The notes under the pieces were generated by a model, which was not told the origin of the DNA, did not search any database, and saw nothing but the letters and a program-made list of their open reading frames with translations. A DNA stretch of 38,514 bases, taken from an uncultured Synechococcaceae cyanobacterium (lineage in GTDB: Bacteria > Cyanobacteriota > Cyanobacteriia > PCC-6307 > Cyanobiaceae). The DNA is taken from the NCBI GenBank assembly GCA_903934375.1, contig CAIZNP010000236.1, positions 1-38,514 on the forward strand, written 5' to 3'. Each line of letters opens with the position of its first letter. Within the stretch, counting starts at the first letter, position 1. Below, piece after piece: positions 1 through 38,514 of the stretch. The position numbers were made by a program, and so were the translations under genes.

Positions 1-1667
1 CCATCGCCATCCCGGATTCAACCGATCTGAAGACGCTCAACAGTCAGCGCAACAAGAGCCGGGACAGCTGGACCCTGCCGGATACGGCAATCACGCTCAC
101 CAGCGAGGTGGAGCAACGCGAAGCCAACATCGATTTCCTGTTCTCCGCCGGCACGGTGAACCAGATCGGCCGGATGTACGCGCAGATCCGGGATGCGGCA
201 GAGGTTGCACAACCCTTCGCAACGCCGCACTTCTATCAGAATTTCATCAGCACCCCCGGATATCTGGCTGCTCCGAAGTGGTACCTGCGGCTGCCTGCTG
301 GGCTGCGCCAGGTGCTGGAGCTGTCCCTGGCCGATCAGACCCTGTTCCAGTACCTGGCAGCGGCGGCCGTCCTGCTGCTCTACGGCTGGGTGGTGCTGGC
401 ACTGTTCCGCAGGCTGCTGCACACCTACCGCTATTACCGCAGCCGCGAGGTGCCGGGGCTGCCGTCCTGGCAACAGGACAATGCCGCCTGGACGCGCGTT
501 CTGCTCACCGTGCCGGTGATGCCGTTGACCCAGTTGAGTGATCTGGTGATCGACGACCTGGTGAACTTCACCGGGGCGCCACTGATGGTGGTCACCTACC
601 TGTTCTTCATCTGCTATTTCCTCGCCGCCAGCATCTTCTTCTTCTTTCTGTTTGAAGCGCTTGGACGCTCGCTGGCGGAATGGCTGGTGCACCTGCGCGG
701 TGGCAATTCCGAGCTGCAACTGCGGCGGGTGAGCAATCTGGTGATGCCGGTGTGCCGGGTGCTGGGCGGTGTGGTGGCGCTGGTGCTGATTTACCGGCTG
801 TTGATCACGCTGGGGCTGCCATCCACCACGGTGCTGGCGTTCTCCGCGGTGCCGGGTCTGGCGATCGGCCTGGGGGCCTCGAAACTGCTGGGCAATCTGT
901 TCGCCGGTCTGTCGATTCAGACCGACCGTCCCGTGCGGGTGGGTGAGTTCTGCCGGATCGGCGACAACCTCGGCTTCGTGTCCCGCATCGGCCTGCGCTC
1001 GCTGGAACTGCAGACGCTGGACAGCCGCGTGACGATCCCGAATGCGATCGCGGATGAGGAGACGATCGTGAACTATTCACGCCGGCAGCACAGCAGCGAG
1101 GCCGTGGCGAGGCAATCGCTGGCGCTGCGGCTGGCGGTTCACCATCCGTTCAGCCCCGAGCAGGTGGCCGACCTGCTTCAGTTTGTGCGGCAGCACGTGG
1201 ACGGGCTGCAGGAGCTGCAGCAACCGCTGGTGAGCCTGGAGCAGGATGGAATGGATCAGTTCACGCTGCTCTGCCACGGCCTGGTGGAACAGAGCGACTG
1301 GCCTGGTTATCTGAGCCTGCGGGAGACACTGCTGCTGCGGCTGGAGGAGATCGTCGAACAGGTGCGGCTATCACAGCGCCAGATCGGCGTCAGCTACGAC
1401 ACGCGCCCCGAGCAGCTGCAACGGATCCCCGAGTTGATCGCCGAGGTGGTGAATCGCGATCCACAGCTGCACCTGCAGTCCTGCCGGCTGATGACCATCT
1501 CGGACTTCAGCTACGACTACAGCTTCCGCTTCCACACCCACCACGAGAGCTTCGGCCGCTTCAAGGACGCCATCCACCGCTTGAACAAGGATCTGCTGCT
1601 CTGCTTCGCAGCCGAGGGCATTGAGATCCCCTATCCAACGGCCGTGGAAATCCAGAAGGACGGCTGA
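1..1667 (+). CDS. MscS-family mechanosensitive ion channel, 5' end cut off by window
   Basis: The reading frame is open from base 3 with no start codon, so the gene enters from the left; 554 residues are visible. Hydrophobic segments lie at about bases 340-430, 555-665 and 760-920. The last one passes into the Gly/Ala-rich pore-helix pattern of MscS proteins (GLAIGLGASKLLGNLFAGL), followed by the beta-domain (VGEFCRIGDNLGFV, then TIPNAIADEETIVNYSR). A soluble C-terminal domain of about 200 residues follows. The family forms inner-membrane channels that open under membrane tension and release solutes on osmotic downshock. It is larger than minimal MscS (about 286 residues), so it belongs to the long MscS-like class, whose substrate preference cannot be read here. 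The next gene begins three bases after the stop, suggesting co-transcription. The GTG at 108 is an internal codon, not the start. Confidence 0.9.
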   Translation, partial: IAIPDSTDLKTLNSQRNKSRDSWTLPDTAITLTSEVEQREANIDFLFSAGTVNQIGRMYAQIRDAAEVAQPFATPHFYQNFISTPGYLAAPKWYLRLPAGLRQVLELSLADQTLFQYLAAAAVLLLYGWVVLALFRRLLHTYRYYRSREVPGLPSWQQDNAAWTRVLLTVPVMPLTQLSDLVIDDLVNFTGAPLMVVTYLFFICYFLAASIFFFFLFEALGRSLAEWLVHLRGGNSELQLRRVSNLVMPVCRVLGGVVALVLIYRLLITLGLPSTTVLAFSAVPGLAIGLGASKLLGNLFAGLSIQTDRPVRVGEFCRIGDNLGFVSRIGLRSLELQTLDSRVTIPNAIADEETIVNYSRRQHSSEAVARQSLALRLAVHHPFSPEQVADLLQFVRQHVDGLQELQQPLVSLEQDGMDQFTLLCHGLVEQSDWPGYLSLRETLLLRLEEIVEQVRLSQRQIGVSYDTRPEQLQRIPELIAEVVNRDPQLHLQSCRLMTISDFSYDYSFRFHTHHESFGRFKDAIHRLNKDLLLCFAAEGIEIPYPTAVEIQKDG

Positions 1668-1670
1668 GCG

Positions 1671-2600
1671 GTGCTCGGGAACAGCCGCAGCAGCGAGAGC
1701 ACGGCAACCCTGTGGATGATCTCCAGCGCCCTCAGCTTCAGCCTGATGGGGGTATGTGTGAAGACGCTGGGCGGGCGCATCCCCGTGACTGAGGTGGTGC
1801 TGGCCCGCTCAGTGGTGAGCCTGCTGCTGAGCGTGGTGATGCTGCGCCAGGCGGGGCTGAATCCCTGGGGGCAGCGTCGCTGGCTGCTGGTGCTGCGCGG
1901 AGTGATCGGCACGGCGGCCTTGCTCTGCGTGTTCGCCGCTCTGGCCCGACTCCCCCTGGCGCCCGCCACGGTGCTGCAGTACCTGCAGCCCACCTTCACG
2001 GCGCTGCTGGCCTGGCTGCTGCTGCGGGAGCGGGTGGGGCCACGGGTGCTGCTGGCCGCGCTGCTGGGCTGGCTGGCGGTGGTGCTGCTCAGCAGTCCAG
2101 CCGAACTGAGTGGACTGTTCGGCCCCGTGGCCAGCCTGCTGCTGGGGCAGCGCAGCGCACCGCTACCGCTCGCTGGCGTCGTGCTGGCCCTGGCGGGAGC
2201 GCTGCTCTCCGCCTGTGCCTACGTGAGTGTGCGGGCGCTGGGACGAAGCGAGCATCCGCTGGTGATCGTGTTCTATTTCCCCCTGGTGGGCCTGGTGCTC
2301 ACCCTGCCGGCTGTGCTGAGCGATCCGGTGCTGCCGACCGGAGCCGAATCTCTGGCGCTGCTGGGGGTAGGTCTGTTTACTCAGCTGGGACAGATCGGCA
2401 TCACCAAGGGGCTGCTGGGCCTGCCCGCCGCCCGGGCGACCGCGATGAGCTACGGCCAGGTCCCCCTGGCGGCGCTGTGGGGTTGGTGGTTCTTCCAGGA
2501 ACCCCTCGATCCGGACACAGCGCTGGCGGCCGTGCTGGTGCTGGCGGCCACGCTGCTGAGCCTCAGGCCCGCTCGCCCGGCAGCGGCAGAGGATCAATGA
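1671..2600 (+). CDS. EamA/DMT-family transporter
   Basis: This 309-residue protein is almost entirely hydrophobic, with about ten predicted membrane helices in two similar halves, as in the drug/metabolite transporter (EamA) superfamily. Family-like signs are the opening helix with MISSALSFSLMGVCVK, the first-repeat end FAALARLPLAPATVLQYLQP and the second-repeat end LPAARATAMSYGQVPLAALW. Such proteins usually export or import small metabolites across the inner membrane; the substrate is not predictable from sequence. The start chosen is GTG, three bases after the channel gene, so the two are probably co-transcribed. Its 3' end overlaps the inferred end of the convergent lipoprotein gene by 38 bases. 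Family call is firm, function open. Confidence 0.88.
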   Translation: MLGNSRSSESTATLWMISSALSFSLMGVCVKTLGGRIPVTEVVLARSVVSLLLSVVMLRQAGLNPWGQRRWLLVLRGVIGTAALLCVFAALARLPLAPATVLQYLQPTFTALLAWLLLRERVGPRVLLAALLGWLAVVLLSSPAELSGLFGPVASLLLGQRSAPLPLAGVVLALAGALLSACAYVSVRALGRSEHPLVIVFYFPLVGLVLTLPAVLSDPVLPTGAESLALLGVGLFTQLGQIGITKGLLGLPAARATAMSYGQVPLAALWGWWFFQEPLDPDTALAAVLVLAATLLSLRPARPAAAEDQ

Positions 2601-3038
2601 GCCAGTCCTGACTGGCTCCATCGGCGCTGCCCACAGGCCGGGCCGGCGCCAGCTCTGGCCCCGCTCGCCCCGCTGCAGATAGAGATCGAAGCTGCTGTCC
2701 ACCCGGATCGGATCACCGGGCAGGCGCCAGTCGAAGCGGCCGTTGAGGTGCAGCCCCCGACCGCTGCCGATGGGGAGGGATTCCTGTCGTTCCACCCGCA
2801 CGCGGCTCACTACCGGTTCCCCCTCGGCCGTGAGATCGAGAGCGGAGGCGATCGCCTGCTGGGTGAGGTCGATCTGCAGCGCCAGGGCGGAGAGCAGCAC
2901 CTTCTGTGGAGGCTGCCCCAGTCCGCTGCAGGCGCTGATCGAGAGGCTGAGCAACATGCTGAGCAGCAGGGCCAGGGCACGCCCCAGATGGAGTTGCAGG
3001 GGCACGGCAGCCGTCGGGGTTGTCGGACCGGGCAGCAT
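2563..3038 (-). pseudogene. Lipoprotein gene with an apparent one-base frameshift
   Basis: From ATG 3038 (or 3062) the minus strand encodes a signal peptide with a hydrophobic core and a lipobox ending SISAC, so the product looks like a membrane-anchored lipoprotein. The body reads plausibly (for example GRFDWRLPGDPIRVDSSFDL) as far as QSWR at about base 2646. Beyond that the same frame turns Arg/Gln/His-rich and runs antisense through the exporter gene to 2163, as non-coding frames do. One base missing between 2644 and 2645 would restore a natural ending that closes with DWLIDPLPLPGERA and a TGA at 2563-2565. The break could be a real mutation or a sequencing error. I do not recognise the family. 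The gene is divergent from ruvA with only 22 bases between the start codons. Confidence 0.6.
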
Positions 3039-3060
3039 GGAAGGCAACGCACGTGCCCCC

Positions 3061-3723
3061 ATGATCGGCTGGCTGCAAGGGCAACTCGCCGATCGCTGGC
3101 AGCAGAGTCACCGCTGCGGCCTGCTGCTGATATGCCACGGGGTGGGCTACGAGGTGCAGATCACCCGCCGGCACTGGGATGCTCTGCCGGGTGATGGTCA
3201 GACCCTGACTCTGCATGTGCACCAGACGATCCGTGACGACGGCTGGACCCTCCACGGCTTCGGCCGGCGCCAGGAGCGGGACCTGTTCCGCGAGCTCGTG
3301 GCCGTCAGCGGCGTGGGTCCGCAGATGGCCCTGGGGCTGCTGGGGTGCCTGGCGGAAGAGGACCTGATCCGGGCGATCGTGCAGGCGGACCTGCGGCTGC
3401 TCTGTCAGGCCCCGGGGGTGGGCAAACGCACGGCCGAACGGCTCTCTGTGGAACTGCGCAGCCGGCTGCAGGAGCGCTTCGGCGCCGGCTGCGCGGCGGA
3501 CCTGCTCGGCGATGAGGAACGCAGGGGTGCTGCCGCCGCCTCGGCACTGGATACACCGGAGCTGCGCGAGGAGCTGCAACTCACCTTGACAGCCCTGGGC
3601 TACGAATCGCTGGAGATCAATCGGGCCCTGCGCGCCGTGGCGGCCCAGGACCCCGCGCTGGCACCGGACGGGGAAGCCTGGCTGCGGGAGAGCCTGCGCT
3701 GGTTGTCCCGTTCGGCGGCCTGA
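3061..3723 (+). CDS. ruvA: Holliday junction branch migration protein RuvA
   Basis: This 220-residue protein has RuvA organisation: an N-terminal OB domain starting MIGWLQGQL, two helix-hairpin-helix motifs (VSGVGPQMALGLL and APGVGKRTAERL) and a C-terminal UBA-like domain (LTALGYESLEINRAL) that contacts RuvB. RuvA tetramers bind four-way junctions and load the RuvB helicase for branch migration during recombinational repair. ATG 3061 is chosen because it gives the canonical RuvA N-terminus; the frame stays open upstream but that part is antisense to the lipoprotein gene. Consequently the ruvA promoter must lie inside or upstream of that divergent gene. The length is close to the family's usual 200-220 residues. 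rpsO follows 61 bases downstream. Confidence 0.95.
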   Translation: MIGWLQGQLADRWQQSHRCGLLLICHGVGYEVQITRRHWDALPGDGQTLTLHVHQTIRDDGWTLHGFGRRQERDLFRELVAVSGVGPQMALGLLGCLAEEDLIRAIVQADLRLLCQAPGVGKRTAERLSVELRSRLQERFGAGCAADLLGDEERRGAAAASALDTPELREELQLTLTALGYESLEINRALRAVAAQDPALAPDGEAWLRESLRWLSRSAA

Positions 3724-3784
3724 GGCAGGGGTGCCGCCGGGGCGGTAAGTTGGTTGTTTGCTCCGTCAGGGCCCGACGCCGCGC

Positions 3785-4054
3785 ATGTCGCTCGACACCA
3801 TCAAGAAGCAGGAACTGATCAACACCCACCAAACCCATGGCACCGACACCGGTTCCGTGGAAGTGCAGGTGGCGATGCTGAGCGAGCGCATCAGCAAGCT
3901 GAGCGGTCACCTGCAGAACAACATCCACGACTTCTCCTCCCGCCAAGGGCTGCTCAAGATGATCGGCCGGCGTAAGCGCCTGCTGAGCTATCTGCGCGCA
4001 GGCAGCGAGCAGCGCTACACGGCACTGATCCAGAAACTGGGCATCCGCGGCTGA
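3785..4054 (+). CDS. rpsO: 30S ribosomal protein S15
   Basis: The 89-residue product matches the standard S15 length and pattern: an N-terminal helix, [34 protein letters not shown], and the basic segment [14 protein letters not shown]15 binds the central domain of 16S rRNA early in small-subunit assembly and contributes to an intersubunit bridge. The ATG at 3785 gives the conserved MSLDTIKK start. It lies between ruvA and pam68 and probably shares a transcript with pam68, which starts one base after its stop codon. Confidence 0.97.
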
Positions 4055-4055
4055 C

Positions 4056-4499
4056 ATGGCGGGCAAGGGAAAGGCCCGCAGCGGCCAGCCCAAGGGCAGC
4101 GGGGGCATCAGCCCAACCCCGGCAGCCCAGTCGCCGAAACCTCCCCGCAGCGGAGCCGCCACACGGGGGCAGCAGCGGGGCAAGCAAGCAATCCCTGAGG
4201 CGGTGACCAACCGCATGGCCCGGCGGATTGCCATCGCGACGGGGGTGCCAACTGTGCTGGGCATGTCCACCTTTGTGATCAGCTACCTGCTGGTGAGCCG
4301 GTCTGTGCTGGATATTCCCCCCGCCGTCACCTTGGTGACGTCCGGGGGATTCTTCTTGCTGGGGGTGGTGGGCCTGAGCTACGGGGTGCTCTCAGCCAGC
4401 TGGGAGAACGCCCCGGGGAGCCTGCTGGGGTTTGAGCAGATCGGCTTGAACGTGAGCCGGCTGCGCAGCTCCTTCAAGCGGCCACCAGCGGCGAGCTGA
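4056..4499 (+). CDS. pam68: Pam68-family (DUF3464) photosystem II assembly protein
   Basis: This 147-residue protein has a basic, Pro/Gly/Ser-rich N-terminus of about 50 residues. Two transmembrane helices follow (around residues 58-80, with [18 protein letters not shown], and 92-115, with [19 protein letters not shown]), then the conserved family tail SASWE and [12 protein letters not shown]. This is the pattern of Pam68 (DUF3464), a thylakoid protein known in Arabidopsis and Synechocystis to assist photosystem II assembly and chlorophyll insertion into CP47. Placement right behind rpsO fits a role linked to new synthesis. The last 26 bases overlap the 3' end of convergent dnaE. Function is family knowledge, not shown here. 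Confidence 0.87.
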
Positions 4500-7400
4500 T
4501 CCGGGCGTGAAATGCCTGGGCGGTGAGGGTGCCGAGGGCTGCCTCGCCGTCCTTCACACAGAACTGCTGGCCCAGCCGCACGTAACGGATCTGATCTTGG
4601 TGCCGCACCAGGGCAACCACCGGGACCCGCAGACCCGCGTCGTCACGCTCGCTGCGGTGCTGGTTGAGGCATTCACGCAGGCGATGCTGTACAGCGATGT
4701 CGCTGGCCTCATCGGCCTGGAGTTCCACCATCAGCAAGCGAAGGTCGTCGATCACGCAGCAGTCGTCGAGGATCAGCTGCACCTGCTCATCGCGGCGGTC
4801 CACCGAAGCCCACACCAGCAGACGGGCGTCCACCATCAGGTGATCGGCGAGGCGGGCGTAGGTCTTGGGAAAGACAACCCCTTCGCAGCTGCCGCTCAGG
4901 TCCTCCAGCTGCAGAACCGCCATGCGGTCGCCCTTGCGGGTGGTCACCGGCCGTAGGCCCGACACCATCGCCACCACGCTGACGCGCGCCTTGTCGGCCT
5001 GCTCCTCCAAACTGCCCAGGGCAAGAGGCGAGAGCAGCTGCATCGGCCGGCAGAGCTGCTTGAGCGGGTGATCGGAGAGATAAAAGCCCACCAGCTCCTT
5101 TTCAAGCCGCAGCTTCTCGGTTGGCGGGTAATCCGCCACCGGCGCGGCCTTGGGAGCGGTGCTGAGGTCGGTGCCGGCATCAGGGGAGCCACCAGCACCG
5201 GCTCCACCACCCAACAGGTCGAACAGGTTGCCCTGGCCGCTGGCGCGATCGCGGGCGCGGGAGGCGGCCCAGTCGGCGATCAGATCCAGATCGGCCATCA
5301 GCTGGGCGCGATTGGCGCTGGGCTCGAGCGCGTCGAGGGCACCACAGTGGATCAGCGATTCAAGGGAGCGGCGGTTGAGGGTGCTGCCTGGGATGCGGTC
5401 GCAGAGCTCCGCCAGGGAGCGGAACGGTCCATCGCTGCTGCGGGCCTCGATCAGGGTGCGGATGGCACCATCGCCGAGATTGCGTACGGCCGAGAGTCCG
5501 AAGAGGATGCGATCGCCAACAGGGGTGAAGTCAATACCGGAGGCATTCACATCCGGCGGCATCACCTCGATGCCCATGGCATTGCAGTTGGCGATGTAGC
5601 GCTGCACCTTGTCAGTGGTGCCGGCATTCACCGTCAGCAGCGCTGCCATGTAGGCCACCGGATAGTGGGCCTTGAGGTAGGCCGTCTGATAGGTCACCGC
5701 GCCATAAGCGGTGGAATGGCTCTTGTTGAAGCAGTATTCGGCGAACAGCACCATCTGTTCGAACAGTGCCTCGGCAATCTTCGGATCGACACCACGCTCA
5801 GTGGCCCCGCGCACGAACAGCGACTGATGCTTCTCCATCTCGCTCTTCTTCTTCTTGCCCATGGCCCGCCGCAGCAGGTCGGCCTCACCGAGCGAATACC
5901 CCGCCAGATCCTGAGCAATGCGCATGATCTGCTCTTGGTAGACCATGATCCCGTAGGTTTCCTGCAGGATCGGTTCGAGCTTGGCGTGGGCGAAATCGAT
6001 CGCCTCGCGGCCGTGCTTGCGGTTGATGAACTTCGGGATCAGCCCGGCATCGAGCGGGCCCGGGCGATAAAGCGCCAGAATTGAGGAGATGTCCTCCAGG
6101 GATGAGGGCTTGAGGTCGCGAACGATCTGGCGCATGCCACTGGATTCCAGCTGGAAGATGCCCTCAAGATCGCCGCGGGCCAACAGCCCGTAGGTGCCGG
6201 GATCATCAAGAGGAAGTTTGTCGGGATCGACGGCCACACCGGTGCTCTGCTGCACCAGATCGATCGTCTTTTCGATCATCGTGAGATTCTTCAGGCCCAG
6301 AAAATCCATCTTCAGCAGGCCCATCGACTCCACGTCCTCCATGAAGTACTGGGTGATCACCTGGCCGTCGTTGTTGCGTTGCAGCGGCACCAGCTCATCG
6401 AGCGGTTCAGCAGCGATCACCACACCGGCCGCGTGGACACCGAAGGTCTTGTTGGTACCCTCGATCCGCATCGCCATCTCAACCCAGCGCTTCACCTGCG
6501 GATCGTTCTGGTACTTCTCACGGAACTCGGGAGCCGGCGACTCCTCGCCGATCATCTCCTTCAGCTTTGCGGGTTTGCCGCGTACCACCGGAATCAACTT
6601 GGCCAGGCGGTCGGCGTCGCCGTAGGGGATATCGAGCACACGCGCCACATCCTTGAGCACCGCCTTCGAGGTCATGCGGTTGAAGGTGATGATCTGGGCC
6701 ACCTTGTCGTCGCCATAGCGGCGGGTGACGTAGTCGATCACCTCACCGCGGCGCTCGATGCAGAAGTCGGTATCAATATCCGGCATCGACTTGCGTTCCG
6801 GATTGAGGAAGCGCTCGAACAGCAGTCCGTTCGTAACAGGATCGATGTTGGTGATACCCAGGGCGTAGGCCACCAGTGAACCGGCGGCCGATCCACGGCC
6901 AGGGCCCACCGGGATACCGCTGTCACGGGCAAAGCGGATGTAGTCCCACACCACCAGGAAGTAGGTGGGGAAGCCCATCTGCTCCATCACCTGGAGCTCA
7001 AAGCTGAGGCGCTCGCCGTACTCCGGCGTGAACGCCGCACCGGCCGCCAGGTCCAACCGATCGCGCAGGCCCTGCTCACTCACCTCACGCAGGTAGCTCA
7101 CCGGCGTGTGTCCCTCCGGGATCGGGAAGCGGGGCATCTGGTAGCGGCCGAGGATGTCGTAGTCCTCCACCTTCTCGGCGGCGCGGGCAGTATTGGCCAC
7201 GGCTTCGGCCACCACCTCGGGCTCAAGATGATCGGCGAACAGGCCGAGCATCTCCTGCTCGCTCTTGATGTATTCGGTGCCGGTGTAGCGCAGGCGCTTC
7301 TCATCGGTCACGAGCTTGCCGGTGAGCACGCACAGCAGGGCGTCATGAGCCTCGGCGTCGTTGGCGGTGAGGTAGTGAGCGTCGTTGGTGGCGATCAACG

Positions 7401-8007
7401 GGATGCCCAGCTCGCGCGCGATGCGCACCATCTCCACGTTGACGATGCGATCCTCGGGAGAGCCGTGGTCCTGGATCTCCAGGTAATAGTCGTCGCCGAA
7501 GACACCCTGATACCAGCGGGCCACCTCACGGGCCACATCAGGGCGGTTGCGCAGGATCGCCTGGGAGATTTCACCACCGAGGCAGGCGGTGGCCACCATC
7601 AACCCCTCGCTGTAGCGCTCGAGTGTGGGCTTGTCGATGCAGGCGCGCGAGAAGATGCCGCGCCCACGCATGCCACGCAGGTGGCTGATGCTGGTGAGCT
7701 TGACGAGGTTGCGGTAGCCGACAGCATTCTTGGCCAGCACCACCAAGTGGTAGCGGCGTTCCTTCTTGGGCGGATTCGGGTCGTCGAGGGAGCCGTTGAT
7801 CACGTACATCTCGTTGCCGATGATCGGCTTCACGGATGTGCCCTTGCAAAGCTTCAGCAGCTCGATGGCGCCGTACATGACGCCGTGATCGGTGAGCGCC
7901 AGAGCCGGCATGCCCAGCTCCTCGGCCCGCTTCACCATCGCCGGCAGCTGGCTGGCTCCGTCCAGCAGGCTGTAGTCGCTGTGGTTGTGGAGCGGAACGA
8001 AGGCCAC
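4474..8007 (-). CDS. dnaE: DNA polymerase III subunit alpha
   Basis: This is the 1177-residue replicative polymerase. The N-terminal PHP domain starts [13 protein letters not shown] with metal-type histidines H7 and H9. The polymerase core carries [14 protein letters not shown] and catalytic aspartates D410 and D412 (in PDIDTDF) plus D568 (KMDFLGL). The C-terminal half has helix-hairpin-helix and OB regions ([19 protein letters not shown]). I chose GTG 8007 because it gives the usual cyanobacterial N-terminus; a TTG at 8019 is possible. Unlike many cyanobacteria, where dnaE is split by an intein, the gene is continuous: the insertion site between Y758 and C759 (AEY/CFNKS, bases 5734/5733) is uninterrupted. 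It overlaps pam68 by 26 bases at the 3' ends. gatA lies 64 bases upstream on the same strand. Confidence 0.97.
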
Positions 8008-8071
8008 AGGCGCAAGCAACAGCTGGTGGTAGGCAGCCTCAGGCTAAGGGCTCAACACCAGATCTAGTGCC

Positions 8072-9532
8072 TCAGGGCACCAGGGCCGCCTCCGGCCGCT
8101 GCTCCATCACCCGCGCCGACTGCTCGTAGTGCCAGGCCACCTGCAGCAGGCGCTCCTCCTGCAACACGCCGGTGATCAGCTGCACGCCGATCGGCAGGCC
8201 GGCGCCGTCGAAGCCGCAGGGCACGCTGATGGCCGGCAGGCCCGCCATGTTGGCGGGGATCGTCAGCAGATCGGCCAGGTACATGGCCAGGGGATCCTCG
8301 CTGTGGTCCCCGAAGCCGAAGGCGGTGGTAGGGGAGGTGGGGGTGAGCAGCACGTCGACCGTCTCGAAGGCGCGATCGAAATCGCGGCGGATCAGGGTGC
8401 GCACCTGCTGGGCCTTGCGGTAGTAGGCCTCCACATAGCCAGCGGACAGGGCATAGGTGCCGATCAGGATGCGGCGCTGCACCTCGGCGCCGAAGCCCTC
8501 GGCGCGGCTGCGGGCCGTCATCTCCGCCAGGCCGGCAGCATCGTCGGCACGGTGGCCGTACTTCACGCCGTCGTAGCGGGCCAGGTTGGCCGAGGCCTCC
8601 GAAGGGGCGATCACGTAATAGGTGGCGATGCCGTCGTTGAAGCGGGGGCAGCTCACCTCCACCAACTCACAGCCAAGGGCCTCAAGCTGGGCCGCAGCCG
8701 CCATCACCGACGCCTTCACCTGAGGATCGAGACCCTCGGCCTCGAAGCACTCCCGCACGATGCCCACCCGCAGGCCCGCGACTGGCTGGCTGAGGGCAGC
8801 GCGATAGTCCGGCACCGCAGCCTTCAGGCAGGTGGAATCGCGAACGTCGGCACCGGCGATCACCTGCAGCAGTTCGGCGGCATCGGCCACGCTGGTGGTG
8901 AACGGGCCCACCTGATCCAGTGAGCTCGCGAAGGCCACCAGCCCGTAGCGGCTCACCCGGCCGTAGGTGGGTTTGAGACCAACCACCCCACAGAAGGCAG
9001 CAGGCTGGCGGATCGAACCACCGGTGTCCGAACCGAGGGAGGCCACGCACTCACCGGCGGCCACGGCGGCGGCGCTGCCGCCGGAGCTGCCGCCAGGCAC
9101 CTTCTCAGGGTTCCATGGGTTGCGGCTAGGTCCGAAATATGAGGTCTCGGTGGAGCTGCCCATGGCGAACTCATCGAGATTGGTCTTGCCAAGGAGCACG
9201 GCACCCGCGCCCCAGAGCCGCTCGGTGACGGTGGACTCGTAGGGAGGAACGAAGCTCTCCAGCATGCGGCTGGAGCAGGTGGTGCGGATGCCCTTGGTGC
9301 AGAGGTTGTCCTTGATGGCCAGGGGTACACCGGCCAGGAGCGGCAGCGGTTCACCGGCGGCACGCAGGGCGTCAATGCGGTCGGCGTCGGCACGGGCCCG
9401 ATCGCTGGTGACCTCCAGGTAGGCGTGAACGGTGCCATCCACCGCCGCGATGCGATTGAGGTGATGGTCGGTGAGCTCGCGGGCGGACACCTCGCCTCGA
9501 CTGAGCTGATCACGCCACTCGGCGATGCCCAT
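8072..9532 (-). CDS. gatA: Asp-tRNA(Asn)/Glu-tRNA(Gln) amidotransferase subunit A
   Basis: This 486-residue amidase-signature protein is the glutaminase subunit of GatCAB, which converts Glu-tRNA(Gln) to Gln-tRNA(Gln); cyanobacteria use this indirect route. The Ser-cisSer-Lys triad is visible: K74 in LAIKDN, S149 in GGSSGGSAA and S173 in [10 protein letters not shown]. GatA-typical stretches [11 protein letters not shown] and [15 protein letters not shown] separate it from other amidases. ATG 9532 is preferred over the TTG directly before it. gatB and gatC are not in the window, as expected for scattered gat genes. It is the second-last gene of the long minus-strand run and may be co-transcribed with dnaE. 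Confidence 0.96.
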
Positions 9533-9583
9533 CAACCTCGGTTCCGTTGCTGGAGTTGACGCTATCAGTCGACCCCGGACGGC

Positions 9584-9853
9584 TCAGGCCTCGCTGGCGA
9601 TGGTGAAGGGCTCCGTACGGCGGGTACGCAGCACGTTGGGGTTGACCTCAGCTGCGCCCTCGCTGCGCAGGTCCGCCAGGAACGGCGGCAGAGCCTCCTC
9701 CAGACTGCTGCGCCGCACGTAGGGGCCGAACCAGTAGGTCACATCAGGCTGCCGGGTCTCGACCCTTGCCCACCAGGCCAGCCCAAGCCCGTTGGCCACA
9801 CTGCGAAAGGGCTGAATGAGGCTGCTCATCGGGGCAGTGAGGAGTGTGGCCAT
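9584..9853 (-). CDS. DUF1816 small cyanobacterial protein
   Basis: The 89-residue protein contains the DUF1816 pattern: an early WWARVET, then VTYWFGPYVRRSSLEEAL, an FLADLRSEGA helix, and a final EPFTIASEA. The family is a short cyanobacterial domain of unknown biochemical role. Its aromatic FGPF/FGPY turn followed by an EA-rich helix loosely resembles small phycobilisome linker domains, but I cannot claim that function here. It starts at ATG 9853 or possibly the ATG at 9829. It is on the same strand as rlmB (30 bases upstream) and gatA (51 bases downstream). The Ala-rich composition matches neighbouring genes, with no sign of transfer. Confidence 0.8.
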   Translation of the reverse strand: MATLLTAPMSSLIQPFRSVANGLGLAWWARVETRQPDVTYWFGPYVRRSSLEEALPPFLADLRSEGAAEVNPNVLRTRRTEPFTIASEA

Positions 9854-9883
9854 TGTGGCCGGGAGGGTGGCGAATGGTCGGAC

Positions 9884-11623
9884 TCAGAGCTGAATGTCGC
9901 CGCTGAATCCCGGAGCCGGAGCGGGGCTGAGACCAAGCTCCAGAGCGGGGATGAGCTCGGGATGGCTGGTCGCAGCAGAAGCGCTGTCCGCCTGGGTTGG
10001 CAGCGCGGCCGGCGCAAGCGTCTCTGCCTCGCAGAGCTCCGTGTCCGGCACCGCTGACTCCGTCAGCTCCAAGCCAGCTGCCATGGGCTCCTCGGAGGGG
10101 TCAGCCAGACGTTGGCCGATGGTGACCTCGTGCTTCACGTCGTCGTGATCCAGGTCAACCAGCTGGGCAACGGGCACATCGGACTCCAGCGGAGCGGCGA
10201 CGGGTAAAGCGGCGGGAGCCGGCAGCTGCGGGCGCACGATCCGCGGCGCCGGAGCGGAGCCGCTGATCTGCTTCATCCAGCCGCGGCGGGCCACCTCGTA
10301 GAGCACCATCGCCGTGGCCACCGAGGCGTTGAGGCTCGGGGTGGAGCCCCGCAGGGGGATGCGCACCAGCTGGTCGCAGTGCTTGCGCGTCAGCATCGAC
10401 AGACCGGAGCCCTCCGAGCCGGTGACGATCACCAGAGGTCCGTCGAGATCGGCCTCACTCAGCGAGACGCTGCCCTCGCCCGCCAGGCCGATCACGCGGT
10501 AGCCCTCCTCTTTGAGCGTCTCGAGGGAGCGGTTGAGATTCACCACCCGCGCCACCGGCAGATGCTCGAGGGCACCGGCAGCCACCTTGGCCACCGAACC
10601 GGTGAGGCCGGCGCTGCGGCGCTGGGGCAGCACCAGGCCATGGGCGCCGAGAGCCTCGGCGCTGCGCACGATCGCGCCGAGATTGTGAGGATCGGTGATG
10701 CCGTCGAGGGCCATCAGCAGCGCCGGTTCGCCCAGGTTGCGGCAGCCATCGATCAAGGTGCCGAGGTCGAGGGTGTCGGCTGCAGCCGCCTGCAGCACGA
10801 TGCCCTGGTGCACGGCACCATCGGTGAGCTGGCCGAGGCGTGCCCAGGTGACCTCCTCCACCAGAACGCCACCGGCCTTGGCCTCGCGCAGCAACTGCAG
10901 GAAACGAGGCTGAAAGCGCAGTTCCGGTGTGCACCAGATGCGATGGATCGGCCGATCGCTCTCCAGTGCCGCCTGGGCAGCATGGCGCCCCCAGATCAGA
11001 TCATCGGCCGGGCCTGCCTGGAAGCGTTCGGCTTCACCAGCGGGAACCTCCACGGCGATCGGCCGAGCACCCTGGCGGGCCAGATCCCTGCGTCCATCTC
11101 GGGAATCGCGGCCGTAGGGACGGCCACCATCGCGGCCCCAGTCGCGGCCGCCCTCACGACCACCGTCGCGCTCAGCGCGTTCGGGGCGACGGGCGGGGCC
11201 GCGGCTCTCGCCCAGCTGGGGCCGACCCAGGGGGCGACCAGCACGGAAGGGCGGGCGGCCCTCGGCCTGAGCGCTGCTGAAGGGGCGACGCCCTTCACTG
11301 CGGCGTGCATCGGGACGGCGGGCATCAGGGCGGCGCGGGTCGGGACGACGGCCATCAGGACGGCGCTCGGGCCGGCCGGAGCCGGGACGGGGACGGTCGC
11401 CGCGGGAGCTATCGAAGCGGGCACCGTCCGGGCGGGGACCATCGAAGCGCGATCCCTCCGAGCGGGGGCCATCGAAACGGCGCTCAGGGCGCCCCTCGCG
11501 TTCAGGACCCTCCGGACGCCACTCACCACGGGGCTTGAACGGCCGTGGCCCACGGAAGGGTCTGCCGGTGCCGGCCCCCGAGCCCTGGCCCTGGTCCCTT
11601 CGACGATCAAAACGGGGGCTCAT
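9884..11623 (-). CDS. rlmB: RlmB-type SPOUT rRNA 2'-O-methyltransferase with long disordered tails
   Basis: This 579-residue protein has a normal TrmH/SpoU core flanked by two low-complexity tails. Residues 1 to about 200 are Arg/Gly/Pro/Asp-rich and repetitive, with RFDGPR-like repeats and a run of RRPD-type units (about bases 11276-11392). The substrate-binding domain follows (DDLIWGRHAAQAALES), then SPOUT motif 1 (DPHNLGAIVRSAEALGAHG), motif 2 (VTGSEGSGLS) and motif 3 (IPLRGSTPSLNASVATAM), which form the trefoil-knot S-adenosylmethionine site. About 120 acidic, Ala/Pro-rich residues close the protein. E. coli RlmB, about 245 residues, methylates G2251 of 23S rRNA; the same target is inferred. 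The basic tail may aid RNA binding. mrnC, another 23S rRNA enzyme, lies 18 bases upstream on the same strand. Confidence 0.92.
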   Translation of the reverse strand: MSPRFDRRRDQGQGSGAGTGRPFRGPRPFKPRGEWRPEGPEREGRPERRFDGPRSEGSRFDGPRPDGARFDSSRGDRPRPGSGRPERRPDGRRPDPRRPDARRPDARRSEGRRPFSSAQAEGRPPFRAGRPLGRPQLGESRGPARRPERAERDGGREGGRDWGRDGGRPYGRDSRDGRRDLARQGARPIAVEVPAGEAERFQAGPADDLIWGRHAAQAALESDRPIHRIWCTPELRFQPRFLQLLREAKAGGVLVEEVTWARLGQLTDGAVHQGIVLQAAAADTLDLGTLIDGCRNLGEPALLMALDGITDPHNLGAIVRSAEALGAHGLVLPQRRSAGLTGSVAKVAAGALEHLPVARVVNLNRSLETLKEEGYRVIGLAGEGSVSLSEADLDGPLVIVTGSEGSGLSMLTRKHCDQLVRIPLRGSTPSLNASVATAMVLYEVARRGWMKQISGSAPAPRIVRPQLPAPAALPVAAPLESDVPVAQLVDLDHDDVKHEVTIGQRLADPSEEPMAAGLELTESAVPDTELCEAETLAPAALPTQADSASAATSHPELIPALELGLSPAPAPGFSGDIQL

Positions 11624-11641
11624 GGCAGACAGGCAGATGGG

Positions 11642-12127
11642 TTATGGGTCGGCGTCCTCAAGTCGATCCAGCAGCTGAGCAAGCCGACTGGGGTTCCGCA
11701 GAAACAGCCAGCCAACCATTGTCTCAAATCCTGTGGCTCGGCCATAGATCCCCGATTCCCCGCGACGGGGGCCCCGGCCAGCCCGGTTGCGCCCCTTCCT
11801 TACCAGCTCTAGCTCCTCGTCGGTCAGAAGACCGCGCTGCTCGAGCCGATCGAGGGCCGCAGCCTGGGCATCGGCGCGGACTTCGGCCACAACGGCACGG
11901 TGCAGTTCAGCGCTGCGCCCCGGCTGGCGGCAGTGACGCAGCCGTTGATGAAGCTCCCAGACTGCATCCCCCAGCCAGGCGAGCTGCAGGGGCCCGAGCT
12001 TGCTGTGCAGCGCTGGGCTCTGGAGCTCTGGACTCTGAAGGGTTGCCAGCCAGGCGGCGCTGGACTCAGGCGGCGATGGAGCCGAGGGCGGTGTTGAGGT
12101 CGGGCTGGAGATGGAGGAACTCCTCAA
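11642..12127 (-). CDS. mrnC: Mini-ribonuclease 3
   Basis: The core has the RNase III-type catalytic pattern without a double-stranded RNA-binding domain, which defines Mini-III: LQLAWLGDAVWELH with catalytic Asp (residue 54 from the TTG start), ELVRKGRNR, and the signature SGIYGRATGFETMVGWLFL. In Bacillus the enzyme matures the 3' and 5' ends of 23S rRNA; the same job is inferred here and fits its position just upstream of rlmB. No ATG or GTG exists before the conserved core. The first usable start I see is TTG 12127, which places the first 62 bases inside the STAS gene and gives 161 residues against a typical 130-140. The true start is therefore uncertain. Confidence 0.88.
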   Translation of the reverse strand: MRSSSISSPTSTPPSAPSPPESSAAWLATLQSPELQSPALHSKLGPLQLAWLGDAVWELHQRLRHCRQPGRSAELHRAVVAEVRADAQAAALDRLEQRGLLTDEELELVRKGRNRAGRGPRRGESGIYGRATGFETMVGWLFLRNPSRLAQLLDRLEDADP

Positions 12128-12413
12128 GCCTCACCAGTTTCACCGTCTGCACCACGCGGGCATTGCCGACCACCAGGAATTGCAGGCCCTGGTCGTTGCA
12201 TTGCTTGGCCAGCTGCACCAGCGCGCCGAGGCCGGAGGAATCGATGAAATCGATGCGGCTGAGGTCGATCACCAGCGGCTGGGGCGTGCTGGTGAGGTGA
12301 TCGGCGATGAAGCCGAGAAACTGCTTATCGGAATAAGCGTCCAACTGGCCGGTGAAGCTGAACAGCATGCAGCCGTCCTGCTGTTCAAAGCCACCCCGCA
12401 GGGACACGGTCAA
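12066..12413 (-). CDS. STAS-domain anti-sigma factor antagonist-like protein
   Basis: This 115-residue single-domain protein matches the SpoIIAA/STAS fold: an N-terminal strand, LFSFTGQLDAYS, then LVIDLSRIDFIDSSGLGAL. The Ser pair before GLGAL includes the residue normally phosphorylated by a partner kinase. The C-terminal helix follows VVGNARVVQTVKLVRL. Such proteins take part in partner-switching with anti-sigma kinases or PP2C phosphatases, but neither partner is in the window. The start is TTG 12413, with GTG 12407 as alternative. Its tail overlaps the likely mrnC start by 62 bases. A weak sigma70-like promoter lies upstream at 12462-12489. Homologous single-domain STAS proteins are common in marine and freshwater Synechococcus, target unknown. 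Confidence 0.88.
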   Translation of the reverse strand: MTVSLRGGFEQQDGCMLFSFTGQLDAYSDKQFLGFIADHLTSTPQPLVIDLSRIDFIDSSGLGALVQLAKQCNDQGLQFLVVGNARVVQTVKLVRLEEFLHLQPDLNTALGSIAA

Positions 12414-12461
12414 TCGCTGCAGTTCGGTAATGACTCCTGGCTCCGTGGCAAGCGCGACCGA

Positions 12462-12489
12462 AGTGTAGTGACCGTTTCCGTATTGGGAA
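12462..12489 (-). promoter_or_regulatory. Weak candidate sigma70-type promoter
   Basis: On the minus strand TTCCCA (12489-12484) and TACACT (12467-12462) are separated by 16 bases, in the 120-base gap between carA and the STAS gene and about 50 bases before the STAS start. Both hexamers deviate from consensus, so this is only a plausible site; the gap length and the change of function support a separate promoter here. Confidence 0.25.
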
Positions 12490-12533
12490 CGCCCACAGCA
12501 CGGATGCGGTGATCTGCAACAGAGGCGAATCGC

Positions 12534-13691
12534 TCAGGAGCGTCGTTCAGCCATCAGTGCGGCGAACCGTCCGAAGTGGTGGTCAGCGTCATGCGGACCG
12601 GGGCTGGCCTCAGGGTGGTACTGAACGCCGAAGATCGGCTTGTGGCGATGGGCCAGGGCGGCCACGGTGCGGTCGTTGAGGTTGACGTGGGTCACCTCCA
12701 CCTGGTCGACCGGCAGGGACGCGGCATCGAGGGCGAAGCCGTGGTTCTGGCTGGTGATCTCCACCAGACCGGTGCTGCCACAGGGGTGGTTGAGGCCGCG
12801 GTGGCCGTAGCCGAGCTTGTAGGTGCTGCCGCCGAGAGCCAGGCCGAGGATCTGGTGACCCAGGCAGATGCCGAACACCGGCAGATCCACCTGCTCCACC
12901 AGGCCCCGCGCCAGGGCGATGCCGGCACTCACGGCCGCCGGGTCGCCCGGGCCGTTGGAGAGAAACACCCCCTCAGGCTCGAGGGCGAGCACCTGCGCGA
13001 GGCTGGCATCGGCGGGCAGCACGGTGATGGCGCAGCCATGGGCCGCCAGGCGCTCGAGGATGGCGCGCTTGATGCCGAAATCGATCGCCACCACCTTGTA
13101 GGGGCGCTCCGGCGAGGGCTGGGGGCGCTGATCAAAGCCAGCGCTGCAGAGCGACGTCCAGTCGTAGGGAGTGGGGGTGCTGACCCGCTCCGCCAGATTC
13201 AGGCCGGCCATGGAGGGGGCGGAGCGCACCCGCTCCAGCAGCTGCTGCGGCGTGCTGCCATCGCTGCTGATGGCGCCGTTGATGGCACCGCCTTCGCGCA
13301 GATGCCGCACCAGGGCGCGGCTGTCGATGCCGGAGATACCAACAACGTTATGGCGCTGCAACCAGGACTCGAGGGTCCCCTCGCTGCGCCAGCTGCTGGG
13401 CTGAGGTGCCAGCTGACGGGCGATCACACCACGCACCTGTGGGGCATCCGCCTCCTGATCCGCCGCATTCACGCCGGTGTTCCCCAGTTCGGGGTAGGTG
13501 AAGGTGACCAGCTGCCCGGAGTAGCTGGGATCGGTCATCACCTCCTGGTAGCCGGTCATGCCGGTGTTGAACACCACCTCACCGATGGCGGTGCCGCTGG
13601 CACCGAAGGCTTCTCCGCGCAGCACCAGGCCATCGGCCAGCACCAGCAGCGCAGGGGTGGAGGGGGAAGCGATCGTCATGGTGGTCATCAT
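12534..13691 (-). CDS. carA: Carbamoyl-phosphate synthase small subunit
   Basis: This 385-residue glutamine amidotransferase subunit releases ammonia from glutamine for carbamoyl phosphate, feeding arginine and pyrimidine synthesis. The N-terminal CarA-specific domain is visible ([19 protein letters not shown]). The class I amidotransferase domain has the nucleophile elbow FGICLGHQ and the catalytic HPEASPGP near the C-terminus; LSNGPGDP is the oxyanion-side loop. Three in-frame ATGs (13691, 13688, 13679) are candidate starts; the most upstream is listed. The large subunit CarB is not in the window. It starts 20 bases after the trpD stop, so the two are likely co-transcribed. Confidence 0.96.
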
Positions 13692-13711
13692 CCCGCAGGG
13701 ACCTGCACCAC

Positions 13712-14740
13712 TCAGGCCAGGGCATCCCGCAGGGCCACCAACCGTTGCCAGGCTTCGCCAGAGGCCATGGCCGCCTGAGCCAGAGGAACAGCCTCCGCCA
13801 CGCTGGCGGCCCGACCTGCAGCCCAGAGCACCAGGGCCGCGTTGAGGGCCACCACTTCGCTCTGGGCCGGGGTGCCCTGCCCCTGCAGCACCGCTTCGAG
13901 GATGGCGCGATTGGCGGCCACATCACCGCCCACCAGGCTCTCGAGCGGAGCCGGCGTCAGCCCGAGGCTGACGGGATCGAGGCACTCGGCACGCACCTGC
14001 CCCGCCTCGATCAGCCGCAGGTCACTGGGGCCGGAGAGCGAGGCCTCATCAAGGCCGCCGTGGCCATGCACCACCACCGCCCGCTCCAGCCCCAGCGCCG
14101 CCAGGGCATCGGCCATCGGGTCGAGCAGGTGGGCAGCGCCGACACCCAGCACCTGGAAATCGGGTTGCAGCGGATTCACCAGCGGTCCGAGCTGGTTGAA
14201 CACCGTGCGCACCCCCAGGCTCCGGCGCAGTGGTGCCAGCCCCACCAGGGCGGGATGCCAGCCCGGTGCGAACAGGAAGGTGACGCCGGCCGCAGGCAGG
14301 GCTTCAATCACCCGCTGCGCTGGAGCCTGCAGGTTGAGGCCGGCGGCCTCCAGCACGTCGGCGGAGCCGACACTGCCGCTGGCACTGCGGTTGCCGTGCT
14401 TGGCCACGTGGGCGCCGCAGGCCGCCGCCACAAACGACACCGCCGTGGAGATGTTGAAGGTGTTGGCTCCATCGCCACCGGTGCCACAGGTGTCGACCAG
14501 CGGCAGATCGGGGCGTGGACCGGGCAGGGGGCAGGCCTGACGCAGCACCCGGGCCATGGCGGCCAGGGCCTCGCCGTTGGGCTGGCGCCTGCGCAGAGCG
14601 ACCAGCAGTGCACCGGTGAGCACCGGTTCGATCGCCTCGTTCAGCCAGCCGCGCATCAGCTGCTCGGCCTGCGCAGCCTGCAGTGGGCGGTCCTGGAGCA
14701 GCTGCTCCAGCAGGGCAGGCCAGGGGGTGGAGGGAGCCAT
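13712..14740 (-). CDS. trpD: Anthranilate phosphoribosyltransferase
   Basis: The 342-residue protein carries the TrpD glycine-rich PRPP-binding motif ([16 protein letters not shown]), [31 protein letters not shown] and [11 protein letters not shown]. It transfers phosphoribosyl to anthranilate in tryptophan synthesis. No other trp gene is near, consistent with the dispersed trp genes of cyanobacteria. ATG 14740 gives the expected start. It heads the tight trpD-carA pair. The N-terminal helical domain (residues 1-75) is typical in length, and nothing looks damaged. Confidence 0.96.
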
Positions 14741-14791
14741 CGGCGGCGAGGGAACAGGGTGGCGGTGGGAGGGGCTGAGGCCAGGGGCGGC

Positions 14792-15130
14792 TCAGGGGCT
14801 GTCCTGATCAGCGGTGTCGAAGCCGGAGCCCACCGCCTGAGGGGCCGCCTCGGCGCCGGGCCGGTAGCCGGCGGCCCAGATGGCCCGACAGCGCTGGTTG
14901 AGCTGCTCCTGGCTCAGCCCCCAAAGGCGCAGGGTCTTGGCCAGATCGTCCTGCAGATCGAGGGCTCCTGGGAATCCCGCGTAGCGCAGCAACAGCCGAC
15001 CCAGATCCACCAGTTGGCCGTCGCTTGGGTCGCTGGCGGCCAGCAGCTGATCCACCAGGTCGCGATCGCTCGCATAAAGCGGATGGGCCTGCGTTGCAGC
15101 GGCGGTGTGCTCGCGGGTCGACTCGGCCAT
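14792..15130 (-). CDS. DUF3288-like cyanobacterial protein
   Basis: From ATG 15130 this encodes 112 residues with the pattern HPLYASDRDLVDQLLAAS, then LVDLGRLLLRYAGFPGA, LQDDLAKTLRLWGLSQEQL and a short acidic tail. I assign it to DUF3288, a small cyanobacterial family of unknown function, from memory of that pattern. It is soluble and mostly helical, with no catalytic motif visible. The frame is open to a TTG/ATG-like start at 15166, but the conserved part starts well after 15130. It lies 51 bases upstream of trpD on the same strand and is divergent from the ABC exporter, with a 76-base shared intergenic region that should hold promoters for both. Confidence 0.72.
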   Translation of the reverse strand: MAESTREHTAAATQAHPLYASDRDLVDQLLAASDPSDGQLVDLGRLLLRYAGFPGALDLQDDLAKTLRLWGLSQEQLNQRCRAIWAAGYRPGAEAAPQAVGSGFDTADQDSP

Positions 15131-15206
15131 GGGGCAGATCGGAAGCGGTCCGGGCGGGCCCAGCATCGCCCATGCTGCCTAGGTTGGCCGCTCCTTGAAT
15201 CCGCAC

Positions 15207-16967
15207 ATGGCCGCCCTCCGCCTCGGGCTGATCCGGCGCTACCTGCGGCCACACCGCCGCACCGTTCTGATCGGCATCGGTGTGCTGGTGGTGGTGAATC
15301 TGCTGAGCGTGGCCCTGCCGCTGCTGGTGCGCGGTGTGATCGACGATCTGCAGGATGGTTTCGCCGTCAGCGATGTGCTGCGTCAGGCGGCGCTGATCAT
15401 CGGGCTGGCCACGCTGATGGGAGGCATGCGGCTCTGGTCGCGCATGCTCGTGTTCGGCGTGGGTCGGCAGGTGGAGGCCGATCTCAAGCAGCGGATCTTC
15501 GAGCACATGCTCCGCCAGGAGCCGGGTTGGGTGCAGACCACTGGCAGCGGCGAGGTGATCAGCCGCGCCACCAGCGATGTGGAGAACGTGCGGCGCCTGC
15601 TGGGCTTCGCCGTGCTCAGCCTCACCAACACCGGCCTGGCCTACGCCCTCACCCTGCCGGCGATGCTGGCGATTGACCCCTTGCTGAGCCTGGCGGCGCT
15701 TGGGCTCTATCCGTTGATGCTGCTCACGGTGCGCCTGTTCGGCGGCCGCATGATGCGGCAGCAGCGCCAGCAGCAGCAATCGCTCGCCAAGCTCAGCGAT
15801 CTGATCCAGGAGGACCTCTCCGGGATCAGCGCCATCAAGATCTACGGCCAGGAAACCACGGAGCGGCAGGCCTTCGCCGAACGCAACCGCTCCTATCGCG
15901 ACGACGCCCTGCAGCTGGCCCGCACCCGCAGCACGCTGTTCCCGCTGCTGGAGGGCATCTCCTCGGTCAGCCTGCTGCTGCTGCTCGCCTTGGGCAGCGG
16001 TCAGCTGGAGAGCGGCCGCCTCTCGATCGGCGACCTGGTGGCCCTGATCCTGTTTGTGGAGCGGCTGGTGTTCCCCACCGCTCTGCTCGGCTTCACGCTG
16101 AACACCTTTCAGACCGGCCAGGTGAGCCTGGAGCGCGTGGAGGAGCTCCTGCAGCGACAGCCGACCATCCAGTCGCCGGCACGGGCGGTGGCACCTCCGC
16201 CTCGCAGCAGCGGCTGTGGCGCCGCGGTTGAAGCGCGTGAACTCAGCGTGCGCTACGCCGGCGCCGAACGCGACGCCCTGAAAGGCGTGAGCTTCCGACT
16301 GGCACCGGGCGAGCTGGTGGCGGTGGTGGGTCCGGTGGGCTGCGGCAAGACAACCCTGGCCCGAGCCCTCGGGCGGATGGTGGAGGTACCGGCAGACCAG
16401 CTGTTCATCGATGGCACCGACGTCACCAGCCTGAACCTGGCCGATCTGCGCCGCCAGGTGGCCCTGGTGCCCCAGGAGGGCTACCTGTTCACGGCCTCCC
16501 TGGCCGACAACCTGCGCTACGGCGAACCGCAGGCGGGGCAGGAGGCGGTGGAGCGGGCAGCGATCCAGGCCAGGCTCGAGGGCGATATCCGGGGCTTTCC
16601 CGATGGATACAGCACCCTGGTCGGGGAACGGGGCATCACCCTCAGCGGTGGCCAGCGGCAGCGCACCGCCCTCGGCCGGGCACTGCTGATGGACGCGCCG
16701 CTGCTGGTGCTCGACGACGCCCTGGCCAGCGTGGACAACAACACAGCCGCCGAGATCCTGGCCTCGGTGCGCCGCCAGAACGACCGCACCGTGCTGATGA
16801 TCAGCCACCAGCTCTCGGCTGCCGCCGCCTGCGACCGGATCCTGGTGCTCGAGAACGGGCAGCTGGTGCAGCAGGGACACCACAGCGAGCTGGTTGGCAG
16901 CAGCGGCACCTACCGGCGGCTGTGGGAACGGGAGCAGGCGGAGCAGCAACTGAGCCGTGCCGTCTGA
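15207..16967 (+). CDS. ABC exporter, fused membrane and ATPase domains
   Basis: This 586-residue half-transporter has a type-1 exporter membrane domain (about residues 1-320, six helices, beginning LIRRYLRPHRRTVLIGIG) and a nucleotide-binding domain. The latter has Walker A GPVGCGKTT, Q-loop LVPQEGYLF, signature LSGGQRQR, Walker B LLVLDDALASVD and the switch histidine ISHQ. It would act as a homodimer or heterodimer in the inner membrane; the substrate could be lipid, drug or peptide, and no neighbour decides this. It resembles the MdlA/SmdA group of multidrug-like half-transporters. ATG 15207 is chosen over the TTG at 15195. No partner half-transporter is adjacent, so a homodimer is the simpler reading. 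Confidence 0.92.
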   Translation: MAALRLGLIRRYLRPHRRTVLIGIGVLVVVNLLSVALPLLVRGVIDDLQDGFAVSDVLRQAALIIGLATLMGGMRLWSRMLVFGVGRQVEADLKQRIFEHMLRQEPGWVQTTGSGEVISRATSDVENVRRLLGFAVLSLTNTGLAYALTLPAMLAIDPLLSLAALGLYPLMLLTVRLFGGRMMRQQRQQQQSLAKLSDLIQEDLSGISAIKIYGQETTERQAFAERNRSYRDDALQLARTRSTLFPLLEGISSVSLLLLLALGSGQLESGRLSIGDLVALILFVERLVFPTALLGFTLNTFQTGQVSLERVEELLQRQPTIQSPARAVAPPPRSSGCGAAVEARELSVRYAGAERDALKGVSFRLAPGELVAVVGPVGCGKTTLARALGRMVEVPADQLFIDGTDVTSLNLADLRRQVALVPQEGYLFTASLADNLRYGEPQAGQEAVERAAIQARLEGDIRGFPDGYSTLVGERGITLSGGQRQRTALGRALLMDAPLLVLDDALASVDNNTAAEILASVRRQNDRTVLMISHQLSAAAACDRILVLENGQLVQQGHHSELVGSSGTYRRLWEREQAEQQLSRAV

Positions 16968-17001
16968 TTGCACGCTCCTCTAGCCAGCCGATCAGCGGGG
17001 C

Positions 17002-17015
17002 ATGACACGCGTCAT
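17002..17015. repeat. Short inverted repeat in the gap before the small membrane protein
   Basis: ATGAC and GTCAT flank a four-base centre in the 111-base gap between the ABC exporter and the next gene. It could be an operator half-site pair or chance; no T-run follows, so it is not a terminator. Confidence 0.3.
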
Positions 17016-17078
17016 CACACTTGATGGCTCAGGCCGGACAAGCGGCCCTGCCGTGGCTTAGCTGGAGGGATAGCCCTG

Positions 17079-17354
17079 ATGACGGAGCCCGCCGTGGACC
17101 CCGCCCAGCCCTACCGCCTGCGCTGCACCCTCACCTTCGGCGACATCTACGGCCAGATCCTGATCTGGATGCTGGTGATCATCGTGAGCCTGGCGGCCGG
17201 CCTTGCCCTGATGGGCGCCAGCAAGCCGATCTTCGCCCTGGTGGGGGTGGGCCTGATCCTGGTGCTGTCGCTGCCGTTCCTGCTGTTCGCCTTCACCACC
17301 ACCCTGCTGAATCACATCGCCCTCGAACCCGCTTCCCGCGACGGGGCTGCCTAG
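17079..17354 (+). CDS. Small two-helix membrane protein, unknown function
   Basis: The 91-residue product has a short polar N-terminus (PYRLRCTLTFGDIYGQ) and two hydrophobic helices, about residues 27-46 (LIWMLVIIVSLAAGLALMG) and 50-75, ending with a short polar tail. A GGAGG purine stretch sits about ten bases before ATG 17079. I do not recognise a named family; it looks like a conserved picocyanobacterial membrane protein. It lies 24 bases before msrA and could share its transcript. Codon and base use match the neighbours. Confidence 0.75.
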   Translation: MTEPAVDPAQPYRLRCTLTFGDIYGQILIWMLVIIVSLAAGLALMGASKPIFALVGVGLILVLSLPFLLFAFTTTLLNHIALEPASRDGAA

Positions 17355-17378
17355 GCTCGAACCCCTTGCTGCAGAGCA

Positions 17379-18134
17379 GTGTTCGGACTGTTCCAGGCCA
17401 TGACCGGCGACAAGACCAGCCTGGTGAGCCGTGAAGCCGCCCTGCCGGGGCGTTCCACACCGATCACCACGGCGGAGCGGCATGTGGTGCTGGGAACGGC
17501 GCTGAAGGCGCCGCTCACCACCATCCAGGAAGAGGCCCTGTTCGGCTGCGGCTGCTTCTGGGGCGCTGAGAAAGGGTTCTGGCGTCTACCCGGGGTGGTG
17601 TGCACCGCCGTGGGCTACGCCGGCGGCCACACCCCCAACCCCGCCTATGAGGAGGTGTGCTCCGGCCGCACCGCACACACCGAGGTGGTGCGGGTGGTGT
17701 GGGATCGCAACGCCATCGATTTCAGCGATCTGCTCAAGTTGTTCTGGGAGTGCCACGACCCCACCCAGGGCATGGCCCAGGGCAACGACAGCGGCAGCCA
17801 GTACCGCTCGGCGATCTATGTGAACTCGCCAGAGCTGCTGCAATGCGCCACGGCCTCCCGGGATCGCTACCAGACGCTTCTCCAGGCCGCCGGACGCGGT
17901 GCGATCACCACCGAGATCGCAAGCGAGCAGCCCTTCTACTTCGCCGAAACCCATCACCAGCAGTACCTGGCCCGTCCTGGCAGCAGGCCCTACTGCTCGG
18001 CCCGCCCCAGCGGTGTGCTGCTGGACGGCTTCGAGGGTGCCAACTTCCAGCTGCCGGCGTCGGTGTGGAGCCATTACGACTGGTCGATCAGCCACTGCGT
18101 GCTGCGTGGCGACAACGACCCGATCCTGTTGTGA
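17379..18134 (+). CDS. msrA: Peptide methionine sulfoxide reductase MsrA
   Basis: This 251-residue enzyme reduces methionine-S-sulfoxide in proteins. It shows the catalytic GCFWG motif with nucleophile C59 (preceded by C57), VGYAGGHTPNPAYEEVCSG, QYRSAIYV, and a C-terminal PGSRPYCSA segment that supplies a resolving Cys. An N-terminal extension of about 50 residues ahead of the core is usual for the plant/cyanobacterial type. The start is GTG 17379. The stop overlaps the GTG of the next gene by four bases (GTGA), so the two are probably translationally coupled. No secretion signal is visible, so this copy should act in the cytoplasm against photosynthetic oxidative damage. Confidence 0.95.
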   Translation: MFGLFQAMTGDKTSLVSREAALPGRSTPITTAERHVVLGTALKAPLTTIQEEALFGCGCFWGAEKGFWRLPGVVCTAVGYAGGHTPNPAYEEVCSGRTAHTEVVRVVWDRNAIDFSDLLKLFWECHDPTQGMAQGNDSGSQYRSAIYVNSPELLQCATASRDRYQTLLQAAGRGAITTEIASEQPFYFAETHHQQYLARPGSRPYCSARPSGVLLDGFEGANFQLPASVWSHYDWSISHCVLRGDNDPILL

Positions 18135-18499
18135 GGCGCCACGCTCCCGGGACACGGACCGGCCCACGACGGGCCCGGCTGGCAGGGGCTCTGACCCTGG
18201 CCCTTGCGGCCGCACCGCTGGCCAGCCCTGCCGAGCCGCTCCAGTCCCCCTGGTGGGAGGACTACGCCATCCGCGACCGCTACCTCTGTCGCCCCGAGGG
18301 AATGGTCGTGCTGGAGCGCAATGACGCCCAGGCCTCGCTGATCCAGGGGCGCTACCGCAGCACCTTTTTTCGCGAGAGTTCCAATGAGCCCGGTCTGCGC
18401 TACAGCGGCGATGGCATGCGCCTGATCCTGATGGGCGATGAGCTCACCCTGGAGCGTCTGCCCCAGAGGATCCAGTGTGTACGCACCGATCAGGTCTGA
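18131..18499 (+). CDS. Exported protein resembling the MliC lysozyme-inhibitor domain
   Basis: The 122-residue product has an Arg-rich start, a hydrophobic core (LAGALTLALAAAPLASPA) and a likely signal peptidase site near residue 34, so it should be periplasmic. The mature part follows the order of MliC/PliC-type inhibitors: YLC (C53), a strand around VVLERN, ASLIQGRYRS, GLRYSGDGMRL, GDELTLE and a final C116, allowing one disulfide. MliC proteins block C-type lysozymes; here the match is by pattern only and the role is inferred. The GTG start is embedded in the msrA stop (GTGA). It could instead be an unrelated small beta-barrel protein. Coupling to msrA suggests a cell-envelope stress setting. 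Confidence 0.65.
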   Translation: MRRHAPGTRTGPRRARLAGALTLALAAAPLASPAEPLQSPWWEDYAIRDRYLCRPEGMVVLERNDAQASLIQGRYRSTFFRESSNEPGLRYSGDGMRLILMGDELTLERLPQRIQCVRTDQV

Positions 18500-18512
18500 A
18501 CGTGCCGATGCC

Positions 18513-18719
18513 ATGAATCAACTCCCCGATCGAACCGTGGTGATCGGCCTGCTAGCCACCCTCGGCGTGGTGTTCGCCCTGGTGTTCTGGTTCGTGCGCC
18601 TGGCCCCGCCGACGGAACCGCCGATGCTCTGGCGTCAGGCGCCTGGCGAGCGAGCGCCGGCAGCGCGGCCAGGCCTGAACGCGCCACGCCAGGGAGCAGC
18701 CGAAGGGTCACTGATCTGA
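18513..18719 (+). CDS. Small single-helix membrane protein, unknown
   Basis: ATG 18513 opens a 68-residue protein: MNQLPDR, one hydrophobic helix (VVIGLLATLGVVFALVFWFV), then a Pro/Arg/Ala-rich tail of about 35 residues that is probably disordered. I know no family for it. It starts 13 bases after the MliC-like gene and on the same strand, so it probably belongs to the same transcript. The frame is open upstream to 18438 but that part overlaps the preceding gene. No catalytic or binding motif is visible. Confidence 0.6.
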   Translation: MNQLPDRTVVIGLLATLGVVFALVFWFVRLAPPTEPPMLWRQAPGERAPAARPGLNAPRQGAAEGSLI

Positions 18720-18855
18720 TCCAGCGCCAGCCACGCTGCAGGATCAGTGGATTGCGGGACAATGCCGTCAGCGGTGTCCGCCACCGCCGTCGCGCTGCCA
18801 CCAGGCCTTGGATCCGAAGCCACAACGCCAACTTCATCCCCTGCCACGGGGCCTA

Positions 18856-19140
18856 GTGGAGCTGTACGGCCTGCTTGCCGTGCTGGTCGTGCTGGTGCCG
18901 GAATGGATGGCCGGGGGAGCCCTTGCGGGCTTCCAGCAGGGACGCGAAGGCAGCACCCTGCCGGTCACGGCGGGAGCCTGGCGACGGGTGCCGGAGCTGC
19001 GGCTGGCGGCGATGACCCTGCGTGAGCTGCGGCAGCTGGCACGGGAGCTCCGTCTCGGTGGCTATGCGGGCCGCAACCGCGAGCAGCTGAACGCGCTACT
19101 CCTGTGCCGGATCCGGGCCAGGGCCCCAAAGACGCTGTGA
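18856..19140 (+). CDS. Membrane-anchored protein with a Rho N-terminal/SAP-like domain
   Basis: From GTG 18856 the product is 94 residues; a TTG at 18808 would add a basic 16-residue lead. An N-terminal hydrophobic segment (LYGLLAVLVVLVPEW) could anchor it. The second half (LRLAAMTLRELRQLARELRL, then GGYAGRNREQLNALLL) has the helix-turn-helix rhythm of Rho_N/SAP-like domains, which in other proteins contact nucleic acids or ribonucleoproteins. The domain call is by pattern and the role is unknown. tRNA-Pro follows 15 bases downstream and the shared terminator at 19261 may end both. A membrane-tethered nucleic-acid-type domain is unusual. Confidence 0.65.
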   Translation: MELYGLLAVLVVLVPEWMAGGALAGFQQGREGSTLPVTAGAWRRVPELRLAAMTLRELRQLARELRLGGYAGRNREQLNALLLCRIRARAPKTL

Positions 19141-19155
19141 TAACTTCATTCCTGC

Positions 19156-19229
19156 CGGGGCGTAGCGCAGCTTGGTAGCGCACCACTTTGGGGTAGTGGG
19201 GGTCGTGGGTTCAAATCCCGCCGCTCCGA
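19156..19229 (+). tRNA. tRNA-Pro (anticodon GGG)
   Basis: A full 74-base cloverleaf is visible: acceptor stem CGGGGCG pairing with CGCTCCG (one G-U), TA at positions 8-9, D arm GCGC...GCGC, anticodon stem CCACT/AGTGG with loop TTGGGGT giving anticodon GGG, variable GGGTC, T arm GTGGG/CCCGC with loop TTCAAAT, and discriminator A. The CCA end is not encoded. It reads CCC/CCT proline codons, which are common in this GC-rich genome. Confidence 0.97.
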
Positions 19230-19260
19230 TTCAGGACAACCGGCACTGTCCACATCACCA

Positions 19261-19289
19261 GCCGCTTCTCCCCGCGAGGCGGCTTTTTT
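19261..19289 (+). terminator. Rho-independent terminator after tRNA-Pro
   Basis: GCCGCTTC (19261-19268) pairs with GAGGCGGC (19276-19283), eight base pairs with one G-U and a seven-base loop, followed directly by six T. It lies 31 bases after the tRNA 3' end. It is the only textbook intrinsic terminator I saw in the window. Confidence 0.9.
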
Positions 19290-19563
19290 ATTGTCCAGCC
19301 GATCCGACCCAGCTTGGCCGAGGCAGTCACCGTCTTCTCCGAACACTGCTCGGTGCCCCACGGTCTCCCTCAAAGCCGCACTGAGGAGCTGCCTCAGCAT
19401 CCGCAGGACCGACCGCTATGCATGAGATCCTCCCCATGACGGGATCTCCTTCAAACGCTGCGCCATCAAGAGCCAAATCGAATAGCAGCGATTGAGGCCA
19501 GCCCACGGTTCGACACAGGTTCGGTCCGGCTTGGAGAAGCTGCGTGGGTAAGTGGACGGGTCC

Positions 19564-19770
19564 TCAGCGCTTGTTGGAGTGGAACGCCATTGGCTCAGGA
19601 CAGCGATCAATATGGAGTAGTGAAGTTGGAGTCTCTCCGCGATCCTGAACTGGCTTATTAGGCAAGAGCTCCGTCAAGGCTTGCTCCAGCAGGTAAGCAG
19701 CAAGATTTGAAAGTGAACGACCCTGCTGATCCGAACGGTCAAGCAAGCTTTGGTAAACGGATGCGCTCAC
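19564..19770 (-). CDS. Ribbon-helix-helix (CopG/Arc-like) protein, start codon unclear
   Basis: From GTG 19770 the frame gives 68 residues. The RHH fold pattern is strongest if the frame is read slightly further upstream: a beta strand RLSITVSASVYQSLL, then DRSDQQGRSLSNLAAYLLEQAL, typical of small DNA-binding antitoxins and autorepressors. The strand would begin at about 19790, before any ATG or GTG, and the frame is open upstream to a TAA near 19850. Either an unusual start is used or the gene has lost its start. No toxin gene is adjacent. The tail after residue 40 has no recognisable motif. The lower GC suggests transfer or relaxed selection. Real protein versus remnant is undecided. Confidence 0.5.
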   Translation of the reverse strand: MSASVYQSLLDRSDQQGRSLSNLAAYLLEQALTELLPNKPVQDRGETPTSLLHIDRCPEPMAFHSNKR

Positions 19771-19900
19771 TGTGATACTGAGTCGTAGCGGCTGGCGTAG
19801 CAGGGCTTGCTTCGTCGGGCCGAATGGTACCAGAGGAACCGCGTAAGATTAGCGCTATCGGCAGCGGATCATCTCCACCTATGAACTCATTATGAACGCC

Positions 19901-19945
19901 TATGTACATATTGCATTGAGACGGTAATTCATGCAGTTTTTGCAT
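19901..19945. promoter_or_regulatory. Palindrome cluster, candidate operator region
   Basis: TATGTACATA at 19901-19910 is a perfect ten-base palindrome, and ATGCA/TGCAT (19931-19935 and 19941-19945) form an inverted repeat around GTTTT. ATGAAC is also repeated at 19881 and 19892. The cluster is 110-175 bases upstream of the minus-strand RHH frame, where an autorepressor could bind. Role inferred only from position and symmetry. Confidence 0.3.
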
Positions 19946-20017
19946 ACTTGCTGGGGGGCATGTTTCGGCTGCGTGCACACACCCCGCAGCGAACGCTGAC
20001 GTGCTCGGGCGCAGCAA

Positions 20018-20269
20018 TCAGTCGAGACGGGTGCAGACGCCATAGCAGGCCAGCCAGCGGTTCACCCTCGGCCGCAGCCTTGGCGGCACCTCCTCCAGCA
20101 GCTGCGAGAGCTCGAGGGCACCCAGACGGCGCAGGTCGCGCACATCCACATGCCAGAGAGCTTCGGCTTCGCGGATCAGGCGCGCCCAGGTGCGGGTGTC
20201 CTGCCAGCGCTGCACCTGGGCCTGCAGGCAGGTCCTGTAGGGCATGGCCGAGACCACTGGGAACACCAT
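20018..20269 (-). CDS. Conserved-looking small protein, unknown function
   Basis: ATG 20269 gives 83 residues (ATG 20245, 75 residues, is also plausible). The body is rich in Arg, Leu and Trp: VQRWQDTRTWARLIREAEAL, DVRDLRRLGALELSQLLEEV and LRPRVNRWLACYGVC. It is mostly helical, with no signal peptide or membrane helix. I do not recognise the family. It lies 65 bases downstream of the exonuclease gene on the same strand and may be read through from it. Base use matches the GC-rich genes rather than the AT-rich patch just downstream, which argues that it is genuine. Confidence 0.55.
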   Translation of the reverse strand: MVFPVVSAMPYRTCLQAQVQRWQDTRTWARLIREAEALWHVDVRDLRRLGALELSQLLEEVPPRLRPRVNRWLACYGVCTRLD

Positions 20270-20334
20270 CACAGTGGCGACTCCGCGGGGACTGGGGCGA
20301 AACCGCCGGATCCGCTTCCTGTTGCTGAAGCAAA

Positions 20335-21315
20335 TCAGGCCGTGCGTCGTTGCAGACCCTGATCCTCCACCGGCACCACCGGAAAGCTGAGCAGAGCCGC
20401 TTCCTGCTCCGATAGCCGTCGACTCCAGGCACCGCTGATCGGCTCGTTCCAGCGGAAGCCGGCCTCTCGGGCCTTATGGCGTTCCTCGTAGGACAGGCGC
20501 GCGCGGTAGAGGCGGCGCGGTTCCAGGCCGGCCTGAAGCAGGCGTTCCAGCTCAGGGCAACGCTCGAACACCTGGGCCAGATAGATGCAATCGGTGAGGG
20601 CGCGGTGAGCAGCCCAGACCGGGACGCCGTAGGCCAGGGCCAGATCACGCACGGACGGGGTCGCCCGCAACTGCCGCTCAGCTGGCCAGCGCAGGTCCTC
20701 CATGCTGCACAGCCAGGGCTTGTCGATCGCCGGCAGCGGTCCCTGGCCGAACCACTGGCGATCAAACGCAGCGTTGTGAGCCAGCACCACATCGGCGGCA
20801 GCCAGCATCGCCTCGAAGCACTCCAGCGCCTGGGGCCAGGGCTGGGGCAGACGGCTCACCTCGGGATCAATGCCATTCACGCTCCGGGCCGGATTCTGGT
20901 CACAGGGCAGCAGGAAGGAGATCTGGCTGAGCACGGCGCGGCGCGGCACGTCGAAGAGCACGGCACCCACCTCGATGCACTGGTGCTGGCGTGGATCGAG
21001 GCCGGTGGTCTCGGTGTCGAGAATGAGCAGGCGCTGCGCACTTGAACGGGGCAACTCCGGCGGCCCATCAGCCGGTGCTGTGGCCACTGTCGGGATGCGG
21101 ACGGGCTCTGGAAATTGCACAACCGGGCCGGGCTCGACAACCGGATCTGGCTCAACTACTCCAGAGGGAGCCTGCTCGCTCGCCAGCGGCGGCGCGGCCT
21201 CCAGGAACGTTTCCGGCAGGGACACAGACGGGGCTGCAAGGGGTGTGCCGGCAAAGCTCAATAGATCCACCTGCTCCCAGGCAGCCCCCTCGCCGGACTC
21301 GATCTCCGATCCCAT
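20335..21315 (-). CDS. DnaQ-like DEDDh 3'-5' exonuclease
   Basis: The 326-residue protein has an acidic, Pro-rich, probably disordered N-terminus (residues 1-90), then an exonuclease domain: Exo I LDTETTGL (D100, E102), Exo II HNAAFDRQW (D185) and Exo III HRALTD (H237, D242), the DEDDh set. A C-terminal module of about 60 residues (LSYEERHKAREAGFRW) resembles the small domain seen on related cyanobacterial and proteobacterial exonucleases. It could be a proofreading subunit-like enzyme or an RNase-T-like nuclease; these cannot be separated by sequence here. ATG 21315 is the start. It is divergent from prxQ, with 78 bases between the starts. Confidence 0.87.
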   Translation of the reverse strand: MGSEIESGEGAAWEQVDLLSFAGTPLAAPSVSLPETFLEAAPPLASEQAPSGVVEPDPVVEPGPVVQFPEPVRIPTVATAPADGPPELPRSSAQRLLILDTETTGLDPRQHQCIEVGAVLFDVPRRAVLSQISFLLPCDQNPARSVNGIDPEVSRLPQPWPQALECFEAMLAAADVVLAHNAAFDRQWFGQGPLPAIDKPWLCSMEDLRWPAERQLRATPSVRDLALAYGVPVWAAHRALTDCIYLAQVFERCPELERLLQAGLEPRRLYRARLSYEERHKAREAGFRWNEPISGAWSRRLSEQEAALLSFPVVPVEDQGLQRRTA

Positions 21316-21393
21316 GCACGCGCTGCGAATCCGGCCATGATCCCAGCCGAGGCAAGGGGTTGCCTAGGGTTTGGAACTTCGCTTTCATGCCCC

Positions 21394-21858
21394 GTGGCCA
21401 AGGCCCTAGCCAGCGGCGATCCGGCACCGCTGATCGCTCTGCTTGATCAGGACGGCGTTGAGCGCCGCAGCGATCAGCTCGGTGGCAGGTCCCTGGTGCT
21501 GTTTTTCTATCCGAAGGACGACACCCCGGGCTGCACGATGGAGGCCTGCGCCTTCCGCGACAGCCATGCCGATCTGCAGAGCCTCGGCGCCGAGGTGTGG
21601 GGAGTGAGCGGCGATGACGCCGGCAGCCACCAGCGCTTCATCGCCCGCCACCAGTTGCCATACCCCCTGCTGGTCGACTCCGGCAATCAGCTGCGCCAGT
21701 CCTTCGGGGTGCCGTCGGTGCTCGGGTTGCTGCCCGGACGGGTCACTTACGTCATCGATGGTCAGGGGGTGATCCAGCACGTGTTCAACAACCTGCTGGA
21801 TGGAGCGGCCCATCGCCGTGAGGCTCTTGAGGCGCTGCGGCGTCTGCAGGCGAGCTGA
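21394..21858 (+). CDS. Peroxiredoxin, PrxQ/Bcp type
   Basis: From GTG 21394 this encodes 154 residues, the usual PrxQ length. The thioredoxin-fold motif FFYPKDDTPGCTMEACAF has peroxidatic C47 and a resolving C52 five residues on, the hallmark of atypical two-Cys PrxQ/Bcp. VWGVSGDD and LPYPLLVDSG also fit. It reduces hydroperoxides using thioredoxin, protecting the photosynthetic cell. The frame is open upstream to 21337, but the conserved N-terminus starts at the GTG. DUF1350 follows 11 bases later, probably co-transcribed. Confidence 0.92.
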   Translation: MAKALASGDPAPLIALLDQDGVERRSDQLGGRSLVLFFYPKDDTPGCTMEACAFRDSHADLQSLGAEVWGVSGDDAGSHQRFIARHQLPYPLLVDSGNQLRQSFGVPSVLGLLPGRVTYVIDGQGVIQHVFNNLLDGAAHRREALEALRRLQAS

Positions 21859-21869
21859 GGCCTCGCACG

Positions 21870-22595
21870 GTGAAGCTCCGCTGGCAGCAGCAGAACGACC
21901 TCTGGATTCTCGAACCGGCTGGCCCGAGCCATGGACTGATCGAGTTCATCGGTGGGAGTTATCTCGCCGCCACACCGCAGCTCAGCTACCGCCGCCTGCT
22001 GGAGGCTGTGGCAGCCCGCGGCCTCCGGGTGCACGCCTGGAGCTATGTGCCGGGCTTCGATCACCAGAGCCAGGCCAACGACGCCTGGCGGAGCTTCCGC
22101 CGGGCCCGCGCCGAGATGGCGGATCGCGAGCATGGCTCGCGGCCACTGCGCCTGGGCCACAGCCTGGGCTGCAAATTGCACCTGCTGGCACCGGACGGCG
22201 GCCGAGGCAGCCGCGCATTGGTGGCCTTGAGCTTCAACAACTTCTCGGCGGAGCGCTCGGTGCCGCTGCTGGCGGAGCTGGGCCAGCAGTTCAAGTTCCG
22301 CAGCGAGTTCAGCCCCTCCCCCAGGGAAACCCTTGATCAGGTGGGGCGCACCTATGGGCAGACCCGCAACCTGCTGGTGCGATTCCGCCGGGATAAGATC
22401 GATCAGAGCGCAGGCCTGCTGGCGGTGCTGCAGGAGCGCAACGGCGATCAGTCCGAGTTGCGGGAGCTGCCGGGCGATCACCTCACCCCCAGCAGCGCAG
22501 GCCTGCGCCGCCAGATGCTCGGAGAGTGGGCCGACGACCCCGCACGCCAGCGCGGCATCGACCAACTGGCCGAGCTGATCAGCGCCTGGGCCTGA
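21870..22595 (+). CDS. DUF1350 family protein, alpha/beta-hydrolase-like
   Basis: The 241-residue product shows the DUF1350 pattern: LIEFIGGSYLAATPQLSYRR, VHAWSYVPGFDHQSQAN, a nucleophile-elbow-like RLGHSLGCKLH (S98) and LVALSFNNFSAERSVP. The family occurs in cyanobacteria and plastids and is thought to have an alpha/beta-hydrolase fold; the substrate is unknown. A candidate catalytic His lies in LPGDHLTP. It starts at GTG 21870, 11 bases behind prxQ. No signal or membrane segment is present, so it should be cytosolic. Confidence 0.84.
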   Translation: MKLRWQQQNDLWILEPAGPSHGLIEFIGGSYLAATPQLSYRRLLEAVAARGLRVHAWSYVPGFDHQSQANDAWRSFRRARAEMADREHGSRPLRLGHSLGCKLHLLAPDGGRGSRALVALSFNNFSAERSVPLLAELGQQFKFRSEFSPSPRETLDQVGRTYGQTRNLLVRFRRDKIDQSAGLLAVLQERNGDQSELRELPGDHLTPSSAGLRRQMLGEWADDPARQRGIDQLAELISAWA

Positions 22596-22669
22596 CGGTT
22601 CAGACCTAACCCTGGCACCATGGGGGAAGACGGTCATCTCCAATCCGAAGATGAGGCCTCCAAACGGCA

Positions 22670-23836
22670 ATGGATGAACCGCAGAGCTGGGTCCGTGTGG
22701 GCTCATCCACCCTGGACGATGCCGACCGTGCCCTCGAAGAGGCCCTGGACCAGCTTCGGCTCGAACACACCCCACGGCTGCTGATCGTGCTGGCAGCCCC
22801 GCGCTACCCGCTGGAAGGCCTGGCCGATGGAGTCCAGCAGCGGCTTCCCGGTTGCGACGTGATCGGCTGCTCCACCTCCGGCGAGATCGCCCCCGCAGGC
22901 GCCCTCACCCAGGCGCTGGTGCTCTGGGCTCTGGGGGGAACGGAGGTGCGGGTGAGCACCGGCTGGGGGGAGAGCCAGGAGCAGGGCCTGCGCCAGGCCG
23001 CCACAGAGGCGGCCAGTTGCGTGGAGCGACTGGAGCGCCGTAAGCACACGGTGATGCTGCTGCTCTCCGACGGACTGGGCGGCGACCAAATGGAGGTGGT
23101 GCGCGGTGCCTATGACGCATCAGGGATCGACGTACCCCTGGTGGGCGGCTGCGCCGGCGATTATCTGGCCATGCGCCAGACCCGCCAGCTGCACCGCCAA
23201 AGGGTGATGAGCGGCGCCGTTGTGGCCGCGGCAATCAGCTCCGATCGTCCGCTGGGGGTGGGCGTGAGCCACGGCTGGACGCCAGTGAGTGATCCGATGC
23301 TGGTGACCGACAGCCGCGAGACACTGCTGCGCACGCTCGACGACCGACCGGCACTTGAGGTCTACCTCGACTTCTTCCAGCCGCCGCAGGAGGTGCGTGA
23401 CAACCCCCAGGCCTTCGCCGACTTCGCCGCTACCCACCCGATCGGCATCCGACGCCGGGACCGCATTGAGATGCGCCACATCACCGGCTGTGATGCCGAG
23501 AGCGGCTCCCTGCTGATGGTGGCGGAAGTTCCCCAGGGCGGCCTGGCCTTCCTAACCGAAGGTAACTTCGACTCCGTGCTGGGGGCGGCAGCACAGTCCA
23601 CCGAAGCGGCCGTGGCCGCCCTGGAGGGCATACCACCGGTGGGGCTGCTGCTGTTCGACTGCGTCTCGCGGCGTTCGGTGTTCAGCGAGGAGCGTGTGCA
23701 GGAGGAAACGGATCTGATTGCCCAGTGCAGCGGCGGCATCCCCATGGCCGGCTTCTACACCTATGGCGAGATTGCCCGCACCCGCGGCTCCGGCGGCTTC
23801 CACAACCAGACGCTGGTGACGCTGGCCATCGGCTGA
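22670..23836 (+). CDS. FIST-domain sensor protein
   Basis: The 388-residue protein consists of FIST_N (about residues 35-230: VIGCSTSGEIAPAG, VMLLLSDGLGG, VPLVGGCAGDYLAM) and FIST_C (about 235-385: ALEVYLDFF, FLTEGNFDSVLGAA, and the final GGIPMAGFYTYGEIAR). FIST domains are predicted intracellular small-ligand sensors, often found beside or fused to signalling domains. There is no membrane segment. The ATG of the following GGDEF/EAL gene overlaps its stop codon by one base (TGATG), so the two are almost certainly co-translated, and the sensor probably controls c-di-GMP turnover. The ligand is not known. ATG 22670 gives a natural start, with no other gene in the 74 bases upstream. Confidence 0.92.
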   Translation: MDEPQSWVRVGSSTLDDADRALEEALDQLRLEHTPRLLIVLAAPRYPLEGLADGVQQRLPGCDVIGCSTSGEIAPAGALTQALVLWALGGTEVRVSTGWGESQEQGLRQAATEAASCVERLERRKHTVMLLLSDGLGGDQMEVVRGAYDASGIDVPLVGGCAGDYLAMRQTRQLHRQRVMSGAVVAAAISSDRPLGVGVSHGWTPVSDPMLVTDSRETLLRTLDDRPALEVYLDFFQPPQEVRDNPQAFADFAATHPIGIRRRDRIEMRHITGCDAESGSLLMVAEVPQGGLAFLTEGNFDSVLGAAAQSTEAAVAALEGIPPVGLLLFDCVSRRSVFSEERVQEETDLIAQCSGGIPMAGFYTYGEIARTRGSGGFHNQTLVTLAIG

Positions 23837-25599
23837 TGCTGATGCAACCCTCCTGGTCACTCCACCTGCTGTCGGAAATCCTCGCGGCCTTTTCAACCGA
23901 AGACCCCGAAAACCTGCGCAATGTGGTGAACCGGGTGGCGGAATCGGTGGAGGCGGAAGTGGCAGCCATCCTCAGCGACGGCACGATCCGTTTCTGCATC
24001 GGCATGACGGGGGACGAGCGCCAGCAGCTGGAGAGCCTGGCAAGCAGCCGGCCACCGGAGATGAGCATCGGCGCCGGCCGCCTGAACACCTACTGGGCCC
24101 CGCTCGGCGAGGGAAATCTGCTTGTGGTGGGTCGCCTCGGGGACGCCTTCGACATCGAAGAACGCTCTCTACTACGCGCCATGGCCCGCAGCATCGAACT
24201 CAGCCTGCGGATGCTCGAAGCCATCTCCGCTGAGCGGCAGGCCCGGCTCGATGCCTCCTACCAGGCCTGCCATGACGCGCTCACCGATCTGCCGAACCGG
24301 CTGCTGGTGCTGGAACGCCTCTGCCGCTGGACCCAGCAGCCACCGGACGATGGCGCTTGCGGCACCGCCGTTCTGTTCATCGACATCGACCGCTTCAAAT
24401 GGGTGAACGATGCGCACGGCCATGCAGCCGGCGATGAGCTGCTGATGCATGTGGGCCGAATCCTGCGGCGCTCGGTGCGGCGGGACGATCTGGTGGGACG
24501 ACTCTCTGGCGACGAGTTCATCGTGATCACCCGCACCCGCAAACCGGAAGCGGCGGCGGAGCTGGCGCAGCGGATCATCACGGCGATCCGGCGGCCGATT
24601 CGTGTGGCCGGAACCGAACTGAGCCACTCCGCCTCCGTGGGCATCTGCCTAGCCCAACCGGGAGATACGGCCTCTTTGCTGATCGAGAACGCCGACATGG
24701 CCATGTACCGAGCCAAGGCCCTTGGGCGGGGTCGCTACGCCTTGTTCCAGCCGAGCATGCGCGATGAGGCCCGCGACCGGCTGGCGTTGGAGGAGGCCCT
24801 GCGCCATGCCGTCGGCAACGGCGAGATCGTCTGCCACCTGCAGCCGATCATCCGACTGGCTGATCGTCAGCTGGTGGGATTCGAGGCCCTAGCCCGCTGG
24901 AAGCATCCGCAGCAGGGGCTGCTGCCACCCTCGGCCTTCATTGCCGCCGCCGAGGACAGCGGCCTGATCGAAGGCATCGATCTCTGGATGATGGCATCGG
25001 CCTCTCGAGCCCTGGGGCGCTGGCAGCAGCTGCCCGGCTTGGAGCATCTGCGGCTTTCAGTGAACGTGTCCGCCCGTACCCTCAGCGCCGGCGATCTGGT
25101 GCAACGGATCCAGCCAATCCTGACCAGCAGCGGCATCGCGCCATCGCGGCTCTTCCTGGAGATCACCGAAACCTCGCTGGTGGAGGATATCCAGTCGACG
25201 GCAAGCACCATTCAGGGCCTTCGCCATCTCGGCCTGAAGCTGGCGATCGACGATTTCGGCACCGGCTACTCGTCGCTGCTCTATCTCAAGCGCTTCCCGG
25301 TGGGTCTGCTCAAGATCGACCAGTCGTTCGTGGCCGATCTAGGCAGCGATCCGGAGGATGAAGCCATCGCCCAGGCGATCATCTCCCTGGCCGGAGCCCT
25401 CGGCGTCAGCGTGGTGGCAGAGGGGGTGGAAACAGAAACCAAGGAAGCGCGACTGCTGGAGCTTGGCTGCGACTACGCCCAGGGCTTCCTCTACGGCCCC
25501 GGGCTGGACATCGAAGCAACAGAACGGCTGCTGATCGAACCGGTGCTGTCACGCAGCGAGCCCGGCCAGGCATTCAGGGGAGCGATCGACCGCTCCTGA
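23836..25599 (+). CDS. GAF-like/GGDEF/EAL c-di-GMP signalling protein
   Basis: This 587-residue soluble protein has an N-terminal GAF-like region (about 1-140), a GGDEF domain (about 150-310) and an EAL domain (about 320-575). The cyclase signature reads SGDEF (224-228) instead of GGDEF, with the product-inhibition site RRDD placed five residues before it, so cyclase activity is possible but not certain. The phosphodiesterase residues look complete: EAL at 350-352, NVSARTL, EITETSL, IDDFGTGYSS, KIDQSFV and AEGVET. Net phosphodiesterase activity is likely. ATG 23836 shares its first base with the FIST stop codon. The 3' end overlaps the convergent glycosyltransferase gene by 26 bases. Confidence 0.93.
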   Translation: MLMQPSWSLHLLSEILAAFSTEDPENLRNVVNRVAESVEAEVAAILSDGTIRFCIGMTGDERQQLESLASSRPPEMSIGAGRLNTYWAPLGEGNLLVVGRLGDAFDIEERSLLRAMARSIELSLRMLEAISAERQARLDASYQACHDALTDLPNRLLVLERLCRWTQQPPDDGACGTAVLFIDIDRFKWVNDAHGHAAGDELLMHVGRILRRSVRRDDLVGRLSGDEFIVITRTRKPEAAAELAQRIITAIRRPIRVAGTELSHSASVGICLAQPGDTASLLIENADMAMYRAKALGRGRYALFQPSMRDEARDRLALEEALRHAVGNGEIVCHLQPIIRLADRQLVGFEALARWKHPQQGLLPPSAFIAAAEDSGLIEGIDLWMMASASRALGRWQQLPGLEHLRLSVNVSARTLSAGDLVQRIQPILTSSGIAPSRLFLEITETSLVEDIQSTASTIQGLRHLGLKLAIDDFGTGYSSLLYLKRFPVGLLKIDQSFVADLGSDPEDEAIAQAIISLAGALGVSVVAEGVETETKEARLLELGCDYAQGFLYGPGLDIEATERLLIEPVLSRSEPGQAFRGAIDRS

Positions 25600-27066
25600 C
25601 CAGTGAAGGATCAAATCCGTAGAACTCCAGGGTGGCCGCCGGTCGGCCGCCACGCCGGACCACCACCTGGCCCAGGGGACGAAGGGGGCCGAATTGCCAG
25701 CGCTGATCCGGAGACGGAACTGCCAGGCTGCTGATCGGTGCGTAGTCGCCAACGACGGCGAACAGAACCCCACGGCTGGCACGGGGGTTGAGGTGCTGAC
25801 GCCAATGATCGAAGCCGCGATTGTCGCCGGAATAGGTGGTGAATTGCGCCCGGGTCCGACCCTGCAGCGCCAGAGCCAGGAACCCCGGCAGCTCATAGCG
25901 GTTGGAGCCGATCACCTCGGCGTCCAGCAACGCCTTCCAGATGGCTGGATGCCGGCTCAGCTGGGAGCGCAGGGCATCCGGCTGCAGCAGTTGGCCGGAG
26001 GTATCGGCGGCGGGTGGCACCAGCGCCGAAGCGAACCCCCAGCGCACATGGGCCGCTGCAGCCAGGCTCAGGACAGGGGAGGCCAGAGCCGTTACGACCA
26101 CCAGCAGCCGAAGCCACAGCCGTGACCAAAGGCCCGGCCTGGCCAGCAGGGCTGCTGCCGGGGGAAGCAGCAACCACCAAGCCGGCACCAGCCAACTCGC
26201 CAGCACCTGCATCCGTCCCGACAGGAGCAGGAACAGCAGGAGCTGGGGCCAGGCCAGCGCCTGCAGCAGACGCCCCGGGCCGCGCAGCAAGGCAAGCAGC
26301 AGCAGCACACCGATGCTGGGAAACAGCAAAGCGAGCTGACTGAGCAGGAACAGAGGAGGCCCCTGCCAGTGGAACACGGTCGATGCCGAACGGCCGGAGT
26401 GGAAGGTGAACGACACCCAGTCGTTCTGTGCATTCCAGATCCACAGGGGCGCGCTGGTCGCCACAAAGCCCAGCAACACCAGAGCCGTGTCGCGCCAGCG
26501 CAGCTGCCGTTGCCGCAGGGAATCGAACAGGCGCAGCAGCGCCAGGGTCAGCACCAGCAGCAGACCCTGATATTTAGCCAGACAGAGTGCCCCAAGGATC
26601 AGGCCGAACAGCAGGGATTCCCAGGCGCGGCGTGGGGCATGCAGCGGATGCCTCGACAGCCACCACAGCAGCACGCTCATCATCAGGAGAAGCGGACTGT
26701 CGGGCAGAAGCAGCAGACCGCCACAGGCCAGCAGCAGCGGCGAGAGGCTGCCGAGGGCAGCCGCGATCCAGGCGGCTCTGGCGCCGAACCAGCGACCGGT
26801 CGCCGAGGCCAGCAGCGCCAGGGAGGCGGTGTAGCTAAACAGGCCCGGCAGCCGCAGGGCCAGCACCGGTTCAAGTCGAAGGAGGGATGGCAGAACCTGC
26901 CCCAGACCGGACCAGAGCGCGACGGCCGGGGGATGGTCGAAGTAACTCAGAGCAGGATGCTGCCCGTAGAAGAGGTAATAGCTCTCGTCGTATCCCGGCG
27001 GCAGGATGAGCGCCAACAGCCCACGCAGCACGAAGCCCGCAAGCAGAATCAGCGCCGTTGCACGGT

Positions 27067-27070
<4 letters not shown>
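25574..27070 (-). CDS. GT39/ArnT-like membrane glycosyltransferase
   Basis: The 498-residue protein has about eleven membrane helices. The family's first-loop signature [10 protein letters not shown] carries the catalytic-type DE pair and is followed by YFDHPP, as in dolichol-phosphate-mannose/ArnT (GT39/GT83) enzymes. These use polyprenyl-phosphate-linked sugars at the outer face of the inner membrane. A periplasmic C-terminal domain of about 130 residues follows. The acceptor is unknown; lipid or surface glycan is plausible. Its GTG start overlaps the acs stop by four bases (GTGA), so translation is coupled to acetyl-CoA synthetase, an unexpected partner. The 3' end overlaps the GGDEF/EAL gene. 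Confidence 0.87.
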
Positions 27071-29100
<2,030 letters not shown>

Positions 29101-29261
29101 CGCCAGCGCGAGAGGAAGGGTGCAGAGCGGCATTCAAGCCGCCATCCCGGGCTGATACCAGCACAACGGCGCGATCCGTGAAGGTCTGCAGCGAAGCCGA
29201 AAGGATCGCTCGCAATCCGCTGGTGTGAACCCGTGGGCTCGGGGGATCCCGCCGGTGCCCT

Positions 29262-30341
29262 TCAGGCTGGGTAATAGAAAAAAGCGGTGGCCAGGATGGC
29301 GTAGGTGGCCAGCAGCAGCACCCCCTCGAGCCAGTTGGAGCGGGCATCGATGCTCACCAGATTGACAATCAACACCCCCAGCCCCAGAGCGATCACCTCG
29401 AATCCGGTGAAATCCAGGTCCATCGGCTGACCGATGGCGGAGGCGGTCAGCACCAGGGCCGGCGCCATCAGCAACGCCACCAAAAGGCTGGAGCCCATCG
29501 CCAGCTGCAGCGGCAGATCCATCTGATTGCGCAGAGCACCGCGCACCGCCGGCACGTATTCCGAGAAGCCACCCACGATCGGGATCACGATCACACCGGT
29601 GAACAGCGGCGAGAGGCCCAGCGCAGCGGTGGCGGGCTGGAGGCTGGTCACGAACACCTCCGACTGCAGCGCCAGACCGGCAGTGCTGAACAGCAGCAGG
29701 GCGATCCAGGGGAGCAGGCCCGAACCTGGCTGGCCATGGGCCTCCGCGTCGCCCTCCTCCAGCAGCAGATGGGGCGGCTCGAACAGGTGATTGTGGGTGA
29801 CCAGCGAGAAGACCAGCGTGAGCAGGTAGATCAGGATCAGGATCGCGGCCACTGTGAGCGAGAGGCCGTGGATCGCCACCACGTCATCGATGCCGGAGGT
29901 CGAGATCAGGGCGGCCGGCAGGGCCAGGGCGATCACCGCCAGGGTCATGGCGGCGCCGTTGGTGCGCACCACCGCCGGCTGGAAGTACTGCTCGGGATAG
30001 CGCAGGCCACCGCACAGCATCGCCATGCCCGTGACCAGAAGCACATCCGAAAGGATCGCGCCGGTGATGCTGGCCTTCACCACATCGATCAGCCCCTGGC
30101 GCAGGGCGGTGATGGCAATGATCAGCTCGGCGAAGTTACCGAACACGGCGGTGCACAGGGCGCCCACGGTGGGGCCGCTGCGCTCGGCGATGGCCTCGGT
30201 GGCCTGGCTGAGCAGCAGAGCAAAGGGGATGATCCCCGCACCGGCCAGCACGAACACCAGCAGATCGGAGGCGCCTCGCTGCTCGGCGAGCAGCGACAGG
30301 GGCAGCAGCGCCAGCAGAGGGAAAAGGAGCTTGCGCGTCAC
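29262..30341 (-). CDS. Ca2+/H+ antiporter (CAX) family protein with divergent second motif
   Basis: The 359-residue protein has about eleven helices in two halves, with an acidic loop between them (LLLEEGDAEAHG), as in CAX exchangers. The first alpha-repeat motif is GNFAELIIA (N69, E72), close to the usual GNATELI. The second, normally GNAxEH, reads GGFSEY (257-262): the Glu is kept, while Asn is replaced by Gly and His by Tyr. This could alter ion choice or coupling, so transport of Ca2+ is inferred only from the family. ATG 30341 is divergent from the HAD gene, with 63 bases between the starts. Confidence 0.85.
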   Translation of the reverse strand: MTRKLLFPLLALLPLSLLAEQRGASDLLVFVLAGAGIIPFALLLSQATEAIAERSGPTVGALCTAVFGNFAELIIAITALRQGLIDVVKASITGAILSDVLLVTGMAMLCGGLRYPEQYFQPAVVRTNGAAMTLAVIALALPAALISTSGIDDVVAIHGLSLTVAAILILIYLLTLVFSLVTHNHLFEPPHLLLEEGDAEAHGQPGSGLLPWIALLLFSTAGLALQSEVFVTSLQPATAALGLSPLFTGVIVIPIVGGFSEYVPAVRGALRNQMDLPLQLAMGSSLLVALLMAPALVLTASAIGQPMDLDFTGFEVIALGLGVLIVNLVSIDARSNWLEGVLLLATYAILATAFFYYPA

Positions 30342-30404
30342 GCCCTGGGGCCCATCAGCATCCAGTCAAACGTGTCGAACGAGCGGCCGTTGCAGGATGG
30401 TGCG

Positions 30405-31097
30405 ATGGGTCTGCCGGCTGCCTGCCTCTTCGATCTCGACGGGCTGCTGCTCGACACCGAGCCTCTGCACGCCGCGGCCTGGCAGCAGGCCGCCAGCCGG
30501 TTCGGACGATCGCTCACGCCGCAGGAACTGCTGGCCCTGCGCGGCCGGCGCCGGCTGGACTGCGCGGAGCAGGTCCTGCAGTGGATCGACGCCAGCGGAC
30601 TCGCCACCCCCGGCCGGGATGAGCTGCTTGCGGTGCGCCAGCCGATTGCCGAAGCGCTGCTGATCCACGCCAAGCCGATGCCCGGCGCGGCGGAGCTGGT
30701 GAGCCGCCTCCAGGCGCGGGGCATTCCGATGGCCCTGGCCACCAGCAGTTCCCAGGCGGCGGTTGCTCTCAAAACGGGGCCACATCCCTGGCTGGCGCTG
30801 ATCGAGGCGCGGGTGCATGGTGATGATCCAGACCTGCTGGCAGGCAAACCGGCACCGGACGTGTTCCTTCTGGCCGCTCAGCGGCTTGGGGTGAACAGCA
30901 GCGACTGCTGGGCCTTTGAGGATTCACCGGCGGGCGCACAGGCAGCGCTGGCAGCGGGATGCCGGGTGTATGTGCTGCCGCCGCAGCTTCTCAACATTGA
31001 CGACGCACAGGCAGAGGCCGCAGAGCTTGGCGTCCTTTACCCCGGCATCGACCGGTTTCTGAACAGCCTCGAAGCCGTGCTCACGGAGCTTGGCTGA
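30405..31097 (+). CDS. HAD-family phosphatase/beta-phosphoglucomutase-like protein
   Basis: The 230-residue protein has HAD motif I DLDGLLLDTE (D10, D12), an alpha-helical cap, motif II ATSSS, the motif III Lys in GKPAPDVF and motif IV FEDSPAGAQAA. This is the beta-phosphoglucomutase/sugar-phosphatase-like subgroup, which acts on small phosphorylated sugars; the exact substrate is not predictable. ATG 30405 is chosen; the frame is open upstream through a shadow of the cax gene. It is divergent from cax and convergent with sds, with 28 bases between the stops. Confidence 0.9.
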   Translation: MGLPAACLFDLDGLLLDTEPLHAAAWQQAASRFGRSLTPQELLALRGRRRLDCAEQVLQWIDASGLATPGRDELLAVRQPIAEALLIHAKPMPGAAELVSRLQARGIPMALATSSSQAAVALKTGPHPWLALIEARVHGDDPDLLAGKPAPDVFLLAAQRLGVNSSDCWAFEDSPAGAQAALAAGCRVYVLPPQLLNIDDAQAEAAELGVLYPGIDRFLNSLEAVLTELG

Positions 31098-31125
31098 GAT
31101 GGACCTGCGCTGACAGAAGGTCGCG

Positions 31126-32097
31126 TCAGTACAGCCGGCTCAGCACATACTCGGGCAGCGCCAGCAGAGCACTACGCGAATCGGATGGTGGCAGCCAGGT
31201 GAGGGCATCACGGGCCTCGTTGGCGAAGCTTTCAGCCAAGGTGCGGGATCGCTGAATGGCACTGCTGCCGCGCACGAGATCGAGGGCCTGAACAAGGTCG
31301 CCGGCTTCGCTGAACTCCCGGTCGATCAATCCGGCAAGCGATGGGCGCTCCTCGAGGGCATAGAGCGCCGGGGCTGTGAGGTAGCCACTGGCCAGATCGC
31401 TGGCTGCAGGCTTGCCCAGCTGTTGATCGCTGCCCGTGAAGTCGAGGATGTCGTCCACAACCTGGAAGGCCAGCCCGAGCTGGCGGCCGAAGCGGTAGAG
31501 CGCATCCAGCTGGGAGGACGGCAGACTGCTGAGCACCCCGGCAGCACGGGCACTGTTGGCGATCAAGGAAGCGGTTTTGCAGTAGCTCTTCTCGAGGTAC
31601 GTCTCGAAGCTCTGCCCGGTGTCGTAGCGGAACAGGCCTTGGCGCACCTCGCCATCAGCCAGATCCATGATCACGCGGCTGAGCAGTTTCACCACCTCCA
31701 GATCGTCGAGGTTGGCGAGGTGCCAGCTGGCCTGGGCGAACAGGAAATCGCCCGCCAGAACGGCAACACGATGATTGAAGCGGCTGTGGACGGTGTCCAC
31801 ACCACGGCGGGTGGAGGCCTCGTCCACCACGTCGTCGTGCACCAGCGAGGCGGTGTGGATCATTTCAGTGATCTCCGCCAGACGCCGGTGCCGGCTGCTC
31901 AGCTCGCCGTCAGGCGAGAGCGCCCGGGAGATCAGGAGAACGATGCCGGGGCGCAGGCGCTTGCCGCCGGCGCTGAACAGGTGTTCGGCAGCAGCCTGGA
32001 GAATCGGGTGACCAGCGCCGATCAGGCTGCGCAGATCGCTCAGCAGAGCCTCGAGGTCGGCCTCGACGGGCTGTAACAGCTCTGCAACGGTGGCCAT
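31126..32097 (-). CDS. sds: Solanesyl diphosphate synthase
   Basis: The 323-residue trans-prenyltransferase has the first aspartate-rich motif HDDVVDEAS (D88, D89, D92) and the second DDILDFTGSDQQLGKP (D215, D216, D219), plus GGKRLRP for substrate binding. Residues just before the first motif are small (TASL), which fits a long-chain product. Cyanobacterial homologues make the C45 solanesyl diphosphate used for the plastoquinone side chain. ATG 32097 lies 51 bases downstream of the murI stop on the same strand, and both draw on envelope/isoprenoid metabolism. UbiD, a later plastoquinone step, is 4 kb away. Confidence 0.93.
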   Translation of the reverse strand: MATVAELLQPVEADLEALLSDLRSLIGAGHPILQAAAEHLFSAGGKRLRPGIVLLISRALSPDGELSSRHRRLAEITEMIHTASLVHDDVVDEASTRRGVDTVHSRFNHRVAVLAGDFLFAQASWHLANLDDLEVVKLLSRVIMDLADGEVRQGLFRYDTGQSFETYLEKSYCKTASLIANSARAAGVLSSLPSSQLDALYRFGRQLGLAFQVVDDILDFTGSDQQLGKPAASDLASGYLTAPALYALEERPSLAGLIDREFSEAGDLVQALDLVRGSSAIQRSRTLAESFANEARDALTWLPPSDSRSALLALPEYVLSRLY

Positions 32098-32148
32098 GTC
32101 CCCCTGCGGTGCGGCGATCCTAGAAGGCTCGGACCATGGGCCGCAGGC

Positions 32149-33009
32149 TCAGAGACCCAACAGCTGGGGGCAGGCTTCGGCGGACTCCAGCCAGCGCAGG
32201 GAGGAACTGCGGCAATGGGCACCCACCAGACGGGCAACAGCCCGGTCGAAGGCCTGCTCATCGCCTGTGGTGAAGAAGCGATGGCTGCCGGCATCGCCAT
32301 CCGGTGGCAGAGCCAGGCCGCGCTGCCGCAGCACCTCCCCCAGGTGACGGGCCACCGCCGGAGCAGGGTCCAGCACCGCCAGGCTCGGACCCACCAGGCG
32401 CCGAATGGCCTCGATCACGAAGGGATAGTGGGTGCAACCCAGCACGATCGTGTCGGCACCGGCCGCCAGCATCGGCTCCAGGAAACAGCGCAGGGTGTGA
32501 TCACAGTCATCCCCCTCCAGCTCCCCCTGCTCCACCAGGTCCGCCAGGCCGATGCAGACCTGCTCCACCACACGAACATCGCTGGCATGGCGGCCGACGG
32601 TGGCGCGGTACAGCTGCCCTTGAAAGGTGGCCGGCGTGGCCATGACACCCACGACGCCCGAACGGGTGAGCGCCACAGCGGGCTTCACAGCCGGCTCAAG
32701 ACCGAGGATCGGCAGATCGGGATAACGCCGCCGCAGGGGTTGCAGGGCAACGGCGGAGGCAGTGTTGCAGGCCACCACGAGCGCCTTGCAGCCCTGGCCC
32801 ACAAGCTGATCGGCCACCGCCAGGCAGAAGTGCTGGATCTCAGCGGCGGAACGATTGCCGTAGGGCACATGCGCCTGATCGGCGAGGTATAGAACCGACT
32901 CACAGGGCAGATGGTGCACGACCTGGCGCCAGACACTCAGACCACCCACCCCCGAATCAAAAATGCCGATCGGGGCTGCGCGCTGGAGAATCCGGTCGCC
33001 ATCGCTCAT
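32149..33009 (-). CDS. murI: Glutamate racemase
   Basis: The 286-residue enzyme supplies D-glutamate for peptidoglycan. Signs are PIGIFDSGVGGLSV, ALVVACNTASAV with catalytic C81 and VLGCTHYPF with catalytic C192, the two Cys that act as acid and base. ADQAHVPYG also fits. Its ATG (33009) overlaps the stop of the amidase gene by four bases (ATGA), pointing to translational coupling of wall turnover and precursor supply. Length is close to the usual 260-290. Confidence 0.95.
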   Translation of the reverse strand: MSDGDRILQRAAPIGIFDSGVGGLSVWRQVVHHLPCESVLYLADQAHVPYGNRSAAEIQHFCLAVADQLVGQGCKALVVACNTASAVALQPLRRRYPDLPILGLEPAVKPAVALTRSGVVGVMATPATFQGQLYRATVGRHASDVRVVEQVCIGLADLVEQGELEGDDCDHTLRCFLEPMLAAGADTIVLGCTHYPFVIEAIRRLVGPSLAVLDPAPAVARHLGEVLRQRGLALPPDGDAGSHRFFTTGDEQAFDRAVARLVGAHCRSSSLRWLESAEACPQLLGL

Positions 33010-34130
33010 GGATTGGCCACCAGATAGCGCAGCAGCCCGTTGGCCAGCGCCACGGCAAGACGGCGCCGGAAGGCGGGATCAGCCAGGCGCGGGGAATCGA
33101 GGGAGCCGGTCACGAACCCCATCTCCACCAGGGCGGAGGGCATCACGGTGCGACGGATCACGAAAAAGCGCCCAGCGCGCGCTCCCCGGTCGGGACTGCC
33201 GGGGGAGATGGCCAGAACCTGCTCCTGGACCGCCTGGGCCAGGGCCCGCGAGCGGCTGTTCTCGAAATAGAAGGTCTCGATCCCGTTAACATCCGGTCGC
33301 GCCATGCTCAGGGCATTGGCGTGGATGCTGAGGAACAGATCGGCCCGGCTGTTATTGGCGAGCGCCACCCGCGGCGGCAGGTCAACGTCCACCTCGGAGG
33401 TGCGGGTGAGCAGCACGTTGATGCCCTTCGCCTGGAGCAGCTGGGCCAGCTGCAGGCTGACGTCCAGCACCACATCGGTCTCGCGCAGGCCGTTGATGCC
33501 CACCGCACCGGGATCCGGACCGCCGTGACCGGGGTCGATCACGATCGTGTAGCGGCCGCGGGGCACGTCCGGAAGGCCGCTCGCCGCTAGCGGCGATCCC
33601 TGGGGCAAACGTGGCTGCCACGGCACCTGGGCACGCCAACTGGGAACCGGGGTGGCGGCCTCGAGATCACCCTCACCGATCGCGTCCGCGGCGGCCGCCG
33701 CCGCGCCCAGCTCCATCCGCCAGCGGTCTGCGCTGGTCCCCACCAGTCGCAGCCGGCTGGGATCCAGGGGCGTACCGGGCTGGAACTCAAACACCAGCCG
33801 GGTGGTGTCCTCTCCGGGACGGCCCACCCGCACCTGGCGCACGGCGCCGGTGCCGGGGATGGTGCGGGTGCGCTGGGGGGCCCCGGGAAGATCGATCCAC
33901 ACCCGCGGCCCAACGCCGGCACGCCCTTCCTCGTAGAAGGCCTGCAGCACAGCAGCGGGGGCGGTGCGCAGCTCCAGAACGCCGTCACCGCTGAAGCGCC
34001 AGGCGGAGAGAGCACTGGCAGCCCAGGCCGGCAGGCTGGCCAGGACCGACAGGGGCAGGGCAGCGGCAAGCAGCAGCAGGCCCGGCGGCCGGGCCTGCTG
34101 CCGGAAGCGGCGCTGTGGTGAAGGCGGCAT
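33006..34130 (-). CDS. N-acetylmuramoyl-L-alanine amidase with AMIN-like domain
   Basis: The 374-residue protein begins with a signal peptide (hydrophobic core PGLLLLAAALPLSVLASL, cleavage after AWA near residue 37). An AMIN-like beta domain (about 42-140) and an Ala/Pro linker follow. The zinc amidase_3 domain (194-374) carries ligands H202 (IDPGHGG), E217 (GLRETD) and H270 (LSIHANA), with catalytic E336 (VEMGF). AmiC-type enzymes cut peptide from glycan for daughter cell separation. ATG 34130 is seven bases downstream of the nitrilase stop; its own stop overlaps murI. It acts in the periplasm. Confidence 0.93.
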   Translation of the reverse strand: MPPSPQRRFRQQARPPGLLLLAAALPLSVLASLPAWAASALSAWRFSGDGVLELRTAPAAVLQAFYEEGRAGVGPRVWIDLPGAPQRTRTIPGTGAVRQVRVGRPGEDTTRLVFEFQPGTPLDPSRLRLVGTSADRWRMELGAAAAAADAIGEGDLEAATPVPSWRAQVPWQPRLPQGSPLAASGLPDVPRGRYTIVIDPGHGGPDPGAVGINGLRETDVVLDVSLQLAQLLQAKGINVLLTRTSEVDVDLPPRVALANNSRADLFLSIHANALSMARPDVNGIETFYFENSRSRALAQAVQEQVLAISPGSPDRGARAGRFFVIRRTVMPSALVEMGFVTGSLDSPRLADPAFRRRLAVALANGLLRYLVANP

Positions 34131-34137
34131 CACCGGC

Positions 34138-34956
34138 TCAGAACAGGGCAGGGCGGCGATGCTGCAGGCTCGGCATCTGGGCCTGGATGCGCTGGCGATG
34201 GCCCACATCCACCGAAGCCACAGCCAGTCCCGGCACCACGCCGGCGTCCGCCAGCACGGTGCCCCAGGGATCGATCACCAAGGCGTGGCCATGGGTCTGG
34301 CGTCGGTTGCCGTGGTTGCCGGTCTGGGCCGGGGCCACCACGTAAGTGGTGTTCTCGATGGCCCTGGCCTGCAGCAGCACCTGCCAGTGGTCCTTGCCGG
34401 TGAAAGCGGTGAACGCCGCCGGAATGAACAGCACATCGGCACCGGCGCCGGCCAGATGGCGGTAAAGCTCAGGGAAGCGGACGTCGTAACAGATCGACAG
34501 GCCGACGCTGCAGAGCCCGGGCACATCCACCACAGGGGGCAGCTCCCGACCGGGCATCACCGTGGCCGACTCGCGGTAGGTGTTGCCGTCAGGCAGATCC
34601 ACATCGAAGAGGTGAATCTTGTCGTAGGTGGCGAGGATCTGACCGTCCTTGCCCACCAGCTCAGCGCGATTGCTGGTGAGCCGCTCGCCGGCTGGCACCG
34701 GATAGCCGCCACCCAACAGCGTCACCTGGTAGCGGCGAGCCATGGTGACAAGGAAGCGCTGCGCCCGCTCCGCCAGGCTGGGGGCCAGCTCCAGGCGGCG
34801 CTCGTCGTCGCCCATGAAGGCGAAATTCTCAGGCAGACCCACCAGCTCAGCGCCGCGCCGGGCGGCCAGTTCGATCTGCTCCTCGGCGCCAGCGAAATTG
34901 AGTTCGGGATCCGACGTGCTGGTGAGCTGAATCGCTGCCGCCAGAAAGCTTGTCAC
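34138..34956 (-). CDS. Nitrilase-superfamily amidohydrolase (Nit1/Nit2-like)
   Basis: The 272-residue product has the Glu-Lys-Cys triad of the carbon-nitrogen hydrolase fold: E43 in LPENFAF, K113 in YDKIHLFDVD, C156 in SICYDVRFPELY. The DVDLPDG and ENTTYVVAPAQTG stretches resemble the Nit1/Nit2 group, which hydrolyses deaminated glutathione or omega-amides, a metabolite-repair function; the exact substrate is inferred. GTG 34956 gives MTSFLAAAIQ, the expected N-terminal strand. The longer upstream frame to 35190 is Arg-rich and overlaps comB antisense-like sequence, so it was rejected. It sits seven bases before the amidase gene. Confidence 0.9.
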   Translation of the reverse strand: MTSFLAAAIQLTSTSDPELNFAGAEEQIELAARRGAELVGLPENFAFMGDDERRLELAPSLAERAQRFLVTMARRYQVTLLGGGYPVPAGERLTSNRAELVGKDGQILATYDKIHLFDVDLPDGNTYRESATVMPGRELPPVVDVPGLCSVGLSICYDVRFPELYRHLAGAGADVLFIPAAFTAFTGKDHWQVLLQARAIENTTYVVAPAQTGNHGNRRQTHGHALVIDPWGTVLADAGVVPGLAVASVDVGHRQRIQAQMPSLQHRRPALF

Positions 34957-35030
34957 CGCAACCGTCTTGCCGTCGCAGGCACTGTAAAGGGCCCGGCAAT
35001 GGGCCCAATGCCAGCGGCGAGACCGCCGTC

Positions 35031-35786
35031 TCAGCTCGCCTGCAGCACACCGGGGCTGGTCTGCAGCGGCACGAGCGTCAGGCTGTCGACGGCCGCACAG
35101 CAGGCGAAATCCGCATCGTGGTTGCCGATGCCGATCAGGCGCTGGCCATGGCTGGCCGCCCGCAGACAGGTTTCGGTGTCGTGATGCCACTGCTGCCAGA
35201 GGGCGAGCGCGGCCAGCATCTCGTCGTTACCGAAGCGCACACCCACGTGGGGCGCCACGGCCAGTTCGGTGGCCGCCGAGGCCACCGCGCCCGCTGCCAG
35301 GCTGTCCTCAAGGGAGTAGTCGCCCTCCCAGCCACTGCCGACAATCCACACACGCTCGGCACCGGCCTCCACCAACCGGCGTGCCACCGCCGTGCGATTG
35401 GGCAGGCAGGCTGTCAGCAGCAACGGCACCGGACGCACCGCCTGCAGCGAACGGGTGCCGTTGGTGGTGCTGATGAAGATGCGCTTGCCCGTGACCAGCT
35501 CCGGGGTCACCGCCAGGGGCGAGTTGCCCAGGTCGTAGCCCTCCACCCGCTTGCCGCCCCGCTCCCCGGCCCGCAGGCAGCGGTCGGCGGGCCAGGCGGC
35601 GGCAGCGGCCTCCAATTCGCCCAGATCGGCAAAGGCCTGGATCGCCTCGGCGCCGTTCTGGAGCGACCAGGCGATGGTGGTGGTGGCGCGGAGCACATCA
35701 ATCACCACTGCGGCGTCTGGACCGCCCTCGGCAACGGGCAGCACCGGCGGCACCGCTTCGGAGGTGTGGAAATAAGAGATCTGCAC
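35031..35786 (-). CDS. ComB-like 2-phosphosulfolactate phosphatase family protein
   Basis: From GTG 35786 this gives 251 residues (GTG 35801 would add five). The family pattern is clear: an N-terminal [26 protein letters not shown], an [11 protein letters not shown] region, [14 protein letters not shown] and [22 protein letters not shown]. ComB is an Mg-dependent phosphatase known from coenzyme M synthesis in methanogens; cyanobacteria lack that pathway, so the true substrate here is unknown and only the family is asserted. The gene is 74 bases upstream of the nitrilase on the same strand and may head the run down to sds. It is divergent from ubiD. Confidence 0.88.
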
Positions 35787-35942
35787 GGCTGCGAAGCGCA
35801 CTGGCAGCGAACCCTAGGCAGGCGGCACCGGGGGGTTTGCCGGAGTCTTGAGGGGTCCGAGCGGTAGCAGCGGCCCCAACGGCTCGCAGTGCCGATGGGA
35901 CATGGGGATGATGGCAACACGTGCTGGCGCAGGACCCCGACG

Positions 35943-37538
35943 ATGCCGAGCCCCTCCGCAGCCCTGGGCCCGCGCAGCCGCCGAGACCTGCGCGGTTTTC
36001 TCGACCTTCTCGAGCAGCGCGGCCAGCTGCGCCGGATCAAGGCGCCGGTGGATCCGGATCTGGAGCTGGCGGCGATCGCTGATCGGGTGCTCAGCTGCGG
36101 CGGGCCGGCGCTGCTGTTCGAGAACGTGATCGGCTCCGCCATGCCGGTGGCGATCAACCTGCTTGGGACCCAGGAACGGGTGCTCTGGAGCATGGGTATG
36201 GAGCGGCCCGAGGAGCTCGAGGCCCTTGGCGAGCGGCTGGCGCTGCTGCAGCAACCACGCCCGCCGAAGGGGGCACGGGAAGCGGTGCGCTTTGGTTCGG
36301 TGCTGCTGGATGTGCTCAAGGCGCGGCCGGATCTGGACCTCACGCCCCCCTGCCACCAGCAGGTGTTCAAGGGGCAGCAGGTGAATCTCGATGCCCTGCC
36401 TCTGCTGCGCCCCTGGCCGGGCGATGCCGGCCGGATCATCACGCTCGGCCTGGTGATCACCAAGGACCCGGAAACCGGCACCCCCAACGTGGGCGTGTAC
36501 CGGCTGCAGCAGCAGTCGATCAACACCATGACCGTGCACTGGTTGAGCGTGCGCGGCGGCGCCCGCCACCTGCGCAAGGCGGCGGCCATGGGCAAGAAGC
36601 TGGAGATCGCGATCGCGATCGGCGTGCATCCGCTGCTGGTGATGGCGGCGGCCACCCCGATCCCGGTGCAGCTGAGCGAATGGCTGTTCGCCGGCCTCTA
36701 TGCCGGAGAGGGCGTGCGGCTGGCCAAGTGCAAAACCGTGAACCTGGAGGTGCCCAGCCATAGCGAGGTGGTGCTGGAGGGCACGATCACCCCCGGCGAG
36801 GAGCTGGCCGATGGCCCCTTCGGCGACCACATGGGCTTCTACGGAGGCATGGAGCCTTCACCGCTGGTGCGGTTCCAGTGCGTGACCCAGCGGCGCAATC
36901 CGCTCTACTTCACCACCTTCAGCGGACGCCCGCCGAAGGAGGACGCGATGCTCGCCATCGCACTGAACCGGATCTACACACCGATCCTGCGCCAGCAGAT
37001 CCCGGAGATCGTCGACTTCTTCCTGCCGATGGAGGGGCTCAGCTACAAGCTGGCCGTGATCGCCATCGACAAGGCCTATCCCGGCCAGGCGAAACGGGCA
37101 GCGATGGCCTTCTGGAGCGCCCTGCCCCAGTTCACCTACACGAAGTTCGTGGTGGTGGTGGACAGCAGCATCAACATCCGCGACCCGCGCCAGGTGATCT
37201 GGGCGATCAGCGCCCTGGTGGACCCGCAGCGGGATCTGTTCGTGCTGGAGAACACCCCGTTCGACACGCTCGATTTCGCCAGCGAGCAGCTGGGCCTGGG
37301 GGGCCGCCTGGCGATCGACGCCACCACCAAGATGGGCCCCGAGCGGAACCATCCCTGGGGCGAACCGCTGCGGAGGCCCAGCGAGCTGGAAGCCCGCCTC
37401 GATGCCCGCTGGGCGGAATTGGGATTGGCGGATGTGGGGCTGGTGGATCCCGACCCGGCCCTGTTCGGGTACGCCCTGGAGCAGGTGCTGCAGCGTCTGG
37501 CCAGCGGTGGTGGTACGGCGGCCACCGGCAGGCACTGA
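35943..37538 (+). CDS. ubiD: UbiD-family 3-polyprenyl-4-hydroxybenzoate decarboxylase
   Basis: The 531-residue enzyme has UbiD landmarks: TGTPNVGVYRLQQQ and SVRGGARHL in the prenyl-FMN/metal site, ADGPFGDHMGFYGG, GRPPKEDAML and a C-terminal DATTKMGPER. It removes the carboxyl group from a prenylated 4-hydroxybenzoate and needs prenylated FMN from UbiX, not in this window. In cyanobacteria it serves plastoquinone synthesis, matching sds nearby. ATG 35943 is chosen; the frame reaches back to GTG 35889. An Rrf2 regulator gene starts one base after its stop. The 156-base divergent region with comB should hold its promoter. Confidence 0.94.
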   Translation: MPSPSAALGPRSRRDLRGFLDLLEQRGQLRRIKAPVDPDLELAAIADRVLSCGGPALLFENVIGSAMPVAINLLGTQERVLWSMGMERPEELEALGERLALLQQPRPPKGAREAVRFGSVLLDVLKARPDLDLTPPCHQQVFKGQQVNLDALPLLRPWPGDAGRIITLGLVITKDPETGTPNVGVYRLQQQSINTMTVHWLSVRGGARHLRKAAAMGKKLEIAIAIGVHPLLVMAAATPIPVQLSEWLFAGLYAGEGVRLAKCKTVNLEVPSHSEVVLEGTITPGEELADGPFGDHMGFYGGMEPSPLVRFQCVTQRRNPLYFTTFSGRPPKEDAMLAIALNRIYTPILRQQIPEIVDFFLPMEGLSYKLAVIAIDKAYPGQAKRAAMAFWSALPQFTYTKFVVVVDSSINIRDPRQVIWAISALVDPQRDLFVLENTPFDTLDFASEQLGLGGRLAIDATTKMGPERNHPWGEPLRRPSELEARLDARWAELGLADVGLVDPDPALFGYALEQVLQRLASGGGTAATGRH

Positions 37539-37539
37539 C

Positions 37540-37995
37540 ATGCTGCGCCGCGCCGGGCTGCAGGCCCTGCGGGCCCTGCTGGAGCTGGCCCAGGAGCCGA
37601 GCCGCTGGCGATCCGTGCAGGCGATCGCCGCAGCCCAGCAGCTCCCGGCCCCGATGCTCGAGCAACTGCTGATCCAGCTGCGCCGCGCCGGCGTGCTGGA
37701 GGCACGGCGCGGACGGATGGGGGGCTACCGGCTCGCCCGACCCGCGGCAACGATCGCCGTGGCCCAGGTGCTGCAGGCGGTGGGTGCCCGGCTTGATCTG
37801 ACGACTGGGCTCGAGCCGGCAGGCAGTGGCTCGGAGACCCCGGACGCTGAACTGCGCGTGCTGCAGAGCATGGGGAGGCGCCTGCAGGGAGCTCTGGATC
37901 GGGAGTTGGCGCTGCTCACGCTGGAGGAGCTTCTGTTCGACCTCCGCAGCTGGCAGGAAAGCCTCGAGAACGAGGGCGGCGTGATGCTCGGCTGA
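37540..37995 (+). CDS. Rrf2-family transcription regulator without cluster cysteines
   Basis: The 151-residue protein has an Rrf2 winged-helix N-terminus: GLQALRALLELAQE, SVQAIAAAQQLPAPMLEQLL, LRRAGVLEARRGRMGGYRLA, then a dimer helix. I find no Cys in the protein, so it cannot bind the 2Fe-2S cluster used by IscR/NsrR-type relatives and must sense something else or act constitutively. ATG 37540 is one base after the ubiD stop, so they are co-transcribed. It may regulate ubiD or its own unit; this is inference. It is convergent with the Nif11 gene, with three bases between the stops. Confidence 0.88.
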   Translation: MLRRAGLQALRALLELAQEPSRWRSVQAIAAAQQLPAPMLEQLLIQLRRAGVLEARRGRMGGYRLARPAATIAVAQVLQAVGARLDLTTGLEPAGSGSETPDAELRVLQSMGRRLQGALDRELALLTLEELLFDLRSWQESLENEGGVMLG

Positions 37996-37998
37996 GCT

Positions 37999-38250
37999 TT
38001 ACAGCAGCGACTCGCGCCGCAGGTAGACGCGGATCAACTTCTCATCCATCAGGCCGAAGCGGGCGATCGGAGCTTCGTTGCAGCGCTCGAACAACTCCAG
38101 CAGGGTCGCCGACGCGACCGTGCTGCCGTGCTGCGCCGCGATGGCGCTCACCTCGTCGGCCGTGCACACCTCATTGAGCTGGGCACGCAGATCCGGATCA
38201 CTCTGAATCCGTGCCAGGAAATCGAACAGGGCCTGAAGATGCTCAGCCAC
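37999..38250 (-). CDS. Nif11-domain protein
   Basis: From GTG 38250 the product is 83 residues: AEHLQALFDFLARIQSDPDL, LNEVCTADEVSAIAAQHG, then SATLLELFERCNEAP. The FLxxIxxDPxLRxxL pattern and the VxxIAxxxG helix match Nif11, a domain known from nitrogen-fixation loci and from leader peptides of ribosomal peptides in picocyanobacteria. No Gly-Gly processing site or Cys-rich core follows; instead a basic tail (DEKLIRVYLRRESLL) ends it. So it is probably a free-standing Nif11 protein rather than a peptide precursor. The frame extends to 38442 in a low-quality Arg/Gly-rich stretch that I exclude. It is divergent from aroA. Confidence 0.72.
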   Translation of the reverse strand: MAEHLQALFDFLARIQSDPDLRAQLNEVCTADEVSAIAAQHGSTVASATLLELFERCNEAPIARFGLMDEKLIRVYLRRESLL

Positions 38251-38280
38251 GGTGGGGGCGGCAGACTGTTGTTGTGTTAG

Positions 38281-38514
<234 letters not shown>

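Follow-up and report, generated by a model that had tools for sequence, protein, structure and literature searches.

A divergent MliC/PliC-like barrel protein, probably exported, in Cyanobium-type picocyanobacteria and its possible role in restraining a peptidoglycan glycosidase

A small gene that overlaps msrA in an uncultured picocyanobacterium encodes a protein, here called X, that is predicted to adopt the barrel of the MliC/PliC lysozyme inhibitors and does so without the motifs by which those inhibitors grip lysozyme. The reading we prefer, to which we give somewhat less than an even chance, is that X represents a divergent branch of the MliC/PliC barrel, located in the periplasm, that restrains one of the cell's own peptidoglycan-cutting glycosidases, for example an SLT lytic transglycosylase, through a new surface. 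This gives a predicted fold and a testable role to a protein that is conserved in Cyanobium-type picocyanobacteria, is probably exported, and has no name in the four family libraries searched.

The analysed stretch of DNA, referred to throughout as the window, is 38,514 nucleotides long, and the genes surrounding X are listed in Table 1. The gene upstream of X certainly encodes a complete MsrA peptide methionine sulfoxide reductase, since its product matches both PF01625 (E 1.1e-54, Pfam search) and TIGR00401 (187 bits vs. a cut-off of 108.1, NCBIfam search) and carries the GCFWG motif. This MsrA extends for about 50 residues before and about 45 residues after the Pfam domain and aligns over nearly its full length with most of the relatives compared, and a second MsrA match is present elsewhere in the window genome. 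A reading made earlier from the sequence alone had described a GTGA overlap between the MsrA gene and a gene for a small protein with two Cys residues, and both observations proved accurate: bases 18131-18134 are GTGA, so that the start of X overlaps the end of msrA by 4 nt, and the only Cys residues of X are Cys53 and Cys116. An in-frame GTG further upstream was considered as the start of a longer X and discarded, as a stop codon intervenes in several relatives. Further downstream, the 110-aa protein has a hydrophobic N-terminal part, and a tRNA-Pro follows the X block. A promoter scan of this region of the window found nothing, and the single terminator-like site, located after the tRNA, is no more than expected by chance.

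Table 1. Positions in the window of X, its segments and the neighboring genes
Feature	Position	Strand	Description
91-aa membrane protein	17079..17354	+	5' of msrA
msrA	17379..18134	+	251 aa; GTG start; stop TGA at 18132-18134; GCFWG motif at residue 58
protein X	18131..18499	+	122 aa; GTG start; probably exported; predicted MliC/PliC fold
signal-peptide-like segment of X	18131..18232	+	residues 1-34, ...ALTLALAAAPLASPA; assigned by hydropathy, putative cleavage site
mature domain of X	18245..18496	+	residues 39-122; SPWWEDY tag followed by eight strands (model); Cys53 in strand 1, Cys116 in strand 8
loop-4 region of X	18377..18403	+	residues 83-91, SSNEPGLRY; corresponds to the SxSGAxY loop that MliC inserts into lysozyme
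TM68	18513..18719	+	68-aa single-span small membrane protein adjoining X
110-aa protein	18808..19140	+	C-terminal half Rho_N-like (weak; PF07498 E 3.1e-4, below cut-off)

The gene for X is genuine. In named records, 92 relatives were confirmed, the best 80 of which were kept as loci; the 70-sequence alignment and profile (A2) combines 69 of these 80 fetched loci with the window after near-duplicates were dropped by eye, while another alignment (A5) took in 43 of the 80 loci. Across the 70 sequences, 16 positions are invariant (SPWWE, Y45, C53, ERN, QA, FR, D103, and C116). The dN/dS of the mature domain was 0.05-0.26 in nine pairs of relatives and about 0.44, higher than in the other pairs, between the window and L031, a comparison with few changes; judged from these sequences, the mature domain is under purifying selection. 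With the 70-sequence profile (E <= 0.001), X was detected in 137 of 400 family genomes and in 16 of 59 genera, at one place per genome in 136 of the 137 carriers, and 22 of 25 genomes of the window's genus carry it. Among 60 near genomes, 29 matched at E <= 0.1, and only the 24 with E <= 4e-13 were counted as carriers. A class-wide draw of 242 genomes contained X in 4 (E <= 0.01), all from the window's family. The branch has so far turned up in Cyanobium-type picocyanobacteria. The record titles of the 80 loci (best 80 of 92) are mostly Cyanobium, Vulcanococcus, Synechococcus, or unnamed cyanobacteria, and a few stand under other names (Aphanothece, Microcystis elabens, and Bifidobacterium breve). 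The last of these, a metagenome bin (L075), carries X together with the whole cyanobacterial gene block, so its record name or binning looks wrong. By our reading of strain and lake names, carriers belong mainly to non-marine lineages. A viral origin of X was not supported, as none of 37 pattern matches on viral contigs was a relative at the pattern sensitivity used. Neither Pfam nor NCBIfam matched the X of the window at E <= 10, nor did PHROGs or PADLOC at E <= 0.1, and searching it as a single sequence against PDB sequences returned nothing useful. Among the papers listed on lysozyme or lysozyme inhibitors in cyanobacteria or with msrA, none on X was apparent from titles or the opening lines of abstracts.

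The sequence-only reading had also likened X to MliC/PliC and had named an unrelated fold, or an uncleaved signal peptide, as the result that would overturn its interpretation. Two structure models and a profile comparison with shuffle controls bore the likeness out. An AlphaFold2 model of the window X with 69 relatives has eight strands (pLDDT 83.7, pTM 0.70), as does a second AlphaFold model led by the relative L110 (pLDDT 86.5, pTM 0.76), which is 48% identical to the window X. Both models thus predict the eight-stranded antiparallel barrel of the MliC/PliC family, and the two Cys residues, invariant in 70 of 70 sequences, lie in strand 1 (Cys53) and strand 8 (Cys116), where they could join the first and last strands in a putative Cys53-Cys116 disulfide. 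The top PDB match of both models was Brucella PliC (window model: Z 12.0, 2.9 A over 79 residues; L110 model: Z 12.3, 2.0 A over 81 residues), followed in both cases by Pseudomonas MliC and Salmonella PliC and then by Brucella PhiA and Neisseria ACP. The eight best entries for both models consisted of Brucella PliC (two), Pseudomonas MliC, Salmonella PliC, Brucella PhiA (two), and Neisseria ACP (two), spanning Z 12.0-9.1 for the window model and 12.3-9.8 for the L110 model. The first unrelated entry, a D-aminopeptidase domain (1ei5), reached Z 8.8 and 9.3, which is near the ACP rows, with PliC and MliC clearly higher. Foldseek placed the same MliC/PliC/PhiA/ACP group in the top four rows for the window model (E 0.0026-0.011) and the top eight rows for the L110 model (E 0.013-0.09), and these E-values taken alone (best 2.6e-3) are weak. 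Ranks 5-11 for the window model were DNA sliding clamps (E 0.13-0.22) and were set aside.

Small barrels are common, unrelated ones score up to Z 9.3 here, and the identity of X to MliC/PliC in the structural alignments is only 12-18%, all of which would suit convergence of small barrels in place of common descent. We consider convergence very improbable, given that the eight best entries in both searches all belong to the MliC/PliC/PhiA/ACP group and given the outcome of the profile comparison. In hhalign, the X profile matched an MliC profile (A4, composed of E. coli MliC and 13 cyanobacterial MliC domains) with P 9.2e-5 and a probability of 59%, and with a score of 30.5 and a probability of 74% upon rerun. 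This score exceeded all 250 shuffles, with maxima of 17.7 for 150 column shuffles of MliC and 20.8 for 100 shuffles of X, and a reversed profile scored 13.6. The Cys residues and the G-x-R-Y element fall in matching registers in this alignment. E. coli MliC alone gave a weak match to the X profile (probability 13.9%, P 0.002). PF09864 itself touched 12 of the 70 X members at E <= 10 (best E 0.0018); it found nothing in the window X at that threshold and had 0 matches in the window genome. A profile of 11 X sequences searched against PDB sequences retrieved only phycocyanin chains (E 0.58 and worse). Weak hits to PF11720 (best E 0.0063, in 3 of 70 members) and to eRF1 were treated as noise, as was a further set of hits with a best E of 0.025. 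Because the profile score beats the shuffles, and in view of the weak PF09864 matches and the structural matches, we conclude that the relation between X and MliC is one of remote homology and not only of similar shape.

The barrel is shared; the lysozyme-gripping motifs are another matter. According to an excerpt of one structural account, MliC and PliC grip lysozyme through SxSGAxY in loop 4 and YxxxTKG in strand 6 (PMC5507604). The first is missing from X: none of the 70 sequences has SG..Y, the window has SSNEPGLRY, and the aligned central Ser of the motif is Pro in 56 of 70. The Lys of the second is found in only 4 of 70 sequences, with Arg in 49 and Met in the window, although the position is basic (49 Arg plus 4 Lys) in 53 of 70. 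The loop-4 segment from FR to Tyr measures 10 residues in 65 sequences and 16 in 5; these five (L081, L085, L089, L095, and L101) have six extra residues at the position from which MliC reaches into the lysozyme cleft. Neither the window X nor any member reaches the PF09864 family cut-off. Since the gripping motifs are missing, the key Lys is rare, and Pfam makes no call, X is, as far as its sequence indicates, not a standard MliC and has its own invariant signature (SPWWE.Y, ERN, and QA).

Standard MliC proteins do occur in this family. Of 121 family genomes, 14 have Pfam-called MliC domains at other loci, and each of these 14 also carries X; across the class, 26 of 194 genomes had a PF09864 match that passed the cut-off. 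Together with a 2008 paper that already reports COG3895 proteins in Cyanobacteria (PMC2267010), the latter count means that the mere presence of MliC-type proteins in cyanobacteria is no novelty. The family MliC domains (L130-L143) have SG.RY in 13 of 14 (DG in L143), a count that leans towards the motif because 13 of the 14 were selected with a pattern containing SG..Y and the 14th was read afterwards; W.KG is present in 10 of 14 and W.HQG in 4 of 14. The four W.HQG domains (L134, L137, L138, and L142) form the C-terminal end of longer reading frames, or lie close to that end, and come from four X-carrying genomes of the window's genus.

A lysozyme-inhibitor function, as proposed by the sequence-only reading, is left without support because both of the defining contact motifs were tested for and are missing from X. 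The attached idea of defence against grazers, lytic bacteria, or phage lysins is possible but likewise gained no support. A version of this idea is that X inhibits outside lysozymes (from a grazer, predator, or phage) through a non-canonical surface. Neisseria ACP, which has the same fold as MliC/PliC and, by prediction, as X, inhibits lysozyme without the motifs, so lysozyme inhibition by X is conceivable; the basic residue in 53 of 70 sequences at the Lys position would fit, and one of the two motifs is likewise altered in some Pfam-called MliC proteins of the window's family (W.HQG in 4 of 14, DG for SG in 1 of 14). We nevertheless judge it unlikely, at roughly one chance among several, as SG..Y is found in none of 70 sequences, Pro replaces Ser in 56 of them, the window has Met at the Lys position, loop 4 comes in two lengths, the gene evolves slowly, viral contigs yielded no relative at the pattern sensitivity used, and an MliC gene already accompanies X in the same genome in 14 of 14 MliC-positive family genomes.

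X is probably exported and would then be a soluble periplasmic protein. The segment preceding the domain has a best 10-residue hydropathy of 2.13 in the window and a median of 2.42 (lowest 0.99) in 80 relatives (best 80 of 92), variable in sequence with the hydrophobic character kept, compared with a median of 1.22 and a maximum of 1.68 for X mature domains. An AxA-like site lies within 5 residues of SPWW in 59 of these 80 relatives, a lipobox-like sequence is present in 2 of the 80, and the window leader has no Cys. These features suggest that X is exported and that its leader may be cleaved. The leaders of L033, L071, L073, L091, L098, L100, and L102 are only about 12-18 residues long, such as MIALLVPLLALS before SPWW in L073, which is short for a Sec signal; several relatives have hydrophobic leaders of no more than 12-13 residues.

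Gene neighborhoods were counted in 80 named loci (best 80 of 92 relatives). All 80 contain the Rho_N-like gene, 79 have TM68 beside X, MsrA is present in 72, and 66 have the 91-aa membrane protein. In 71 of the 80 loci MsrA is found no more than 250 bases upstream of the X domain, and in the other 9 it is not adjacent; among the 71 MsrA-adjacent loci, 16 could have X start at a codon that overlaps the MsrA stop by 4 nt. The translational coupling claimed by the sequence-only reading therefore stands as a real GTGA overlap in the window but is not a conserved arrangement, and the synteny comparison it had proposed shows a loose link between X and MsrA. In eight of the 80 loci (WH 5701 type), the stretch fetched has no MsrA and an ABC ATPase gene precedes X, while X, TM68, and the Rho_N-like gene stay together; the upstream genes were read in three of these eight, and the gene before the ABC ATPase looks NUDIX-like by eye. 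In several genomes of genus g58, msrA lies 8 to 43 kb from X on the same contig (G198, G081, G121, G146, G184, and G232).

Could X still be a periplasmic oxidative-stress factor functionally tied to MsrA, which was the fallback of the sequence-only reading? The 71 adjacent loci and the GTGA overlap in the window speak for such a factor, but the idea leans on a loose adjacency: no more than 16 of 71 loci would allow the overlap, eight loci have the ABC ATPase gene in front of X and no MsrA in the fetched stretch, and MsrA matches (E <= 1e-20) occur in 378 of 400 family genomes vs. 137 of 400 for X. X also looks exported and has a hydrophobic N-terminus, whereas the window MsrA, by eye, has none. 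Because adjacency and overlap are both loose across loci, the overlap in the window says little about a function shared with MsrA; the connection looks incidental, a functional role with MsrA is unlikely, and we regard the oxidative-stress factor as the most improbable of the explanations weighed here.

TM68 is the more faithful neighbor, and it had no match in Pfam, NCBIfam, PHROGs, or PADLOC. X might accordingly be a barrel without enzyme inhibition, acting as a structural or binding subunit of the envelope and perhaps as a partner of TM68. In favor of this are the adjacency in 79 of 80 loci, the 4-nt start/stop overlap of X and TM68 in 35 of 76 measurable loci, the pairing of the two where MsrA is not adjacent, and the new invariant residues of X. 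Two loci (L115 and L121) have TM68 directly after msrA and no X there, so TM68 does not need X, and the tested proteins of MliC fold in the papers we met are hydrolase inhibitors. We hold a non-inhibitory subunit to be unlikely, though with enough behind it to be kept in mind.

The preferred reading, restraint of an enzyme of the cell itself, has X binding and restraining a peptidoglycan-cutting glycosidase of its own periplasm. The candidate target would be the single SLT lytic transglycosylase of the window genome, in which one SLT-type match was found; MltA was dropped as a target for this genome, which has no MltA match. Recognition would involve a surface different from the SxSGAxY/TKG double key, probably the SPWWE.Y tag and the ERN and QA positions. 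The target, the binding surface, and inhibition itself are our inference. The single copy, low dN/dS, and 16 invariant positions suggest housekeeping rather than an arms race, and slow evolution, one copy, and coexistence with MliC together favor an internal partner. Among 161 genomes, 122 have SLT and 81 of these carry X, and of the 39 in which SLT was not detected, 1 carries X among the matches listed (with 20 of the 39 SLT-negative genomes listed); 41 of the 122 SLT genomes lack X, and G095, which has X and no detected SLT, is the only X-positive genome at least 90% complete that is absent from the SLT list up to G272. Such nesting of X within SLT would be expected of an SLT target, but clade and genome size would also produce it, so it is weak evidence. 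Inhibition of a transglycosylase has precedents. The lytic transglycosylase SagA of Brucella is described as being inhibited by PhiA from the same organism (PMC12343572), and in Pseudomonas MltB is inhibited by Ivy proteins and MltF by the structurally unrelated IltA (PMC10746161). That transglycosylases might be targets was already suggested in the paper that discovered MliC (PMC2267010). A still more specific proposal is that the MliC barrel has been turned from a defence inhibitor into an internal SLT brake, a clade-specific core regulator of wall turnover marked by the SPWWE.Y/ERN/QA signature; we put this forward as speculative, with perhaps a modest chance of being correct. X separates the MliC barrel from the lysozyme-gripping motif in a phototroph and is relevant to whether the MliC inhibitor fold, besides its use in defence, also has a part in wall homeostasis, and control of picocyanobacterial wall turnover could be tested directly through it.

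Compared with known systems, X shares with MliC/PliC (PF09864/COG3895; P. aeruginosa MliC 3f6z, B. abortus PliC 4mir, S. Typhimurium PliC 3oe3, and E. coli MliC/YdhA 2f09) a small protein of exported type, the predicted eight-stranded barrel, Cys residues in the first and last strands, G-x-R-Y after loop 4, and G-D after strand 6. It differs from them in having no SxSGAxY Ser and, in the window, no TKG Lys, in its invariant N-terminal SPWWE.Y, and in not being recognised by the Pfam model. The MliC proteins of the same bacterial family (L130-L143) are related to X by profile and all 14 reside in X-carrying genomes, but they occupy other loci and retain SG.RY (13 of 14) and W.KG (10 of 14), whereas SG..Y is seen in 0 of 70 X sequences. 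Neisseria ACP (5my7 and 6gq4), like X, has an MliC-like barrel without the MliC/PliC motifs; an excerpt of PMC5507604 describes it as having a disulfide and inhibiting lysozyme. Inhibition by ACP has been measured, whereas X is known from sequence and model, and the two are 15% identical in the structural alignment. Brucella PhiA (7dpy and 7dsg) has the same fold as the X model, to which its match is structural only (Z 9.6-10.7), and, described as an inhibitor of its own cell's transglycosylase, it exemplifies the role proposed for X.
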